Shown one piece after another: positions 1 through 64,000 of a stretch of DNA of 64,000 bases. The DNA comes from Candidatus Nyctobacter psychrophilus (GTDB lineage Bacteria; Vulcanimicrobiota; Vulcanimicrobiia; Vulcanimicrobiales; Vulcanimicrobiaceae): NCBI GenBank assembly GCA_014305025.1, contig JACRTY010000001.1, positions 1-64,000 on the forward strand. Reading direction: 5' to 3'. The translations under genes were made by a program, and so were the position numbers. Position 1 is the first letter of the stretch, and the number at the start of each line of letters is the position of its first letter. The notes beneath the pieces are model-generated. The model did not search any database. It saw only the letters and a program-made list of their open reading frames with translations, and was not told the DNA's origin.

Positions 1-307
1 ACGACTTGGACGCTGAATTGATGAACGTCGGGCTTTATTACGGCGACGAGAAAACCGCACCGTTCTTTTACGGCTACATCTTTCCGCAGCCGCTCGGCGC
101 GCAGACGCTGCCGATCACACCGTCCGCTGCTTCGTGGTCGGACGCGCTTAGGGAGTGGGTACTGCCCTACGATGCCGTTCGCCACGCCGCGGACCCGACG
201 GCAACACTTGGCGCATTCCTCGATGCGATCTATGCGCAGTGCATCGGGGCCGCCGGCTGGGATCGTGACGCACTATCATACGTCGCACCGAAGCGCGCCG
301 GCTGCGC

Positions 308-311
<4 letters not shown>
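1..311 (+). CDS. DUF5996 family protein, C-terminal part (5' end outside window)
   Basis: The reading frame is already open at the first base, so this is the C-terminal ~103 residues of a longer protein. The segment with FFYGYIFPQP, then LREWVLPYDAVR and a final GGWDRDAL-like stretch (here GAAGWDRDAL) matches my memory of DUF5996, a family of about 300 residues of unknown function. No catalytic motif is visible in this fragment. An internal TTG or ATG near base 6-21 could be mistaken for a start but lies inside the conserved region. The TAG stop (309-311) lies within the left arm of a large palindrome. The next gene is convergent. Confidence 0.65.
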
Positions 312-1094
<783 letters not shown>

Positions 1095-1386
1095 CAACGC
1101 CGCGGCGCCCCCGATGGTGACGGCGACGGCGACGGCGACGGACAGATCGGCCGGATACGAGTAGTCGGAACCGTGCAGCGTCGCCGTGCGGTGGACGTGT
1201 ACGAACAGCGCATATCCGCGGAGGTCGAACGCTTCGTCCCGGATGAGTAGTACGGGCCGATCCGATCGAACACGCCCGAGCCCGACACGTTTCCGCTTGC
1301 GACGACATAGTGCAGCGCGGCTGTCCCCAACAACAGAACCTGTCTCAGAACGCCCGCGCCCCTCGTGCGATCGTGTAGCGATGTCA
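1095..1386 (-). other. Unassigned stretch between tRNA-Leu and the GNAT gene; possible degraded ORF
   Basis: No intact gene is convincing here. Reading the minus strand downstream of the tRNA, one frame gives a plausible peptide ending GSGVFDRIG, and a second frame continues it with RDEAFDLRGYALFVHVHRT and a short (VA)n run encoded by 3.7 copies of GACGGC at 1119-1143. The apparent switch of frame suggests a remnant of a small protein gene, but I cannot name a family. Confidence 0.3.
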
Positions 1387-1470
1387 TGCCCAGGAAGGGA
1401 CTCGAACCCCCACCCCCTTGCGAGGACTGGTACCTGAAACCAGCGCGTCTACCAATTCCGCCACCAGGGC
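1387..1470 (-). tRNA. tRNA-Leu (anticodon CAG)
   Basis: The minus strand folds as a class II tRNA. The acceptor arm starts GCCCTGG, the D arm contains AATTGGTAGACGC typical of tRNA-Leu, and the anticodon stem-loop CTGGT-TTCAGGT-ACCAG places CAG at 34-36. A long variable arm follows, then a T arm with loop TTCGAGT. The discriminator base is A, as expected for leucine, and no CCA is encoded. The acceptor stem has one U-U mismatch at the fifth pair (GCCCTGG against CCTGGGC), and two G-U pairs occur in the T stem. Confidence 0.93.
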
Positions 1471-1714
1471 CTGCCGTGCCGCTTCGCTACGCCGCGACCA
1501 TTTGACTTCAACGAAGCGAAGGAGACCGCATCAGCGCCGCTCGTTGCGGGAAACGTGGTGACCGCGATCATCCCAGTACCTGCGACATGAAACGTCTTCT
1601 CGATCGTGTAGCGCGGGGTGCGGCGCAAGGCGAGGGACGTTCGTACAGAACAGCGCTGCGCCGCACGGCCCCAGAAAGTCACGCGCGCAAGAGTAGAGGC
1701 GGCGCCCCTCGATC

Positions 1715-2473
1715 TCACCGCACGTACGACGCGCCGTTCACGTCGATCGTCGTGCCGGTTGCGTAGTCGGCGGCGCCGGAGGCGAGGAAGGCCACGATGC
1801 GCGCGACTTCTTCGGGCGAGCCGATGCGGCCACCAGGGATCTCGCCGCGGATGTGGTCGCCTTCGGCGGCGATGGCGTCGGCGGCCATGTCGGTTTCGAT
1901 GTAACCCGGCGCGACGTCGAAAGCAACGATGCCGTCGCGCGCGCACGAGCGGGCGATCGACTTGCCGAGATTGCGCAGCGCCGCCTTGCTGGCCGCGTAG
2001 TCGGCAAACGACAACTCGCCGCGATGCGCCGAACGCGACGTGACGTTGATGATGCGCCCGCGCGTTCCGCGCCCGTCGGGGGCATTCTCGCGCATGACGC
2101 GCATCGCGAGAAACGCGAGATCGGCTGCGCCGAAAAGGTTGACGGCGAAGGTGCGCTGCCAATTCGCGCGCCACTTTTCGTACGAACCGGCATCGAAGGC
2201 ATTTTCCGCGTAGACGCCGGCGTTGTTGATCAACACGTCGAGCCGGCCGAAACGCGCCACGCACGCGTCGACGAGCGCCGGCAACGCTTCACCGTCGGCC
2301 ACGTCGCAGAGCGCGCACGCGGCCCGTTCGTCGCCCAGCCGGCGCTGCACGCGCCGCGCCGCATCGGCCTCGCGCGCGTACGTGAAGTACACGGCGTCGC
2401 CGGCAGCGTGCAACGCCTCCACGATCGCCGCCCCGATGCCGCGCGAGCCGCCCGTCACGAGCGCGACGCTCAC
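1715..2473 (-). CDS. Short-chain dehydrogenase/reductase (classical SDR, FabG-like)
   Basis: A 252-residue classical SDR, probably an NAD(P)-dependent oxidoreductase acting on a carbonyl or alcohol; substrate unknown. Seen: the dinucleotide-binding TGGSRGIG (residues 7-14), structural NNAG (83-86), and catalytic Ser146, Tyr159 and Lys163 (YAASK). The C-terminus carries the PEEVARIVAFLAS and TIDVNGA segments common in FabG-like enzymes. The GTG start at 2473 gives VSVALVTGG with almost no leader, normal for the family. This start overlaps by GTGA the stop of a possible 61-codon ORF upstream. The gene is divergent from the epimerase at 2781. Confidence 0.9.
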   Translation of the reverse strand: MSVALVTGGSRGIGAAIVEALHAAGDAVYFTYAREADAARRVQRRLGDERAACALCDVADGEALPALVDACVARFGRLDVLINNAGVYAENAFDAGSYEKWRANWQRTFAVNLFGAADLAFLAMRVMRENAPDGRGTRGRIINVTSRSAHRGELSFADYAASKAALRNLGKSIARSCARDGIVAFDVAPGYIETDMAADAIAAEGDHIRGEIPGGRIGSPEEVARIVAFLASGAADYATGTTIDVNGASYVR

Positions 2474-2655
2474 GCCGGCGCCCGCGGACGGCGGTAAGCG
2501 CGCAGGTCGCAATACCGGCGAGTGTTGGTTTTGACGATGGCGGCAACGGCGCCGGGGACTGTGCCGATCATCACAAAGCGAAGGCGATTCGCATCGCGCC
2601 GGAGTTTGTCTCCCAATCGGTGCACCCTCCCGGCTTTCCGGCAACGTGCCCCCAA
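2470..2655 (-). CDS. Possible small basic protein upstream of the SDR
   Basis: A 61-codon frame (internal starts would shorten it to about 33) ends in a TGA overlapping the SDR's GTG start as GTGA, the same coupling seen at many real junctions in this window. The product is arginine-rich with a short hydrophobic MIGTVPGAVAAIV segment. No family is recognised and no good ribosome-binding site decides a start, so it may be a shadow of the intergenic DNA. Apart from this, the 2474-2780 interval between the divergent SDR and epimerase genes shows nothing I can name. Confidence 0.25.
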   Translation of the reverse strand: MGARCRKAGRVHRLGDKLRRDANRLRFVMIGTVPGAVAAIVKTNTRRYCDLRAYRRPRAPA

Positions 2656-2780
2656 GTCTCCCGCGCACGCCGTTCATCGGCGGCCGTTTTATGCGACGTG
2701 CGGTCGTTTCGGTGTGAGCAAGCGCATTGAGCGCGGGCGCGGCTCGTGCTTTCTCTCGTAAAAGCCGAACACCACCGTAC

Positions 2781-3668
2781 ATGAACGTCCTCATCATCGG
2801 GGCGACGGGCTACGTCGGAACCGCGATCGACGAAGCGCTCGCTGTGCGGGGCCACCATACGATCGGGACCGCCCGTAGCGAGACGGCGCATCAGCGGTTG
2901 GCGGCGCGCGGAACGGCCAGCGTGTCTGCCGATGCCGCCAAGCCCGGGACCTTGGGTCCTGCGGTTCGCTCGGCCGATGCGGTCGTGTACGCCGTTTCGA
3001 TCACCGACGACGATCCCTGGACGGTCGAGAAACGCGCCCTGCGCGCCATCGCGAAGGCACTGGCCGGCACGGAAAAAACGTTTGTCTACGTTAGCGGCGC
3101 GTGGGTCTACGGCGCGACGGGTTCCGTTCCCGCAACCGAAGATTCTCCGCTCAACCCGCCGCGTTCCGTGATGCGCCGCGCCGAACTCGAACGCGAGTCG
3201 CTCGCCATGACCCGCATCGGCGTGCGCGCGCTCAACGTGCGTCCCGGCATCGTGTACGGCCGCGGCGCCGGCATCCCGGCGATGTTCGTGCAATCGGCCC
3301 GCGAACGCGGCGCGGCGACCGTCGTCGGGGACGGGCACAACCGCTGGGCGACGATCGACGCCGGCGATCTGGGTGAATTCGTTGCGCTGGCCATCGAACG
3401 GGGCCGTCCCGGACGCGCGTACAACGCGGTCAACGATGATCATTACACGATGCGCGCGATCGCCGAAGCGGCCAGCCGCGGCGCCGGCGCGAAGGGGGCG
3501 GTCGCGCTCGTTGCGCCCGAGCTGATGGGCCATTACGGCGAATGCCTGTCGCTCGATCAGTGCGTCTCCTCGGAGCGCGCGCACGAGCATCTCAATTGGC
3601 GCCCGTCCCGCCCGTCGATCATCGAGGAACTCGAGCGCGGCTCGTACGCCGACGCGCTGATCGCATAA
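2781..3668 (+). CDS. NAD-dependent epimerase/dehydratase family protein (extended/atypical SDR)
   Basis: A 295-residue Rossmann protein starting MNVLIIGATGYVG, with the NAD(P)-binding GATGYVG (residues 7-13). The segment VYVSGAWVYG corresponds to the strand carrying the active-site Ser/Thr in extended SDRs, followed by a TEDSP-like loop (ATEDSPLNPP). The usual catalytic YxxxK is not obvious: the aligned stretch reads RSVMRRAELERES. It may therefore be an atypical SDR with a binding or NAD(P)H-sensing role rather than a sugar epimerase. NVRPGIVYGRGAG is a well-kept family element. The ATG at 2781 is chosen because the Rossmann strand begins immediately after it. Confidence 0.8.
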   Translation: MNVLIIGATGYVGTAIDEALAVRGHHTIGTARSETAHQRLAARGTASVSADAAKPGTLGPAVRSADAVVYAVSITDDDPWTVEKRALRAIAKALAGTEKTFVYVSGAWVYGATGSVPATEDSPLNPPRSVMRRAELERESLAMTRIGVRALNVRPGIVYGRGAGIPAMFVQSARERGAATVVGDGHNRWATIDAGDLGEFVALAIERGRPGRAYNAVNDDHYTMRAIAEAASRGAGAKGAVALVAPELMGHYGECLSLDQCVSSERAHEHLNWRPSRPSIIEELERGSYADALIA

Positions 3669-3670
3669 CA

Positions 3671-3716
3671 GGATTCAGCTGCGCTGAATCCGTGCTCGAT
3701 TCGGCTATGCCGAATC
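3671..3716. repeat. Two tandem, related hairpins after the epimerase gene
   Basis: Hairpin 1 (3671-3691) has 9-bp perfect arms, GGATTCAGC and GCTGAATCC, around a TGC loop. Hairpin 2 (3698-3716) has 8-bp perfect arms, GATTCGGC and GCCGAATC, around TAT. The two differ mainly by one compensated pair (A-T against G-C), so they look like copies of one unit. There is no U-tract, so they are not classic terminators. They lie two bases after the epimerase stop. Confidence 0.8.
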
Positions 3717-3795
3717 ATGCACAGCGGCGGCGGCCGGGCGTCGCCCGACTTCGTTAAGAGGGGTCGCGCGCTCGGCTCCAGCATCGCTATGACCG

Positions 3796-4251
3796 ATGCG
3801 GGAACGATACTTCGAGGATTGGTTCGTCGGCGAGCGCGTCGAGACGCACAGCATCACGGTGACGCGCGACAAGGTCGTCGCCTTCGCGCACGAGTACGAT
3901 CCGCAACCCTTTCACTTCGATGATGCGGCCGCGGCGCGTTCCTTCTTCGGGCGCATCGCCGCGAGCGGCTGGCAAACGGCAAGTTACGCGATGCGGCTCG
4001 TCGTCGAAAGCGGCGTCTTCGGCAAGGACGGCGGCATCGGCGTCGGCGTCGATGAATTGCGCTGGCACAAGCCCGTGTATCCCGGCGATACGTTGCGGGT
4101 CGTGTGCGAGTGCGCGAGCAAACGAGCGCAAGGGGACAAACCCAGCGGCCTCGTGCATTTCCGCAACGTCACCTACAACGGCGCCGATGAGGCCGTGATG
4201 TCGCACGTCTCGATCGCGCTGGTTGCCAAGCGCGCGGCGGTGCGCGCATGA
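3796..4251 (+). CDS. MaoC-like acyl dehydratase (hot-dog fold)
   Basis: A 151-residue single hot-dog domain. MRERYFEDWFVGERVETHSITVT is the usual start of MaoC-family enzymes, which hydrate enoyl-CoA or related thioesters. The segment HEYDPQPFHFDDAAA holds the Asp and His positions of the hydratase motif. GWQTASYAMRLV and the LRWHKPVYPGDTL strand complete the fold. The substrate cannot be inferred. The final TGA overlaps the ATG of the next SDR gene (ATGA, 4248-4251), indicating translational coupling. An out-of-frame ATG at 3789 is a less likely start. Confidence 0.87.
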   Translation: MRERYFEDWFVGERVETHSITVTRDKVVAFAHEYDPQPFHFDDAAAARSFFGRIAASGWQTASYAMRLVVESGVFGKDGGIGVGVDELRWHKPVYPGDTLRVVCECASKRAQGDKPSGLVHFRNVTYNGADEAVMSHVSIALVAKRAAVRA

Positions 4252-5204
4252 TCGCGACCAAAGCGGGAGCGGAACTCGGCCCCGCGTTGCCACCCGCGCC
4301 GCCGCGCGCCGCCGTTCTGATCACCGGCGCATCGAGCGGCATCGGATATGCGACCGCGTTGCGGTTGGCGCGCAGCGGCTTCATCGTGTTCGCCGGCGTG
4401 CGCCGCGAATTCGATGCGCAGACGCTCGTGCGTGAAGCCGGACCGGACATCGCGCCGCTCGTGCTCGACGTGACCGACGCCGTTTCCATCGAGCACGCCG
4501 CCGCAACGATCGCAGCGCGCAGCGACGCGAAACTGCTCGGGCTCGTCAACAACGCGGGCATCGCGCTGGCGGGTCCGCTTGAATTACTGCCGCTCGACGA
4601 ACTGCGCCGCCAATTCGAGGTCAACTTCTTCGGAGCGGTGGCCCTCGTGCAAGCATTCGCGCCGACCTTGCGCACGACGCGCGGGCGCATCGTCAACGTC
4701 AGTTCGATCGGTGGAAAACTCGCCTCGCCGTTTCTAGGCGGTTATGCGGCTTCGAAGTTCGCCCTCGAAGCGGCGAGCGACGCCTTGCGCGTCGAGCTCG
4801 GTGCCTTCGGCGTGCACGTCGCCGTCGTGGAGCCGAGCGCGGTGCGAACGCCGCTGTGGGAACGCGGTGCCGGCTTGAGTTTGAGATCGCTCGAAGACGT
4901 CGATCCCGTCCGCCGCGCCGCCTACGATGAAACGATCCGCCAGATCGTGCGCCTCTCGCAGCGCGCTGCCAACCGGGGCCTGCCGCCCGAGCGCGTGGCG
5001 AAAGCGATCGAACACGCGTTGCTTTCGCCCAAGCCCCAGGCGCGGTATCTGCTCGGCGCCGGCGCCCGCTTGCAACTCGCAATCGCGCGCATGCCGGAAG
5101 CCATTCGTGACCGGCTCACCGCGGCGGCCATCGGGGCGCAGACGGAATCGCCGAAGCGTCGCGGCAGAAGCCTCATCCGGTCGCGCGCGCGCGTCGGCAC
5201 GTAA
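4248..5204 (+). CDS. Short-chain dehydrogenase/reductase
   Basis: A 318-residue classical SDR with a ~20-residue N-terminal extension. Cofactor motif TGASSGIG lies at about residues 26-33. NNAG follows LLGLVNNAGIALAGP, the catalytic serine lies in NVSSIGG, and YAASK supplies Tyr and Lys. Its long C-terminal part resembles SDRs acting on larger hydrophobic substrates (retinol or 17-beta-hydroxysteroid dehydrogenase-like), but the substrate is unknown. It overlaps the MaoC gene and is followed 9 bases later by an MFS transporter, so the three probably form one transcript. Confidence 0.87.
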   Translation: MIATKAGAELGPALPPAPPRAAVLITGASSGIGYATALRLARSGFIVFAGVRREFDAQTLVREAGPDIAPLVLDVTDAVSIEHAAATIAARSDAKLLGLVNNAGIALAGPLELLPLDELRRQFEVNFFGAVALVQAFAPTLRTTRGRIVNVSSIGGKLASPFLGGYAASKFALEAASDALRVELGAFGVHVAVVEPSAVRTPLWERGAGLSLRSLEDVDPVRRAAYDETIRQIVRLSQRAANRGLPPERVAKAIEHALLSPKPQARYLLGAGARLQLAIARMPEAIRDRLTAAAIGAQTESPKRRGRSLIRSRARVGT

Positions 5205-5213
5205 CGCGCGCCC

Positions 5214-6383
5214 GTGCTGGGCACGCTGCTTCCCATCCTGGGGATAACCTTCATCGACATCCTCGGCTTCAGCATCCTGCTGCCGATTCTGCCGTACTAC
5301 GTCAAGCATTTCGGGGCGTCGACGGTCGCAGTCGGGGCGCTGTTCTCCACCTTCGCGCTTTGCCAGTTCGTGGCGGGACCCGTGTGGGGCGCGGTCAGCG
5401 ACCGCATCGGACGTAAGACGGTGCTGATCGTTTCACAGATCGGCGCGACGGTCGGCTGGGCGGGACTCGCGTTCGCGCCGTCGTTGCCGTGGGTGTTCGC
5501 GGCCCGCATCGTTGAGGGACTGTCGGGGGGCAACATCAGCGTGACGCAAGCATACGTCGCCGATCGGGTCGAGCCCGAACAACGTTCGCGCGCGTTCGCG
5601 TACGTCGGCGCGGCCTTTTCGGCCGGCATCGTGCTTGGGCCGGTGGCCGGCGGCGTCCTGCTCGCGCACTTCGGGTATGCAGCGCCGTTCTTACTGGCTG
5701 CCGGATTACAAGTCGTCACGTTGCTGGCGACCATCTTTTTCTTGCCGGAAAAAGTCGCGCAACATGGAGAATCCGAGCGAGCGGCGACGCTCGGCGACAT
5801 CGCGCGGTTCCTCGGCGACGCGCGCGTTTCACCGGTCCTCGTGCAGAAGTTTGCGTATTCCCTGGGACTCTACGCGTGGTTCGCCGTCTATGCGCTCGTG
5901 CTCGGAGCGGTGGCCGGTTTCGGTCCGACGCAGGTCAGTTTTTTCTTCGCCGGTTTCGGCTTGATGAGCATCGCCTTCCAACTCGCCGTGGTCGGCCGGC
6001 TCGTCGATCGCTTCGGGGCGCGAGCGTCATCCAACGCCGGCTTTGCTGCGGCCGTGCTGTTCTTTTTGCTCGTTCCGTTTCTGCACGTGCCGCTGGCACT
6101 GTTTGCGTCGCAGGCGTTGTTCGCGTTCGCGCTCGCCGTCACCAACGCGACGCTTGCGGCCTTACTGACCGATGCGTCGCCCGAACACGTGCGCGGGACG
6201 ATCTTGGGCGTCGGTTCGTCGCTCGATTCCGCTTCGGGGATCATCATGCCGACGATTTCGACGGCCGTCCTGGCGGCCTTCGGGCCGCCCTGGACCGGCG
6301 GCATCTCCGCCTTCTTTTGTTTTATCGCACTCGCGCTCGGAATCGCCAAAGCGCGGCAGCACGCCTTCGTACCGCCGGCCTGA
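5214..6383 (+). CDS. MFS transporter, TetA-like drug/metabolite exporter
   Basis: A 389-residue integral membrane protein with about 12 hydrophobic segments. The loop 2-3 signature GAVSDRIGRKTVLI is motif A of the major facilitator superfamily. The N-terminal FIDILGFSILLPILPYY and the segment ARIVEGLSGGNISVTQAYVAD are characteristic of the TetA/DHA1 group, which expels drugs or metabolites by proton antiport. The GTG start at 5214 is followed directly by transmembrane segment 1. The actual substrate is unknown. The gene closes the SDR/MaoC cluster and ends 18 bp from a convergent gene. Confidence 0.88.
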   Translation: MLGTLLPILGITFIDILGFSILLPILPYYVKHFGASTVAVGALFSTFALCQFVAGPVWGAVSDRIGRKTVLIVSQIGATVGWAGLAFAPSLPWVFAARIVEGLSGGNISVTQAYVADRVEPEQRSRAFAYVGAAFSAGIVLGPVAGGVLLAHFGYAAPFLLAAGLQVVTLLATIFFLPEKVAQHGESERAATLGDIARFLGDARVSPVLVQKFAYSLGLYAWFAVYALVLGAVAGFGPTQVSFFFAGFGLMSIAFQLAVVGRLVDRFGARASSNAGFAAAVLFFLLVPFLHVPLALFASQALFAFALAVTNATLAALLTDASPEHVRGTILGVGSSLDSASGIIMPTISTAVLAAFGPPWTGGISAFFCFIALALGIAKARQHAFVPPA

Positions 6384-6401
6384 GTCGTGTCGCGCCGGTC
6401 G

Positions 6402-6917
6402 TCAGCCAGCCCGACGCCGGGACGCAGCGTCGAACCGTGCATCGTCGAAGGTGAAGTGCCGCGTCGTTCCGGCGCCCAGATCGTAGAGTAAGACCCCCTG
6501 GGCGAACGTCGCGCGAGGTGAGATCGCGGCCACGAGACGCAGCACGTCGAGCCCATCGCGCGGTGCGGCGAAGCGGATGGCGAAAAGCCGTCCGCCTCCC
6601 GAACCCACGACGAGATCGAACGCGTCATCGGAGGCGGCTGCAACGGCTGCTGCCGGCAGCGCGTTCAGACGCTGCGCCAGCCGCGACCGTTCGAAGCGGA
6701 CTGCGCCCGCGACGATCGCCGACCGCGCCGCGACCCGGTTGGCCGCTGAAAGCGTCAGCGTGCCCGTTAGCCGATCGAATCGGTCGAGTGCCGGGTGGCG
6801 CGGCGGCGTCCGGCCCAGGCCGGGCGAGTCCCGCGACAGCACGCGCTCGCACAAGCCGTTGCGCAAGGCCCGTTCGATGGCCTGCGGCAGCGAGCCGAGG
6901 GTGGCCAACCTTTTCAT
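6402..6917 (-). CDS. Hypothetical protein
   Basis: A 171-residue protein of unrecognised family, starting at ATG 6917 (MKRLATLGSLPQAIERAL); an in-frame GTG at 6938 is an alternative. It has an alpha/beta feel: a DRFDRLTGTLTLSAANRVAAR segment, a glycine-rich DLVVGSGGGRLFAIRF turn and a VLLYDLGAGTTRHFTFD strand near the C-terminus. No signal peptide, membrane segment or catalytic motif is visible. It is divergent from rmuC with about 208 bp between starts. A longer frame extends upstream to 7931, but that part is the antisense of rmuC and is discarded. Confidence 0.5.
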   Translation of the reverse strand: MKRLATLGSLPQAIERALRNGLCERVLSRDSPGLGRTPPRHPALDRFDRLTGTLTLSAANRVAARSAIVAGAVRFERSRLAQRLNALPAAAVAAASDDAFDLVVGSGGGRLFAIRFAAPRDGLDVLRLVAAISPRATFAQGVLLYDLGAGTTRHFTFDDARFDAASRRRAG

Positions 6918-7125
6918 GGCGAGGTCATCGGATGACACTCCATCAGAATACTGACGCGTGTGCCACCTGTGCGGCACGCCGCAGAATCGTTTCCGCTGGC
7001 GCGCTTGCCCCGCAACGACGTGCCGCGAAATCGTGCTCTTGTTTCGCCGCCGGCTCAGATCTACTGTGCCACCCTGGTGGCATTGCCCCGGCCCATACTC
7101 GGGGGCCACCGCCCAGGAGTCGAGC

Positions 7126-8595
7126 GTGATTACGAATTTGACCGCCGCGTTTCCCGCCGCCCTGATCATCGTTGCCCTCGGGGCCTGGGTGCTGGGCTGG
7201 ATCGTTGCTTGCCGCGCACGGCAACGTGAGCTCGGTGCCCTCGAAGCACGTCTGCGCGACTTGGGCGAACAGTTGACCTGCGCGCGCATCGCGGGCGCCG
7301 CTGCGCAAACCGAAGTGACCGCGTCCGCGAAGACGCTCGATGAGTTGCGCGCGGTGCTCGGCGCGCGCGAATCGTCCATCGCGGCCTTACGCGCGAACGA
7401 ACTCCAACTCGAAGCTTCGCTCGCGACCGAACGCCAACGACTGGCATCGCAAAAGGCCAACGAGCAAGATGTTGAGGCGCGCTTGCAGCGCGTCGCCAAG
7501 CAGTACGTCGATGAGGCGCGGGAACTGCTGGTCGCCAGTGCGGCCGATCGCTTGGGCTCCGAGGCGACGGCCTTCCGCGAGCGGATCGCCACGACCGTTG
7601 CGCCGCTGGACGAACGGCTGAACCAGCTTGGCGCCTCGCTTGCGAGCTTGGGTTCGGAGCGGACGAAAGACCAGGCGCACGTCGCAACCCTGCTCGAAGC
7701 CTTGAGCGGAAAGATGTCGGGCATCGACGACGCGACCCGGCGCGTCGAACGAGTCCTCGGCAGCTCGCAGGCGCGCGGCTCATGGGGCGAGTTCGAACTG
7801 AACCGCTTGCTCGAAATGACCGGGATGACCGAGCACGTCAGCTTCGACGTGCAGAAGGCCGGATACGGTAGCGACGGCGCGGGCCGTCCCGATGTCGTTC
7901 TGCGCATCCCCGGCGATCTACACGTGCCCATCGACGCGAAGTGCCCCTTCGCCGCATATCAGGACGCGGTCAACGCAGCGACCGATGCGGAGCGTGAGCC
8001 GTTGCTCGGCGCGGCCGTCGCCGCGGTCCGCTCACACGTCAAGGCGCTGGAAGCTCGCCGCTACCATCAGACGGAGCGCTGCGTCGGCTGGACGGTCATG
8101 TTCGTGCCGATCGAAGCCATGCTGTCGACGCTGTTCGCCCGCGATCCGAGTCTCTTCGATGCGGCCCGCAGCTCGCGCATCCTCATCGCGAGTCCCCTGA
8201 CGTTACTGTTGTACCTCGAAGCCTTCGCCCGGGGTTGGGCGGCCCAAAAGCAGAGCGACAACGCCGAAGTGATCCTGCACGAAGCGCGCAAACTCGTCGA
8301 CCGCCTGCGGCACTTCACCGATAAGTTCAGCCTCGTCGGGAAACGCCTCGAAAGCGTGCTCGACGCTTACAACGTCTCGGTCGCCACCTATGAGGCGCGT
8401 CTGGGTCCGCAGGCGCGGCGCCTGAATGAACTGCGCGGCGACGTTGCGGAGGCGCGCCCGCTCGAGCAGCGGCGCGCGAGCGTGCGGCGACTCGAGGCGA
8501 GCCGCTTACCGGGCGCACCGTCGGCGCCCGAAGCCATCGCCTTTCTCCCGCTTCATCCAGCGAGCGCGGACGAAGCCGATCGGGACGCCGGATAA
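7126..8595 (+). CDS. rmuC: RmuC family DNA recombination protein
   Basis: A 489-residue RmuC protein, the family that limits inversion and recombination at short repeats and resembles restriction nucleases. One membrane anchor (about residues 8-27) is followed by a long coiled coil (about 30-190) and the RmuC domain from about 212: SQARGSWGEFELNRLLEM, then GRPDVVLRIPG and the nuclease-like VPIDAKCPFAAYQDA. GTG 7126 is chosen because AGGAG lies 6 bases upstream and the anchor begins at once. A start at 6958 would add an unlikely basic leader. The ~60-residue tail after the domain is Ala/Arg/Pro-rich. Confidence 0.9.
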   Translation: MITNLTAAFPAALIIVALGAWVLGWIVACRARQRELGALEARLRDLGEQLTCARIAGAAAQTEVTASAKTLDELRAVLGARESSIAALRANELQLEASLATERQRLASQKANEQDVEARLQRVAKQYVDEARELLVASAADRLGSEATAFRERIATTVAPLDERLNQLGASLASLGSERTKDQAHVATLLEALSGKMSGIDDATRRVERVLGSSQARGSWGEFELNRLLEMTGMTEHVSFDVQKAGYGSDGAGRPDVVLRIPGDLHVPIDAKCPFAAYQDAVNAATDAEREPLLGAAVAAVRSHVKALEARRYHQTERCVGWTVMFVPIEAMLSTLFARDPSLFDAARSSRILIASPLTLLLYLEAFARGWAAQKQSDNAEVILHEARKLVDRLRHFTDKFSLVGKRLESVLDAYNVSVATYEARLGPQARRLNELRGDVAEARPLEQRRASVRRLEASRLPGAPSAPEAIAFLPLHPASADEADRDAG

Positions 8596-8713
8596 GTTTC
8601 GCGCCGACACTTCAACGCTGCCTCCGGCGGCGAGCAAGCGCGCCATGGCGCCTCTGCCATGGGGAATGATGACGAAGGACCATCGTCCATCACTCCATGT
8701 CACGTGAGGCAGT

Positions 8714-9190
8714 ATGACGCAGACGTACACTCCAACATCATCGCAGATTCCGACGGTCGGAAACGACGCCATCGAGATTCTGATCAACGACCATCAGCGC
8801 ATCAAGGCATTGCTCAAGGAGCTTACCGACGGCGGCGAGGGCCAGCGCAGCAGCACGCTCGAAGCGCTCAAAGAGATCCTGACGGTCCACAACTCGACCG
8901 AAGAAAACCTCGTCTATCCGGCCATCCAAGAGATCGCCGGCCGCAAGATGCACGCTCAAGGGCTGTACCACGAGACGGCCGACGCCAACGTCGCTTTGTG
9001 GCAGCTCTCGATGATGTGGCCTCAGGATGAAACCTTCAAGGCGACGGCAACCAAGACACGCGACGCCATCGAGAAGCACATCAGTTCCGAAGAAGAGTCC
9101 GAGTTTCCGAAGCTGCGTGAGTCCGCCGATGCCGCGCAACATCAGAAATTGACCGCGGAAGTGAAAAAGTTCCGTAACCGGTTCCATTAA
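8714..9190 (+). CDS. Hemerythrin HHE cation-binding domain protein
   Basis: A 158-residue cytosolic protein with one hemerythrin-like four-helix domain that would carry a non-heme di-iron site. Iron-ligand candidates are His in NDHQRIKALL, His and Glu in VHNSTEENLVYP, His in LYHETADANVAL, and His and Glu in KHISSEEESEFPKL. Family members bind oxygen or act in oxidative or nitrosative stress and iron handling; the role here is unknown. A GAGG lies 7 bases upstream of the ATG. It is not clearly in an operon with rmuC (118-bp gap). Confidence 0.88.
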   Translation: MTQTYTPTSSQIPTVGNDAIEILINDHQRIKALLKELTDGGEGQRSSTLEALKEILTVHNSTEENLVYPAIQEIAGRKMHAQGLYHETADANVALWQLSMMWPQDETFKATATKTRDAIEKHISSEEESEFPKLRESADAAQHQKLTAEVKKFRNRFH

Positions 9191-9219
9191 GGCATCCGTC
9201 ATGGCCCAAGAGGCCGATC

Positions 9220-9235
9220 GCAGGGGCCCCTGCGG
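9220..9235. repeat. 16-bp perfect palindrome in the hemerythrin/SIMPL intergenic region
   Basis: CGCAGGGGCCCCTGCG is a perfect palindrome starting 29 bp after the hemerythrin stop. With no loop and no T-run it is not a standard terminator. It could be a protein-binding site or part of a larger fold with the GC-rich sequence following it. Confidence 0.5.
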
Positions 9236-9306
9236 CACCGAGGTGTCGCAGCGGCCCTGCGCCACGTGCGGCGTAACAATCGCCGCCGCTTCCACGTTAG
9301 CGCAGT

Positions 9307-10065
9307 ATGAGAAGCGCTTTTCGTGCCGTTGCGCTGGTGCTGGCTTTGGGTGCCCTCGCGCCGGTCCCGGCCGGCGCGCAGAACGCATCCCAGGCAAGGC
9401 AAGAATTGCGGGAAGCGGGGCTGATCGTCGATGGGAACGGTACGATCGAGCGTCCGCCCGACGAAGCACGGGTCAGCGTGACGATCCTGGACAACGCGGA
9501 CGTCGCTTCGCAGTCCGCCGGCAACAACACGACGACGTATAATGCACTGCTTGCACGTCTGCAGAAACTCGGAATAGCACGCGACGCGGTTCGCACGACG
9601 TTCTACAACGTGCAGTTCGTGCCGCGTCCGCCGGGTAACGTACCGCCCGAAGGGCGTCAGGCCCGCTACGGTTACATCACGACGCGCAACCTCTCCGTCA
9701 CGGTGACGCCGCTCGAAAACGTCGGAGAAGTCATCGACGCCGCCAATGCAGCAGGCGTCGATCAAGTCGGTGACGTCTCGTTCGATCTGCGTGACCGTCA
9801 GAGCGCTTATGCGGCAGCATTGGTTGCAGCGGTGAACGATGCCAGACGTACGGCCACAACCCTCGCCGCAGCCGCGGGCCTCCACCTGGTACGGATTCGA
9901 ACGATCAGCACCGGTTCGCAAGCAGCCCCGATCCGGCCCGTGCTGTTCGACGTCGCACTGCGCTCTGCAGTCGCGGCCGCCCCCGCTCCACCGCCGACCG
10001 AGATTCAACCGAGCGGCCCGATCAGTGTCGCGGCCCAGGTCCGCGTCATCTACGACATCCGCTGA
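9307..10065 (+). CDS. Exported SIMPL (DUF541) domain protein
   Basis: A 252-residue protein with an N-terminal signal peptide (MRSAFRAVALVLALGALAP, cleavage likely near AGAQ). The SIMPL domain follows: GNGTIERPPDEARVSVTI is the conserved first strand, and TRNLSVTVTPLENVGEVIDAA and GDVSFDLRDRQSAYAAALVAA are later conserved blocks. The family forms periplasmic or surface oligomers of poorly known function; some members help resist oxidative stress. The C-terminus is an Ala/Pro linker and a final SVAAQVRVIYDIR strand. It is followed 10 bp later by a shortened paralogue. Confidence 0.88.
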   Translation: MRSAFRAVALVLALGALAPVPAGAQNASQARQELREAGLIVDGNGTIERPPDEARVSVTILDNADVASQSAGNNTTTYNALLARLQKLGIARDAVRTTFYNVQFVPRPPGNVPPEGRQARYGYITTRNLSVTVTPLENVGEVIDAANAAGVDQVGDVSFDLRDRQSAYAAALVAAVNDARRTATTLAAAAGLHLVRIRTISTGSQAAPIRPVLFDVALRSAVAAAPAPPPTEIQPSGPISVAAQVRVIYDIR

Positions 10066-10075
10066 AGGTTAAAGC

Positions 10076-10672
10076 ATGAAAGGCGTTTTCTTTGCGATTG
10101 CGACGCTGCTGGCTTGCCGAATCGTACTCCCGACGGCCGCCGCAGCACAGACGGTTCCCTTCACCGCTAACGAATCGTTACTGAATGTGGACGGCACCGG
10201 TACGATCACCCGGCCTCCCGACGAAGCGCGCGTGAGCGTGACCATTGAGACCAACGCCGATGTCGCATCGCGGTCAGCCGCGGACAACACCAGAGTATAT
10301 GATGCGTTCGTCACGCCGCTGGAAAACGTGGGCAAGGTTATCGACGCCGCGACGGCCAGCCGTGTCGAGCAAGTCGGCGATGTTTCATTCGACCTTCGCG
10401 ACCAGCAGAGTGCCTACACGGCAGCGCTCGCTGCAGCGATGGACGACGCGAAACGTATGGCTACGACGCTTGCCGATGCCGGGGGCCTGCACCTCGTTCG
10501 GATTCGCGCCGTCAGCGCGGGACCGCAAGGACTACCGGTTCAGCCGTTTTCGACCTTCGGCGGGTCGTTTGGCGCTGCCATTGCCGCGCCGACGCCGCCA
10601 CCGACCGACATTCGCCCGAACGGGCCGATCAGCGTCACGGCGTTCGTCCACGTCACCTACGAGATTCGCTGA
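10076..10672 (+). CDS. Exported SIMPL-domain paralogue with an internal in-frame deletion
   Basis: 198 residues, clearly a tandem duplicate of the preceding gene: signal peptide, GTGTITRPPDEARVSVTIE, VTPLENVGKVIDAATAS, VGDVSFDLRDQQSAY and a final THVTYEIR-like strand all match. Between the matched Y(N/D)A and VTPLENV blocks the first protein has 52 residues and this one has 1, so about 51 residues of the domain core are missing in frame. It may be a non-functional duplicate or a subunit that needs its partner. The 10-bp spacing suggests co-translation. Confidence 0.82.
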   Translation: MKGVFFAIATLLACRIVLPTAAAAQTVPFTANESLLNVDGTGTITRPPDEARVSVTIETNADVASRSAADNTRVYDAFVTPLENVGKVIDAATASRVEQVGDVSFDLRDQQSAYTAALAAAMDDAKRMATTLADAGGLHLVRIRAVSAGPQGLPVQPFSTFGGSFGAAIAAPTPPPTDIRPNGPISVTAFVHVTYEIR

Positions 10673-10790
10673 AGGGAAAGGCCGCTCGCATCCATCCTCG
10701 CTCCTTCCCTGGCGCAGCAGGTGCTCCATGCAGTCGCGGCAGCAGGGCATCTACGCTTGTCCGTGCAGTTCCCACGGCTGCGGATGAAGG

Positions 10791-11678
10791 TTAAGCGGCG
10801 GATTTTTTGCGCCGCGACTGTTTCTTCGGCTTTTCGTCGGGTCTTTCGCGTGCAGCGCCGGACTTCGCGTCGTACGACGTCGCCGCGCCGTCCGGTCCGC
10901 GCGACTGACGCGACTGTTCCAGGCTTTTTTGTAGGACGTCCATGAGGTTGACGACGTTGTCGCGGCGGGGCGCGGCGACTTCGGGCGACGGCACCTCTTT
11001 GCCGGCGGCGCGCGCTTCGATCATCGCGAGCAATTCCTCGCGATACGTGTCGCGGAACTGGGTGGGGTCGAAGGCTTCCGTCATCGTGTCGATCAGCATC
11101 TGCGCGACCTTCATCTCGTTTTCGGCCGGTTTTTCGCTCGCCGGCAGTTCGAGGTGCGCGGCGTCGACGATCTCGTCAGCGTAATGCATCAGCTCGAGCA
11201 CCAACGCGTCGCCGTTGGGTTTGAGGGCCGCGATGTGCTCGCGCGAGCGGATCACGACCTTCGCGATACCGACTTTTCCGGATGTCCGCAGCGCCTCACG
11301 CAGCAACGCATACGCGTGGCGGCCACGCTTTTCGGGTTCGAGGTAGTACGGTTTGTCGAAATACATTGGATCGATCTCGCCCAGCTCGACGAATTGCACG
11401 ATGTCGACCGACTGCGTCGCCTCGGGATTGACCCGCTTGAAGTCTTCGTCATCGAGGATGACGTACTGCCCCTTTTCGTACTCGTAGCCGCGCACGATCT
11501 CATCGTACGAAACGTCTTGGCCGTCGACGGAACAGCGGCGCACGTTGTTGATGCGCCCTTCATCGGCCTTGTGCAGGAAGTTGAAGCGGAGATCGTTCGT
11601 GCGAATCGCCGTTTGCAACCGAACGGGAATCGTCACCAACCCGAAATTGATCGCTCCGGTCCAGATTGCGTGCGCCAT
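10791..11678 (-). CDS. ku: Non-homologous end-joining protein Ku
   Basis: A 295-residue bacterial Ku that would form a homodimeric ring on DNA ends and recruit LigD. The N-terminus MAHAIWTGAINFGLVTIPVRL is diagnostic. RRCSVDGQDVSYDEIVRGYEYEKGQYVILDDEDF and the YFDKPYYLEP strand belong to the core. AENEMKVAQMLIDTMTEAFDPTQFRDTYRE is the conserved C-terminal helix region. The last ~60 residues are a Lys/Arg/Ser-rich tail (KPKKQSRRKK), typical of DNA-binding extensions. It is 3 bp downstream of the LigD polymerase gene on the same strand, so the NHEJ genes form one operon. Confidence 0.96.
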   Translation of the reverse strand: MAHAIWTGAINFGLVTIPVRLQTAIRTNDLRFNFLHKADEGRINNVRRCSVDGQDVSYDEIVRGYEYEKGQYVILDDEDFKRVNPEATQSVDIVQFVELGEIDPMYFDKPYYLEPEKRGRHAYALLREALRTSGKVGIAKVVIRSREHIAALKPNGDALVLELMHYADEIVDAAHLELPASEKPAENEMKVAQMLIDTMTEAFDPTQFRDTYREELLAMIEARAAGKEVPSPEVAAPRRDNVVNLMDVLQKSLEQSRQSRGPDGAATSYDAKSGAARERPDEKPKKQSRRKKSAA

Positions 11679-11681
11679 CGA

Positions 11682-12695
11682 CTACCTTTCCGCCGCGTTG
11701 GAAGCGGCCGCGAATGCCGTTCGAGCGAGCGCTAGCGCAGGCTCCAGACGCTGACCGTCCTGCCCGGCTTCGCTCCAAAGATCGCCCCGTTTCCGCAGGA
11801 GCGGGGGCACGTTCTTCACGCTGAACCGGCCGAATTCACCTTCGGTCCCGGCAGCGCGCTTACGCGCCATGGCCTCGACCTCGCTCCACTCCAGGGGCAT
11901 CGACACCGGCGCACCGTCCCGCGCCCGGACGCTATAGGGCGCTACCATCGTCTTTCCACGCCCCACCTGCACGTAATCGAGGTACACCGTGCCGAGCGGC
12001 CGCCGCGCGGGCATGCGCTGCAAGGTGGTACGGTCAGGTAGCCGAGCGTGCAGCGCCCGCGCCACCAGTTCGGCGAAGCCTTTGCAAAAATCGTAGTCGT
12101 ATTCCGGGGCGAGCGGGACGATGACGTGCAGCCCGCTGCCGCCCGACGATTTGACCAGTGCCCGCAGCCCGATTTCGGTCAGCGCATCGCGCAACGCGAG
12201 CGCGACCTTGCCGAGCGTGGCCAAGGTGCAGCCGTCGTGCGGGTCGAGATCGAAGAACAGAAAGTCGGGCACGTCGAGCGACCCGTCGCGCGACGTCCAC
12301 ACGTGCAGGACGATCGCCGCCAGATTCGCGACGTAGACCAATGTCGCTTCGTCGTTGCAGAGGATGAACCGCACGGTTCGCGGCGCTGCGCTCGCGAACC
12401 GCACGGTTTCATGGCGGCCGAACTCGCTTGTGACCGTTACAGTCGGAACCCACGCCGGCAAAAAGCGCGGCGCGTTCTTTTCAAAGAACGACTGACCACC
12501 GATGCCGTCGGGATAGCGCTGCAATGTGAGCGGTCGCGCGGCGAGATGCGGCAACATGTACGGCGCAACGGTGCGGTAGTACGCGACGAGATCGGCCTTG
12601 GTGTAACCGTCCTGCGGCCACAGCACCTTGTCGCGATTCGAGAGCGTCAGCGTCCGGCCGTCCACGTCGACCGTTTGCGCCGCCGCGCGGCTCAT
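11682..12695 (-). CDS. LigD-type polymerase/primase domain protein (separate polypeptide)
   Basis: A 337-residue archaeo-eukaryotic-primase-type polymerase of the LigD family, which fills gaps at DNA ends during NHEJ. TLSNRDKVLWPQDGYTKADL starts the domain. FFDLDPHDG supplies the DxD metal ligands, SSGGSGLHVIVPL holds the nucleotide-binding His, and YLDYVQVGRGKTMVAPYSVR the C-terminal conserved block. ATG 12695 lies just after the ligase stop. A start at 12746 would add 17 residues overlapping the ligase gene. In many bacteria this domain is fused to the ligase; here it is a stand-alone subunit. Confidence 0.93.
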   Translation of the reverse strand: MSRAAAQTVDVDGRTLTLSNRDKVLWPQDGYTKADLVAYYRTVAPYMLPHLAARPLTLQRYPDGIGGQSFFEKNAPRFLPAWVPTVTVTSEFGRHETVRFASAAPRTVRFILCNDEATLVYVANLAAIVLHVWTSRDGSLDVPDFLFFDLDPHDGCTLATLGKVALALRDALTEIGLRALVKSSGGSGLHVIVPLAPEYDYDFCKGFAELVARALHARLPDRTTLQRMPARRPLGTVYLDYVQVGRGKTMVAPYSVRARDGAPVSMPLEWSEVEAMARKRAAGTEGEFGRFSVKNVPPLLRKRGDLWSEAGQDGQRLEPALALARTAFAAASNAAER

Positions 12696-12699
12696 TCGT

Positions 12700-14361
12700 T
12701 CATGCGATCGTGGCGGTCCGTTGCGGACGTTCGCGCGTGATCTCACGCGGGTCTTTATCGGAGCGCAGCGCGACGAAGACCGGATGACGCAGCATGCCGT
12801 CGCGCGTCCATTGCGTGAACGTCACCTCGGCGACCAGCGCCGGCGACGTCCAGTGGGCCGGACTGTCGGTCTTTGGTTTTGCCTTGAAGGGGCTGGTCTT
12901 TCGTTCCAGCGGCCGCAGTTTGGCGGCGATTGCGGCGAGTTTCTTGTCGTCGAACCCGGTCCCGACCGATCCGGCGTAGAGCAACCCGTCGCCATCGTAC
13001 ACGCCGACGAGCAACGCACCGAAGTGCTCGCGGCTGCCTCGCGCGTCGGTCCAGCCGCCGATGACGAACTCTTGCCGGGCGAGCACCTTCATCTTCATCC
13101 ACTCGCGCGAACGACGCTCGTGATACGTTGAGGTCCGTTTCTTCGCGACGATGCCTTCCAGGCCGCGCTGGCGCGCCAGCGCAAACAGTTCCGTCCCGTT
13201 GCCGACGACGTGCTTGCCCAGCATGACGGGGCCGCGACCGGTCAGGATGCCTTCGAGCGCCGCCTTCCGCGCTTCGAGCGGTTCCTGGCGAAGATCGCGC
13301 CCGTTCCCGTAAAGCAGATCGAAGACGACATACGTAACCGGCGTTTTCGGGCCGCTGCGGCCGAAGCGATCCAGCCGTTCTTGTAAGGCGGCAAACGATG
13401 GCCGCCCCTCATCGTCCAGTACGCAGATTTCGCCATCCACGATGACCGGACGCTCCTCGAAGGCTTCGGCGAGCGCGGCGAGTTCGGGAAACTTCTGTGT
13501 GAAGTCGTTGCCGTTGCGCGACACGATCGCGACGCTGCCGTCGCGCTCGATCTGAGCGATCGCGCGATAACCATCCCACTTTAATTCGAAAAACCACTGC
13601 GGATCGTCGAACGGCGCGTCGACGGCGGTCGCTAACATCGGCGAAGTGATCGAGGGCAACGGGGCAACGGCGGCGCGCCGTTCGTTGCGAGCGCGTGTGC
13701 GCGCGGACGGCGCGGCCTTGTCTTTCGATTCCCAGTGCGGAGCGCGCGGATCGCGTGCGATGTCGGCGAGCGTCTTGCCGCTGGCTACCGACTGCGCGTG
13801 ATCCTCGATGCGCCAGGCCGGGTCGACAAACTCATCGCGTTCCTTGATCAACAGCCACGCGTTCTCTTCGCCGCCGCGTCCTTTCGGCGCCGCGCTGCGC
13901 TGGCGAGCCCCGATGTGCACGAGCGCGAACGCGCCGCGCAGCTTTTCGCCGAACATCTCGAACTTCAGCGACCCTTTGGCAATCGCTTGGGTCACATCGG
14001 AACCTTCCAGCAACCGGTACGTTCCGCGATCCCAGACGATCACTTCGCCCGCACCATAATTCCCCTCGGGGATGATGCCCTCAAAATCGCGGTAGTCCAG
14101 GGGATGGTCTTCGACCATCATCGCGAGCCGTTTCTCATGGGTATCGAACGACGGCCCTTTGGGGATCGCCCACGATTTCAGCACACCGTCGGCTTCCAAA
14201 CGAAAATCATAATGCAACCGCGTCGCACGGTGCATCTGCACGACGAAGCGCGCCGCGCGCTCGGCTTTTGCGGGCGGCTTGGCGCCCGACGGCTCCGGCG
14301 TACGCGTGAAATCACGTTTCTTCGCGTAGGTTTCGAGGGTTGGCGGCGGCTTCGATTTCAC
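12700..14361 (-). CDS. ligD: LigD phosphoesterase-ligase (ATP-dependent DNA ligase D without polymerase domain)
   Basis: 553 residues with two domains. The N-terminal 3'-phosphoesterase domain (about 35-190) carries HRATRLHYDFRLE, LKSWAIPKGPS and GIIPEGNYGAGEVIVWD. A basic linker follows. The ATP-dependent ligase domain has the nucleotidyl-lysine motif ELKWDGYRAI, then VDGEICVLDDEGRPSF, VVFDLLY, GLEGIVAKK and the OB-fold. It seals double-strand breaks with Ku. The order phosphoesterase-ligase-polymerase matches Pseudomonas-type LigD, but the protein ends at TGA 12700-12702, 4 bp before the polymerase ATG, so the usual fusion is split into two genes. Confidence 0.95.
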   Translation of the reverse strand: MKSKPPPTLETYAKKRDFTRTPEPSGAKPPAKAERAARFVVQMHRATRLHYDFRLEADGVLKSWAIPKGPSFDTHEKRLAMMVEDHPLDYRDFEGIIPEGNYGAGEVIVWDRGTYRLLEGSDVTQAIAKGSLKFEMFGEKLRGAFALVHIGARQRSAAPKGRGGEENAWLLIKERDEFVDPAWRIEDHAQSVASGKTLADIARDPRAPHWESKDKAAPSARTRARNERRAAVAPLPSITSPMLATAVDAPFDDPQWFFELKWDGYRAIAQIERDGSVAIVSRNGNDFTQKFPELAALAEAFEERPVIVDGEICVLDDEGRPSFAALQERLDRFGRSGPKTPVTYVVFDLLYGNGRDLRQEPLEARKAALEGILTGRGPVMLGKHVVGNGTELFALARQRGLEGIVAKKRTSTYHERRSREWMKMKVLARQEFVIGGWTDARGSREHFGALLVGVYDGDGLLYAGSVGTGFDDKKLAAIAAKLRPLERKTSPFKAKPKTDSPAHWTSPALVAEVTFTQWTRDGMLRHPVFVALRSDKDPREITRERPQRTATIA

Positions 14362-14442
14362 GGCCGCATCATGCGCGCGGGCACGAAGAAGCGAACCGCA
14401 CGCCAGGCGCGATCCGCTTCTCCGGTCTGAGAACGCTGAAGC

Positions 14443-14730
14443 TTACTGGCCCCCCGAACCTCCCGAGCCGCCCGAGCCGCCCGAGCCGCCCGACGTCGTC
14501 CCGCCGCCTCCCGAGCCGCCGCTCGTTCCGCCGCCGGTTGTGCCGGCACCGTTGCCGCCGGCGTTTCCGCCTGGGGTGATGACGTTGGTCGTATTGTGCG
14601 TTCCTGAATTCGCATTCCATGGCTGCCAGAAGAAGAGCACGGCCGCAACGATGACGACGATCGCGACGATCGCAAAAATCGCAGTGTTGCTGCTATTACC
14701 CTCTCGGACGACGACTGGGCGATCTTCCAT
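14443..14730 (-). CDS. Small single-pass membrane protein with Gly/Ser/Thr-rich tail
   Basis: 95 residues. A charged ~15-residue N-terminus (MEDRPVVVREGNSSN) precedes one transmembrane helix (AIFAIVAIVVIVAAVLFFW, about 17-35). A low-complexity tail then consists almost only of Gly, Ser, Thr and Asn, with SGG repeats to the end. The tail is probably extracytoplasmic and unstructured. The ATG at 14730 is chosen because CGGAGGT lies 7 bases upstream. No family is recognised. It is upstream of none of the NHEJ genes in a tight operon (81 bp from the ligase start) and may be independent. Confidence 0.7.
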   Translation of the reverse strand: MEDRPVVVREGNSSNTAIFAIVAIVVIVAAVLFFWQPWNANSGTHNTTNVITPGGNAGGNGAGTTGGGTSGGSGGGGTTSGGSGGSGGSGGSGGQ

Positions 14731-14905
14731 ACGTTGTACCTCCGAAGCAAAGCTGGCGGTGAACCGGCGCGAGGGCCGGCGGACCGCGAATCGCGTATGG
14801 TTCCCCGTCGGTGAACTAGCGCCCGCTGTCCGCACTCCTGGCAGGCTTGCCCCAAGGGGACGCTCGCTAAACGTGCAAGCGAGCCTCGCTAAGCGTTCCT
14901 AGACC

Positions 14906-16078
14906 TCAGTGCCGCACGAAGGTCCGCCAGAACCAGACGCCCCATGCCCCGACGGCGATCGAAAACCAGCACAGCGCCATCGCCGGGACGCCCAGGCCGC
15001 GGCGCGCGGCGAGCACCATGAGCACGAACAGAAAGGGCTCGAAATCGAGCGCATGGCGCATGCCGAACTGCGCGAAGCCGTTGACGTAGTAGAGAAAGTC
15101 AGGAGCCGCGCAAAGGAGCGCGGCGGCCCACAGGGCGAGCACGAGACGCTTCGGGCGCCGCGCGAAGAAAGCCACGAGCAACCCCGGCGACGTCCAGGTC
15201 AGCGCCACGCCGCCGAATCCGGGGACGAGGTACGGGAAGATTGGGGTGTACGCCGGCGTCTGCACGAAAAACGACTGCACTTGATAACCGAAATAGCGCA
15301 GCGCGAACGGCGAACCGGTCGGCGAGCCGGCGGCATCTTGATGGAACCAGCCCGTATAACCGACGTCGTACGGCGTGCCCCAGCGGGCTTGATTGTAGGC
15401 GACCCACAAGGCGGCCACGGGGACCAGGACGAGCATGTAGTTGCCGACCAGCCGCAAGCGCGCATCCCGCCCGTTCGGCGCCACGTCACTTCGTCCGATC
15501 CCGAGCCCGAGCATCGCGGCATACACCGGCACGGCTCCGAGCATCGAGAAGCGCGACTCCACCGCGCTCGCGGCAAACAGGGCGACCACCCACGCCCGTT
15601 GGCGGCCGAGCAGTTCCAGCAGCGCAAGCAACGTGAAGGCGACGGCCGAGACGTGCGCGATGAACCACACGTCGCCGAAGGTGGCGCACCAGAACAGGTC
15701 CGTTCCGAGCAGCAGAAAAACGCAGAGCACGGTGCGCGCCGCAAGCGGAACCGTCAGGGCGCGACCGATCTGCCAGGCCGCGAAGGTGGCGATCCCGGCC
15801 AACACGGCTGCCAGCGCCGACTGGTTCGTCGCCGTTCCGAACAGCGCGACGGCCGGTAGCAGCAGCAGTGCCGGCAGCGGAGCTTCGATCACGTAGTAAT
15901 GCCCGTTGTAGCGCAGCGCATCGATGTAAGCGCCGGGCCAGTCGATCCACACGCGGCCGTGGCGTAGCGCATCGGCGAGCAAGACGTAATTGTCGTACGG
16001 CGTCGCGCGGAAGCCGGCCGCCAGCAGAACCGCCACGGTCGCGATGCAACCGGCCAGAACCCCGCCGTATCGCTTCAC
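14906..16078 (-). CDS. Polytopic membrane protein, GT-C glycosyltransferase-like
   Basis: 390 residues with about ten hydrophobic helices. The first is right after the start (VKRYGGVLAGCIATVAVLL), followed by a large loop beginning TPYDNYVLLADALRHGRVWIDWPGAYIDAL. This topology, with acidic and aromatic residues in the first external loop, resembles polyprenyl-phosphate-sugar-dependent GT-C enzymes, which add sugars to lipids or proteins on the outer face of the inner membrane. I do not recognise a specific family. GTG 16078 overlaps the stop of the preceding gene (GTGA), supporting this start over longer frames. Confidence 0.6.
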   Translation of the reverse strand: MKRYGGVLAGCIATVAVLLAAGFRATPYDNYVLLADALRHGRVWIDWPGAYIDALRYNGHYYVIEAPLPALLLLPAVALFGTATNQSALAAVLAGIATFAAWQIGRALTVPLAARTVLCVFLLLGTDLFWCATFGDVWFIAHVSAVAFTLLALLELLGRQRAWVVALFAASAVESRFSMLGAVPVYAAMLGLGIGRSDVAPNGRDARLRLVGNYMLVLVPVAALWVAYNQARWGTPYDVGYTGWFHQDAAGSPTGSPFALRYFGYQVQSFFVQTPAYTPIFPYLVPGFGGVALTWTSPGLLVAFFARRPKRLVLALWAAALLCAAPDFLYYVNGFAQFGMRHALDFEPFLFVLMVLAARRGLGVPAMALCWFSIAVGAWGVWFWRTFVRH

Positions 16079-17565
16079 GGCAACGGCGTTCCGCCGGCGC
16101 TCGCAAGGTGGTACTCGTGGTAGTAACCGGTTCCCAGCGGCGTCACCACGAAACCCGGGATCGTCAGGGCATCGTTGAACGAGACGATGTAGACCGGACG
16201 CGTGCGCAGCCAGCGCCGGTACAGCGCAACGAACTGCGTCGGCGATGCGGATACGACGACGCGCTCGCCGAGCGCATGTTGCACGTAGGCGGCATAGGCC
16301 AGCGGCGTCGCATAGGCCCATTCGGCCACGACGATCGCGTTCGACGGGGTCGTCGCGATGACGTCGCTGACGTAGCGCGGCGCATTGCGGTTATCACGCT
16401 GCGCGAACAGCGCCGCGCGATCCGGCGAGGCGGAGACGAACGAGGCGACGAGCAACCCGGCGAGCGCAAACCGTCCGATGCTGCGCGGAACCAGCGCCAG
16501 CAAGTCGGCGACGAATTCGAAACCCGCGCCGATCGCGATCGCCGAACACCACAACGTGAGCAGATAGTAGCGCGAGGGGTCCTGCAGTTCATTGTACGAT
16601 TCGGTATACGGCACGGGCAGCAGTGCGGCCACGACCAGCGCCAGCCCCGCGGCGCGCCGCCGCGCCACCAACAGCGCCGCGCCGATTCCCGCGAGCGCAC
16701 AGCCGACGAAGCCGTAGGCTGCAACCAGTTGCTTGACGAGGGCGGCGGCGAAGCGCGGATACGCTCCAAGTTGCGCAAATCCGGCGAAACCGCTGTGGAC
16801 GTCGAAGTCCGCACCGGTTACGACTCGGAGGAAGTTGGGCCACGTTTGCGGATCGTCATAATTCCAAAACGGCATGCCGACCGGCAAACCCAGCGCGACC
16901 GTCGGATCGAGATGCGCGCGCGCGATGGCGGCACTCCGTAGCGGCAGATAGACGTACGGCAGGAGCCCCAGCACGACGCTACCCGCGAGCACCAGCCATC
17001 CGCCCATGTCCGGCCGGCGGCTCGCTCGAGCAACGAGCGGGATGAGCGCCGGCAGCAGCAGCACCGCGATGCCGTGCGTCGCCGCCGCGAGGCCGAAGCA
17101 GAGGCCGGTGAATACGAGGTCACGACGCTTGCCGGACTGCGACCATCGCAAAGCAAAAAACAATGCAGCCACGCGACCGAGCAGCGCAACGTCTTGAACC
17201 TCCGCGCGCGTCGCATCTTGCCAGGGCACGCTTGCCGCTGCAAAGCCGAACGTGCACAGTGCCGCGACGATCGGCGGTATCGCCACACGCCGCATCGTCG
17301 CGTAGAGCAGACCGACTGCGACCGAGACCGCCAGCGCGCACGTGAAGTTCACCCGCCAGGCATCGTCGCCCAACGGCAGGACGTGCACGAAGAGCCAGCC
17401 GAGCAAAACGAAGACGGGTGCAGCCGGTGGATGCGCGATGCCCAGAATCGACGCCACCGTTTGCAATTCACCCGTATCCCAGAATGCGAACGTCGGCGGC
17501 AACGAAGCGACGTACAGTGCGAGCGCACAGCCGCCGGTCAGCAGCGGTACGAGCGCGGGCTTCAC
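16075..17565 (-). CDS. DUF2723 family membrane protein (putative protein O-mannosyltransferase-like)
   Basis: 496 residues with roughly 11-12 transmembrane helices. SLPPTFAFWDTGELQTVASILGIAHPPAAPVF is the DUF2723 signature loop: an acidic Asp-Thr-Gly-Glu followed by HPP. Relatives include the eukaryotic TMEM260 O-mannosyltransferase, and bacterial members are thought to glycosylate exported proteins or lipids from a lipid-linked sugar. The GTG start at 17565 sits in a GTGA overlap with the APC transporter stop. The 3' end overlaps the next GT-C-like gene, so the two membrane proteins may act together. Confidence 0.8.
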   Translation of the reverse strand: MKPALVPLLTGGCALALYVASLPPTFAFWDTGELQTVASILGIAHPPAAPVFVLLGWLFVHVLPLGDDAWRVNFTCALAVSVAVGLLYATMRRVAIPPIVAALCTFGFAAASVPWQDATRAEVQDVALLGRVAALFFALRWSQSGKRRDLVFTGLCFGLAAATHGIAVLLLPALIPLVARASRRPDMGGWLVLAGSVVLGLLPYVYLPLRSAAIARAHLDPTVALGLPVGMPFWNYDDPQTWPNFLRVVTGADFDVHSGFAGFAQLGAYPRFAAALVKQLVAAYGFVGCALAGIGAALLVARRRAAGLALVVAALLPVPYTESYNELQDPSRYYLLTLWCSAIAIGAGFEFVADLLALVPRSIGRFALAGLLVASFVSASPDRAALFAQRDNRNAPRYVSDVIATTPSNAIVVAEWAYATPLAYAAYVQHALGERVVVSASPTQFVALYRRWLRTRPVYIVSFNDALTIPGFVVTPLGTGYYHEYHLASAGGTPLP

Positions 17566-18944
17566 GGCGCCCGGACCGCTGTGCGACCGTTGAACGGCCA
17601 ATGCGCAGAGCGCAAGGCCCAGAGTCCGTACACGGCGACGCCCGCGCCCAGACTGACGACTCCAAAGAGCATGGCGGCAGAACCGGCCGCCGTAAAGATG
17701 TACAGCCAGCCCGCCAGCGCTACGATTGCGGGCAGCGGAAACAACCACATGCGGTACGGGGCGCGGACGTTGCGGGCGCGCACCATGCAGAGTGCAGCGA
17801 TCTGCGCGGCGGAACCGACCAGCACGATGCCGGTGGTTAAGGCGTTAATCACTTGGTCCAGCGGAAAAAGACAGGCCGGCAACGCGATCAGCCCCATCAC
17901 GACGAGCGACACGTCCGGAAATCGGCCGCTGGGGTGCACGTGCGCGAACGGCCGCAGGAACACGCCGTCCGCCGCGGCCGCGTACGGCACGCGCGAGTAG
18001 CCCAGCAGATTTCCGTACACCGAAGCAAAGGCCGTCACGAGGATGAGGGCCGTCACGATGACCGCCGCCCCCGCACCGAAGGACCGTTCCACCACGGCGG
18101 CGGCGACGTGTTGTCCGAGCGGCGGCAGCGAGCCGTCGGAAAGCGGCACGAGGGCTTGCCAGCGGATGGCACCCAGCACCCCGCATTGCATGGCGACGTA
18201 CAGGCATGCGACCAGCGCGATCGAGATGAGGATCGAGCGCGGTATGGTGCGGGCGGGATCGCGTACTTCACCGCCGATGCAACTCGACTGATTGTAGCCC
18301 AGGTAGTCATACATCGCGATGATCAGCGCTTGGCCGAAGCCGGCGCCGAAGCCGCTCCAAAACGAATCGTGGCGCGGCAACGCCACGGCAGTCGCCGGCG
18401 AAAAGTGAGCGTAGGCCCCGATGATGACGCACGCCAGCGTGAGCAGCGCGGCGACTGCCATCAGGACGCCGAGCCGCGCCACCGTCGTGATGCCACGATA
18501 CAGCGCGAGCAACGTGATGACTCCGACGCCGACCGCGACGGTCTTGAGGGCAATGGGGGATTGCAGCACGGGGAACAGATAGCCGGCGTAATTCGCAAAG
18601 CCGATGTAGCCCGTCGCTTGATTGAGCGGCGCGACGAAGATCGTCTGCCACACGAACAAAAAAGCCAGCAGCCGCCCGAGCCGTTCGCGTCCGAAGACTT
18701 CGAGCAGATAGCCGTACGTGCCGCCCGAACCCGGATAGAGCGAGCCCAACTCCGCCCACACCAGACCATCGCACAGCGCCAGAACGGCGCCCGCACCCCA
18801 GCCGATGAGCGACAGGGGGCCATGTAGCGCGCCGAGCACGAGCGGAATCGTGATCAGCGGCCCGATCCCGATCATCGAGATCACGTTGAGGGCAATCGCT
18901 CCGCGCAGGCCGACGCCGCGGACGAGCGGCGCGTCTTTTACAAT
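17562..18944 (-). CDS. APC-superfamily amino acid/amine transporter
   Basis: About 460 residues with 12-13 membrane helices. GVGLRGAIALNVISMIGIGPLI is the conserved first helix of the APC family (unwound GIG motif for substrate binding). LVWAELGSLYPGSGGTYGYLLE and DYLGYNQSSCIGGEVRDPART are further APC hallmarks. It would import or exchange an amino acid or amine. Oddity: no in-frame ATG, GTG or TTG occurs between the upstream gene and the middle of helix 1. The best-placed start is an ATT at 18944, overlapping the upstream stop; CTG at residue ~12 is an alternative. The start is therefore provisional. Confidence 0.85.
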   Translation of the reverse strand: MVKDAPLVRGVGLRGAIALNVISMIGIGPLITIPLVLGALHGPLSLIGWGAGAVLALCDGLVWAELGSLYPGSGGTYGYLLEVFGRERLGRLLAFLFVWQTIFVAPLNQATGYIGFANYAGYLFPVLQSPIALKTVAVGVGVITLLALYRGITTVARLGVLMAVAALLTLACVIIGAYAHFSPATAVALPRHDSFWSGFGAGFGQALIIAMYDYLGYNQSSCIGGEVRDPARTIPRSILISIALVACLYVAMQCGVLGAIRWQALVPLSDGSLPPLGQHVAAAVVERSFGAGAAVIVTALILVTAFASVYGNLLGYSRVPYAAAADGVFLRPFAHVHPSGRFPDVSLVVMGLIALPACLFPLDQVINALTTGIVLVGSAAQIAALCMVRARNVRAPYRMWLFPLPAIVALAGWLYIFTAAGSAAMLFGVVSLGAGVAVYGLWALRSAHWPFNGRTAVRAP

Positions 18945-19639
18945 GATGCACTCGCAGGGGGTGCGGTGCTGCGCGGAATCACGAACGTCGATGGCGGGAG
19001 CGACGCTGGAAACTGATACGCGCTCCAGGCGATGCGCTCGTGCGCCCGCGAGCCGTTGGTCAAGCGGGCGGTAATCTGCGCCGTGCGTACGACCCAATAT
19101 CGGTCGGTCCGACCGTAGCGCAGCTCACCGTTGCCGTGGGCGCCGTTGCCTGCAACGCGAAAGCGCACGACCGCCGGCAAGAACGTCGCGGCGTCGAGTT
19201 CCACCGCGGTGACGCTGAATGGCGCCGCGGCGCGCGCAATGGTCTTGAAGACGTACGCATGGTGCCGCAATCCGATAAATTTGAAGTCGTATGCGGACGG
19301 GCGCGGTGCGACGGCGAGGATGTCGTAGCGGTCCACGGGGTTCTCGACGATCCGAATCGACGGGACCGGCAGCGGTACCCCGTCGGCGGCAAGCGTCTCG
19401 TCGCGCTCACGCGGGCCGCTGCGGTACACGCGGTGCGTCTGCTGGAGCGTGCGCAGACCGAGTTGTTCGACGGTAAATTGAAACGAGACGCTCTTGGGCC
19501 GCCGCACGGTAGCAAGCGCATGACCGTAGCGTGCCAGCACCGCGCTGGGCGCAAGCGCGGGTGCGCCGTCGGGATGCGCCGCACGCGCGGCGAGCATGAC
19601 GACCGACGGCGCGAGCAGCAGCAGCCGAAAGCGGTTCAC
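18938..19639 (-). CDS. Exported hypothetical protein
   Basis: 233 residues with an N-terminal signal peptide (MNRFRLLLLAPSVVMLAARAA). The mature part is beta-rich: VSFQFTVEQLGLRTLQQTHRVYRSGPRERDE, then VENPVDRYDILAV, and an alternating-strand C-terminus (GELRYGRTDRYWVVRTAQI). The pattern of long strands is reminiscent of LolA-like lipoprotein carriers or outer-membrane lipoprotein-sorting proteins, but I cannot confirm this. ATG 19639 overlaps the alaS stop (ATGA). Its own stop TAA at 18938 abuts the APC transporter. Confidence 0.7.
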   Translation of the reverse strand: MNRFRLLLLAPSVVMLAARAAHPDGAPALAPSAVLARYGHALATVRRPKSVSFQFTVEQLGLRTLQQTHRVYRSGPRERDETLAADGVPLPVPSIRIVENPVDRYDILAVAPRPSAYDFKFIGLRHHAYVFKTIARAAAPFSVTAVELDAATFLPAVVRFRVAGNGAHGNGELRYGRTDRYWVVRTAQITARLTNGSRAHERIAWSAYQFPASLPPSTFVIPRSTAPPASASL

Positions 19640-22272
19640 TCCGCCAGGGCAGCGCGGATCGCGTCGAGCGCTGCCTCGGCGCCCGCCGGGTTTTTCCCGC
19701 CGCCTTGCGCCTGCGCGGCTTGGCCCCCGCCACGGCCCTCCACCAGGGGTGCCGCCGTTTTGAGCAACGTGCCGGCGTGCACGCCGGCTGCGACCACGTC
19801 AGCAGTCGCGGCGACGAGCAATGCCACGTTCTGCCCGTCGGTCCCGGCGAGCGCGACGACTCCGCTCCCCATCCGTTGCTTGATGCCGTCGGCTAGTTCC
19901 TTTAGGGCCATAGCATCGGCCTCCGGCACGACCGCGGCAACGACGCGCTTGCCGCCGATCGTCTCGGCTCGCCCGACGTAGGTCGCGGCGTCGGCGGATG
20001 CCAGGCGCGCTTTGATTCCCGCCAGCGCCTGCTGCAGTTCGCGCACGTCGCTTTGCAGGCGTTCGACCCGCTGCATCACTTCACCGGGCCGCGCCGAGAG
20101 GCTCTGCGCCAAGCTGCCGACCAGTTCTTGTTGTTCGAGCACATAGTTTTCGGCCGCTTTGGAGACGACCGCTTCGATGCGCCGGATGCCGCTGCCGATC
20201 GAGGCCTCTGAAAGGATCAGGAAGACGCCGAGTTCGCCCGTCGTGTGGGCGTGCGTTCCGCCGCAAAACTCGAGCGACGGGCCGAAGCGAATGACCCGGA
20301 CCGCGTCGCCGTAGTGCTCGCCCGCCATCGAAATCGCGCCGCTTGCCGCTGCGTCGGCCGCCGTCATCACTTGCGTGTGCGCATGGTGATCGTCGCGAAT
20401 CATGGCGTTCACGCGGGCGACGACGTCGCGGCGCTGCTCCGGCGTCAGCGCGCCGCCCGGCGAACGGAAATCGAAGCGCATGCGGTCGATCCCGACCCAC
20501 GAACCCGCTTGCACGACTTCGTCACCAAGCACGTCTTTGAGCGCGCGTTGCAACAGGTGGGCGCTCGTGTGATGGCGCCGGATCTCTTCGCGCCAGGCGG
20601 GATCGACGGCGGTGTGCACGGCATCGCCGACCGACAGCGCGCCGTCGCGCATGACGCCGCGATGCGCGATCGCTTCGCCCGCATACTGCGTGTCGGTGAC
20701 CACGAAGGTGGCGATGCGCCCGTCGCGGTCGATGTACTCGAGAACGCCGTGGTCCCCGATCTGACCGCCCTTCTCGGCGTAGAACGACGTGCTGTCCAGC
20801 ACGACCTGCGCTTCATCCCCGACGGTGATGCTGTCGACGGTACGACCGTCGCGCAGCAGCGAAAGCACCCGGCCGTCGGCTTCGAGTCCGTCGTAGCCGG
20901 TAAACTGCGAAACGGTTGCCGGCAGGTCGGCAACGCTGACGACCGCGCGCTTCTTGTGCGCGTCGGCGCGCGCGCGCTCACGCTGCTGCTCCATCTCCGC
21001 TTCGAAACCGGGAAGATCGACGGGCACATGCGCTTCGGCGGCGATCTCGCGGGTCAGCTCGGCCGGGAATCCGTACGTATCGTGCAGGACGAAAACGTCG
21101 CTGCCCGCGAGTTGCCCACCACGTTCTTGCGCCGTACGTAACAGCTCGGCCAACATCGCGTTGCCGCGCTCGAGCGTCCGGTTGAAGATGAGTTCTTCGG
21201 CTCCCAGGGCGTGCTCGATCTTGCTCCGAGCGGTTTCGAGTTGCGGATACCCCGACGTAAGCGACGCAACGACCGGCGGCACGAGTTCGGTCAGGAAGCC
21301 GCTCGGATATCCCAGCAGCTTTCCGTTACGGATGGCGCGGCGCACGAGAAATCGCAGCACGTAACCGCGGTCCGTGTTGGACGGATAGACGCCGTCGGCC
21401 ACCAGGAACGTCGCCGCGCGGGCATGATCGGCGATGATGCGCCGGCGCACGAGCTGCTCACTCGCCCCGAGCGACGTGCGGCCCACCGCAGGCTGGGCCG
21501 CAATGAGATCGGTGAAGAGATCCGTCTCGTACATCGAGGCGGCGCCGTTGGCGATTGCGAGCAACCGCTCGAAACCGGCACCGGTATCGATGTTCTTCGT
21601 GCGCAGCTCAGCGAGGGTTCCGTCGGCTGCGCGGTTGTACTGTTGAAACACGAGATTCCAAATCTCAACGAAACGGTCGCCCCGATTCGGGCCCACGTCG
21701 CTTGGGGAACTCGCGTGTTGCGCTCCGGTGTCGTAGAAAATCTCGCTCGAGGGACCGCACGGTCCGGTTGGCCCCATCGTCCAGAAGTTCTCATCGCCGA
21801 AACGCGTGATGCGCGCGGCCTCAAGCCCAACTTCACGCTGCCACAACACAGCCGCGTCGTCATCGTTCTCGTGGACGGTCACGTAGAGCTTCGCGGGTTC
21901 GAGTCCGATGACGCTGGTCACGTACTCCCACGCCCAGACGATCGCGTCGCGCTTGTAATAATCGCCGAACGAGAAGTTGCCGAGCATCTCGAGAAACGTC
22001 CCGTGGCGCCCGGTTCTCCCGACGTTTTCGATGTCGGATTTGGCGCCCGCCACGCGCAGACAACGCTGCACGGTCACCACCCGCGGCGCGGGCGGCGGCG
22101 CCTCGCCGAGGAAAGCCGGCACGAACTGCTCCATGCCGGCGATCGTGAAGAGCGTGTTCGACATCGTATCGGGAACAAGCGATGCCGCCGGCGCCTGGAC
22201 GTGTCCCTGGGAAACGAAAAACTCGACGAACGAGCGCCGTACCTCTTGACTGGAAAACCGCATGCGCCTCAT
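19636..22272 (-). CDS. alaS: Alanine-tRNA ligase
   Basis: 878 residues, the normal length for AlaRS. The class II catalytic domain carries FFVSQGHVQAPAASLVPD, FLEMLGNFSFGDYYK and FWTMGPTGPCGPSSEIFYD. The editing domain has the zinc ligands HHTSAHLL and CGGTHAHTTGELG, which hydrolyse mischarged Ser- or Gly-tRNA(Ala). The C-Ala domain ends with a typical GGGGKNPAGA-like motif (QAQGGGKNPAGAEAAL). Starts at 22272 (MRRMRF) or 22263 are both possible; longer frames only add a basic leader. It is downstream of the sigma-factor genes on the same strand. Confidence 0.97.
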   Translation of the reverse strand: MRRMRFSSQEVRRSFVEFFVSQGHVQAPAASLVPDTMSNTLFTIAGMEQFVPAFLGEAPPPAPRVVTVQRCLRVAGAKSDIENVGRTGRHGTFLEMLGNFSFGDYYKRDAIVWAWEYVTSVIGLEPAKLYVTVHENDDDAAVLWQREVGLEAARITRFGDENFWTMGPTGPCGPSSEIFYDTGAQHASSPSDVGPNRGDRFVEIWNLVFQQYNRAADGTLAELRTKNIDTGAGFERLLAIANGAASMYETDLFTDLIAAQPAVGRTSLGASEQLVRRRIIADHARAATFLVADGVYPSNTDRGYVLRFLVRRAIRNGKLLGYPSGFLTELVPPVVASLTSGYPQLETARSKIEHALGAEELIFNRTLERGNAMLAELLRTAQERGGQLAGSDVFVLHDTYGFPAELTREIAAEAHVPVDLPGFEAEMEQQRERARADAHKKRAVVSVADLPATVSQFTGYDGLEADGRVLSLLRDGRTVDSITVGDEAQVVLDSTSFYAEKGGQIGDHGVLEYIDRDGRIATFVVTDTQYAGEAIAHRGVMRDGALSVGDAVHTAVDPAWREEIRRHHTSAHLLQRALKDVLGDEVVQAGSWVGIDRMRFDFRSPGGALTPEQRRDVVARVNAMIRDDHHAHTQVMTAADAAASGAISMAGEHYGDAVRVIRFGPSLEFCGGTHAHTTGELGVFLILSEASIGSGIRRIEAVVSKAAENYVLEQQELVGSLAQSLSARPGEVMQRVERLQSDVRELQQALAGIKARLASADAATYVGRAETIGGKRVVAAVVPEADAMALKELADGIKQRMGSGVVALAGTDGQNVALLVAATADVVAAGVHAGTLLKTAAPLVEGRGGGQAAQAQGGGKNPAGAEAALDAIRAALAE

Positions 22273-22295
22273 CAGTTTTCCAGACCTGGCCGGCG

Positions 22296-22424
22296 CTACT
22301 GCCGGCGGCGGGCGCTTAACTCGCGATTGATCCGTTTTTGTTCTTGGAATCCGCCCCAATACAAAAAGGCGCTGAACACGGCCGCAAAGAGCCCCATCAG
22401 CAGTCCGGCCACTTCGGGAGTCAC
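22296..22424 (-). CDS. 42-residue single-pass membrane protein
   Basis: A short frame in the gap between the sigma factor and alaS, reading VTPEVAGLLMGLFAAVFSAF and then LYWGGFQEQKRINRELSARRRQ. It has one transmembrane helix with an acidic N-terminus and a strongly basic cytoplasmic tail. GAGG lies 8 bases before the GTG and overlaps the sigma-factor stop, and the spacing (10 bp from the sigma stop, 23 bp to alaS) fits an operon member. No family is recognised. Composition and context argue against chance, but it is short. Confidence 0.6.
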   Translation of the reverse strand: MTPEVAGLLMGLFAAVFSAFLYWGGFQEQKRINRELSARRRQ

Positions 22425-22434
22425 GTCGCCAACC

Positions 22435-23256
22435 TCACTTTTCCGACAGAACGTCGCGCAGTTTCTCGAGGGCCTTCTGCTGCAGCCGCGAGACGTGCAT
22501 CTGAGACACGTTAAGCCGCTTGGCGATCTCCGTCTGCGAGACCGATTCGTAGAACCGCAGAAAGAGAATGATGCGTTCCCGCCGCGAGAGGACCTCGAAG
22601 GCCCGTTCCAAGTTGGTTCGGTCTTCGAGATTCGCCAGCGACGGATCGATCTTGCCGATGTACGCCGCGAGGGTCTGCGCGTTCTTGTCGCCTTCGCCGG
22701 TAACTTCGGTATCGAGCGAGAGCAGATTATACGCCTGCCCCAGTTCCTGCGCTTCGAGGATCTCTTCCTCGGAGGCGCTGAGATGCCGCGCGAGTTCCTT
22801 GACCGTCGGCGAGTGACCGAGGTTGACGGTCAGTTTTTCAATCGCGCGGTTGACGGCCAGATTGAGTTCTTGCAAGCGCCGTGGAACCTTGACGGCCCAC
22901 CCTTTGTCGCGGAAATAACGCTTGATTTCGCCGACGATCGTCGGCGTCGCATACGTCGTGAACTCGACCCCGCGCTCGAGATCGAAGCGGTCGATCGCTT
23001 TGATCAAACCGACCGTTCCGACTTGGATCAGGTCATCGAGGGCTTCGCCGCGGTTGGCGAACTTGACGGCCAGATAGCGCACGAGGTTGAGGTGCGCGAC
23101 GACCAGCGCGTCGCGCAGGCGGTCCGCTTCGAGCGCGTTGCGGTCGCGCGCCGCCGCGAGGCGGCCGAACGCGTCGCGCGTGCGCGCGCGATCCCAACGC
23201 TCTTCATAAGCGTGGGTTGCGGATTCCATCGGTTTTGGCGAGTCGTTCGCGATCAC
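22435..23256 (-). CDS. RNA polymerase sigma factor, SigB/SigF (group 3) family
   Basis: 273 residues. Region 2 is LVRYLAVKFANRGEALDDLIQVGTVGLIKAIDRFD with FTTYATPTIVGEIKRYFRDKG for -10 recognition. Region 3 follows (NRAIEKLTVNLGHSPTVKELARHL). Region 4 holds the C-terminal helix-turn-helix SQTEIAKRLNVSQMHVSRLQQ for -35 recognition. There is no region 1.1, as in stress or sporulation sigma factors controlled by partner switching. The GTG start at 23256 overlaps the anti-sigma stop (GTGA), so synthesis is coupled to its likely inhibitor. It should bind core RNA polymerase when released by RsbW. Confidence 0.95.
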   Translation of the reverse strand: MIANDSPKPMESATHAYEERWDRARTRDAFGRLAAARDRNALEADRLRDALVVAHLNLVRYLAVKFANRGEALDDLIQVGTVGLIKAIDRFDLERGVEFTTYATPTIVGEIKRYFRDKGWAVKVPRRLQELNLAVNRAIEKLTVNLGHSPTVKELARHLSASEEEILEAQELGQAYNLLSLDTEVTGEGDKNAQTLAAYIGKIDPSLANLEDRTNLERAFEVLSRRERIILFLRFYESVSQTEIAKRLNVSQMHVSRLQQKALEKLRDVLSEK

Positions 23257-23684
23257 GTACCGACGCGCTTGACCATGACCAGCTCGGTACCCATCTGCGG
23301 ATCGATGCTGTACTCGAGTTCGTCCATCAGCGCTTGAATGAGAAAGATGCCGAGGCCCTCGACGGCCGGTGCTGCGCCGGCCCGCGCCGCCTCCGAGCCC
23401 GTCGCGCGCAGCCGGTAGCGGTGATCGCGAATCACGATGCGGAGATGACTGGTGAGCGTCTCGCAGGTCATGTCGATCGTCTCACCGCCCGCACCGTGTT
23501 GAATGCAGATCGTACACGACTCCGCGATCGCGAGCTTGAGATCTTCGATCTCTTCGACCGAGAACGGAAGCCGATTGGCAATGGCCGCCACCGCCAACCG
23601 GGCGACCGCCACCCATTCGGGTTTACTCGGGATCCGTAGCTCGACCGTGCCGAGATGCTCGGCCATGGCCGCGGCAGCGTTCAT
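23253..23684 (-). CDS. rsbW: Anti-sigma factor / serine kinase (RsbW/SpoIIAB type)
   Basis: 143 residues with a GHKL-type ATPase fold. EEIEDLKLAIAESCTICIQHG is the N-box helix; it keeps the Glu (AES) but has Cys-Thr where Asn is typical (usually EACTNA or EALTNA). EGLGIFLIQALMDELEY is the G2 region. Such proteins bind the sigma factor or phosphorylate the anti-anti-sigma protein on serine. The changed N-box could weaken kinase activity. The 5' end overlaps rsbV and the 3' end overlaps the sigma gene, each by 4 bp. Confidence 0.88.
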   Translation of the reverse strand: MNAAAAMAEHLGTVELRIPSKPEWVAVARLAVAAIANRLPFSVEEIEDLKLAIAESCTICIQHGAGGETIDMTCETLTSHLRIVIRDHRYRLRATGSEAARAGAAPAVEGLGIFLIQALMDELEYSIDPQMGTELVMVKRVGT

Positions 23685-24025
23685 GCAAAGGCTTTCTGGG
23701 CGCCCGTTTCATCGTCGTAGATGCCGAAAATCTTCACGAGGCCCGTGATATCGAAGATCTTCTTGATCTGCGGATTCGTGCAAACGAGGTTGACCGTCCC
23801 TCCGTGTTCTCGTACGCGCTTGAGTCCCCCGATCAGCACGCCCAAACCCGTCGAGTCGATGTATCGAACCTTTTCGAGATTGATCACCAAATTATAATGG
23901 CCCTGATCGATCAGTTCGGTGATGGCGTCCTTGACCTTGGGCGAAGTATAGACGTCGATCTCGCCGCCTAATTCGACGACGTACGCATCGTCGTCTGACT
24001 CGCGCACGTGCACTTTGATATCCAA
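23681..24025 (-). CDS. rsbV: Anti-anti-sigma factor (STAS domain, RsbV/SpoIIAA type)
   Basis: 114 residues forming a single STAS domain. VVELGGEIDVYTSPKVKDAI is the first conserved block, and IDSTGLGVLIGGLKRV contains the serine that RsbW phosphorylates. Unphosphorylated protein would sequester RsbW and free the sigma factor. AGGAGA lies 8 bases before the ATG, a good ribosome-binding site. The gene begins 22 bp after the YtxH-like stop and ends in an ATGA overlap with rsbW. Confidence 0.95.
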   Translation of the reverse strand: MDIKVHVRESDDDAYVVELGGEIDVYTSPKVKDAITELIDQGHYNLVINLEKVRYIDSTGLGVLIGGLKRVREHGGTVNLVCTNPQIKKIFDITGLVKIFGIYDDETGAQKAFA

Positions 24026-24047
24026 GATGTCTCCTATGGAGGAGGAA

Positions 24048-24221
24048 CTATGGCGTTATTGCCTCGATCGGTTTCTTTTCACGAGCGCCTTCGTCCGCTT
24101 TCGCGCGGAGCAACTCGCGCACGTCGGGCGCGGCCGTCGGAGTCAGCAGCATCGCCAGGCAAGCGCCGACCAGTGCTCCGGTCAACCAACCCGCCAAATA
24201 CGTTCCATCCCCGCGTTTCAG
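24048..24221 (-). CDS. YtxH-like small membrane protein, apparent CTG start
   Basis: 57 residues: KRGDGTYLAGWLTGALVGAC then LAMLLTPTAAPDVRELLRAK and a charged tail. The glycine-patterned hydrophobic helix followed by LLTPTAAPDVRELL matches the YtxH (general stress / gas-vesicle-like) family, which tethers a coiled coil to the membrane. The frame is bounded by an in-frame TGA just upstream and has no ATG or GTG at the expected N-terminus. A CTG at 24221 overlaps the DUF948 stop as CTGA and gives (M)KRGDGTYLAGWL, the expected family start. A TTG at about residue 9 is the alternative. Confidence 0.72.
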   Translation of the reverse strand: MKRGDGTYLAGWLTGALVGACLAMLLTPTAAPDVRELLRAKADEGAREKKPIEAITP

Positions 24222-24610
24222 GACGCGAGCTCATGCTCGCTACCGTGCCGCGGTAGCGTCGCGGCATCGTCGGGCTTGGAGCGCCGCAAGCCGCTGACCA
24301 CATTGTTAACCGCCGTACCAACTTGAGTCGCGATGCTCGTCGCCTTGGCCGCCACCGACTCGAGTTGCGCCACCGCCAACCCCGCCCGCGCCAGGGTCGA
24401 GTCCGCCGTGTTGGCAATGCCGCCGACGTGCGTCAACGTGGTTGCGACCGGAACGCCGAGCGTCGCGATCTGTCGATCCACTTCGTCAAGCGTCTTACCG
24501 AGGCGCGAAAGAACGTTGGTCAACGCGATGCAGACGAGCAGAATGGCGACCCCGATGAGCACCGAGCCGATGCCGATGCCGACCGACCACCATTGAGTCG
24601 TTGTGCTCAA
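24218..24610 (-). CDS. DUF948 domain membrane protein
   Basis: 130 residues. An N-terminal transmembrane helix (WWSVGIGIGSVLIGVAILLVCIAL) precedes an amphipathic coiled-coil segment (VLSRLGKTLDEVDRQIATLGVPVATTLTHVGGIA), the hallmark of DUF948 proteins. These often neighbour YtxH genes in stress operons of Gram-positives. Function is unknown. It overlaps the cysteine desulfurase stop (ATGA at 24607-24610) and the YtxH-like gene downstream, so it lies within one translationally coupled run leading to the partner-switching genes. Confidence 0.85.
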   Translation of the reverse strand: MSTTTQWWSVGIGIGSVLIGVAILLVCIALTNVLSRLGKTLDEVDRQIATLGVPVATTLTHVGGIANTADSTLARAGLAVAQLESVAAKATSIATQVGTAVNNVVSGLRRSKPDDAATLPRHGSEHELAS

Positions 24611-25806
24611 GAATGTACCTCCGAGCGGCCCGCACCCGAGCCGGGATGAAATGTACCCAGATCGTCACCGGCGACACGAACTGCGCCGACGACGTCTTCA
24701 ACCATCCGCGCCAAGCGCTCCACGTCCTGCACGCCGGTCGTTTTCCCAAACGAAAAGCGTAAGGTACCATGCCTCACCCAGGGCGGAACGTCGAGCGCCG
24801 CGAGCACGTGGCTCGGCTCACCGGCACCCGAGGCACATGCGCTGCCGGCGGATACCGCCCCGCCCGCGAGGTCGAGCGCGACCAGCAACGTCGTTGCGGA
24901 GGCCCCGCGAAACGCGATGCTGGACACGTTGGGCAAGCGCGGCGCGCCGCGCGCGTTGACCCGGCAGTGCGCGACCCGCGCCAGCACCGTTGCTTCGAAC
25001 CGGTCCCGCAGCGCCGCCAGCCGCGCGCTCTCGAACGGACGCTCGGCGACGGCCAACTCGAAGGCCGTCGCCAAACCGGCGGCGCCGGCGACGTCCTGGG
25101 TTCCGGAGCGTAGTCCGTTCTCTTGACCGCCGCCGACCGCAAGCGGCGCCAGCAGCGTTCCGGGGCGCACGTAGAGCACGCCGACGCCATGGGGTCCGTA
25201 GAACTTGTGTGCCGATAGAGACAGGAGGTCGATGCCCAGCGCCTCGACGTCCAGCGCCAGGGCTGCGGCGGCGGCGACGGCATCGGTGTGGAAGGTCACG
25301 CCGCGCGCGCGGGCAATGCGCGCCAGCTCCGCGATCGGCTGCACCGTCCCCAGCTCATTGTTGGCCAGCATGATGGAGGCGAGCACGGTGCCGGGCTGCA
25401 GCGCTGCGGCGAACGCCCCGGGGCCGATACAGCCGTCGGAATCGACCGGCAGCACCGTCACGGCGAAGCCCTCGGCCTCGAGCCCTTCGCACGCGCGTAG
25501 CACGGCAGGGTGTTCGGTCGCCGCGGTGACGACGCGCGCGCCGGGCGCCTTCCGGGCACGGGCGGCGCCCACGACGGCAAGGTTGTCGGCTTCCGTACCG
25601 CCGCTCGTGAAGACAACGTCCCGTGGGGCTGCACCGAGCAGCCGGGCAACGCTCGCGCGCCCTTCCTCCAGCACGGCCCGCGCCCGTCGCCCCTCGGCGT
25701 GCAGCGAGCTGGCATTTCTGGGAGCGTCGCCGAGATAGGGCAACATCGCCGCCTGTGCCTCGGGGCGCAACGGCGTCGTCGCGGCGTGGTCGGCGTAGAT
25801 GCGCAT
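24607..25806 (-). CDS. Cysteine desulfurase (NifS/IscS family)
   Basis: 399 residues, a PLP-dependent class V aminotransferase-fold enzyme removing sulfur from cysteine for Fe-S clusters or tRNA thiolation. YADHAATTPLRPEA starts the fold. FTSGGTEADNLAVVGAA, ATEHPAVL and DAVAAAAAL supply PLP contacts. SAHKFYGPHGVGVLY holds the Schiff-base lysine and SAGSACASG the persulfide cysteine. It heads the minus-strand operon with the sigma partner-switch genes. Without iscU, sufU or trmU next to it, NifS, IscS and tRNA-related roles cannot be separated. Confidence 0.93.
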   Translation of the reverse strand: MRIYADHAATTPLRPEAQAAMLPYLGDAPRNASSLHAEGRRARAVLEEGRASVARLLGAAPRDVVFTSGGTEADNLAVVGAARARKAPGARVVTAATEHPAVLRACEGLEAEGFAVTVLPVDSDGCIGPGAFAAALQPGTVLASIMLANNELGTVQPIAELARIARARGVTFHTDAVAAAAALALDVEALGIDLLSLSAHKFYGPHGVGVLYVRPGTLLAPLAVGGGQENGLRSGTQDVAGAAGLATAFELAVAERPFESARLAALRDRFEATVLARVAHCRVNARGAPRLPNVSSIAFRGASATTLLVALDLAGGAVSAGSACASGAGEPSHVLAALDVPPWVRHGTLRFSFGKTTGVQDVERLARMVEDVVGAVRVAGDDLGTFHPGSGAGRSEVHS

Positions 25807-25828
25807 CTCTTTACGTTTGGCAGCCTAC

Positions 25829-28600
25829 ATGCCGCCGTCCCCTGGGCCGATAACTCCACAGACGCATGTCCAGGCCCGAACGGTGAAGCTTCGCTCCCAT
25901 TCGCGCCCCCTGCTCGGCTTACGACTGGGGGCGATTGCCTGCGCCCTCGCGGTCCCCGTCGTCGCCCTGGCGCTGGGCGAGGACGCCAAGATCGACCGCG
26001 AAATAATGCAGCTCCGGCGGGAGAAGGTCGCGGTCCACTGGATCGCCTTGGCCGATCAGTTGGTCAACGACATTGAAATGGCCGAAAGCGGAGCGAGCCA
26101 CCATATGTCCGCAACCGCACTGGCGCGCATCGACGGCCGGCGCGAGAATCTGCAGCGCTTCAGCGCCGATATAGCGGGCGCCGTTCCGAGCGCCCCCGGG
26201 GCCTTTGCCCAAATCGACCGCGCTTGGAAGGCCGAGGCGGCGGCGCCCAGCGGCGTGGCACTTGCCCACCTGGCAACGGAAGGAGGATCGGCGCTCGACT
26301 CCGTCTCCGACAGCTCACAACTTTCGTTCGAGTCGCACGTGTTCATCGCGGATCTGGGCGACGCGCTCGACAACAGCTACTACCGCGTGTTTTCACCACT
26401 GGGCGCAGCGGCCGAGACGATGCAAGCCGGTTCACTGTCCTTCGGCGAGCGCATTCAGATCGCCGGCGGCATCGCACTCGCACGGCAGTTCAAACACGAA
26501 CTTTTCAACGATATCCAACCGGCGATGGATACTGCGCCCGGCAAAACCGTGACGCTTGGCCTGCGTTGGCACGCAGCCCTCGATTCCGCGAGCACTCTCG
26601 AACGTGATCTCGACGCAGCGATCCAAAAACCTCAGGGCCGTCTTGCGCCGCGCGTGCTGCGCGGCGAGCGGCTGCGGCTCGCCGCACGAACCTCCGAATT
26701 CATCACGACGTTGGAGGCCGACACCGACTCCGAGCTCGCCCAGCTCCAAGGTCAAGATCGGAGGGCGAAGCTGACGATTCTGGCAGCGGCGCTGCTCGGG
26801 ATCGCGCTGATCGTTGCGCTCGGGACCGTCGCCTTGCGGCTCATCGGCCGTCGTGACCGCCGCGAGCTCGAGCGCGCGCGGCAAGATGCGCGTGCGCTCC
26901 AGGCCGAACTCGGACGCCAGCACGCCGAACGCGCCCGGATGTTGACCGAAGCACAATTCGACGCGGTCTTCGACCGTTCGCAGATGGGCATCGCGCTGCT
27001 CGACGGCGAGGGAATGGTCGTCGAGTGCAACCCGGCGCTGCGCACGATGCTCGGCAGCGCAAGTCCCGTACTCGTCGCGCCAAACGATCCGCACTTCGAG
27101 GCGCTTGCCGCCGGCCGGTCCGCGACCTATCAGCATGAGACCGCGCTCGAACGGAGTGACGGCACGCCGCGCTGGTCCCAAATTACCATCTCGTCGGTCG
27201 ACGTTCGTTCGGAATCGGTCGCGGCGATCGCGATGGTTCAAGACATCAGCGAACGCAAAGCGATCGAGGAACGCCTGCGATATGCCGCCTCGCACGACGA
27301 CCTGACGTCGCTGCTCAATCGCACGCAGTTCTTGGCGCGCTTGAGCGCGGTGCTCGTCGACCACGCCATCGCCAGCACGTATTCGGTGCTTTTCGTCGAC
27401 CTCGACCACTTCAAACTCGTCAACGATACGCTGGGACATTCCGCGGGCGACCGGGCCATCATGATCACGGGCGAACGGCTGCTCGCGACGACGCGGCCCG
27501 ACGATGTCCTGGCGCGATTGCACGGCGACGAGTTCGCGCTGCTCCTCGCGGACACCGATGGTGCCGGTGCTCGTGCCGCCGCGGATCGCATCAAGGAGCA
27601 TCTGCTCGCGCCCATCCACTTCGGGGAAACGTCGTTCGGCTTGACCGCCAGCATCGGCATCGTGACCGAACTCGAACGGTACGTGTCGGCGGAGTACGTC
27701 ATGCGCGACGCCGACGTGGCGATGTATCACGCCAAGAGTCTGGGCCGCGCCAACGCCGTCGTGTTCGACGGCGAAATGCAGGAGCGCGTCAGCGAGCAGA
27801 TGCGCATCCTGACCGACCTGCGCACGGCACTGCCGCGCAACGAGATTTACGTCGCCTACCAACCGATCGTTGCGGTGCGCACCTCGGAAGTGCTGGGTTT
27901 CGAAGCGCTGTTGCGCTGGCGCAGCCCGACCCTGGGCGACGTCCCGCCGTCCGCCTTCATTCCGGTAGCCGAAGATTCCGACGCGATCCACGAACTCGGG
28001 CGGTTCGCGCTGACGGAGACGTGCGCGATGGTGCGGCGGCTCGACGTGGCCGGCGCTCCGCCGCTGCGCGCCAGCATCAACCTCTCGGTGGCGCAACTCG
28101 TCAAGGGCGACATCGCTGCGGAGGTGCGCACGGCGGTCGCCGACGCCGGCATCGATGCGGAACGGCTGACGCTCGAGATCACCGAAAGCGGGCTGCTGGA
28201 AAACAAGGCGCGCGCGCACGAAGTGCTCGACGAATTGCACCGCATCGGCGTCAAACTGTGCATCGACGACTTTGGGACCGGATATTCGTCGTTACGCTAC
28301 CTGCACGAGTTTCCGATCGACGTCTTGAAGATCGATCGGTCGTTCGTCAACGGCGCCGACGGTGAGCTTGCCAACCCGGCGATCGTCGACATGCTGCTCA
28401 GCCTCTCGCGTCACCTCGACGTCGTCGCTATCGCCGAAGGGATCGAAACCGAAGCGCAACGCCGCGCGTTGCTCGAGGCCGGCTGCGAAGCGGCGCAAGG
28501 CTTTCTGTTCGCCCGCCCGCTGCCCGAAGCGCACTTCATGACGTGGCTACGCGCCGGCGAAGAATTACGTGAAGCCGCAGCGGCGGTCAAAGCAAGCTGA
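25829..28600 (+). CDS. Membrane GGDEF-EAL protein with PAS domain (c-di-GMP phosphodiesterase likely)
   Basis: About 923 residues. TM1 lies near 30-50, then a ~280-residue extracytoplasmic helical sensor region, then TM2 (LTILAAALLGIALIVALGTVAL). A PAS-like domain is followed by GGDEF (about 480-650) and EAL (about 670-920). The GGDEF active site reads HGDEF (about 565), so cyclase activity is doubtful, while FVDLDHFKLVNDTLGH is kept. The EAL domain looks intact: FEALLRW (about 691), NLSV, EITESGLLEN, DDFGTGYSSL (about 812) and EGIET. It probably degrades c-di-GMP with the GGDEF as a GTP sensor. The start is uncertain: ATG 25829 or GTG 25883. Confidence 0.92.
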   Translation: MPPSPGPITPQTHVQARTVKLRSHSRPLLGLRLGAIACALAVPVVALALGEDAKIDREIMQLRREKVAVHWIALADQLVNDIEMAESGASHHMSATALARIDGRRENLQRFSADIAGAVPSAPGAFAQIDRAWKAEAAAPSGVALAHLATEGGSALDSVSDSSQLSFESHVFIADLGDALDNSYYRVFSPLGAAAETMQAGSLSFGERIQIAGGIALARQFKHELFNDIQPAMDTAPGKTVTLGLRWHAALDSASTLERDLDAAIQKPQGRLAPRVLRGERLRLAARTSEFITTLEADTDSELAQLQGQDRRAKLTILAAALLGIALIVALGTVALRLIGRRDRRELERARQDARALQAELGRQHAERARMLTEAQFDAVFDRSQMGIALLDGEGMVVECNPALRTMLGSASPVLVAPNDPHFEALAAGRSATYQHETALERSDGTPRWSQITISSVDVRSESVAAIAMVQDISERKAIEERLRYAASHDDLTSLLNRTQFLARLSAVLVDHAIASTYSVLFVDLDHFKLVNDTLGHSAGDRAIMITGERLLATTRPDDVLARLHGDEFALLLADTDGAGARAAADRIKEHLLAPIHFGETSFGLTASIGIVTELERYVSAEYVMRDADVAMYHAKSLGRANAVVFDGEMQERVSEQMRILTDLRTALPRNEIYVAYQPIVAVRTSEVLGFEALLRWRSPTLGDVPPSAFIPVAEDSDAIHELGRFALTETCAMVRRLDVAGAPPLRASINLSVAQLVKGDIAAEVRTAVADAGIDAERLTLEITESGLLENKARAHEVLDELHRIGVKLCIDDFGTGYSSLRYLHEFPIDVLKIDRSFVNGADGELANPAIVDMLLSLSRHLDVVAIAEGIETEAQRRALLEAGCEAAQGFLFARPLPEAHFMTWLRAGEELREAAAAVKAS

Positions 28601-28614
28601 ACGTTCGTACTCAC

Positions 28615-29916
28615 TCATCTTCGTACAGTTCGCCCCCCGGTGCGGCGCCGAGCGATCCAAGCGCCCAACGTTGCTTCTTCCCCTTGTTCACCGGGAATGA
28701 AATACGAGCGTTCGGCGAGGCTAGGCGGAAGGTAGGCTCCGAGCCGCCCCGGCGGCGGAAGGTCGCCGGCCGCACCGGCCGCCGCGTAATCTTCGTGCGC
28801 GTAGCGATAACCGGCGCCGTACCCGAGGCCGCGCATCAGCGCCGTCGGCGCGTTGCGCAGATTGAGCGGCACGGGATCGTTGCGCGTCGTCTGCACGTCC
28901 GCTAGCGCCGCGCTGTACGCGCGCCCGACGCTGTTCGATTTCGGCGCGGTCGCTAAATAGAGCGTCGCATGCGCAAGGGGATAGAAGCCCTCCGGCATGC
29001 CGACGAAGTGCACGGCCTGCTGCGCGGCAACGGCGACGGAAAGTCCGCGCGAGTCGGCGAGGCCAACGTCTTCGGACGCCAAGATGACGATGCGGCGCGC
29101 GATGAAGAGCGGATCTTCCCCGGCGTCGAGCATGCGCGCCAGCCAATAGACGGCCGCATCGGGGTCGCTGCCGCGGACCGACTTGATGAAGGCGCTGATG
29201 ACGTCGTAGTGATTTTCGCCTTTTTTATCGTAGGCGACGATGCGGCGCTGCAGCGCGTCGGCGACCAGTGCCGCGTCGATGCGACGCGTTCCATCGGCGC
29301 CCGACGGCGCGGCGCTCGCCGCAAATTCGAGCGTCCCCAGGGCGACGCGGGCGTCGCCGTTGGCTAGGCGCACCAGCGCCTCGAACGCCTCGTCGTCCAG
29401 CACGATGGACTGCTGGCCGAGTCCGCGCTCCGCGTCGGCGAGCGCGCGGCGCACGAGCGTTGCGACGTCGTCGTCAGCGAGTGCGTACAGCACGTAGACG
29501 CGCGCGCGCGAGAGCAGGGCGGAATTGACTTCGAACGACGGGTTCTCGGTCGTCGCGCCGATCAGCGTGATCGTGCCGTCCTCGACGTACGGCAAGACGG
29601 CGTCCTGCTGCGCCTTGTTGAAGCGATGGATTTCGTCGATGAAGAGGACCGTGCGGCGGCCGAGCGTGCGCGCGCGTTGCGCCTCGGCGACGACCGCCCG
29701 CAGGTCCGCGACGCCCGCGCTCACGGCGGAGAGCCCCACGAAATCCGAATCGGTGGCGCGCGCGATCACTTCGGCGAGCGTCGTCTTGCCGGTTCCCGGC
29801 GGACCCCATAGGATCAACGACGGAATCGCGTCCGTCTCGATGGCCCGCCGTAAGGCCCGGTCGGGGCCGACGATATGGTGCTGCCCGACGAATTCGTCGA
29901 GCGTGCGCGGCCGCAT
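28615..29916 (-). CDS. rarA: Replication-associated recombination protein A (RarA/MgsA AAA+ ATPase)
   Basis: 433 residues. MRPRTLDEFVGQHHIVGPD is followed by Walker A GPPGTGKT, Walker B LFIDEIHRFNKAQQDA and sensor 1 GATTENPSFEVNSALLSR. The RarA/WHIP C-terminus has SVRGSDPDAAVYWLARML, ILASEDVGLAD and APKSNSVGRAY. It remodels stalled replication forks. Oddity: the upstream frame codes GLFERDAPAPLAAR, which is the usual RarA N-terminus, but contains no ATG, GTG or TTG; the only AUG is at 29916. A near-cognate start (for example ATC at 29981, overlapping the upstream stop) would restore the normal N-terminus. Confidence 0.95.
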   Translation of the reverse strand: MRPRTLDEFVGQHHIVGPDRALRRAIETDAIPSLILWGPPGTGKTTLAEVIARATDSDFVGLSAVSAGVADLRAVVAEAQRARTLGRRTVLFIDEIHRFNKAQQDAVLPYVEDGTITLIGATTENPSFEVNSALLSRARVYVLYALADDDVATLVRRALADAERGLGQQSIVLDDEAFEALVRLANGDARVALGTLEFAASAAPSGADGTRRIDAALVADALQRRIVAYDKKGENHYDVISAFIKSVRGSDPDAAVYWLARMLDAGEDPLFIARRIVILASEDVGLADSRGLSVAVAAQQAVHFVGMPEGFYPLAHATLYLATAPKSNSVGRAYSAALADVQTTRNDPVPLNLRNAPTALMRGLGYGAGYRYAHEDYAAAGAAGDLPPPGRLGAYLPPSLAERSYFIPGEQGEEATLGAWIARRRTGGRTVRR

Positions 29917-29974
29917 GCGGGCGGCCAGCGGCGCGGGCGCATCGCGCTCGAAGAGCCCGACGCGTTCGCCCCTC

Positions 29975-30646
29975 TTACCGATGCTTGGTTTTCTTTTTCG
30001 GCGCGCGGGTCGCGGCCGTTCCGGGGAGCGGGGTTTCGACCGGCGCAGTGATCGTCACGTTGCCGTTGCCGACGAGCTGCCCCGTGACGGTATCGTAATC
30101 GAGGACGTCGGATTCGATCGTCTGCTCGCCGTTGCGAACGTGGACGTGGCCCTCCATGTGCAGATGGTGATTGGCGTCGTCGAGGACGGCCATATCGGAG
30201 GTCGCTTCGTGACCGCCCTCTTGCGTGAAATGCATGTTGCCGCGGGCCGTATAGGTGCGGCGGTTCCCGTCGACGTCGAGCGTATCGCAGGTGAGCGTTG
30301 AAGGGCGTTGCGTCAGGTCGGCCGCTTTGCCGCTGCTGACGGGTGCATTTTGGTGAACGACGACGTGGCCCGCGGCGTGCATCTGTTTGCGCTGCGAGTT
30401 GCCGGTCGCTCGATCGGCGGTAATGTTCGTCCCGGAGCGCGTCGCATCGAAGGGGCCAGGCAGCGAGAAATCACCGTTATTCAGATTATAGGTGAAGTGC
30501 TCGGTGCGGATGTCGAAGCCGGCCAGATGATTGAGCGAACTTTCGGCACCGGCGCTCGTTTCCGGCGCCGCTGCCGCGACCGACGCCGACAGAACGGTGA
30601 ACCCGGCGCAAGCCCACAGCAGCCGCATAGCGTGCAGAGGCTTCAT
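29975..30646 (-). CDS. LptA/OstA-like periplasmic protein
   Basis: 223 residues. The signal peptide (MRLLWACAGFTVLSASVAAAA, after a short MKPLHA leader) is followed by an OstA-like beta-jellyroll: repeated strand pairs such as ITADRATGNSQRKQMHAAGHVVVHQ and TYTARGNMHFTQEGGHEATSDMAVLDD. The family includes LptA, the periplasmic bridge carrying lipopolysaccharide to the outer membrane. No lptB or lptC is next to it, so it may be LptA or a related OstA protein. ATG 30646 overlaps the TsaC-like gene stop (ATGA). The C-terminus is basic (PKKKTKHR). Confidence 0.8.
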   Translation of the reverse strand: MKPLHAMRLLWACAGFTVLSASVAAAAPETSAGAESSLNHLAGFDIRTEHFTYNLNNGDFSLPGPFDATRSGTNITADRATGNSQRKQMHAAGHVVVHQNAPVSSGKAADLTQRPSTLTCDTLDVDGNRRTYTARGNMHFTQEGGHEATSDMAVLDDANHHLHMEGHVHVRNGEQTIESDVLDYDTVTGQLVGNGNVTITAPVETPLPGTAATRAPKKKTKHR

Positions 30647-31293
30647 GCGCGATGGTCCCGTTCATCGTGCCCGAAGACGATTTCGCCCAGCTCCCGCTCG
30701 AGCATTGCCCTGCTGATTGCTCCTTCGCGCACGAGGCGCACATCCTCCATCGACACGTCGATGATCGTCGATTCGACTCCGACGGGCGTCGGCCCGTCAT
30801 CTATTGCGAGATCGGCCTCCGGCAGCGGTTCCTTAACCGTCCCCGCGAAGGCCGGCCGCCCGCTGAAGTTGGCGCTCGTCGCCGCCAGCGGACCACAGCG
30901 TTGTAGTATCGCCGCGCAGAGCGCATGTTTCGGAACGCGCAGGCCGACCGTGTCCAGACCCGCGGTGACGTAGCCGCCGACGGAAGGCGGGCGCCGCACG
31001 ATGAGCGTCAGCGCCCCCGGCAGAAACGCCCCCGCGATACGCCGGACCAGCTCGCCGTTGCCCGCGTAGGTGATCAATTGGTCAACGCTCGCTAGATGAA
31101 GCGAGAGCGGCTTGTGCGCCGGCCGCCCCTTGAGCGCGAACACGCGCGCGACGGCCGTCGCGGACGCCGGATCGCACCCGATGCCGTACACCGTGTCAGT
31201 CGGGAAGATCACGATGCCGCCGCGCCGGGCGACGACCGCGGCGGCATCGGCGACGGCGCGGGGCGTCATCTTCCGCGCGTGCAGCGTGCGCAC
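30643..31293 (-). CDS. Threonylcarbamoyl-AMP synthase (TsaC/YrdC domain)
   Basis: 216 residues, a single YrdC domain making threonylcarbamoyl-AMP from threonine, bicarbonate and ATP for the t6A37 modification of tRNA. IVIFPTDTVYGIGCDP, the KGRPAHKPLSLHLAS basic nucleotide-binding motif, LRVPKHAL and LAATSANFSGRPA are all family signatures. The C-terminal Sua5 domain is absent, so this is the TsaC type. The segment VGVESTIIDV closes the domain. It is the first gene of an overlapping pair with the LptA-like gene. Confidence 0.92.
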   Translation of the reverse strand: MRTLHARKMTPRAVADAAAVVARRGGIVIFPTDTVYGIGCDPASATAVARVFALKGRPAHKPLSLHLASVDQLITYAGNGELVRRIAGAFLPGALTLIVRRPPSVGGYVTAGLDTVGLRVPKHALCAAILQRCGPLAATSANFSGRPAFAGTVKEPLPEADLAIDDGPTPVGVESTIIDVSMEDVRLVREGAISRAMLERELGEIVFGHDERDHRA

Positions 31294-31354
31294 GGTTACA
31301 TCACGTCCGGCTGAGCGGCGGCACCCTGCACGAACTCCGGGGAGTTGCGGCCGC

Positions 31355-32344
<990 letters not shown>

Positions 32345-32467
32345 TCACGAAAGCGGCCGCCCTCTATGGCGCGGAGCGGCACAATGAAGTAAAGGCTGCT
32401 GAATCGCGCTGCGGCCGACCGGAAAGTTACCGGGCCGGCAGCAGACTACCTTCGCCGAGCGTGACCG

Positions 32468-33835
32468 CTATGCGCTCGGGCCGCGCGCGGCGAGCGACGG
32501 ATAGGCGGTGGTCTCGAACGTGCCGAGGGGTTCCACCACCGGCGAGATGCCGCTCGAGCGTTGGACCTGGCCGCCGAGGGCTGAGAGCATCTCTTCCAAG
32601 CGCTCGTAGCCGCGGTCGACGTATTCGAGGCCGATGATTTCCGTTTCGCCTTGAGCGGCGAGCCCGGCGACCACCAGGGCCGCGCCGGCGCGAATGTCCG
32701 GCGCTTCAACCGGCGCACCGGAGAGCGGTGCGCCGCCTTTGATCAGCGCCGTATTGTTCTCGATGGCAACGCGCACGTCGGCCCCCATGCGCGCCAGCTC
32801 GTTGACGTACGAGAAGCGGGCGTTGAAGATCGTTTCCTCAACCGTGCTGATTCCCGGACACGTGCATAGGAAGCTGAGCATGGGCGGTTGCAGGTCTGTC
32901 GGAAAGCCGGGGTGCGGCGCGGTGAGGATGTCGGTTCCGCCCGTGATGCGCTCCGCTTCGGCGCGAATCCAGTCGGTGCCGGACGTCACCTTGACCCCGC
33001 ACTCGCTCAGCTTCGCGAGCGTGAGCGCGAGGTGCTCGGGCACGCAACGCTCGACCGTAACGTCGCCGCGCGTTGCACACCCCGAGAGCAGCAAGGTGCC
33101 GCTCACGATGCGGTCGGCGATGATCTCGTACTCGACGCCGTGCAGTTCGGGAACGCCCTCGACGACGATCGTATCGCCGCCGTGCCCACGCACCCGTGCG
33201 CCCATCGCGACCAGGAAGTTCGCGAGGTCGACGACTTCGGGCTCCATCGCGACGTTTCGTAAGGTCGTCGTTCCGTCGGCCACCACGGCCGCGAGCAGCG
33301 CGTTTTTGGTCGCGCCCACGCTCGGCTGACGAAAGGCCACCTCGCCGCCGCGCAAACGGCGCGCGACCGCTGTGGCGATCAGATAACCGTGCGCGTTGGA
33401 GACCTCGGCGCCGAGCGCGCGAAAGGCGTGTTCGTGCAGGTCGGTCGCACGCGTTCCGAGCACGCAGCCGCCCGGCAACGGAACCTCGGCCCGGCCGAAA
33501 ACGCCGAGCAATGGACCCACGAGGTCGAACGACGCGGCGAGCTTGCGCACGAGCGTATAGGGCGCCCGGTAACTCGAAAGGTTCGACGGATCGATCGTCA
33601 AGGTGCCCGGCCCTTCGGAACGCAACCGCGCGCCGAGGGCTTCAAGCAGCTGCCGCATGACCGAGACGTCGGTGATGTTCGGGATGCGGTGCAAGGTGAC
33701 GGGCGACTTCGCAAGCAGTGCCGCCGCCATAATCGGCAGCGCGGCATTCTTGGCGCCGTGCGTCTCGACGGACCCTGATAGCCGATGGCCGCCGCGCACT
33801 CGTAAGGTCGTCTCCAGGCGGTCCAGCACGTTCAT
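32468..33835 (-). CDS. murA: UDP-N-acetylglucosamine 1-carboxyvinyltransferase
   Basis: 455 residues, the first committed step of peptidoglycan synthesis: enolpyruvyl transfer from PEP to UDP-GlcNAc. GSVETHGAKNAALPIMAAAL holds the conserved Lys29/Asn30. GGCVLGTRATDLH carries Cys124, the counterpart of the fosfomycin-target cysteine (Cys115 in E. coli), suggesting a fosfomycin-sensitive enzyme. SVGATKNALLAA, GFPTDLQPPMLSFLC and ENNTALIKGGAPLSGAPVEAPDIRAGAALV are the remaining active-site blocks. The tail after residue ~425 is slightly long. It probably shares a transcript with mreB. Confidence 0.96.
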   Translation of the reverse strand: MNVLDRLETTLRVRGGHRLSGSVETHGAKNAALPIMAAALLAKSPVTLHRIPNITDVSVMRQLLEALGARLRSEGPGTLTIDPSNLSSYRAPYTLVRKLAASFDLVGPLLGVFGRAEVPLPGGCVLGTRATDLHEHAFRALGAEVSNAHGYLIATAVARRLRGGEVAFRQPSVGATKNALLAAVVADGTTTLRNVAMEPEVVDLANFLVAMGARVRGHGGDTIVVEGVPELHGVEYEIIADRIVSGTLLLSGCATRGDVTVERCVPEHLALTLAKLSECGVKVTSGTDWIRAEAERITGGTDILTAPHPGFPTDLQPPMLSFLCTCPGISTVEETIFNARFSYVNELARMGADVRVAIENNTALIKGGAPLSGAPVEAPDIRAGAALVVAGLAAQGETEIIGLEYVDRGYERLEEMLSALGGQVQRSSGISPVVEPLGTFETTAYPSLAARGPSA

Positions 33836-33921
33836 ACTCGTGCTCGACGTTCGCAGGAACGCTATCGTTCTCTTTTACGACATGCAGCGGAACTGAATCT
33901 TCGTCGTTCAATGGTAAACCA

Positions 33922-35424
33922 GTGGGCGTGAGCGATCGGAACGTCGCCCTTCTCGGCATCGACCTCGGGACGAGTTCCGCCAAAGTGCTGGCCTGCGACC
34001 AAAGCGGCGTGCTGCTCGCGGCCGCGGTTCATCCCTATCCGTTGCGCGTGCCGAGGCCGGGCTTCGTCGAACTCGATCCGGGCGAGGTGATGCTCGGCGC
34101 CGACGCCGCGCTGCGCGACGTGCTCGCTGCTCTCCGCGAGCGGCGCATCGCCGTCGCAGCGCTCGGACTGTCGGGCGCGATGCACGGCATCGTCCCCGTC
34201 GACGCGCGGGGCGCGCCCCTGGGGCCGTGCCTCACCTGGCTCGACCGCCGTAGTGCGGACGTCGCGGCGGCCTGGCAACGCGACGGAACGGCGGCACGGC
34301 TCTACGCGGCGACGGGCGCCCCCATCCATCCGATGCTGCCGTCGTGTAAATTGCGCTGGCTTGCCCAGAACGATCCCGCACTCGTCGCTCGCGCGGCGAA
34401 GTTCGTGTCGCTCAAAGAATTGCTCGCGTTCCGGCTTACCGGCGAGTGGGCGATCGATTGGGGGATGGCGTCGGGGACGGGACTCTTCGGCGCGTACGAG
34501 CGCGGATGGCATGCGGCGGCGCTCGACCTCGCCGGCGTCAGCGCGGAACGATTGTCGCAGCCGGCTGCGCCGTCGACCCGGTTGCGCCTGCGTGATGCCG
34601 TCGCCCGTGACCTCGCGCTCGTACCGAACGTGCCGCTGGTGCTCGCGTCCAGTGACGGCGCGCTTGCGAACTTGGGCGTCGGGGCGGTCGGCGTCGACGA
34701 CTTCGCGCTAACCCTCGGTACGAGCGGCGCACTGCGCGTCGTGGTCGACGAACCCGTGCTCGACCGGGCTGGACGTACGTTTTGTTATGCGTACGACGAC
34801 CGATGCTACATCGTCGGCGGAGCCACGAGTTCGGCCGGCGCGGTGCTCGCACGGTTCGAGGAGTGGCTGCTGGGGGATACGGCGCCGGCCGACAGACCGG
34901 CGCGGGCCGTTGCGCTGGCCGCTGCGGCGCCGCTCGGCGCGCGGGGCTTAACGCTCGCACCGTTCCTGTCGGGTGAACGTGCGCCGTATTGGCGGGTCGA
35001 TCTGCACGGGACGCTGGCCGGCCTCGACCTCGCGCACGAACGGGGTGACCTGCTGCGTGCCGCGTTCGAAAGCATCGTCTTCGCGGTGCGGAGCGTCTAC
35101 GACGTGCTGCTCGAACGGCTGCCGGCGCCGCGGCGTTTACGGCTTTCCGGGGGTCTGGTTCGGCCACCGTTCGTACGACAACTGATCGCCGATGTCTTCG
35201 ACTGCGAAACGGTCTTCACCGAACACGCCGACGCATCGGCGTTCGGCGCTGCGCTCATGGCGGGTGTTGCCGTCGGCTTGGTGGCGGATGCCGCGGATAT
35301 CGCTACCTCGCCGTCCGCGCTCGCTTTGGAGGCGCGGAACGTTGCCGAGCGGATCCACGTCGAACAGTATGCCGCGGCCTTCGACCGCTATCGGCGGGTC
35401 GTGGCCGCCACGCTGCAACTATGA
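33922..35424 (+). CDS. FGGY-family carbohydrate kinase (gluconokinase/xylulokinase-like)
   Basis: 500 residues with the two actin-like domains of FGGY kinases, which phosphorylate sugars with ATP. GIDLGTSSAKVLACDQSG is phosphate 1, LTWLDRRSADVAAAW and GAPIHPMLPSCKLRWL are substrate-domain blocks, and TLGTSGALRVVVDEP, PFLSGERAPYW and RLRLSGGLVRPPFVRQLIADVF close domain II. The PIHPM..KLRWL pattern is closest to the gluconokinase branch, so gluconate is the best guess, with xylulose possible. GTG 33922 or 33928 could start translation. It stands alone, ending 6 bp into the convergent S46 peptidase gene. Confidence 0.85.
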   Translation: MGVSDRNVALLGIDLGTSSAKVLACDQSGVLLAAAVHPYPLRVPRPGFVELDPGEVMLGADAALRDVLAALRERRIAVAALGLSGAMHGIVPVDARGAPLGPCLTWLDRRSADVAAAWQRDGTAARLYAATGAPIHPMLPSCKLRWLAQNDPALVARAAKFVSLKELLAFRLTGEWAIDWGMASGTGLFGAYERGWHAAALDLAGVSAERLSQPAAPSTRLRLRDAVARDLALVPNVPLVLASSDGALANLGVGAVGVDDFALTLGTSGALRVVVDEPVLDRAGRTFCYAYDDRCYIVGGATSSAGAVLARFEEWLLGDTAPADRPARAVALAAAAPLGARGLTLAPFLSGERAPYWRVDLHGTLAGLDLAHERGDLLRAAFESIVFAVRSVYDVLLERLPAPRRLRLSGGLVRPPFVRQLIADVFDCETVFTEHADASAFGAALMAGVAVGLVADAADIATSPSALALEARNVAERIHVEQYAAAFDRYRRVVAATLQL

Positions 35425-37488
35425 ATGCCGCGCCGCTTCGATCTCCGAGACGATGCGGTCGGCATGATAGACCTTCGAGAGCCCTTCGAGCAACGCGCGG
35501 CTGTCGACGGAGACGGCGCGATTGCGCGTGCCATCGTACCCGAAGTCGCCGCCGAGCGAGTAGATGTTGCCGTCGAAGATGAGGCCGACGATATCGCCGT
35601 TCTTGTCGATCAGCGGACTGCCCGAATTACCGCCGATGATGTCGTTGGTGGTGACGAGGTTCATCGGCGTCGCCAGGTTGAGCGACGGTTTCGCGGCGAG
35701 CCAGCTTTCCGGCAATGCGTACGGGAATGCGCCCGTGGCCCGCTCGTAGAGGCCGGCGATTGTCGTGTAGGGCGCGACCGGCGTGCCGTTCGCGTCGAAG
35801 CCTTTCACGGCGCCGTAACTCAGGCGCAAGGTGAAGGTCGCGTCGGGATCGACGCTGGTTCCGTAGATGGCGAAGCGCGCTTTGGCGATGCGTTCGGCGG
35901 CCGCGCGTGATGGGGCGGTGATGCGCGCTTCGTAATCCTTGCGGATCGCGCGGATATCGGGGTCGAGCGACCGCGCATAGACGATCATCGGATCGTCGGA
36001 GGCGGTGATCGCCGCCTGTCCCCCGGTGAAGAGCGCCTTGCGCACGGCCGGATCGGCAAGTTTGGTGCCCGAGACCAAGCGATGGGCGAGATCGTCAGGC
36101 GCTTCGGTGCCGAGCATCTTCTTGACGAGCGAGTCATCCGTGCCGAGGACTTCGCGCGTTTTCGTGAACGCAAAGCCCAAGGTCGTCTCTTCCAGATCGG
36201 GATACACGGGGATCGGCGCGGTCAGTTGCTGCTCGAGCCCGATCAGCGCCTGATCGGTGTATTCGGGAAGACGTTGCGCATTGGGCTTCGTGCGCTCCTC
36301 CGCCGACTCGACGAGCGTGAGCGCGTCGCCAAGCAGGCCGCTCTCGAAGGTGAAGCCGGTGACGGCATTATAACGGGGGGCGAGTTGCTGACGTAATGTT
36401 TGCAGTCGCGCGATCTGGTCCCACGCCGAACCGTCCGCTCTCTGCAACCGCGCATCGGCAGCGACGGCGGCGCGCAGTTTGCGTTCCTGCGCAGCCTTCT
36501 GCGCCATGAAGGCGGGATCGTTGAGCGCGCGCTGCCGGCCAAGCAATGCCTTGAAGTCATTTTCGACGTAGAAGCGTATCTCGTGCGCTTCGCGCAGTTG
36601 CTCCGGTCCGCGCTTCTCGAACTCTTCGAGAATGCCGCGGTATTCCGCGAGCGCCGGCAGCTGTTCGGGATACGTGACGTCGCGGGTGTACTCGAGCTGG
36701 GCCATCGTCAGCTCGCGCGACGTGCTGCCGGGATTGCCAGCCACAAACACGAGTTCGCCCGCTTTGGAACCGTTCGCGCTCCACCGCAAGTAGTCGGGCG
36801 TGGCGGCGGGCTTGCCGTTTTCGTACGCGCGCACGACGCCGATGTCGAAATCGTAGCGCGGAAAATTGAAGTTGTCCGGATCGCCGCCGAACTGCGCGAC
36901 GTTGTATTGGGGGGCAAACACGAGCCGCACGTCGGTGTAGCGCTTATAGCGATACAGATCGTAGATGCCGCCGTGGTACAGCGAGACGACGTCGCAGCGC
37001 AGCGTCTTGTCGGTGCCGCAGGTGGCCTGCTGAATCTGCGCTTCGGCGGCGTTCTGCGCTTTGTTGGCGGCGTCACCGGTCTTGCCGGCGGTCGCGCCCT
37101 GAACTTTCGCCGTGACGTCGCTGATCTGGGTCAGTTGATCGAGTTCGAAATCGGGGCAGGCCCGTTCGTCCTCGGCCGTTTTGGCGTAGAAACCACTTTG
37201 GACGAAGTCGTGCTGCGCGGTCGACAGTTGCCCGACGCATCCGACCACGCAGTGGTGATTCGTCATCACCAAGCCGCTCGGGGAAATGAAGGATGCCGAG
37301 CATCCTCCTGCATCGCGAACCGCCGCCTTCCGCACGTGATCCAGAAACGCCGCCGACGGCCGGAAGCCGTACGCCGCTTGGACTTTGGCGGACGGAAAGT
37401 TGTTGAAGGTCCACATGCCTTCGTCGGCCAGGGCCGCCGCCGAAAGCGTGAAGAACGACACGAAGAGGAGCGCGCAGAAGCGAAGCAT
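35419..37488 (-). CDS. Exported S46-family dipeptidyl peptidase (DPP7/DPP11 type)
   Basis: 689 residues, close to the ~700 of S46 enzymes, which remove dipeptides from peptide N-termini in the periplasm. The signal peptide MLRFCALLFVSFFTLSAAAL is followed by EGMWTFNNFP. The chymotrypsin-like triad is visible: His79 in MTNHHC, Asp in NFPRYDFDIGVVR (213 or 215), and Ser in IIGGNSGSPL near the C-terminus. FVAGNPGSTSRELT and GLIFDGNIYSLGGDFGYD are diagnostic. Gly in FDGN suggests DPP7-like hydrophobic P1 preference rather than the acidic preference of DPP11, but this is inference. It ends the peptide-acquisition gene run. Confidence 0.93.
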   Translation of the reverse strand: MLRFCALLFVSFFTLSAAALADEGMWTFNNFPSAKVQAAYGFRPSAAFLDHVRKAAVRDAGGCSASFISPSGLVMTNHHCVVGCVGQLSTAQHDFVQSGFYAKTAEDERACPDFELDQLTQISDVTAKVQGATAGKTGDAANKAQNAAEAQIQQATCGTDKTLRCDVVSLYHGGIYDLYRYKRYTDVRLVFAPQYNVAQFGGDPDNFNFPRYDFDIGVVRAYENGKPAATPDYLRWSANGSKAGELVFVAGNPGSTSRELTMAQLEYTRDVTYPEQLPALAEYRGILEEFEKRGPEQLREAHEIRFYVENDFKALLGRQRALNDPAFMAQKAAQERKLRAAVAADARLQRADGSAWDQIARLQTLRQQLAPRYNAVTGFTFESGLLGDALTLVESAEERTKPNAQRLPEYTDQALIGLEQQLTAPIPVYPDLEETTLGFAFTKTREVLGTDDSLVKKMLGTEAPDDLAHRLVSGTKLADPAVRKALFTGGQAAITASDDPMIVYARSLDPDIRAIRKDYEARITAPSRAAAERIAKARFAIYGTSVDPDATFTLRLSYGAVKGFDANGTPVAPYTTIAGLYERATGAFPYALPESWLAAKPSLNLATPMNLVTTNDIIGGNSGSPLIDKNGDIVGLIFDGNIYSLGGDFGYDGTRNRAVSVDSRALLEGLSKVYHADRIVSEIEAARHS

Positions 37489-37521
37489 ACGGACCCGTTC
37501 TACGGCAGTTCCCTAAAAACT

Positions 37522-37695
37522 ATGTTTCGGGCGTTGACGATGGACGACGACCGCGACCATACCGGCGAGCATACGAGCGAGGAGCCGGGCGATCCCGGCG
37601 TCATCGGCTCCACGGTCGAGCCCGAGGACGTTCCGCTCGACGACCCCGACGGCGAGCGAAAGCGCCCGACGGGCCGTTACCGCGAACCAAGCTAG
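37522..37695 (+). CDS. Small acidic hydrophilic protein (hypothetical)
   Basis: 57 residues from ATG 37522, or 51 from ATG 37540 (MDDDRDHTGEHTSEEPGD). The sequence is rich in Asp, Glu, Pro and Gly with a basic end (GERKRPTGRYREPS), and is probably disordered. It starts 34 bp from the divergent S46 peptidase and ends 33 bp before the convergent lipoprotein gene. No family is recognised. The composition differs from the Arg-rich shadows typical of this DNA, which supports a real gene. Confidence 0.45.
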   Translation: MFRALTMDDDRDHTGEHTSEEPGDPGVIGSTVEPEDVPLDDPDGERKRPTGRYREPS

Positions 37696-37727
37696 CGAGT
37701 GATGGGCCCGGATATTCTCCGGTAGTT

Positions 37728-39359
37728 TCAGAAGACCCAGTCTTGCGCGTTCCATGTCGGCGTGACCGGGTTGGGGGCGAAGCCGCGCAAACGCGGATTA
37801 TACGCCTCGACGTCCTTGGGCCAGTACACGAACGCGAGCGGGACGTCGCCGGCAAGCAGTTGTTGACTCACGGCGTAGGCCCGCTTACGGGCTGCACGGT
37901 CGTAGTGGGTAAGGCCGGCGGTCAGCGCCGCGTCCATCGCCGCGTTGCAATAGCGCGAATAGTTCTGCCCGTTCGGCGGAATGGCGCCACAAGTGAAGCG
38001 TCCCGAGCTGTCGGGATCGATTCCCAAGGTCATCGTGTACCAGGCCAGATCGAAGTTGCCGCTCTGATAGATACCGCCAGCCGATAGGCCGGCGAACATC
38101 ATCGCGCCGTTGTAACCCTTGACGTCCGCATCGATGCCGACCGCTCGTAACTCCGCTTGAATTTCGACCGCGATCAAGCGATACGTCACATTGTTCTGCG
38201 CGTACGCGAACTCGAGCCGCAGCGGGCGGCCGTTCTTGGCGACGAAACCGCTCTTGCCGGGAACCCAACCGGCTTCCCGCAACAGCGCCCGCGCGCGGGC
38301 CGGATCGTGCGGGGTGACCTGCAGCCGCGGATCGTACGCCCACATGAACCGGGGGATGTCTTCGGTTGCGACGGTCCCTGCTCCGAAGGTAAAGCGCCGT
38401 ACGATGCCCGGTTTGTCGAGTGCATAATCGATCGCGCGCCGCACGCGGACGTCACGTAGGACGGGTCGGGTCGTGTTGATCAGTACGTTGGCCGCGCCGT
38501 GGGTGTCGACCAACGCATACTTGATGCCGGGCAGCGAGCGAATCTGCCCGAACGCGTTGACCGACGCCTGTGTGAAGAGGTCGAGTTCGTGCGTGCGCAA
38601 TTGATTGAGCATCGTCGCTTCGTCGGGAATGAACCGCACGCTGATGCGGCGCACGTGCGGCTTGCCGAGATAATAGGCGTCGTTGGCGGCGAGCTCGATC
38701 GACGTGCCACGATCCCAGTGGACGACCTTGAAGGGGCCGGTGCCGACCGGCATCTGGTTGAACGCGACGTGGTTGAGATCGGGATAGCGCGCCAACAGAT
38801 GGCGCGGCAGAATGGCGTTGGGAACCTCGTCACCGAACAGACTGGCCGTTGCGGGCGCATAGCGTTGCTTCATGCGAAATACGGCGGTGTATGGGTCGGG
38901 CGTCCTCACGTCGGCGATCAGATCGTAACCGTGGCGGTTCGGCACGTTGTTGGCCGGGTTCATCATCGCGTCGTAGGAGAACTTGACGTCGGCGCTGGTA
39001 AACGGCGCTCCGTCTTGCCATTTCACGTTGCGGCGGAGGTGGTACGTGATCGTCAGGCCGTCGCCGCTGATGCCGCCATTCTGCTGCGTCGGCACCACCG
39101 CCGCAAGCCGGGGGATCAAGGTGCGCCCGTCGGCGCCGGTCGTCACGAGCACGTCGAAGACGAGGCGGTCGACGAGCTGCTCGTAGTCGTTGAGCGCGAA
39201 CAGCGGCGAGAGCGAGTTGGGTTCGGTCGTCATCCCGATGCGCAAGGTGCGGCCCGGCGGTGACTGCGATGACTGCATGGTCTCCCCGCACCCACACAGG
39301 AGGACGATCAGCGCCAACATCAGCGCTCCTAGGGCCGTCCGGCGGCGGATGCGGTGCAA
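37728..39359 (-). CDS. Oligopeptide-type ABC transporter substrate-binding lipoprotein (SBP family 5)
   Basis: 543 residues. The N-terminus has a lipobox, LLCGCGE, so Cys23 would be lipidated. LRIGMTTEPNSLSPLF, VFDVLVTTGADGRTLIPRLA, YHLRRNVKWQDGAPFTSADVKFSYDAM and MPVGTGPFKVV are family 5 signatures (DppA/OppA/NikA). These bind peptides, nickel complexes or sugars in the periplasm. No ABC permease or ATPase gene is nearby, so it must use a remote permease. It starts 14 bp after the S51 peptidase stop, and that context favours peptides as ligand. Confidence 0.93.
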   Translation of the reverse strand: MHRIRRRTALGALMLALIVLLCGCGETMQSSQSPPGRTLRIGMTTEPNSLSPLFALNDYEQLVDRLVFDVLVTTGADGRTLIPRLAAVVPTQQNGGISGDGLTITYHLRRNVKWQDGAPFTSADVKFSYDAMMNPANNVPNRHGYDLIADVRTPDPYTAVFRMKQRYAPATASLFGDEVPNAILPRHLLARYPDLNHVAFNQMPVGTGPFKVVHWDRGTSIELAANDAYYLGKPHVRRISVRFIPDEATMLNQLRTHELDLFTQASVNAFGQIRSLPGIKYALVDTHGAANVLINTTRPVLRDVRVRRAIDYALDKPGIVRRFTFGAGTVATEDIPRFMWAYDPRLQVTPHDPARARALLREAGWVPGKSGFVAKNGRPLRLEFAYAQNNVTYRLIAVEIQAELRAVGIDADVKGYNGAMMFAGLSAGGIYQSGNFDLAWYTMTLGIDPDSSGRFTCGAIPPNGQNYSRYCNAAMDAALTAGLTHYDRAARKRAYAVSQQLLAGDVPLAFVYWPKDVEAYNPRLRGFAPNPVTPTWNAQDWVF

Positions 39360-39373
39360 CGCCGAACGCCGTC

Positions 39374-40438
39374 CTACAACGAGTACGGGTCGGGACGATA
39401 GAACGGCGGCCGCGCGCCGTCGACCTGCACGCGCGTCCAGGCGACACCCGGACGTTTGTGCAGCAGATCGAACCGTTCGCCGTCACGGCCGATGTGCGCG
39501 ACGTCGACGGTCGTGCGCAGCGGCTGCCCACGCTGTATCGCCACCGGGCCGTCGAGACGCACGAGGTAGGCGCCGCGGCTGTTCGGCTTCGTACGCACCG
39601 TCGCCATCCCAGCGGAATCGACCAGCACGACGCTGCCTTCGTCGACGCCGAGACCGTAATACGGCGTGGGCCCGAGTTTGTCGTCGACGATGCGCGCGAG
39701 AAACGCGACCAGCCGTCCGAAACGATTGCGCACGACGAAGTGCGTGTCCGTGATCGTGTCGGCCAGCGCCGGCCACGCGAACAGGCTCGTGAAGCTGATC
39801 TCCGGTTCCAACGGATCGTGCAGCGCGTTCTGCGTCGTCACCGCGTAGTCGTCATCGCCGGGATGCAGCCGGTCGGCGGCGACCGAATCGTAGTCGAGCG
39901 CCCCTTGGATCGCCAGCCCTGCGCTGCCGCCGCCGACGAAGCCGCCGCGCGCATAAACGGCTTGCACGGCGCGGATCAACGCGCTGCCTTTCCAGCGTGC
40001 GTAGTTGGCCTGATCGCCGCCGGCGAACAGCACCGCATCGGCGCCGTTGACGTAGGGGACCAGCGCGTCGACCGCTGCGGCATCGGTGCACGGCGGAATC
40101 AAGATTTCTTGCACCGACGCGAAAGTAGCGTCCCGATAGAGGCCGTCCTCGTCCTCACGGCCGCCGGAGGCGCTGAGCACGACGACGTTACCGGCGCGCC
40201 CGCTGAGGCCCCCCAGATGATTGCGCAGCCATTGCATCGCCGAAACCGGCACGTTGAGCAGTCCGGCCCCGGACAGCAGGAGCCCGGGACCCCGCCGGAC
40301 GCTGCGCGCATCGCGCGTTCCCAACATCGGAAAGACGGTCGTCGTGCACGCGGTCGGCGACGGCGCGGGGCCCGGTGACGGGCTCGCCGCGCCGACCAAT
40401 GCGACGGCGAGCACGCCGGCGAACAGCGTCAGCTTCAG
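39374..40438 (-). CDS. Exported S51-family (cyanophycinase-like) peptidase, apparent CTG start
   Basis: About 354 residues. The fold is the class I glutamine-amidotransferase-like type of S51 peptidases (cyanophycinase, peptidase E). DAVLFAGGDQANYARWKGS is the oxyanion/GGDQ block, and FVGGGSAGLAIQGAL supplies the nucleophile serine in GGSAG. YYGLGVDEGSVVLVDSAG is a later conserved block. The family cleaves cyanophycin or aspartyl peptides. The first canonical start (GTG 40414) would cut the signal peptide. A CTG at 40438 overlapping the barrel-gene stop as CTGA gives (M)KLTLFAGVLAVALVGAAS, a complete signal peptide, and is preferred. Confidence 0.82.
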   Translation of the reverse strand: MKLTLFAGVLAVALVGAASPSPGPAPSPTACTTTVFPMLGTRDARSVRRGPGLLLSGAGLLNVPVSAMQWLRNHLGGLSGRAGNVVVLSASGGREDEDGLYRDATFASVQEILIPPCTDAAAVDALVPYVNGADAVLFAGGDQANYARWKGSALIRAVQAVYARGGFVGGGSAGLAIQGALDYDSVAADRLHPGDDDYAVTTQNALHDPLEPEISFTSLFAWPALADTITDTHFVVRNRFGRLVAFLARIVDDKLGPTPYYGLGVDEGSVVLVDSAGMATVRTKPNSRGAYLVRLDGPVAIQRGQPLRTTVDVAHIGRDGERFDLLHKRPGVAWTRVQVDGARPPFYRPDPYSL

Positions 40439-43400
40439 ATGCGAACCTGCAGCTGGAAGTAGACGTTGAGCGGCATCGGGTAGTTGAAGGCGCTGAGGTC
40501 TCCGTAGCTCGGCGTGAACGGGTGCGCGAAGTACGGATTGAGCGGCACGCCGTTTGCCGCAACGTCGTGCGCTGAAGCGCCGTTATAGAAATTGTTGACG
40601 TAGAAGATATTCGCGCCGTATCCGCAGATGGAGGAACTTGGGGGATAGGCTGCCGACCACGGGGTGCTCGAGCCCCCGAAACAGCGGTTAACGAGGTTCG
40701 CAACCGTCACGTTCGCCGTCACTTTCGGAGTGATGTCGTAGGCCAGTTGCAGGCCCATGTTGAGCTGCCAGGGCTGACGGAACTCGCCAAAGCCATCGAA
40801 GTGACCTGTCTCGGGATTAGGAACGTAGAGGCTGCCCGACGGCGTCGCCGCGAACGCACATGACGTGTAGTCTGCATTGAGCGGGTTCCCGGTCGTGAAG
40901 CCTGACGTCCCCTGATTCTGCGAACACGTGCGCGGATCGAGGCCGCCAACGTCTGCCGGGTTGCCGTATGTCGTCCCTTGATTCAGCGAGAGTTCCGGCG
41001 TGATCGCGAACTTGCCGCTGCGGTAGTTGAGGACGGTCGTGAACACGTTGGGTGAGAGGTACGGGAAGTCGAGCCCCGTCTCGTAGTAAGCGTTCTTATC
41101 CAGAAGCGGTTGCGGGGTGCTGGCGTAGTAGGGATTGCGGATCGACATCGCCATGCAAGCGGGATCAGGCTTCCCATCCGCAGAGTTCATATAGCACGGC
41201 GAGCCACCGCCGGCTTTGGTCAACGCGTTGTACTGCTGGATGTACTGATTGTAGGGATCGACCGGGTTTTGATTCGTTCCGGCATAGTTCAACCAGCGCT
41301 CTTTGGAACTCGTGTAGGTGTAGGAGAACAGCGCCGAAAGACCGTTCTTCTTGAAATCGCCCTTCAAGAGTTCGAATTCGACGCCCGCCGTGCGCTCGAT
41401 TCCCGAGTTGAACGAAGGACTCTGGCCATAGACGGTCGCGTTGTACAGCTGATTGGTCGCGTAACGGTAGTATGGCGTCGCCTTAAATGAGAGGTCCGTG
41501 CCGGGAAACTGGTGCTCGATCGAGACGTCGAAGTTGTTCGAGTATTCCGGCAGCGCATCATGGCGCGGAGTCGTGAATCCGTAGGGCAGGAACCCAATCA
41601 ATTGGTTCGCCAGGTTCTCTTCTTGACTATCGTATTGGATCTCGTACGCCCTTGGCTGTTGCGCGTAGCGCCCGGCGGAGGCTCGCAGGACGGTGTTCGG
41701 ATCGACGTTGTACGTCAGCCCGGCTTGCGGCAGGAAGTACGATTGCACGAGCTTCGGATTGTACACGTTTGAAAGCAGCAGGTGCCCATCTTTGCCGTCG
41801 GGGTGGAACGTCTGCACGGGCGTTCCCGTCGAATTGTCCAGCGGACAGTTGAACGTAACGTACGGCGTCTGCACGCTCGCGTTTTGCGGCGCTTGCGGCA
41901 CAAAGACCGGTTGCAACGTCACCGGGTTATAGCAGTACTCGTTCTGAGCCGCGGCGTACCAGAAGTTCTTTCCCGGTGTGTTCGTATTGCCGAGATCGAA
42001 CTCGTCCCGCTCGCCGCGTAGGCCGAGTTTGATGTCGAGCTTGTCGTTGGGGCGCCATTCGTCGCTCAGTGAGATGGCACCGAACTTAGGACGCACGCGA
42101 TTGATCCCGGCCTGATTGCCCGTGTAGGTCAAACGCCACGCCGCGCCGGCGGCGCACGCGGGCGTGGGGATCGTCGTTCCCGCTCCGCAACCTTGCGTTT
42201 CCGACTGGGTCGGGTCGTAGAACGAGCCTTGAGTGATCGAATCGTTGCACGGTGCCGGCTGGCCCGCCGTATAGGCGTCGACGCCGTCATCCCCGGTGCC
42301 GTCCGCTGCCGCGAAGCATTGCGTCCCGTTGGTAAGATTGCTGACCGAAAAACGTTTGGTGTTGCGGTAGTTGAAATTGTTGTCGCGAAGCGTCGTCGCC
42401 GTGACGTAGTCCGCCGAGCCCGTCAATTGATGGTGATCGCTCAATTGATCGGCAAACTGCAACTCCAGTCCCCGCGTGTGTGAATCAACTTCATAGTCGT
42501 AGTTCGTTGCGCCGAAACCACTGCCGATTCCACGCCGGGACGCACCGCTACGGTTGGTGTTCGAGTAGAACGTGTACCCGAACAGCCGCACATATGCATT
42601 GCTGCCGATATTCTTTTGGTATTGCAGCTTGACGATGCTGGCGGAGTCCCACCGTGCATCACGATAGTCGGGCGGCAACGCGGAGTAGCCCGTCTGGCAC
42701 GATCCCGCGGTATAGATATCCGTGTAATCGCCCGTGTTGTAACAGCGTCCGCCCGGCGATCCGGGGAACGGATACGCAATCGGCTGCACGGTCGCGGGCG
42801 CAAGGAACTGCGTCCCCGTGGGGTACGTGACGTAGTCCGGCCACTCGCCATAGCCGACCGCGTTCTGCACGAGCGAAAAACCGGCATCGTTGACGCCGCT
42901 GTAGTACTGACGATACTGCGCCGAATTCGTGTACAGCAGTTGGATGTCGTCGCTACCGCTATCGTTATGGTGCGGGATCGCAAGGTGAAAATTGCCAACG
43001 ACTTCCCGACCGTCGACCGCGTCGACGTAGCTGTACACGGGATTGAAGGACGCGAAGCAGCCAGGATCATTGGCGAACGGCGGTGGCGTCACGCCGCTGG
43101 CATCAAATGGGCTGGTGAGATCCGCGTTGCACGTCGGATAGACCGCCGGATAGAAGTCGAGATTGGTCGTATGGTTCGACGGCCCGACCGGGTTGGGGAA
43201 ATTGGCGATCTGTCCGGCGCCGTTGAAGTTGTCGAGGTAGCGGAACTGCTGGTTGTAGCTGCTCGCGCCGACATAATAGGTGAAGCGGCGATTGGTCGTC
43301 GCACCGCCTGCCTCTGCCGAGAAATCGTGGTAGAACGTCGGGCTCCCCAGACGGGCCGAGAAGTCGGCGAAGCCGGGCGATGAGCCGCTCTTGACGACCT

Positions 43401-44127
43401 GATTAATAAAGCCCGCGAGTCCCGACGCGCTCGCACCCGCGCCGCCGCCACCGGTGTAGATCTGCAGTTCTTGTTGACCCAACGTTGCCGCCGAGTGACC
43501 GGGATAGTTATCGAATGAACGGTTTACGGGCACGCCGTCGTACTCGTAGCCGATTTGATCGTAATAGCCGCCGCGGATGTACACGGACTGATTGACGCCC
43601 ATCTGTCCCGGCGGAACGAACGCACCCGGCACGGCCGCTATTGCAGAATACGCGTTGTTGAGCGAACCGCCGCCGCCGATCGGAGCAGCGGCGCTGGTTA
43701 CGGCACTGTTAACGGAATAAACATCGGTCGTCGTACCCGGGCGCACGACGTCGAGCGCAGAGCGCGCGGCAACGCGCGCGATCTGCCGCAATGACCGGTC
43801 CAGCGAGAAGTCCAGCGAGCGCTGCTGGTCGGCCTGAATCGTGATGCCGGGGACCTGCAATTGCTCGAAGCCCTGCTTCGTCACACCGAGTTGATACGTA
43901 TCAGGTGCCAACGAAATAAACGTGAAGTGCCCGCTCGAATCAGTGGTCGTGTTCGCGGTCTGTGAAGGACTCGTTACGCTCACCACGGCGCCTACAACAG
44001 GCGCACGGGTCTTGGTCTCAAGAATCCGCCCTCCTAGCGACCCCGTCGTTCCGGCAGACGCCACATGGAAGGCGATGAAGACACCACCGAACGCGAAAAG
44101 AACGATGAAAACAACCGCACGCAGCAT
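40435..44127 (-). CDS. TonB-dependent-receptor-like outer-membrane protein with carboxypeptidase-regulatory domain
   Basis: 1230 residues. A signal peptide (to about HVASAG) is followed by a carboxypeptidase-regulatory-like beta-sandwich (GGRILETKTRAPVVGAVVSV to about 110). A plug-like domain has SVYIRGGYYDQIGYEYDGVPVNRSFDNYPG, then a long beta-barrel rich in Tyr and Asn ending in VYFQLQVRI. Such Oar-like proteins import large ligands or fragments across the outer membrane using TonB. No TonB box is obvious. Strong SD AGGAGG lies 5 bases before the ATG. The 3' end overlaps the S51 peptidase gene. The ligand may be a peptide, judging from the neighbours. Confidence 0.88.
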   Translation of the reverse strand: MLRAVVFIVLFAFGGVFIAFHVASAGTTGSLGGRILETKTRAPVVGAVVSVTSPSQTANTTTDSSGHFTFISLAPDTYQLGVTKQGFEQLQVPGITIQADQQRSLDFSLDRSLRQIARVAARSALDVVRPGTTTDVYSVNSAVTSAAAPIGGGGSLNNAYSAIAAVPGAFVPPGQMGVNQSVYIRGGYYDQIGYEYDGVPVNRSFDNYPGHSAATLGQQELQIYTGGGGAGASASGLAGFINQVVKSGSSPGFADFSARLGSPTFYHDFSAEAGGATTNRRFTYYVGASSYNQQFRYLDNFNGAGQIANFPNPVGPSNHTTNLDFYPAVYPTCNADLTSPFDASGVTPPPFANDPGCFASFNPVYSYVDAVDGREVVGNFHLAIPHHNDSGSDDIQLLYTNSAQYRQYYSGVNDAGFSLVQNAVGYGEWPDYVTYPTGTQFLAPATVQPIAYPFPGSPGGRCYNTGDYTDIYTAGSCQTGYSALPPDYRDARWDSASIVKLQYQKNIGSNAYVRLFGYTFYSNTNRSGASRRGIGSGFGATNYDYEVDSHTRGLELQFADQLSDHHQLTGSADYVTATTLRDNNFNYRNTKRFSVSNLTNGTQCFAAADGTGDDGVDAYTAGQPAPCNDSITQGSFYDPTQSETQGCGAGTTIPTPACAAGAAWRLTYTGNQAGINRVRPKFGAISLSDEWRPNDKLDIKLGLRGERDEFDLGNTNTPGKNFWYAAAQNEYCYNPVTLQPVFVPQAPQNASVQTPYVTFNCPLDNSTGTPVQTFHPDGKDGHLLLSNVYNPKLVQSYFLPQAGLTYNVDPNTVLRASAGRYAQQPRAYEIQYDSQEENLANQLIGFLPYGFTTPRHDALPEYSNNFDVSIEHQFPGTDLSFKATPYYRYATNQLYNATVYGQSPSFNSGIERTAGVEFELLKGDFKKNGLSALFSYTYTSSKERWLNYAGTNQNPVDPYNQYIQQYNALTKAGGGSPCYMNSADGKPDPACMAMSIRNPYYASTPQPLLDKNAYYETGLDFPYLSPNVFTTVLNYRSGKFAITPELSLNQGTTYGNPADVGGLDPRTCSQNQGTSGFTTGNPLNADYTSCAFAATPSGSLYVPNPETGHFDGFGEFRQPWQLNMGLQLAYDITPKVTANVTVANLVNRCFGGSSTPWSAAYPPSSSICGYGANIFYVNNFYNGASAHDVAANGVPLNPYFAHPFTPSYGDLSAFNYPMPLNVYFQLQVRI

Positions 44128-44229
44128 GCCGGCCTCCTTGGATCATCTTAAGCGTATCGGTCTGTTGCGACTATCCCGGGATTCCGCCATGCCGCCCCAG
44201 CCGTCGCCATCTCGCTGCCTCTAGGACGA

Positions 44230-46992
44230 TCAGACGCCGAGCTCCGTCGCCGCGTCGCCGGCGGTTTCTCTGGCGCCCACGATGTAGGCGCTGAGCTGCG
44301 CGCGCGACCGCAGACCCAGCCGCGAAAAGATGTTGGAGACGTGGTGCTCGACCGTATTTTCGCTGATATGCAGGCGCAGCGCGATCTCGCGATTGGTGGC
44401 GCCGAGCGCGATGAGTTCGGCGATCTGATGCTGACGTTCGGAAATGATCCGGGCGGGGGACGGCGCTCTCTCGGTGGCCCAACCGCCCGCAGCGCGAAGG
44501 TCCACAGGACTGCCCATGCCGACGCGCAGCGTTGCCGCCTCCCCCGCGTGGCCGGCAAGCTCGAGGGCGTACGTCTGATACAACGTCCAGCCGAGCAAAC
44601 CGTACTGACGCGCCGCCAGCGCCCCCAGCCGTTTATGCTCGCTCGGCAGGCGTTCACGGCCGGCCGCCGCCGCGAGCAGCAGCGTGTGACCACGGCGCAC
44701 CCGCGGCCGGCCCGACGAAACGGCCAGCAGCGTCTGCGCGAGGGCGATATGCTCGCCCGAGCCGTATCGCGCGACGGTGACGAGCAGGCTGCAGCCGCGG
44801 TGCAGCCGCGTGACGCCGCGTAACGCGTGTTCCAACAGCGAGCACGCTTCGTCGCGAGCGCCTTGCACGAACCGCAGTTCGGCGAAGGCCGCGCTGACCG
44901 CCGCGATGCGCTGCAACTCGCCCGAGCGCCAGGCGGCTTCCAGCGCACGCTCGTCGGCGCACGCTTCCAACATCGGCTTGTCGTTGAGCAGCAGCGCGAG
45001 CGGTATCCCGACGCTGGCTGCTTTGGTTTTGAAGGTGGCGGTGTCGACGCCGGTTTCGAGCGCCGTTCGGACCTGTCCACGCGCCGCCTGCAAGTCGCCG
45101 CCCAGCATCAGCGTGCGGGCGAAGTTCAGACTGCAATACGCGACGCGCCAGGCCATCGCGGTTCGCTGAGCTTCATGCAGCGCGCGCTCGTGATGGCGGA
45201 TCGCTAGGCCCAGTTCGCCGAGATCGTAGGCGACGAGGGCGTGATTGTTTTCGGTTTGCGCGATCAGTTCCGCGTCGCCTAGCTGACCGGCTAAGGTCGT
45301 CGCGCGAGCGCAGTCATCGAGCGCCTCCGCTGCTTCTCCCCATGCGGCATTGATGTCGCCGCGAACCTCATGATAGTCTGCCCGCGCAGCAGCAGAAAAG
45401 GTTCGCTGCAAACGGCCCGCTCGCCGCAAGTCCGCGGTCGCGCCGCGCGCATCGCCGAGCGTGATCGCGAAGCGCGCCTGCGCGAGCAACGCTTCCCCCA
45501 AACCGCATCTGTCACCGTGGCGCTCGAAGGCCTGGGCCGCTTCGCGTGCGACCTGTAAGCTCCGCGCCGTATCCGCGTCGACCCAGCACTGATCGGCCAA
45601 CAGCAATGACGCGCGCGCCGCCGCGAGCCCGTCGCCGAGGGCCGCGTGCTCGTCGCGGCATTGCGTGAAGCGCGTCCGCGCCGCATCGCCGCAGCCCTCG
45701 ATGTACAAAAGGCGTCCCAGGCCTTCATAGAGTCGCGCGCGTTCGGCGCCGGGCGGATATTGCCAGTGCAATGCTTCGCCGTAAAACCGGATGGCGTCGC
45801 GAAACGCGTGGACCTCCGCCGCGGCTTGCGCCGCGCGCTCATAGTGGACGCGCGCGCGGTCGGCGACGCGTGCCGCCGCCCAATGGTAGGCCAGCTCGGC
45901 CGGCGACGCGGCACCCTCGGGCGATGCTTCGAGCGCCGTCGCGATGCGCACGTGCAGCGGCGCAGCGAGCGCGAAGACCAGCCGCTCGGCCAGCGCGTGA
46001 CGGATCAGCGCGTGACGAAAGCCGTATGCTTCGGGCGTGGCTTCAACGAGGACCAGCAACCCGGCGCGCACGGCACGCTGCGTCGCCGCAGTGACCTCGG
46101 CGAGGGAACGTTCGACGACGGTCGCGAGCAAGGCGAGCGAAAACGTCCGGCCGAGATTGGCGGCGCGAATGAGGAGTTCGCGGTCGTCGGCGTCAATCGA
46201 CGACAACCGCTCGGCGAGAATTGCCTGGACGGAAACCGGCACGTCGCTGCTGACGTGCAGCCCGCCGCCGTCGAGCGCTGCGCCGAGCAGCTCCTCGGCG
46301 AAGAGCGGGTTGCCCTCGGCATACTCTTCGATCTGCGCCAACGTCTCGTGCGGCGCAAACGCGTCGCGGGCAGCCAACATCTGCTGCAGCAGTTGCCGCA
46401 TCTCATTACGTGCCAGTCCCCGCAGGGCGACTGTCGACGCGCGGGCACGCGACGCAACGCTGCGCAGCCCGGCCAAACGCGCATCGGTCGACGGTTCCCC
46501 TGAGCGGAACGTCATGACGAAGAGAATCGGCGCCGCGTGGAGGTGCCGCACGAGGTGCGAAGTCAACTCAATCGTGCCCGCGTCGGCCCATTGCAGGTCC
46601 TCGATGATGCACAAGAGCGGCCGGCGCGTCGATTCCCGTCCCAGCGTCGCCGCGATGCTTTCGAAGAACGCATACTTGGCTTCGCCGGCGCGCTCGCCGT
46701 CCGACCAGCGCGCCGATGCGCGCAGCCGACGGTCGAACGCGCGGAGCAGCGCTCCGAACGGAAGGTACGGAAAGTCCACCCGCTCCTCGCACGCGCCGAT
46801 GGCCGTGGTCACGTCGCCGCGCGCGCGCGACTGCAATTCGGCGATCAGCCGCGACTTGCCGATTCCGGCCTCGCCTTCAACGGTGACGAAGCGCAACCGT
46901 CCCGCGCGCGCCGCGGCCAACTCGTCGAGCAGAAACGCCAACTCTTCCCGACGGCCGACGAACTTCTCGCTATACGCAGCGCGGAAGATCAT
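44230..46992 (-). CDS. LuxR-family transcriptional regulator with AAA/STAND ATPase and TPR-like region (MalT/LAL type)
   Basis: 920 residues. An N-terminal ATPase has FVGRREEL then Walker A GEAGIGKS (40-47), Walker B CIIEDLQWADA (about 135-145) and a sensor region (APILFVMTFRSGEPS). A central ~450-residue alpha-helical region resembles TPR repeats. The C-terminal LuxR helix-turn-helix is ISERQHQIAELIALGATNREIALRLHISENTVEHHVSNIF. LAL/MalT regulators oligomerise on binding an inducer and ATP to activate nearby promoters. It lies 102 bp upstream of the TonB-like receptor gene on the same strand and is its most likely regulator. Confidence 0.92.
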   Translation of the reverse strand: MIFRAAYSEKFVGRREELAFLLDELAAARAGRLRFVTVEGEAGIGKSRLIAELQSRARGDVTTAIGACEERVDFPYLPFGALLRAFDRRLRASARWSDGERAGEAKYAFFESIAATLGRESTRRPLLCIIEDLQWADAGTIELTSHLVRHLHAAPILFVMTFRSGEPSTDARLAGLRSVASRARASTVALRGLARNEMRQLLQQMLAARDAFAPHETLAQIEEYAEGNPLFAEELLGAALDGGGLHVSSDVPVSVQAILAERLSSIDADDRELLIRAANLGRTFSLALLATVVERSLAEVTAATQRAVRAGLLVLVEATPEAYGFRHALIRHALAERLVFALAAPLHVRIATALEASPEGAASPAELAYHWAAARVADRARVHYERAAQAAAEVHAFRDAIRFYGEALHWQYPPGAERARLYEGLGRLLYIEGCGDAARTRFTQCRDEHAALGDGLAAARASLLLADQCWVDADTARSLQVAREAAQAFERHGDRCGLGEALLAQARFAITLGDARGATADLRRAGRLQRTFSAAARADYHEVRGDINAAWGEAAEALDDCARATTLAGQLGDAELIAQTENNHALVAYDLGELGLAIRHHERALHEAQRTAMAWRVAYCSLNFARTLMLGGDLQAARGQVRTALETGVDTATFKTKAASVGIPLALLLNDKPMLEACADERALEAAWRSGELQRIAAVSAAFAELRFVQGARDEACSLLEHALRGVTRLHRGCSLLVTVARYGSGEHIALAQTLLAVSSGRPRVRRGHTLLLAAAAGRERLPSEHKRLGALAARQYGLLGWTLYQTYALELAGHAGEAATLRVGMGSPVDLRAAGGWATERAPSPARIISERQHQIAELIALGATNREIALRLHISENTVEHHVSNIFSRLGLRSRAQLSAYIVGARETAGDAATELGV

Positions 46993-47101
46993 GGCTCAGC
47001 ATCCGCCGCGCCTGCCCCAATCCCTGTCGCATGGTCTGGTCGGCGAAGAGACGGTGAGCGTGCCTATGACTACAGGCGCGTTGAGCGATCGAGCCGGAGA
47101 C

Positions 47102-47455
47102 TCACCAGCGATAGCCGTTAAGGACTATCATTTCGCCGGCGGTTCCGTCCTTATAGGTCGCGTCGACATTTGACAACGCCCGGACGATGTCCGATGCCTT
47201 CATGTCGGTAGGCTTATTGTCTTGATAAATGAGCAGCATGCCGGGATGCTCAGCATGCTCTTCGCCGAGGAACTTGAAGTCGACGTTGTTGTAGGTAACG
47301 ATGGCCCGTCGATGCTCGCAGGCAAACGCGAAGACGGCGGAGTCTGCAACTCCGCCGCCCAGCTCGTCGACTGAGCGCACCACATCATGGCCCGCCGCGA
47401 TCAGAGCATCCTTAACCGAACGGTCGCCGATGCATTCATCGAGCAGCAGCCGCAT
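47102..47455 (-). CDS. DUF5615 PIN-like protein (putative toxin)
   Basis: 117 residues. MRLLLDECIGDRSVKDALIAAGHDVV begins like DUF5615 proteins, whose PIN-like fold has an N-terminal acidic LLDE motif. ADSAVFAFACEHRRAIVTYNNVDF carries the second acidic/Asn site (usually TxDxDF; here TYNNVDF, so one acid is Asn). Members are probable RNases of toxin-antitoxin pairs. The start overlaps the upstream DUF433-like gene by 20 bp, as usual for such modules. The changed TNNVDF motif makes nuclease activity uncertain. Confidence 0.8.
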   Translation of the reverse strand: MRLLLDECIGDRSVKDALIAAGHDVVRSVDELGGGVADSAVFAFACEHRRAIVTYNNVDFKFLGEEHAEHPGMLLIYQDNKPTDMKASDIVRALSNVDATYKDGTAGEMIVLNGYRW

Positions 47456-47945
47456 GCATCAGGCCCTTAGCGGCACGTGCATCTTCGGCGTCCTCTGCCG
47501 CTATGAGCGTCCTGAACCGTTCACCGTACGAAATCGCTTCAAATGCCGCTTCGACCGGAAGTTCGAATTCGGCCGCTGCCTTTTGGGGGCTCCACCTCTC
47601 CGTGCGCATTCGGCCAAGGAACTGCCCTACGGTTAATCGGCGCCCTTTAAACGACAACTGCCGCCGCCATGGGTGCGGACGACGAACCAGAAACAAGTAA
47701 TTCATTTCCGGCCTCAGGGCACGAGTTAACTCAGGAACGGCGTCGGGATGCTCGTCTCCGGGCGGCACTACGGCCAGCTTGTGACCATCCCGGATTCGGT
47801 CGGAAAGATTCTCAACGATATCGAGGACGCGGCGCGTCGTTTCAGCGTCTCCTCCGGTTCCCATCCGCTCACCTAAAGCATGCAGAAAGCGCTGATGCTG
47901 CGGTGACAGCTCGATCTGGAGTCGCGAGCGTGAAGGCGCTGACAT
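47436..47945 (-). CDS. DUF433-like antitoxin with an extra N-terminal domain
   Basis: 169 residues. The C-terminal part, FKGRRLTVGQFLGRMRTERW then SPQKAAAEFELPVEAAFEAI and SYGER, resembles DUF433 antitoxins (winged or simple helix-turn-helix, normally ~75-residue proteins). The first ~90 residues are extra: LQIELSPQHQRFLHALGERM, a helical DAETTRRVLDIVENLSDRI segment and ELTRALRPEMNYLFLVRRP. This could be a DNA-binding or dimerisation module. It is followed by the DUF5615 gene with a 20-bp overlap. Probably it neutralises the toxin and represses the operon. Confidence 0.7.
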   Translation of the reverse strand: MSAPSRSRLQIELSPQHQRFLHALGERMGTGGDAETTRRVLDIVENLSDRIRDGHKLAVVPPGDEHPDAVPELTRALRPEMNYLFLVRRPHPWRRQLSFKGRRLTVGQFLGRMRTERWSPQKAAAEFELPVEAAFEAISYGERFRTLIAAEDAEDARAAKGLMHAAAAR

Positions 47946-47989
47946 GCTCCCACTATACTCCGAACATACTCCGAGCGCAACGGCAAGTC

Positions 47990-48408
47990 CTACCCCACCA
48001 GTTGGAGGCGCGCTTGCGCGAAGTCGATCGTCGATTGTTCCCGGGCATACTCGGCCGTTTGCGGGGACAACTGTTTCTGGCGTTCGCTAGCTGCTTCGAG
48101 GTCGGTGCGCGCGGCAGCGGTATCGATTTGATCGCGCTGCATTGCGGCGTCCACGAGGACGGTCACGCGATCGGGAAGTGCCTGCAAGAAACCTTCGCTC
48201 GTCGCGAATTCCAGTCGCTTCGTCGCACCTCCGTCGCCGCCGACGTTGGCCCGCAAGATGCCCGGCCGCAGCGCCGTCAGGAACGGAGCGTGCGACGCCA
48301 AGATGCCCTCTTCGCCTTCCGTCCCGACCGCAATAACGAGTTCCGCTTCACCCTCGAACGCAACTGCGATCGGGGTGATCAGCCGAAACGGAACCGTCTT
48401 CCCGGCCA

Positions 48409-48409
<1 letters not shown>
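47990..48409 (-). CDS. atpC: F-ATP synthase epsilon subunit
   Basis: 139 residues. FRLITPIAVAFEGEAELVIAVGTEGEEGILASHAPFLTALRPGI is the conserved N-terminal beta-sandwich of epsilon, and the C-terminal helical hairpin is present but unremarkable (ARTDLEAASERQKQL). It regulates and couples the rotor shaft. Its ATG shares one base with the atpD stop (TAATG), so it is translated with beta. It is the last gene of the operon; the toxin-antitoxin pair begins 45 bp further on. Confidence 0.93.
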
Positions 48410-49944
<1,535 letters not shown>

Positions 49945-49980
49945 TCATTATCCTTCGCTGGTTACCCTTCGTGGTGTTCT

Positions 49981-50091
49981 GGTTAAGGGCTCTAGTTTGC
50001 CGCAGGGCGAGGAGCCTAGCGGCGAAGTGGCCTCGGGGGGGCCATGAGCCGCGTAGCGACGACGCCCTGCGGCAAACTAGAGCCCTTAACC
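49981..50091. repeat. 111-bp palindrome with 29-bp perfect arms, between atpG and atpD
   Basis: Positions 49981-50009 and 50063-50091 are exact inverted copies (29 of 29), starting GGTTAAGGGCTCTAGTTTGC. The 53-bp centre contains an eight-G run and partly complementary flanks. The outer end of the right arm includes the atpG TAA stop. In the operon mRNA it would form a very stable stem-loop directly after gamma. It may tune the alpha/gamma to beta ratio by attenuation or RNA processing, or be an inserted palindromic element. Confidence 0.95.
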
Positions 50092-50946
50092 GGCTTGGGC
50101 TTCGGCGCCGCCCACGATCTCGAGCATCTCTTTCGTGATGGCGGCCTGGCGCGCCTTATTCATGGCCAGCGTGAGGTCGTCGAGGAGCTTGCCGGCGTTG
50201 TCGGTTGCGTTGGTCATGGCGACGAGCTGCGCGGCGAAAAACGCCGCGTCGGTCTCGAGCATCGCCGAGTAGAGAGTGAACTCGAGATATTTCGGCAGTA
50301 GCCGCGTGAGCACGGCTTCGGGCGACGGTGCGAATTCGACCGCCGCGCGCGGCCCCGTGCGCTCGTCGCGTTTGGCGCCTTCGATTGGCACCAGCACGCG
50401 CGTCTCGGGGCGTTGCGTCATCATCGACACGAACTTCGGCGCAACGAGCACGATCTGCGAGATTTTTCCGGCCGTGAAATCGTCGGTGACCCGGGCCGCG
50501 ACGCCGCGGGCAGTATCGAGTTTTGCGTGCGCCGACAGCGACCACGCTTCGAGCGTTTCGAAGCGTGTGCGCTTGGCGGCATTGCGCGCTTTGTTGCCGA
50601 CCGGGTAGTAGACGACCTCACTGCCGCGCTCGCGCACGAACGTCTCGCCGGCGCGAACGACGTTGGAATTGAACGCGCCGGCGAGTCCTTTGTCCGCCGT
50701 CATCAGAATGATGCCGAGCGGCGCCCCTTCTCTGCCCGGACGCATGAACGGATGATCGATGGAGCCGACGGCCGCCATCAGATCCTGCAGCATCTCCCCA
50801 AGCGCGTCGGCATACGGGCGCGCCTGACGCTGCACCAGCTCCGCGCGGCGAATCTTCGCCGCCGCCACCTGCTTCATCGCCTTGGTAATCTGCTGCGTGT
50901 TCTTGAGCGACTTGATGCGGTCGCGGAGATCGCGAACGCTAGGCAC
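50086..50946 (-). CDS. atpG: F-ATP synthase gamma subunit
   Basis: 286 residues. MPSVRDLRDRIKSLKNTQQITKAMKQVAAAKIRRAE is the signature N-terminal coiled coil, and the C-terminal ATDNAGKLLDDLTLAMNKARQAAITKEMLEIVGG is the other half of the rotating shaft. The middle domain (LMTADKGLAGAFNSNVVR) is normal. The stop codon lies in a palindrome arm. The gene is 18 bp after atpA. Confidence 0.97.
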   Translation of the reverse strand: MPSVRDLRDRIKSLKNTQQITKAMKQVAAAKIRRAELVQRQARPYADALGEMLQDLMAAVGSIDHPFMRPGREGAPLGIILMTADKGLAGAFNSNVVRAGETFVRERGSEVVYYPVGNKARNAAKRTRFETLEAWSLSAHAKLDTARGVAARVTDDFTAGKISQIVLVAPKFVSMMTQRPETRVLVPIEGAKRDERTGPRAAVEFAPSPEAVLTRLLPKYLEFTLYSAMLETDAAFFAAQLVAMTNATDNAGKLLDDLTLAMNKARQAAITKEMLEIVGGAEAQAG

Positions 50947-50964
50947 GAGCGAACATCGTCATCA

Positions 50965-52464
50965 TCAGAAGGTCTTGTTGAACTCTTCGATCGCCGAACC
51001 AAGCGCCTTCGCGGTGTCGTCGGACAGCGCGTTGGTATCGGCAATCGCTTGCGGAATATCACCGTGTTTGTCGTGCAGCCAGTCGATGAAGCTGCGCGAC
51101 CACTCTTGCAGCCGGATCGTTTCGATGTGCGTGAGGTAGCCCTTGGTCGCGGCGTAGATCAGCACGACCTGGTCCTCCATCGCCATCGGCTGATACTGCG
51201 GCTGTTTGAGAATCTCGGTGATCTTCTCGCCGCGCGTCAACGTCGCTTGCGTGTTCTTGTCGAGGTCGCTCGAAAGTTTCGCGAAGGCCGCGAGTTCGCG
51301 GTACTGCGCCAGGTCGAGTTTCAATTGCCCGGCGACCGACTTCATCGCTTTGGTCTGCGCCGACGAACCGACGCGCGAGACCGAAATGCCGACGTCGACG
51401 GCGGGCCGAACGCCTTGGAAGAACAGCCCTGTCGTCAGGTAGATCTGGCCGTCGGTGATCGAGATCAGATTGGTCGGAATGTACGCCGAAACGTCGCCGG
51501 CCTGCGTTTCGATGACCGGCAGTGCCGTAATGGAGCCGCCGCCTTTTTCATCGGACAGTTTGGCGGCGCGCTCCAATAGGCGCGAGTGCAGAAAGAAGAT
51601 GTCGCCCGGATAGGCCTCGCGCCCCGGCGGCCGGCGCAAGAGCAGCGACACCTCGCGGTAGGCGATGGCGTGCTTGGTGAGGTCATCGTAGATGATGAGC
51701 ACGTCTTTGTTCTGATACATCAAGTCTTCGGCCATCGCGCAGCCGGCGTAGGGCGCGATGTACTTGAGGGCGGGCGAATCGGCGGGCGACGTGGTGACGA
51801 TGGTCGTGTACTCCATCGCGCCTTCGGATTCCAAGCGCGCCGCGATCGCTTTGACGGTCGAGTCCTTCTGGCCGATCGCGACGTAAATGCAGTAGACGCT
51901 CCGACCCTTCTGATTGATGATCGTATCGATCGCTATCGCCGTTTTGCCGACTTGGCGATCACCGATGATCAGCTCGCGTTGGCCTTTGCCGATGGGAATG
52001 AGCGCGTCGATCGCCCGGATGCCGGTTTGCAGCGGTTGTTTGACGGGTTGGCGTTCGACGACCGACGGCGCAATGTTCTCGATCGTGCGGTAGCGGCGCG
52101 CCTCGATCGCGCCCTTACCATCGACCGCGTTGCCGAGCGGATCGACGACGCGTCCGAGCAAGGATTCGCCGACCGGAACCGACGCGATGCGGCCCGTGCG
52201 GCGAACCGGCATGCCCTCCTTGATTTCGGTGTCGGGCCCCAAGATGATGACGCCGACGTTATCCGCTTCGAGGTTGAGGGCGATGCCTTGCAGGCCGTTG
52301 GGAAACTCGACCAGCTCGGACTGCTGCACGGCCTCGAGACCGTACACCCGGGCAATGCTCGAGCCCACCTCGATGACGGTCCCGACCTGATCCTCGTGAA
52401 CCTGAGCTCTAAAGTTGGCGATCTGCCCTTGCAGAATTCCAGCGATTTCGTCGGCGTTGATCAT
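50965..52464 (-). CDS. atpA: F-ATP synthase alpha subunit
   Basis: 499 residues. [51 protein letters not shown] (Walker A GDRQVGKT), [27 protein letters not shown] and the arginine-finger region [21 protein letters not shown] are all intact. It forms the non-catalytic nucleotide sites of F1. It is 11 bp after atpH on the same strand. Length and motifs are as expected. Confidence 0.98.
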
Positions 52465-52475
52465 GTCGTCGTGTC

Positions 52476-53030
52476 CTAGACTGGCTGATGGTGATGCGAA
52501 ATGAGTTCTCGGGCGAGGTCGTCGAGGCGCCCCGCGAGCGAACCGTCGATGCGGCGGTCACCGAGCGTGACCCGCACGCCACCGAGCAAGCTCGGGTCGA
52601 TGCGGGTCGTCACCGCAAAACGCTTGCCGTACGTCCGCGCGAAACGCTCGACGATCGCGTCGCGGTCACGCGCATCGAGCGCACGGGCGCTCACGATTTC
52701 GAGCGCCTCCCGGCCCGATGCGGCCAGCGCAAGTTTATCGAATTCGGAAGCGATCGGTTGCAAGAGCGCCTCGCGGCGCTTGCGCACGAGCAACAGCAGC
52801 GTGTGCAGCGCGATCTCATGAAGGCGTGAGCCGAACGCCTCGAGCATGAGCGCTTCCTTTCGCTTACGCTCGAAGACCGGTGAGAGGAAGAAGCGCCGCA
52901 CGTCGTCGTTGCCGTCGATCGCCGCGGCGCTCCCCCGCAGGTCAGCACCGACCTGCGCAACCGCGCCGGCCGCCTCCGCGAGGTTGAAGACGGCGGTCGC
53001 GTACCGTCGCGCGACGGCTTCATTGTGCAT
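52476..53030 (-). CDS. atpH: F-ATP synthase delta subunit
   Basis: 184 residues. [22 protein letters not shown] is the conserved N-terminal helix, and the C-terminal strand [31 protein letters not shown] is diagnostic of delta/OSCP. It joins F1 to the peripheral b-b' stalk. Its ATG overlaps the preceding gene stop by one base (53030), indicating coupled translation. Confidence 0.95.
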
Positions 53031-53527
53031 CAGACCGTCCGCTGCCGATCGACGGCATCCACGGCCTCCTCGACCAAGCGCCGATTCGTGCCTTCATTGA
53101 TATACGTGGCGGCTCCCCGCGCAATGTCCAGGGCTTTCGCGACCAACTCTTCGCGCAGACGTTCCCGCGCCGCGTAGCGGCCCCGCTCGAGTTCGCTTTC
53201 CGCGTTGCTTATCAGACGCCGCCCTTCGGCCGCGGCGGCTGCCAGCATCCGATCGTGCAGGTGGCGTGCGTCCGATTCCGCTCGCGCGGTGATCGCGCGG
53301 ATCTCGTCCTGCGTTGCACTGCTCTCGCTGCGCGCTTTTTCGATGTCGGCTTTGGCGGCATCACGTCGCCGCTCGGCGTCGGCAAGTTCGGCGTTCTTGC
53401 GTTCCTGCGACCGTGCGATGCCGGGGCTGATGAAGCGCATCCAGATAAACACGAGGATGGCAATGAAGAGGACCGAGGCGGCGACCTGACTCCACTCGGC
53501 TAGCGAGACGTAAAAGGCCTGGTTCAC
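53030..53527 (-). CDS. atpF: F-ATP synthase b-type subunit (second copy)
   Basis: 165 residues with one N-terminal membrane helix (WSQVAASVLFIAILVFIWMRFI) and a long charged coiled coil to the end. Together with the preceding, sequence-distinct b-type protein it would make a heterodimeric b/b' peripheral stalk. The GTG start at 53527 overlaps the upstream stop (GTGA). Which copy corresponds to b and which to b' cannot be settled by eye. Confidence 0.85.
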   Translation of the reverse strand: MNQAFYVSLAEWSQVAASVLFIAILVFIWMRFISPGIARSQERKNAELADAERRRDAAKADIEKARSESSATQDEIRAITARAESDARHLHDRMLAAAAAEGRRLISNAESELERGRYAARERLREELVAKALDIARGAATYINEGTNRRLVEEAVDAVDRQRTV

Positions 53528-53952
53528 TCGGGACTACCGAGCGCGCGGGTGAGCAGCGTCGTCGCAAGCTTCTGTGAAAGTTCGTTCTCGCGGCTCCTGG
53601 CGGCCGTCACTTCGCCCACGACGATGCGCTGCGCGTCGTCGACGATTGCTTGGGCGCGCGCTGCTTCGCGTGCGGCAATCTGTTCGGCCTCCCGTTCGGC
53701 AGCGCTCCGCGCCTGGATCACCGTTTCCTCGGCAGCCCGGCGGGTCGCCGCCCGCCTCGCGCTCGCATCCGCTCGCAACGTGCTCGCCTCCTTGGCATAG
53801 CGCTCGTAGTCGTTCTGCACCCCGTTGATGTAATCGCGCCGTCGTTTGATCGCCGCGCCGACCGGGCGCAGAAAGACGACGTTGAGCAACGCGAAGAAGA
53901 TCACGAAGTTGATGAGCTGGATGACGACCGTGCCGTCGAGCTTGAAGAACAT
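53524..53952 (-). CDS. F-ATP synthase b-type subunit (first copy, b')
   Basis: 142 residues. FKLDGTVVIQLINFVIFFALLNVVFLRPVGAAIKRRRDYI is the membrane helix and hinge of b-type subunits. The rest is an Ala/Arg/Glu-rich coiled coil. Position directly after atpE and before a second b-like gene is the arrangement of b'/b pairs in cyanobacteria and many phototrophs. It forms half the stator stalk. Start ATG 53952 lies 6 bp after atpE. Confidence 0.87.
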   Translation of the reverse strand: MFFKLDGTVVIQLINFVIFFALLNVVFLRPVGAAIKRRRDYINGVQNDYERYAKEASTLRADASARRAATRRAAEETVIQARSAAEREAEQIAAREAARAQAIVDDAQRIVVGEVTAARSRENELSQKLATTLLTRALGSPE

Positions 53953-53958
53953 GCGGGG

Positions 53959-54252
<294 letters not shown>

Positions 54253-54984
54253 TTAATGCTCTTCGCCCAAGGCGAGCGAGAGATAGATGATGCCGAGGAG
54301 CGTGAAGACGAACGCCTGCACCGCTCCGACGAAGAAGTTGAAGAACTGGATGAAAAAGGGGAGGATCACCGCTGCGAGCGACAGATTGAAGGCGCCGATC
54401 ATGATGCGTCCCAGAATGATGGAGGACGCGATGAAGAACAGAATCTCGCCGACGAAAATGTTGAAGAACAAGCGCGCGGCTAAGGTCAATACGCGGCTGA
54501 CCTCGTCCAGAACGTTGAGCGGAAGCAACACGGGAAACGGCTGCAGGAAGTGTTTTGCGTAATGCCCCACGCGCCGCCGCGCGATGACCGAGCCAAAGAT
54601 CAGCACGTAGACGGCCAGCGTGAGCGGAACAACCGTGTTGAGATCGGCCGTCGGCGAACCGCCGAACGGCGAGCCGATGGCGCGCAGCGGCAAGATGTCG
54701 AACTGGTTGAGTAAGAAGACGAAGACGAAGACGGCGAGGAAAAACGGAACGTACGCTTCGCCCGACGGTCCCAGCGCGTTGTGCACCAGATCGGAGACGA
54801 AGGAGACGATGCCTTCAAAAACCGTCTGCCGTTTGCTGACGCGCGGACTGCGGTAGCTGCTCCCGACCCACGCGAACAACGCGAGGCAGATGAGCATGGC
54901 CACCCACGTCGTTACGATCGTATCGCTGTGGACGGCCCCGACGAGCGGCAGCGTCCAAGTCGCGTGAGACCCGATCTCCTGCAT
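54253..54984 (-). CDS. atpB: F-ATP synthase a subunit
   Basis: 243 residues with five to six membrane helices. The essential arginine is in LTLAARLFFNIFVGEIL, and the last helix has the conserved QAFVFTLLGIIYLSLALGEEH. It forms the proton half-channels next to the c-ring. The N-terminal stretch HATWTLPLVGAVHSDTIVTTWVAM is typical. Its ATG overlaps the atpI-like stop by one base. Confidence 0.95.
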   Translation of the reverse strand: MQEIGSHATWTLPLVGAVHSDTIVTTWVAMLICLALFAWVGSSYRSPRVSKRQTVFEGIVSFVSDLVHNALGPSGEAYVPFFLAVFVFVFLLNQFDILPLRAIGSPFGGSPTADLNTVVPLTLAVYVLIFGSVIARRRVGHYAKHFLQPFPVLLPLNVLDEVSRVLTLAARLFFNIFVGEILFFIASSIILGRIMIGAFNLSLAAVILPFFIQFFNFFVGAVQAFVFTLLGIIYLSLALGEEH

Positions 54985-55406
54985 TATTGCATCCCAGCGG
55001 CGCGCCGTACGAACACGGCGTAAAGCCCGAGCGGCGTGAAGAACCCGGCAAAGTAGGCCGGCATGGACCAGACCGATCCATGCACCGCAAAGACCACCGG
55101 TACTATACCGAACACGGCAATGCGCAGCATACTGCTAAAGACGAACGCCGCCGCGCTGCGATGATCGAGCAGTCGCTCGTTGCCGCGCATGGCCAACAAC
55201 GCATTTCCGACGCCGCACACCGTTCCGGCGAAGAAGGCCAGCCCTGCCAGCGGCGAGACCGCCGCGATGCCGAGCCCGATCGCCAGGCCAATGCCGACGG
55301 ACCAGGCGCCCAGCGGACGCTTGCGATCGTAATATGCGCGCAAATCGGCCTCTGACACGGCGCTTTCCGGTTTGGGATGCCCGATTGCGTTCCCTTTTGG
55401 CGCCAC
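54984..55406 (-). CDS. atpI: AtpI-like small membrane protein (ATP synthase subunit I)
   Basis: 140 residues. A charged N-terminus (KPESAVSEADLRAYYDRKRP) is followed by about four membrane helices in two pairs. Proteins of this type precede atpB in many operons and help assemble the c-ring or take up magnesium. Sequence conservation is weak, so the call rests on topology and position. The 90-bp gap to wecB upstream would have to hold the operon promoter; no clear -35/-10 pair stands out. Confidence 0.75.
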   Translation of the reverse strand: MAPKGNAIGHPKPESAVSEADLRAYYDRKRPLGAWSVGIGLAIGLGIAAVSPLAGLAFFAGTVCGVGNALLAMRGNERLLDHRSAAAFVFSSMLRIAVFGIVPVVFAVHGSVWSMPAYFAGFFTPLGLYAVFVRRAAGMQ

Positions 55407-55494
55407 GGCCTGCCGTAATTGCGACCCCTCCGCTTCGCCGCCGGGCCGTGGGATGAGCGGCCGTGAGCGGCGGCCGGACCCGGCCGTGACTGCG

Positions 55495-55512
55495 CGTTAC
55501 GCTTGCGTAACG
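55495..55512. repeat. Short perfect hairpin over the wecB stop codon
   Basis: CGTTACGC-TT-GCGTAACG has 8-bp perfect arms and spans the wecB TAA (55497-55499 on the minus strand). There is no T-run after it on either strand, so it is not a clear terminator, though it could protect or end the wecB transcript before the ATP synthase genes. Confidence 0.55.
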
Positions 55513-56654
55513 GCGAATTCGGCCGGATACGGTGCGTCGCCCAGTCGCGCGAGCAGCCACGCAACGATGCGCCCGGCGGCGCGGCCGTCGCCGTAGGGGT
55601 TATTGGCGTGCGACATGCGTGCGTAGGCGATTTCATCGGACAGCAGTCGTGCGGTCGCGGCCACGATGGCGTCGCCGTGAGGGCCGACGAGTTCCAGCGT
55701 TCCGGCTTCGATGCCCTCGGGACGTTCCGTTTCGTCGCGCATCACCAGCACGGGCTTGCCGAGGCACGGGGCTTCCTCTTGTAGGCCGCCGCTGTCGGTC
55801 AACACGAGCGTACTACGCTTGATGCTCTGGACGGTGAGGTCGTAGGGCAGCGGATCGACGAGGGCCACGCCCGGGACGCCGTCGAGCAGCGCATGGGCGA
55901 CCGGGGCGACGCGGGGGCTGGGGTGCAGGGGCCACAAGACTTGTGGCTGCTGCGGAAAGGCCGCGATGCGGGCGAGTGCCCGGCAGATTTCCGGCATACG
56001 GTCGTGGTTCTCGCGGCGGTGTGCCGTTACGAAAATCCATGGCCGGTCAGGCGTCAGGCCGCGCCACGCGGGGACGTCAACGGCGGGCGGCGCTGCGGCG
56101 ACGGAGAGAAACGCGTCGATCACGGTGTTGCCGGTGACGAAGATGTCCGCCGGAGCGACGTTTTCGGCTTCCAGGTTGCGTCGCGCGCGAGGTGTCGGCG
56201 CGAAATGGAAGGACGCCAGGCGGCCGGTGAGCCGCCGGTTCATCTCTTCGGGAAACGGTTCCCAGATCGTTGACGTGCGCAGCCCGGCCTCGACGTGCCC
56301 GACGGGAGTCTTCGCGTAGTACGCGGCGAGTGCGGCCGCCGTGCTCGTCGACGTGTCACCGTGCACGAGCACGACGTCGGGACGCGCGCGCGCCAGCACA
56401 CCATCCATGCCCTGCAGTACGCGCGTCGTGATCTCGGTGACCGTCTGATCGTGGCGCATGACGTCGAGGTCGTAATCGGGGACGATCCCGAAGAGCGCCA
56501 GGAAGTCGTCGAGCATCTCGCGATGCTGCGCGCTCACGCAGACGAGCGGTGCGATGGCGGGGCCCGCGGCCCGCAGCGCCGCGACGACGGGCGCCATTTT
56601 GATCGTATCGGGGCGTGTGCCGAAGACGGCCATGACCCGCAACGGCGCGGACAC
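55497..56654 (-). CDS. wecB: UDP-N-acetylglucosamine 2-epimerase (non-hydrolysing)
   Basis: 385 residues, converting UDP-GlcNAc to UDP-ManNAc for envelope polysaccharides. VFGTRPDTIKMAPVVAAL, VHGDTSTSTAAALAAYY, GHVEAGLRTSTIWEPFPEEMNRRL, VTAHRRENHD and LTDSGGLQEEAPCLGKPVLVMRDETERPEGIEAGT are complete family motifs. It starts 6 bp downstream of the WecA-like gene stop. The pair suggests polyprenyl-linked GlcNAc-ManNAc glycan synthesis. Confidence 0.95.
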   Translation of the reverse strand: MSAPLRVMAVFGTRPDTIKMAPVVAALRAAGPAIAPLVCVSAQHREMLDDFLALFGIVPDYDLDVMRHDQTVTEITTRVLQGMDGVLARARPDVVLVHGDTSTSTAAALAAYYAKTPVGHVEAGLRTSTIWEPFPEEMNRRLTGRLASFHFAPTPRARRNLEAENVAPADIFVTGNTVIDAFLSVAAAPPAVDVPAWRGLTPDRPWIFVTAHRRENHDRMPEICRALARIAAFPQQPQVLWPLHPSPRVAPVAHALLDGVPGVALVDPLPYDLTVQSIKRSTLVLTDSGGLQEEAPCLGKPVLVMRDETERPEGIEAGTLELVGPHGDAIVAATARLLSDEIAYARMSHANNPYGDGRAAGRIVAWLLARLGDAPYPAEFAVTQA

Positions 56655-56660
56655 CGTCGG

Positions 56661-57668
56661 TTAAACGAGGCCGGCGATGCGCGGGTGGCCGGCGCCCCCG
56701 GACAGCAGATACGCCGCCATGCCGAGCAGAAACGAGACGCCGTAGATCAGCAGCACCGCCTGCTTGACGCCCAAGCCGAAGTGGAAGACCAGCAGGTGAT
56801 GAAAATGGCCGCGGTCGGCTTCGGTGACGGCGCGCCCCGCGCGCATGCGGCGCACGATCGCGGCCGCCGTGTCCGCCAGCGGCAGCGCGAGCGCGACCAG
56901 CGGCACGAGGAGGCTGACGGTCACGGCGACCTTCGCTGTAATCAACAGCGAGACGGTCGCGAACACGTAGCCGATGAAGAGCGAACCCGTGTCGCCCAGA
57001 AAAATCTTGGCGGGGTTGAAGTTGTACGGCAGAAACCCGAGCGCGCCGCCGACGAGCGCACAGAGCACGAGCGCCGCGCCGACGTGTCCGTGCATCGAAG
57101 CGATCGCGAACAAGAAGACGCCCGAGATCGCGGCCACACCCGACAGCAGGCCGTCGAGGCCGTCGAGAAAATTGATCGCGTTCATCATGCCCAGATACCA
57201 GACCAGCGTCAGCGGATAGTCGATCCACGGCGGCAGGTACAAGTAGTTCTCACCGCCCGGCACCCGGATGTCCCCGATGTGGAAACCGTAGATCATCGAG
57301 ATGATGGCGACCACGATCTGCGCGACGAATTTGTTGCGCGGCCGCATCCCCATGATGTCGTCCCACACGCCGACGAGCATGATCAGCGTGCCGCCGAAGA
57401 GCAGGCCGAAGAAATCTTGCGTATCGTTCGCGCTGTGGAAGAGCGACGTGTGCAGCGCGAAACCGATCGTGACGAAGAGCGCCGCAGCCAGGCCCAGGTA
57501 GACCGCAATGCCGCCGATGCGCGGCTTGGGTTCGGCGTGCATGCGTCGCTCGCCGATCGCGTCGAGCACGCCGACTTTGAGCGCGAGCTTCCGAATCTGC
57601 GGCGTCGCGAAGAAGGCCGTGACGAACGCCGTCACGGTGGCTAAGGCGTAGAGCGCCGGTAAACTCAC
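56661..57668 (-). CDS. Undecaprenyl-phosphate GlcNAc-1-phosphate transferase (WecA/TagO family)
   Basis: 335 residues with about ten membrane helices. MHAEPKPRIGGIAVYLGL, GVWDDIMGMRPRNKFVAQI (catalytic DD), NAINFLDGLDGLLSGVAAI, FLGDTGSLFIGYVFA and the final HFHHLLV cytoplasmic His motif define the GPT family. It starts surface-glycan synthesis by transferring GlcNAc-1-P (or a related sugar) to undecaprenyl phosphate. GTG 57668 overlaps the deaminase stop (GTGA), which decides against longer frames. Neighbouring wecB supports the WecA role. Confidence 0.93.
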   Translation of the reverse strand: MSLPALYALATVTAFVTAFFATPQIRKLALKVGVLDAIGERRMHAEPKPRIGGIAVYLGLAAALFVTIGFALHTSLFHSANDTQDFFGLLFGGTLIMLVGVWDDIMGMRPRNKFVAQIVVAIISMIYGFHIGDIRVPGGENYLYLPPWIDYPLTLVWYLGMMNAINFLDGLDGLLSGVAAISGVFLFAIASMHGHVGAALVLCALVGGALGFLPYNFNPAKIFLGDTGSLFIGYVFATVSLLITAKVAVTVSLLVPLVALALPLADTAAAIVRRMRAGRAVTEADRGHFHHLLVFHFGLGVKQAVLLIYGVSFLLGMAAYLLSGGAGHPRIAGLV

Positions 57669-58156
57669 GCGCGCACTCCGCTGCGGGAGTGCTCGAGGGT
57701 CGCAAACGGGACGAGCGCAACGCCCGCTTCGGCAAGCAATTCTTGAGCGAACGGGTCGGGATACGGCGCCCTGTAGACGATGCGCGCGATGCCCGCGCTG
57801 ATCAGCAGTTTCGCGCAATGCACGCATGGCTGATGCGTGCAGTAGGCCGTCGCACCCTCCAGTTGCACGCCGTGCAGCGCTGCCTGCACCACGGCATTGG
57901 CTTCGGCATGGGTGGAGCGCACGCAGTGATCGCCGACGAGCCGGCATCCGATCTCGGTGCAGTGCGCGACATGGCGCGGGGCACCGTTGTAGCCGGTGGT
58001 CAGAATGCGATGTTCGCGAACCAGCACCGCGCCGACGCTTGCCCGCGGACAGGTCGCGCGCGTGGCAACCGTCCGCGCGACCTCCATGAAATACTCATCC
58101 CAGCCGGGGCGCGCCGCTCGCCGCTCCACCCCGCTTGCTTCGATCGGCACGCTCAC
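57665..58156 (-). CDS. dCMP deaminase-like / ComEB family zinc deaminase
   Basis: 163 residues. WDEYFMEVARTVATRATCPRASVGAVLV begins the cytidine-deaminase fold. HAEANAVVQAA gives the zinc-binding His and catalytic Glu, and QPCVHCAKLLI supplies the two zinc-binding cysteines. RILTTGYNGAPRHVAHCTEIGCRL matches the dCMP deaminase/ComEB group, which makes dUMP for dTMP synthesis. GTG 58156 is chosen; GTG 58150 is a near alternative, and a frame reaching 58666 is antisense to the next gene. Confidence 0.9.
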   Translation of the reverse strand: MSVPIEASGVERRAARPGWDEYFMEVARTVATRATCPRASVGAVLVREHRILTTGYNGAPRHVAHCTEIGCRLVGDHCVRSTHAEANAVVQAALHGVQLEGATAYCTHQPCVHCAKLLISAGIARIVYRAPYPDPFAQELLAEAGVALVPFATLEHSRSGVRA

Positions 58157-58282
58157 TTGGCGAAGGCTATTCGACGCCGCGCCAGCCGCATTCCGGCTTG
58201 GCCGCCGGAGGCATTGCGCCCCCCACCGCCGCATACCGCCCCATGACGGCGCCGATGCGCGTTCGGGCGTGAAGTCTTCGGA

Positions 58283-58654
58283 ATGAACGTCGACGTTCAA
58301 ACGAGCGATTGCGAGAAGCTCGAAATACTCGAGCATCAAGCGGTGCATGCCCTGCGGATTCACCAGGTCTGGCGGGCGACGGTACGCGCATTGACCGCGG
58401 CCGACGGCAGGACGCCGCCGGCGCACGTATCGGAACGAGCTTGCGAGATCGACATGTGGTTGCGCCTGGGACTTCACCCCGCGTTCCGCGGACTGCCGCT
58501 GTACGAGCAGACGCTCCAGGCGCACGCGGCGTTTCATCGTGCCTTGGCAGCCCTCTACGCCGACCGCTCGGCGTCGAGTCGTGAGGTCGCGATGAGCGCG
58601 ACCATCCTCAAGGATTGTCTCGAAGATTGGTTGACGCTGGCGCGTCGTCGCTAG
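58283..58654 (+). CDS. Stand-alone CZB-like (chemoreceptor zinc-binding) domain protein
   Basis: 123 residues, all helical. HALRIHQVWRATVRAL, SERACEIDMWLRLGLHPAF and QAHAAFHRALAALY give a His, then Cys, then HxxFH spacing like the CZB domain, which binds zinc with three His and one Cys and senses zinc or hypochlorous acid in chemoreceptors and diguanylate cyclases. It has no attached signalling domain. Its 3' end overlaps the convergent SpoIIE-type phosphatase gene by 47 bp. A hemerythrin-like fold is the main alternative. Confidence 0.65.
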   Translation: MNVDVQTSDCEKLEILEHQAVHALRIHQVWRATVRALTAADGRTPPAHVSERACEIDMWLRLGLHPAFRGLPLYEQTLQAHAAFHRALAALYADRSASSREVAMSATILKDCLEDWLTLARRR

Positions 58655-59522
58655 CATCCGCCGCAATCCGCACCGCGAGGATCGCGATGTCGTCGTGCGC
58701 CGGCCGGTCGGAAAAGGTCAGCGCCCGATCGGCTAGCGTGCGCGCCAGCACGTCGACCTGCGCGTCGCGTTGTTCGCGCACCACGTCGAGCATACGCTCC
58801 ATGCCGAAAAATTCGCGCCGGCCACGGCGCGATTCCGTAATGCCGTCGGTCACGGCAACCAGCAGCGTGCCGGGCCCGATCGCCACACTTCGCTGCTTGA
58901 AGAGATGCTGCTGATCTTCGAAAACGCCCACCGCCGGCGCCGTAACGTCGAGCACGACGGGCTCGCCGCCGGGAGGGACCAGCACGACGCCCTCGTGCCC
59001 GGCGGACGCATACGTCATCATCGAACGCTCGGCATCGAGATGGCCGAAGAACACCGTGGCAAACGATTCGGTCAGTTCAAAAGCGGTGTTTTCGAGGTAG
59101 AGCCGATCGAGCGAACGTAAAACTTTTTCCGGATTGAACCCCTCCGAGGCGTACGCGCGCAATCCATACTTGACCATCGCGGCTTGAACCGCCGCGCGCG
59201 TTCCCTTGCCCGAGATGTCGGCGACGGTAAAGGCGACCGACGCATTATCGAAGCCGTACACGTCGACGAGGTCGCCGCCCGCGCGCCCTTCGGCCAGCCG
59301 GTAATGAATCGCATAGGCGATGCCCTTCACCGGCACCGGAATCGGCGAGAAAAGGTGTTCGACCAGCACTTCGGCGGCCTCACGGCTTTCGCGGTGCTCG
59401 AAGCGGTCCTCGCCGCCGATCGAGACGAAGCTTTGTCCGGTATAGTCGGCGCCCTCGGGGATCGCGGCCGGCGTTACGATCGGTCGAAGTTCGTCGCCTC
59501 GAGCTTGGCCCGGCGTCGGCAA
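58608..59522 (-). CDS. SpoIIE/RsbU-type PP2C serine phosphatase
   Basis: 304 residues. RLAEGRAGGDLVDVYG, VADISGKGTRAAVQAAMVKYGLRAYA, TYASAGHEGVVL, VAVTDGITESRRGR and PAHDDIAILAVRI carry the metal-binding acids of PPM/SpoIIE phosphatases, which dephosphorylate RsbV-type proteins. The ~65-residue N-terminus has no recognised sensor domain. The TTG start at 59522 follows the glyA stop by one base. It is the only such phosphatase here and the likely activator of the RsbV-RsbW-sigma module 35 kb away. Confidence 0.9.
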   Translation of the reverse strand: MPTPGQARGDELRPIVTPAAIPEGADYTGQSFVSIGGEDRFEHRESREAAEVLVEHLFSPIPVPVKGIAYAIHYRLAEGRAGGDLVDVYGFDNASVAFTVADISGKGTRAAVQAAMVKYGLRAYASEGFNPEKVLRSLDRLYLENTAFELTESFATVFFGHLDAERSMMTYASAGHEGVVLVPPGGEPVVLDVTAPAVGVFEDQQHLFKQRSVAIGPGTLLVAVTDGITESRRGRREFFGMERMLDVVREQRDAQVDVLARTLADRALTFSDRPAHDDIAILAVRIAADASDDAPASTNLRDNP

Positions 59523-59523
59523 T

Positions 59524-60771
59524 CTACGGGACCTCGAAACTTGAGGTCAGTTCGCCGACGCGCGCCAGCAGACGCGGCATTTTTTCGCGCGTTGCCACGT
59601 CGTCCAGCGCTTCCCCGATGATCGCGCCGATTTCGCGCGCCTCGGCGATGCCCATGCCGCGCGTCGTGATTGCCGGCGTTCCGATGCGGATGCCGCTGGC
59701 GACTGCCGGCTTTTGCGGATCGAATGGAATCGCATTTTTGTTGACGGTAATCTTGATCTCGTCGAGGTAGGCCTCGACCGCTTTTCCCGTCACATTTTTG
59801 GGACCGAGGTCCACGAGTAGCAGGTGCGTGTCGGTGCCGCCCGCGACCAAACGCGTGCCGGCGCGCTGCAACTCCTCACCCATCGCGCGGGCGTTGTCGA
59901 TGACGCGCTGCTGATAGGTGACGAAGTCGGGCAGCTGCGCCTCGCCGAAGGCCACGGCCTTGGCGGCAATCGTATGCATCATCGGACCGCCTTGAATGCC
60001 GGGGAAGATCGTCTTATCGATCGCTTGCGCATGAGCGGCCCTGGTCAAGATCAAGCCGCCGCGCGGGCCGCGCAACGTCTTGTGGGTCGTCGTCGTGACG
60101 AACTCGGCGTACGGGACCGGCGAAGGATGCAGCCCGGTCGCGACCAGCCCGGCGATGTGCGCCATGTCGACCAAGAAGAGGGCGCCGACTTCGTTGGCGA
60201 TCTCGCTGAAGGGGGCGTATTCCATCGTGCGCGGATAGGCGCTGGCGCCGGCAATAATCAGCTTCGGCCGATGCTCGAGCGCGAGCCGGCGGACTTCAGC
60301 GAAATCGATCAGTTCGGTATCTTTGCGCACGCCGTAGGCGACGGCGTGATACAGTTTTCCGCTGAAGCTGACCTTGGTTCCGTGCGTCAGATGGCCGCCG
60401 TGTGCCAGCGACATCCCAAGCACCGTGTCGCCGGGCTGCAGCACCGCCATGAACACGGCCATGTTCGCTTGCGCGCCCGCGTGCGCTTGGACGTTGGCAT
60501 GCTCGGCGCCGAAGATCGCTTTGGCCCGGTCGATGGCGAGCTGTTCGGCGACATCGACGTATTCGCAGCCGCCGTAATACCGTTTTCCCGGATAGCCTTC
60601 GGCATATTTGTTGGTCAGCACCGAACCCGCCGCTTCGCGGACGGCGCGGCTGGCGTAGTTTTCGCTGGCAATAAGTTCCAGGTTGTCGCGCTGGCGGCGC
60701 TCCTCGTTCGCGATGGCAGCGTAAATAGCCGGGTCGCGCTCGGCGAGCAGGCTCAGTTCGAGGGTCTGCAT
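59524..60771 (-). CDS. glyA: Serine hydroxymethyltransferase
   Basis: 415 residues, a PLP enzyme converting serine and tetrahydrofolate to glycine and methylene-tetrahydrofolate. [73 protein letters not shown] and the Schiff-base lysine in [16 protein letters not shown] are intact. Length is standard. The phosphatase gene follows almost directly. The 92-bp upstream gap is shared with the divergent gene at 60864. Confidence 0.97.
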
Positions 60772-60863
60772 GGACCGCCGGGTTCTGCGCTACGGGCGCC
60801 GGTTCCGGTACGCGGCTGCGGTGACGCCATGAGCAGGCGGGTTCCCCGCGAACGTCCTGCTTC

Positions 60864-61592
60864 ATGAAGATCGCCTGTTCAAGCGCGACTTTTGCGCGTG
60901 CTTTTGCTGAAGGAACGTTGACGCAACTCGAGTGGCTGGACCTGTGCGCCAACGAACTGGAAGTCGACGGCGTCGTCTTCGATACGCGCGACTTTCCGCG
61001 CGATGATGCCGACTATTTGGCGCAATTGAAAAAGAGCGCGGCCGATCTCGGATTGACCGTTGCCGCGCTCGAAGCTGGCGACGCGCCCGCTACCGAACGG
61101 CTCCTTTCGGTCGCCGTAACGCTTGGGGCGCCGCTACTCGTGATCCGCGCGCCCGGACGCAGTGGCGAAGCGACAGCTTGGGGGCGCTTTGCAGCCGACG
61201 TGAAATCGGCTGCCGCCCACGCCAAGCGGTTCAATGTGACGCTGGCGCTGCGCGCGTTTTCCGGAACGCTCTGCGAGAGCACCGCGGATTGCAAGCGTCT
61301 TGCCAAGGACGTTGACAGTTCATGGATGCGTTTCGCCATCTCGAACACAAGCGAAGACGACGCCGCACTACTCTCAAAAAGCGTTATCGCCACCCATGCC
61401 ATCGCCGATATCGACAACTTCGCTACCGTCGCCGACGACGAGGCGCCGAGCTTAATTTCGTCTCTGGCACGCTTTCGCGGCTTCATCGTCTTTGACTACG
61501 ACGTCACACCTTCCGACCACGCTGCCTACCATCACGCTCTCACCCGTTTCGCCGCCCTCCGGGCTAAAGCGCTCTCGCCGCCCTCGAATTAA
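60864..61592 (+). CDS. Xylose isomerase-like TIM-barrel protein (hypothetical)
   Basis: 242 residues. MKIACSSATFARAFAEGTLTQLEWLDLCANELEVDGVVFDTRDFP is the usual first barrel strand and helix of the AP-endonuclease-2/xylose isomerase-like superfamily, which includes sugar epimerases, isomerases and inosose dehydratases. Later strands are weakly conserved, and the metal ligands (Glu, Asp, His) are not all evident, so enzyme activity is uncertain. It is divergent from glyA and convergent with the RNA/photolyase region. Confidence 0.65.
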   Translation: MKIACSSATFARAFAEGTLTQLEWLDLCANELEVDGVVFDTRDFPRDDADYLAQLKKSAADLGLTVAALEAGDAPATERLLSVAVTLGAPLLVIRAPGRSGEATAWGRFAADVKSAAAHAKRFNVTLALRAFSGTLCESTADCKRLAKDVDSSWMRFAISNTSEDDAALLSKSVIATHAIADIDNFATVADDEAPSLISSLARFRGFIVFDYDVTPSDHAAYHHALTRFAALRAKALSPPSN

Positions 61593-61593
61593 G

Positions 61594-61952
61594 GAAAATT
61601 TGGGCGCCCCCGATGGGCCCAGGCGGCGCGGCAAAGAAAAGCGGAGCTGAAGTAAACGGTGGCCTCAACAGCGAGTCGGTCTTCACGGCGAGGTTGGCCC
61701 GGTATCCCGTCGAGCGATTCGATAAAGGCGTGGCACGGGGTCGGCGCCGGCGCGCTCGGCTACGGCGACGGTGACCGCACTGCCGTCTGCATGCCCGGGT
61801 AGAGACCTGCCAACGACAGGTGGGTGCGGCCCGGGCGCCGGGGAGTCGGGCAGCGCCTCCTCACAACCGTCGTATCCGGAGCTGATGCTCCCTTGGTATC
61901 TACGTTGGTCCTACACCTAAGCAAGTACGCGCACGAGCGCAGTCACCGTCTG
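61594..61952 (-). ncRNA. Candidate structured RNA, ~360 nt, family unknown
   Basis: No protein gene occupies this stretch. On the minus strand it is framed by a promoter and a terminator. The predicted transcript folds strongly. CGACG (just after GGATA) pairs with CGTCG, then GTGA with TCAC, then GCGCTGCC with GGCAGTGC. These enclose CCCGGG/CCCGGG and an ACCTG-CAGGT hairpin. Upstream lies a GGAGC-ATCA-GCTCC hairpin. The size fits a housekeeping RNA (tmRNA or RNase P), but their hallmark sequences are missing, so I leave it unnamed. Confidence 0.6.
61595..61621 (-). terminator. Intrinsic terminator of the candidate RNA
   Basis: On the minus strand, TGGGC (61621-61617) pairs with GCCCA (61605-61601) around an 11-base loop and is followed by AATTTT (61600-61595). 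The T-run lies only on the minus-strand side, which gives the direction of transcription. It is a short-stemmed but recognisable rho-independent signal. Confidence 0.55.
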
Positions 61953-61958
61953 CGTCGT

Positions 61959-61987
61959 ATTATCCCACCCCGGTCAAGACTTGACAC
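61959..61987 (-). promoter_or_regulatory. Sigma-70-type promoter upstream of the candidate RNA
   Basis: On the minus strand, -35 GTGTCA (61987-61982, 4 of 6 consensus) and -10 GATAAT (61964-61959, 5 of 6) are separated by exactly 17 bp, with an extended -10 TGG just before GATAAT. Transcription would start near 61952. The -35 overlaps the last codons of the broken photolyase gene. Confidence 0.6.
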
Positions 61988-63404
61988 GCGCGTCGAACAC
62001 GCTCGTGTACGCCGCTAGTGCCCGGCGGCGCGCTTCGCCGTGCTCGACGACCGGTTCGGGATAGTCCCGCCCTAAGCGAAACCCGCGGGCTTGCGCGGCG
62101 AGCGGCGCGAGCGTCCACGGCGCGTGCAGCGCGTCCCCTTCGAGATCCGCAAGCTCGGGCACCATGCTGCGAATGAAGGCGCCGCTCGGATCGAATTTTT
62201 TACTTTGCAACACCGGATTGAAGATGCGGAAGTACGGCGCCGCATCGGTCCCGGTCGACGCCGACCATTGCCAGCCGCCGTTGTTGGCCGCCTTGTCGCC
62301 GTCGACGAGATGTTGCTCGAAGTAGCAAGGAAGGACGCAACGATCATGCGCAAGCGGTTGTGCATCCAGCCGTAGGTGTTGATCTGCCGCATGGCGGCGT
62401 CGACGATCGGATAGCCGGTCAGCCCCCGTGCCCACGCTTCCCAATCGTGCTTCGAATCGCGGTAGGCGATCCGCTGCGCGCGCTGGTCGAACGGCTCGCG
62501 CGCGACGCGGGGAAAATGCGCGAGAATCTGCTGGTAGAAATCGCGCCAAATGAGTTCGCCGACCCACGTCTCGCTGCCGCTGCGCCCGGCGGCTTGCCCA
62601 CGCTGCATCTCCTCCGCGCGCGCGATGCAGGTCCGAATGCCGATCGTACCCGCGCGAAGGTGCGGCGAGAGGTGCGACGTACCGGCCGCCGCCGGAAAGT
62701 CGCGCATTTTGGCATAGTCGGCGATGCGTTCACGCAGAAATGTATCGAGGACATCGCGCGCTTGCTTCTCGCCGGCACGCGGGAGGTTGGGCGGTCGCAA
62801 CCGGCCGTAAGCCGCCGGCGCGGGAACCTCGCGCGTTTCGCCGATCGCCTCGCGTGCCGCAAACTTGTGCTGCGCCGCGGCGGACGATTCGATCGGAGGC
62901 CGCGGATCGTTTGCGCGACGCTCGAGCCAACGCCGCATGTACGGCGTAAAGACGGTATACGGAGTCCCATCCGCCTTGAGCACCTCGTCCTCACCGTAGT
63001 AGACATGATCCGTGCACGTCTGGGCGCTCATCCCGACGGCACGTGCCGCCGCAGCGACGCGCCGGTCGCGCTCCACCGCCGCCGGTTCGTAGTCGACGTT
63101 GTAGTACAGGACGCCGGCGTCAACGCGTTCGGCCAGGCTCAAGAGTTGCTGGGCAGCATCGCCTTCGAGCAGCGCCAGATCGCTGCCCCTCGCGCGCAGG
63201 GCCGCCCGCAATTCGGCCAGCGCCTCGAAGAAGAACGCGACGATCGCGTCGCTGACGTTTGCAGCCGCGCAACAGCGCTGGGTCCAGCACGAACGCGCAG
63301 ACGATGCGGTCGCTCGTGCGCGCCGCACGCCCGAGCGCGACATGGTCGTTCAGCCGGAGATCGCGCCGAAACCAGACGAGAGCCGTGCGCGCCGAGGTCG
63401 CCAT
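61974..63404 (-). pseudogene. phrB: Deoxyribodipyrimidine photolyase, broken by two lesions
   Basis: Cryptochrome/photolyase coding sequence spread over three frames. N-terminus (ATG 63404): TALVWFRRDLRLNDHVALG to VLDPALLRG. A first frame change near 63250-63275 leads to SDAIVAFFFEALAELRAAL and onward through TWVGELIWRDFYQQIL, NTYGWMHNRLRMIVASFL. A second lesion near 62325-62333 joins ASFL to CYFEQHLVDGDKAANNGGW, losing about 11 residues (normally KDLLIDWR..GER) plus the frame. The C-terminus continues to TGA 61974. FAD-binding residues fall in or near the second gap, so a working enzyme is unlikely unless the sequence is wrong. Confidence 0.85.
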
Positions 63405-63475
63405 GCAGCGCCGTTGCAAGCGCGGAGTTCGGCTTCCTCGCGGGGAAGCGTTCGCTCTTCGCGAAACGTGGCCGC

Positions 63476-64000
63476 GTGCAGTTGGCGCTCTCTGAACTTG
63501 CGCTTCCGCTGGTCCACCCGTTCGCGATCTCGCGGGGCTCCGAGACGACGGCGCGCTCGCTCGTCGGCCGGTTGCATTGGAACGGCGCCGAAGGTTTGGG
63601 GGAATGTGCGCCGTCGTCGCGCTACGCCGAAAGCGTCGAGAGCATCCGTAACTACTTTGAGACGCACCCCGTGCGCGGCGACGATCCGTACGCGCTCGAA
63701 GCCATGTTGGCGGATCTGCCGCCGGGACCACGCTGCCTGCTCGACATCGCGCTCCACGACCTGATCGGCAAAGACCTCGAACGGCCCCTGTGGCGGTTGT
63801 TCGGCCTCGACCCGTCGCGAACGCCGACGACTTCATTTACGATCGGCATCGACACGCCCGACGTCATGCTCGCGAAGCTCGACGAAATCCGCGAGCATCC
63901 GGTCATCAAAGTGAAGTTGGGGTTCCGCGATGATATTGAAGTGCTCGCAGCGATCCGGGCGCGCTACACCGGGACCTTGCGGGTCGACGCGAATGAAGGC
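63476..64000 (+). CDS. Enolase-superfamily dipeptide epimerase-like protein, N-terminal part (3' end outside window)
   Basis: The frame stays open to the window end (175 codons). GTG 63476 gives VQLALSELALPLVHPFAISR, the capping-domain start of muconate-cycloisomerase/dipeptide-epimerase proteins. GLGECAPSSRYAES, LLDIALHDLIGKDLERPLWRLFG, KVKLGF (KxK base) and RVDANEG (first metal-ligand Asp) follow. The best fit is an L-Ala-D/L-Glu epimerase (YkfB/YcjG-like) for murein peptide recycling or dipeptide use. Other members of the subgroup are possible. It is divergent from the broken phrB, 71 bp apart. Confidence 0.85.
   Translation, partial: MQLALSELALPLVHPFAISRGSETTARSLVGRLHWNGAEGLGECAPSSRYAESVESIRNYFETHPVRGDDPYALEAMLADLPPGPRCLLDIALHDLIGKDLERPLWRLFGLDPSRTPTTSFTIGIDTPDVMLAKLDEIREHPVIKVKLGFRDDIEVLAAIRARYTGTLRVDANEG

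Follow-up and report, generated by a model that had tools for sequence, protein, structure and literature searches.

A SigB-type partner-switching module with a decayed RsbW ATP site in Candidatus Eremiobacterota

Results

Gene organization of the locus

The window analysed in this work is the 64,000-nucleotide stretch at positions 1 to 64,000 of contig JACRTY010000001.1 from Candidatus Nyctobacter psychrophilus. This organism lives in soil and belongs to Candidatus Eremiobacterota, a phylum about which little is known. Open reading frames and family profiles have confirmed the gene positions given in a preliminary description of this DNA, and they have also supported its proposal of an RsbV-RsbW-sigma partner switch accompanied by DUF948 and YtxH genes. 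The features considered are the following:

24607..25806, minus strand: cysteine desulfurase (IscS/NifS type, iscS), neighbour gene; PF00266, 236 bits
24653..24677, minus strand: predicted SigB-type promoter GTGT-N15-GGGTAC, in the 3' end of iscS
24218..24610, minus strand: DUF948 (YtxG-like) membrane protein, 130 aa; PF06103, 28.9 bits (cut-off 37.2, not reached)
24048..24197, minus strand: YtxH-like small membrane protein, 49 aa from TTG; PF12732, 26.5 bits (cut-off 37.5, not reached)
23681..24025, minus strand: RsbV, anti-anti-sigma factor with phospho-Ser motif YIDSTGLG; STAS, 84.4 bits; TIGR00377, 107 bits (cut-off 53.45)
23253..23684, minus strand: RsbW, anti-sigma factor with decayed ATP site; PF13581 (HATPase_c_2), 66 bits (cut-off 27.4)
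22435..23256, minus strand: SigB/SigF/SigG-type sigma factor; TIGR02980, 282.7 bits (cut-off 234.35)
22296..22424, minus strand: 42-aa predicted membrane protein; no Pfam family
about 19636..22272, minus strand: alaS, alanyl-tRNA synthetase, neighbour gene; PF01411, 599 bits
58608..59522, minus strand: PP2C (SpoIIE/RsbU-type) phosphatase; PF07228, 144.1 bits at 58665-59243

The sigma factor, whose gene may start at 23256 or at the ATG at 23229, was assigned to the SigB/SigF/SigG family. RsbV was identified as an anti-anti-sigma factor with a phosphorylatable serine in D-S-T-G-L-G, and RsbW as a protein with the GHKL fold that remained under the NCBIfam RsbW/SpoIIAB equivalog cut-offs (90 versus 145, 76 versus 155.05 and 65.7 versus 135). 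The cysteine desulfurase matched the NifS and IscS models under their equivalog cut-offs. Neither model of the YtxGHJ type exceeded its Pfam cut-off, and the DUF948 and YtxH identities are assigned tentatively, by position; with custom profiles, built from the same 40 relatives in which they were counted plus the window, DUF948 was found in 39/40 and YtxH in 38/40. The earliest ATG, GTG or TTG of the YtxH-like frame is the TTG at 24197, and a 4-bp overlap with DUF948 requires an upstream CTG start. The 42-aa protein is poorly conserved, with a tblastn match in 1 of the 40 relatives, although tblastn has little sensitivity with queries of this length. The alaS gene is a neighbour outside the core module.

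Conservation of gene order

The order of the genes was kept within the class of the window. The rsbV, rsbW and sigma genes were contiguous in 40/40 relatives examined and iscS was located upstream of the module in all 36 of the relatives' loci with room for it. The alaS gene was downstream of the sigma gene in 36 of the 40 relatives, at 200 nt or less in only 24 and at more than 200 nt in 12, and was not found in the examined stretch in four. The closest relatives (G015, G007 and G085) showed sigma-alaS gaps of 1514, 751 and 1036 nt, respectively, and two others (G009 and G013) carry a GGDEF/EAL-like match in opposite orientation between both genes. Family f3 loci are tightly spaced, with alaS at 200 nt or less in 14/14. 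The neighbourhood in the class, murA-mreB-sua5-lptA/C-rarA-iscS-...-alaS (rarA reversed in f3), looks like a housekeeping cluster with the sigma module inside. Outside the class, iscS was upstream in 4 of the 20 loci with room, alaS was downstream in 1 of 27, and YtxH preceded rsbV by 340 nt or less in 21 of 27. Synteny in the 40 relatives and across the phylum led to the rejection of iscS and alaS as a functional unit with the sigma factor.

Predicted promoter of the module

The first G of the GGGTA box in the 3' end of iscS is located 48 nt upstream of the DUF948 start codon. This predicted promoter resembles the B. subtilis SigB promoters in the promoter table of PMC7824861, the part of that source considered here, with a GGGWA -10 box, a GTTT-like -35 box and a spacer of about 15. 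In family f1, GGGWA was present at -56 to -30 before DUF948 in 69/92 loci versus 3.3% of background windows, and GTKT was found 19 or 20 nt before it in 26 of these 69. Of the two boxes, the -35 is the weaker one, and its conservation is partly coding, because in the 19 loci with the -10 box past the iscS stop and GTKT present, the sequence GTGTAA or GTGTAG mostly includes the stop codon itself. A search restricted to SigB-type motifs revealed the promoter-like signal before DUF948 and not before iscS, rsbV or alaS; GGGWA also begins in the same interval before the sigma gene in 10/89 loci, above background. A two-box site before DUF948 or ytxH was found in none of the four f2 loci, in none of the 21 loci outside the class and in 3 of the 14 f3 loci, where it was taken as coding.

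Some sites were discarded. The GTTTGCT-N-GGGTAT sites before DUF948 in f3 (7/14 loci) were considered conserved coding sequence and not counted as promoters, since the iscS profile match ends 46 nt downstream of six of them and 43 nt downstream of the seventh. The 42 f1 sites before ytxH were not counted as independent evidence because all of them share a single phase of the DUF948 reading frame and encode G-L-R-R-(L/F)-V-T-G-K, R-L-K-R-F-V-G-G-N or similar.

The -10 box, conserved at a constant distance before DUF948, suggests a stress module with its own, putatively autoregulated, SigB-type promoter in the iscS end, from which the DUF948, YtxH, RsbV, RsbW and sigma genes are probably transcribed. 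The preliminary description had named an unconserved order together with separate promoters before rsbV and alaS as evidence against its operon; within the class the order is conserved, and the separate promoter that was predicted precedes DUF948.

The ATP site of RsbW

The N-box of RsbW in the window is E-S-C-T-I, compared with E-A-C-T-N in B. subtilis RsbW. It had been described as atypical for having CT instead of TN; it is indeed atypical, with Ile replacing Asn, but the Thr is kept. The G1 box (D-x-G-x-G) is also lost and reads D-H-R-Y-R, which had been overlooked, and in B. subtilis RsbW, the best match, this box is itself off consensus (D-E-G-D-S). The G2 box GLGIFLI and the N-box Glu of ESCTI are maintained. 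The suspected abnormality of the ATP site is thus supported by the loss of both the N-box Asn and the G1 box; the roles of the Asn and the G1 Asp in this site are taken from the available part of PMC10017428. The fold is kept, with an AlphaFold2 model of pLDDT 85.6 whose best Foldseek match was B. subtilis RsbW (6m36, E 1.3e-11). Because the Mg-ATP asparagine and the G1 box are lost, RsbW of the window lineage probably no longer phosphorylates RsbV.

Among the RsbW orthologues (133 aligned rows, two of them cut off by contig ends), 72 of the 131 scoreable sequences carry the N-box Asn and 59 lack it (17/17 outside the class and 42/114 within it), and the N-box Glu was kept in 131/131. The residues replacing Asn were A, H, Y, S, T, I, M, C, R, G, K, L and F. 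On a tree that excluded RsbW, the state changed no fewer than 12 times, and well-supported branches force 10 of these changes. The tree gives no polarity, and regain of the Asn may account for some of the changes (e.g. G097, G022, G062); loss is taken as the direction because Asn is found in B. subtilis RsbW, in SpoIIAB and in 42 of 45 RsbW-like paralogues of the same organisms. The three exceptions are among the nine best-scoring paralogues, and the set of 47 consisted of 40 of 49 weaker matches plus seven from the window genome, two of the 47 not being found by the profile. A Fisher test of 59/131 versus 3/45 yielded p = 1.2e-6, which is not relied on because these sequences are related and not independent.

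The decay differs between clades. The window clade has lost the G1 box too, and the far relatives G145-G148 lack the G1 Asp and the lid as well. In the largest clade without the Asn, a single branch of 21 rows with Ala in its place, weak ATP use may persist, because the first Asp and the Gly of its G1 box are intact, as is the G2 box where covered. RsbW is under purifying selection: 14 pairs of closely related copies without the Asn gave dN/dS values of 0.009-0.258, which rules out a pseudogene.

RsbV, phosphatases and other GHKL proteins

The D-S-T motif of RsbV was kept in 142 of 143 sequences, the remaining one being truncated, and the Ser was retained also alongside a decayed RsbW or with no RsbW adjacent; it could be kept for structural reasons. 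PP2C domains were found in 147/149 genomes, and, judging by these counts, no association of a missing Asn with missing PP2C phosphatases was evident. The window genome contains three PF07228 matches, one of them the gene at 58608..59522, a candidate RsbV phosphatase. As a conserved partner this gene was discarded, with E <= 1e-50 matches in just 8 of 41 genomes, its own included.

The RsbW lacking kinase motifs adjoins its sigma gene, and intact-motif GHKL proteins that are candidates for a separate kinase are present. Proteins with an intact N-box were found in all six Asn-lacking relatives examined (G010, G011, G013, G017, G049 and G056), and the window genome encodes five other GHKL proteins with an intact N-box (L001, L002, L004, L005 and L006) in addition to a match with an internal stop (L007). 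Such proteins are common and occur also in genomes where RsbW is intact.

Discussion

Partner switches are usually drawn with a single protein that binds the sigma factor and phosphorylates its antagonist, and the order rsbV-rsbW-sigma found here is also that of B. subtilis and of SpoIIAA-SpoIIAB-SigF. The module shares the RsbW fold with B. subtilis RsbV-RsbW-SigB but differs from it in the decayed ATP site. It belongs to the same protein families as SpoIIAA-SpoIIAB-SigF and its RsbW matched SpoIIAB structures; however, its sigma factor scored 185.8 where the spore SigF model requires 321.45, and RsbW 65.7 where the SpoIIAB model requires 135. The DUF948 protein of B. subtilis ytxGHJ is presumably YtxG. 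According to the available part of PMC6568419, ytxGHJ is a general-stress operon under SigB and SigH; DUF948-like and YtxH-like genes are also found here behind a SigB-type promoter-like site, but this pair precedes the sigma module itself and both matches are under the Pfam cut-offs.

In M. smegmatis, as described in the accessible portion of PMC7693655, SigF is controlled through RsbW1, an anti-sigma factor that does not phosphorylate RsfB, and RsbW2, the kinase. That system and the present one share a SigB/F-type sigma factor, a conserved Ser through whose phosphorylation the antagonist is controlled (putatively so here), a kinase encoded elsewhere (in M. smegmatis, and putatively here) and an anti-sigma protein that does not phosphorylate the antagonist (here probably, as judged from its motifs). 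Unlike in M. smegmatis, the decayed RsbW is still encoded between RsbV and the sigma factor, decay occurred repeatedly and to different degrees inside a single phylum, where the motifs range from intact to absent, and DUF948 and YtxH are part of the module. The open-access literature in PMC yielded, among the matches listed, nothing usable on a degenerate RsbW N-box, a kinase-lacking partner-switch HATPase, pseudokinases or a lost RsbW, and absence from print is not claimed beyond that; it also yielded, by title, nothing on such a switch for Eremiobacterota sigma factors, and nothing usable on the alaS-desulfurase order or on ytxH with rsbV other than the B. subtilis SigB regulon.

The explanation that we consider reasonably probable is that RsbW is a kinase-poor or kinase-dead anti-sigma factor and that RsbV is phosphorylated in trans by another GHKL kinase. 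As the ATP signature of RsbW has been lost, many times among relatives, the phosphorylation step would probably be carried out by another protein. In the SigB-type stress switch of this phylum, RsbW would hold the sigma factor, unphosphorylated RsbV would pull RsbW off and free it, and phosphorylated RsbV would be unable to bind RsbW. A PP2C phosphatase would reactivate RsbV, presumably under stress. In the window lineage, RsbW without the Mg-ATP Asn and the G1 box would have been kept as an anti-sigma factor only, an RsbW-like GHKL kinase would act on RsbV, and the five genes from DUF948 to sigma would be read from their own sigma-dependent promoter.

An ordinary SigB switch, in which the kept Glu, G2 box and lid residue of an active RsbW kinase bind ATP without the Asn, appears unlikely. 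It would agree with the universal N-box Glu, the G2 box of the window, the G1 Asp and Gly of the Ala clade, the invariant Ser of RsbV and the VanS sensor kinase, which in the available part of PMC10017428 binds ATP weakly and departs from the G1 consensus but has an intact N-box Asn. However, the window clade lacks both the Asn and G1, G145-G148 also lack the G1 Asp and the lid, the 13 residue types at the Asn position are unlike one alternative ligand, and the paralogues mostly keep the Asn. Still less credible is a switch without phosphorylation, in which RsbV competes with the sigma factor for RsbW by abundance or by means of a different signal (YtxH, membrane, redox). YtxH does precede rsbV in most loci outside the class, also where rsbW and sigma genes were not found alongside, and mycobacterial RsfA is controlled by disulfide and not by phosphate, as reported in the accessible portion of PMC7693655, but the near-invariant Ser of RsbV, even with RsbW decayed or non-adjacent, and the PP2C phosphatases of nearly all genomes point the other way.

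A true operon that ties the stress sigma factor to sulfur/Fe-S supply and to the charging of alanyl-tRNA, as first proposed, is very improbable, since the constant presence of iscS and frequent presence of alaS in the class, together with the tight f3 spacing, are set against an alaS that is distant or not found in 16/40 relatives, patchy synteny outside the class, a predicted module promoter at the iscS end, and dN/dS values lower for RsbV than for iscS in 12/12 pairs with both measured and lower for sigma in 11/12. The functional tie is therefore left unsupported by synteny and by the predicted promoter.

Beside a kinase-poor RsbW with phosphorylation in trans, a more tentative idea concerns RsbV. 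In ten genomes outside the class neither an RsbW nor a SigB-type sigma gene was found beside rsbV, ytxH preceded rsbV in nine of them, and no sigma factor over the SigBFG cut-off was found anywhere in these assemblies, which suggests a second, sigma-independent job for the YtxH-RsbV pair. With the kinase half apparently discarded repeatedly in Eremiobacterota and its substrate almost frozen, RsbV might have become a shared hub for trans-acting kinases and phosphatases. If so, the phylum would be a natural series of a switch evolving from self-contained to networked.

Annotation of such genes as "serine-protein kinase RsbW" calls for caution. If the kinase site was indeed lost many times while the antagonist retained its Ser, this phylum would show that binding of the sigma factor and phosphorylation of the antagonist, usually pictured in one protein, separate readily, and the matched pairs of intact and decayed orthologues would be material to probe what the kinase activity is for.

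Gene content and conservation of the module

Gene calls and domain matches in this genome (58 contigs, 3.2 Mb) have borne out the gene order claimed in the preliminary description, iscS-DUF948-YtxH-rsbV-rsbW-sigma-42-aa membrane protein-alaS on the - strand. The sigma factor and RsbV reached the cut-offs of curated models and RsbW matched PF13581 but fell short of the equivalog cut-offs for RsbW and SpoIIAB, while DUF948 and YtxH scored below the Pfam cut-offs, both assignments resting on position. A PAS-GGDEF-EAL gene (25799-28600, +) is divergent from iscS, and GGDEF/EAL-like matches are located between sigma and alaS, in the opposite orientation, in the genomes G009 and G013. The gene after alaS (18938-19639, -) codes for a 233-aa protein with matches in most of 40 relatives and no clear NCBIfam match.

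Conservation was analyzed in the family (f1, 99 genomes including the own one), the same order (f2), the same class (f3) and a phylum set of 149 genomes. All 41 genomes of a first set, the own one among them, contained a match to RsbW (E <= 0.001), as did 94 of the 99 family genomes (E <= 1e-14); matches to RsbV were present in 138 of the 149 phylum genomes (E <= 1e-25). The gene order, whose conservation across the phylum had been suggested as a check, was conserved in part: the rsbV-rsbW-sigma core was contiguous in 40/40 relatives, with iscS upstream in 36/36 relatives with room for it and alaS downstream in 36/40 (at most 200 nt away in 24/40), but outside the class iscS was present at only 4 of 20 loci with room and alaS at 1 of 27, with the core at 17/27 and YtxH at 21/27. 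Thus, the widest conserved unit is YtxH-RsbV, usually with RsbW-sigma, and iscS and alaS accompany it mainly at the level of the class. Although the arrangement is real, its metabolic reading, as a link with Fe-S supply and alanyl-tRNA charging, was unsupported.

No core was found beside rsbV at 10 of the 27 outside-class loci, where some contig ends are near or the profiles may have missed diverged genes; YtxH precedes rsbV in 9 of these 10. When SigBFG was searched in these 10 genomes and in 5 without a strong rsbV match (15 in total, some assemblies incomplete), only G133 was over the cut-off; G128 showed a SigBFG match of 203 bits. The YtxH-RsbV pairs L187, L190, L196, L199 and L207 come from further families of the phylum (genomes G115, G119, G125, G128 and G144) and keep the RsbV serine motif; neither RsbW nor a SigB-type sigma gene was found adjoining them. 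Second copies of the rsbV-rsbW module occur in G016, G073, G107 and G112 (loci L100, L116, L216 and L217), one copy being cut by a contig end in each of G107 and G112. Three loci in records titled Rhodospirillales/Proteobacteria (L227, L230 and L293) encode RsbV proteins 78-96% identical to that of the window, these records probably being mislabelled Eremiobacterota MAGs.

Predicted SigB-type promoter upstream of DUF948

The motif GGGWA, starting at -56 to -30 from the profile start, was found before DUF948 in 69/92 f1 loci versus 876/26,289 background windows. The same scan gave 2/93 for rsbV, 0/93 for rsbW, 10/89 for sigma, 3/74 for alaS and 37/91 for ytxH; the promoter-like sites proximal to ytxH were rejected as coding sequence. 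GTKT lies 19 or 20 nt 5' of GGGWA in 26 of the 69 loci; none of the other offsets between 10 and 33 occurred in more than 2. Both boxes occurred within 130 nt in 27/92 DUF948 loci (background 0.0066), and in none of the iscS (0/70), rsbV (0/98), rsbW (0/97), sigma (0/93) or alaS (0/77) loci. The two-box match in the window is:

24677-24653, - strand, predicted GTGT-N15-GGGTAC promoter before DUF948

As a caveat, the predicted -10 box is downstream of the iscS stop in 34/68 loci; in the 19 of those with GTKT, GTGTAA/GTGTAG mostly contains this stop. In the wider clade of the window, six loci (G000, G007, G015, G016, G022 and G085) retain GTGT within the reading frame. In Bacillus subtilis, SigB promoters are described in PMC7824861 with a GTTT-like -35, a GGGTA and, in the tested class, a spacer of 14-16, and PMC6568419 lists the ytxGHJ operon under SigB and SigH.

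Decay of the RsbW ATP site

The window RsbW has E-S-C-T-I at the N-box versus E-A-C-T-N in B. subtilis RsbW and SpoIIAB, and has lost the G1 box in the same comparison. According to PMC10017428, the N-box Asn normally serves as a ligand of the metal in ATP-Mg, with the G1 Asp making contact with adenine. An alignment of 133 RsbW rows (profile score > 55 bits; 131 scoreable, from 129 genomes) revealed Asn in 72/131, the replacements being Ala (22), His (13), Tyr (5), Ser (4), Thr (3), Ile, Met, Cys and Arg (2 each) and Gly, Lys, Leu and Phe (1 each). The N-box described earlier as atypical is indeed abnormal, and not confined to the window, Asn being absent in 59 rows. It was kept in 72/114 RsbW within the class versus 0/17 outside. 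As G1 (Asp plus first Gly) was kept in 50/72 RsbW with Asn and in 30/59 without it, there is no tight coupling between the two decays.

On a tree built rapidly from RsbV, sigma, IscS and AlaS, in which some branches were long and 28 rows were less than half filled, the Asn state changed at least 12 times, 10 changes being forced by starred branches. The window clusters with G007, G015 and G085; each of these has either Ile or Met at the N-box and lacks G1. Paralogues of the same genomes have the Asn in 42/45; the other three, with Tyr, rank within the top nine by score. The high-scoring RsbW paralogues L307, L309 and L310 (f3 genomes G040, G030 and G034) carry Tyr at the N-box, and no G2 glycines align in them.

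Judged from sequence, rsbW is still a functioning gene. Its dN/dS, estimated by a simple counting method on hand-chosen pairs, some with synonymous distances near saturation, ranged from 0.009 to 0.258 among 14 pairs lacking the Asn and from 0.029 to 0.175 among 5 pairs that keep it; RsbV gave <= 0.113 in 19/19 pairs and iscS, measured in 12 pairs, gave 0.074 to 0.356. The AlphaFold2 model of RsbW (50 sequences) had a pLDDT of 85.6 with a low-confidence lid, and its best structure match was 6m36.

Possible phosphorylation of RsbV

The RsbV serine motif is kept in 142/143 sequences, the remaining one being truncated, and PP2C domains were found in 147/149 genomes. The window's genome has three PP2C matches, one of them in the window:

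58608-59522, - strand, PP2C phosphatase gene

Close matches to this gene, which is directly 3' of a gene reading as glyA (named by eye), are present in only 8/41 genomes, own included. Other GHKL proteins with an intact N-box were found in 6/6 Asn-lacking relatives examined, and five in the window's own genome. At L364, L359, L370 and L368 (G115, G119, G144 and G056), PP2C and HATPase_c_2 are in one long frame or adjoining, possibly phosphatase-kinase fusions like Rv1364c. In Mycobacterium smegmatis, according to PMC7693655, the SigF-binding protein RsbW1 does not act as a kinase on RsfB, and it is RsbW2, which carries the motifs, that phosphorylates RsfB. On the model of RsbW1/RsbW2/RsfB, we infer that RsbV would be phosphorylated here by a trans kinase, another RsbW-like GHKL protein acting in place of RsbW. 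Within this one phylum the kinase site of the anti-sigma factor has decayed repeatedly, and the abnormal N-box of the window is an instance of it.

Follow-up and report, generated by a model that had tools for sequence, protein, structure and literature searches.

A cyanophycin utilization locus was described by Ben Hania et al. 2017 (cited in PMC10206079), and in Citromicrobium sp. JLT1363 the gene of a TonB-dependent barrel (TBDT) adjoins a cyanophycinase gene (PMC3400609). In Myxococcus xanthus, secretion of the protease PopC depends on an Oar TBDT (PMC6434023). Here we analysed a 64,000-nucleotide stretch of DNA (the window) on contig C8 of a Vulcanimicrobiota (Candidatus Eremiobacterota) MAG of 3.2 Mb and 58 contigs, in which an initial annotation had placed five genes on one strand, knowing of no named system with this combination. 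All five were found on the minus strand, near the positions given and with the families as named: a 920-aa ATPase-LuxR (LAL-type) regulator (REG, 44230-46992), an Oar-like TBDT (40435-44127), a CphE-like S51 peptidase with predicted export (39374-40414), a family-5 (SBP_bac_5) peptide-type binding lipoprotein assigned by its domain match (SBP, 37728-39359), and an S46 dipeptidyl peptidase of the DPP7/DAP BII type (35419-37488; Peptidase_S46, 708 bits), whose membership is doubtful.

The absence of a named system finds no support, as both cyanophycin utilization loci (PMC10206079) and a TBDT beside a cyanophycinase (PMC3400609) had already been described. Like the utilization locus, as far as PMC10206079 relays it, the window cluster combines a cyanophycinase-type gene with transport genes and lacks cyanophycin synthetase; it differs in having, in place of iadA or iaaA, a LAL regulator, an outer-membrane barrel and an orphan binding protein. 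With Citromicrobium it shares the barrel and cyanophycinase gene side by side, but it belongs to another phylum, and regulator, binding protein and operator are not described in the part of PMC3400609 that concerns this pair. It resembles Oar and PopC (PMC6434023) in the association of an Oar-type barrel with a protease; however, that barrel acts in secretion, whereas uptake is the putative direction for the window barrel. Our best reading is that the cluster represents a variant of the cyanophycin utilization locus, with different parts and its own switch.

The SBP starts 14 bp after S51, and S46 follows the SBP at 239 bp, with no predicted terminator between the two. The first standard start of S51 is a GTG at 40414, 20 bp past the TBDT stop, so that the overlap with the barrel reported earlier is absent with standard start codons and would need a rare CTG start. 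The promoter and terminator scan returned fewer sites than shuffled sequence. On the plus strand, a sugar kinase gene of the FGGY family (similar to gluconokinase or xylulokinase, 33922-35424) shares a few bases with the end of S46. Upstream of REG, a small gene overlaps that of a DUF5615 protein, the two occupying 47102-47945; pairs of this kind often resemble toxin-antitoxin modules.

The S51 peptidase

The S51 protein carries the full catalytic and substrate-binding set of CphE, the extracellular enzyme of Pseudomonas (PMC3235067): S164, H225 and E259 for Ser171, His224 and Glu251, and Q135, D223, T224, R229, R231 and R234 for Gln136, Asp222, Thr223, Arg228, Arg230 and Arg233. Both proteins have Thr where CphB has Gln173 (PMC3235067), and the N-terminus of the window protein, whose start codon is uncertain, is hydrophobic like that of CphE. 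Among 99 homologues, Q135, S164, H225, R231 and R234 are invariant, R229 varies once and D223 twice, and the position of T224 holds Thr or Ser in 96. E259 is kept in 72 of the 76 copies from outside the Eremiobacterota and in 17 of the 23 from within; in the other six (L021, L023, L026, L032, L033 and L034) the third triad residue is Gln or Ala, and some of these copies may be inactive or altered.

The predicted model (mean pLDDT 90.5) best matches 7uqw (Z 25.4 over 246 residues, 2.4 A), a cyanophycinase that carries a cyanophycin dimer as covalent ligand; PepE follows with a Z of about 17. The protein is only remotely similar to cyanophycinases of solved structure (14-19% identity when structurally aligned), and its activity is putative; against the NCBIfam cyanophycinase equivalog TIGR02069 it scores 44.1 bits (E 1.6e-11), far under the cut-off of 126.6. 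Furthermore, homology within S51 is not proof of a cyanophycin substrate, because the solved S51 structures include one titled 'pseudo-CphB', of which our literature search found no account.

Several homologues do sit in loci that resemble cyanophycin utilization loci as PMC10206079 uses the term. In two Holophagae-like records (L116 and L066), S51 is accompanied by an RpiR regulator, an Oar-like barrel, IadA (in L116 at 488 bits, cut-off 331) and a transporter of the OPT or YfcC-like type. The Pseudobacteriovorax copy (L132) has YfcC and IadA for neighbours, the Priestia copy (L127) IadA and a gene resembling YfcC.

Conserved linkage and a candidate operator

S51 homologues were found in 16 of 60 genomes, the host counted: in all 12 that carry a barrel of the window's TBDT clade and in 4 of the 48 others (Fisher p 1.3e-9; p 7.8e-7 within the family alone), values to be taken as guides, since related genomes are not independent. 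The REG, TBDT, S51 and SBP set recurs in three family members, with its order kept in G012 (REG-TBDT-S9-S51-SBP-PF06089) and G013 (REG-TBDT-S51-PF06089-SBP) and changed in G009 (PF06089-SBP-S51-REG-TBDT). G002 has TBDT-S9-S51-SBP, and the more distant G005 has PF06089-TBDT-S9-x-S51-SBP. TBDT and S51 are adjacent in the same direction in G025 and L061, convergent in G051 and G053, and separated by about 3 kb in G046. S9 peptidases, or a second asparaginase of family PF06089, are frequent in the relatives' loci. Conservation of the neighbourhood, which the initial annotation had proposed to check, thus extends to TBDT, S51 and REG, whose linkage is far above chance, and not to S46. An S51 protein identical to the G046 copy (on contig C129) occurs in L059 (JAJPHJ010000125.1, titled Proteobacteria), which is probably a mislabelled Eremiobacterota bin.

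The window barrel combines CarboxypepD_reg with a TonB barrel, as expected of the Oar type, with no separate Plug match at E 0.001. In the tree it falls within a 12-member clade (100/99), nine members of which are S51-linked; the remaining three are not S51-adjacent, yet their genomes carry S51 elsewhere. A sister clade lies next to genes for histidine degradation, with hutH in four genomes and also hutU in three (barrels at L043 7721-11470, L044 7785-11111, L045 5146-8958 and L046 6961-10884), which suggests an outer-membrane transporter for histidine, or for histidine peptides, that has gone unrecognised. In view of these hut loci and the three members away from S51, cyanophycin specificity of the barrels should not be assumed. 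Import through the window barrel is plausible.

REG has an N-terminal ATPase domain (AAA_16) and a C-terminal LuxR domain (GerE), and its length fits the figure of about 900 aa for LAL/MalT proteins. It had been called MalT-like, which is apt for a large ATP-binding LuxR protein and goes no further. TPR_MalT is not among its reported domain matches. Its best matches in the 60 genomes (46-49% identity) are those of G012, G013 and G009, all beside TBDT and S51, followed by one in G005 at 38%. In some class relatives, an ATPase or TPR protein bearing a guanylate-cyclase domain stands near the barrel or S51 genes instead of a LuxR-type regulator, in certain cases upstream of the TBDT (L040 5269-8046; L041 12086-14758; L028 1037-3808; L031 15458-18292).

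Between REG and TBDT, on the minus strand, lies the 16-mer GCGGAATCCCGGGATA (44172-44187), a candidate operator followed after 21 nt by the -10-like hexamer TAAGAT (44145-44150). The 16-mer is identical in G012, again between REG and TBDT, and its exact form occurs once in each of the two genomes, with two-mismatch copies elsewhere; G013 and G009 hold diverged forms at the same place. The distance from motif to -10-like hexamer is 20-21 nt in all four loci where REG precedes TBDT. In 20,000 shuffles the summed score was never attained, a figure that overstates the case because this spacing was picked after viewing the sequences. A site near -41 is the position expected for a LuxR-type activator. 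Conserved gene order and the shared operator-like site make it likely that, as first proposed, these genes are expressed together under the regulator.

Accessory genes and absent steps

The linkage of the SBP weighs less, since the host genome encodes some 15 such proteins. G008 and G014, both without S51, contain the nearest relatives of this SBP (67%), and the SBP_bac_5 proteins next to S51 in relatives belong to another subfamily, with about 35% identity to it. No other S51 locus contains S46; the genomes with S46 and those with S51 overlap only in the host, which is not above chance. S46 was accordingly rejected as a core part; it probably either joined this locus later or is just an adjacent gene. 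The dipeptide epimerase once suggested as a partner fares no better: its frame lies at the window's end, beyond ATP synthase genes, and no fetched locus has a homologue. Both should be dropped from the core unit.

The substrate had been put forward as cyanophycin-like or acidic peptides. The cyanophycin-like part stands as the best guess, given the CphE residues, the structure match and the cyanophycin-type loci of homologues. S46 does not fit the acidic peptides: in our alignment it has the motif FDGN as in DAP BII, with the Gly of DPP7/DAP BII at the P1-specificity position, where the Asp/Glu-specific DPP11 has Arg.

Cyanophycin synthetase (TIGR02068) gave nothing over cut-off in the 60 genomes, as for a scavenger, and IadA gave none over cut-off in the host genome. 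The single PF01112 gene of the host, on another contig among ribosomal-protein-like genes, was rejected as the missing IaaA; it is one unlinked copy that, in our judgement, reads like a glycosylasparaginase. The host PF06089 gene is likewise unlinked to the cluster, in a cysK-PF06089-metH arrangement, and the G002 copy was discounted for having the same arrangement; the second copies near S51 in G005, G009, G012 and G013 were kept as evidence. No ABC permease is present in the cluster, in agreement with the earlier reading, nor any other inner-membrane transporter, the linked transport parts being the outer-membrane barrel and the SBP. Opp/Dpp-type permeases are encoded on other contigs (C17 and C49).

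Function of the cluster and alternatives

We consider the barrel and cyanophycinase-like unit to be real, conserved and regulated, with a substrate that is likely but unproven. It seems reasonably probable that the cluster is a regulated operon which scavenges a nitrogen-rich, beta-aspartyl-linked polymer that other microbes leave outside the cell, with cyanophycin the likeliest candidate and a related compound the alternative. So how would such an operon work? On sensing a signal, REG would act at the palindromic site that precedes the TBDT and switch on its promoter. Polymer fragments would cross the outer membrane through the Oar-like barrel, and the exported, CphE-type S51 would cleave the backbone, giving beta-Asp dipeptides. 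The binding lipoprotein may deliver the dipeptides to a peptide ABC permease whose genes lie elsewhere. The enzyme that splits them would be cytoplasmic or periplasmic; in relatives it may be the S9 peptidase or the PF06089 protein of the locus.

The same barrel and peptidase could instead serve general uptake of other Asp-rich or isoaspartyl peptides, for example from damaged protein. The linked S9, PF06089 and S46 peptidases would suit mixed peptides, sister TBDTs stand in hut loci, and the triad Glu is missing from 6 of the 23 S51 copies; however, the CphE binding pocket is kept almost throughout the 99 homologues, and IadA, YfcC and OPT neighbourhoods recur elsewhere, which leaves general uptake a possible, clearly less probable account. 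We give little credence to a barrel that secretes S51 into the medium, its products entering by another route. Such a role has its precedent in Oar and PopC (PMC6434023), and known CphE enzymes do work extracellularly (PMC3235067), but several loci include a linked binding lipoprotein, which speaks for uptake, and no exported peptidase was identified beside the sister TBDTs in hut loci. A single fixed pathway of all five genes with S46 among them, the initial proposal, is equally improbable: the genes share a strand, and no terminator is predicted before S46, but the 239-bp gap precedes it, every other S51 locus lacks it, and the S46 and S51 genome sets have only the host in common.

Returning to the scavenging operon, a narrower form of it is one that we advance tentatively, as a dedicated TonB-dependent cyanophycin acquisition system of the Eremiobacterota, in which a new kind of enzyme, the linked S9 peptidase or PF06089 'asparaginase II', replaces IadA/IaaA in the last step, the hydrolysis of beta-aspartyl dipeptides, with a LAL regulator and its own operator. 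An S9 peptidase beside cyanophycinase genes has been named as a dipeptidase candidate (PMC10206079), and if the scavenging reading is true it would offer candidates for the isoaspartyl dipeptidases unfound in many cyanophycinase genomes (PMC10206079). It would also add to the evidence for an outer-membrane route of cyanophycin fragments, and provide a defined regulator-operator pair. Our literature search found no account of cyanophycin in Eremiobacterota. On the scavenging reading, cyanophycin would be a concrete substrate for cultivation tests, and a mostly uncultured soil phylum would be feeding on the nitrogen reserves of cyanobacteria and other bacteria.
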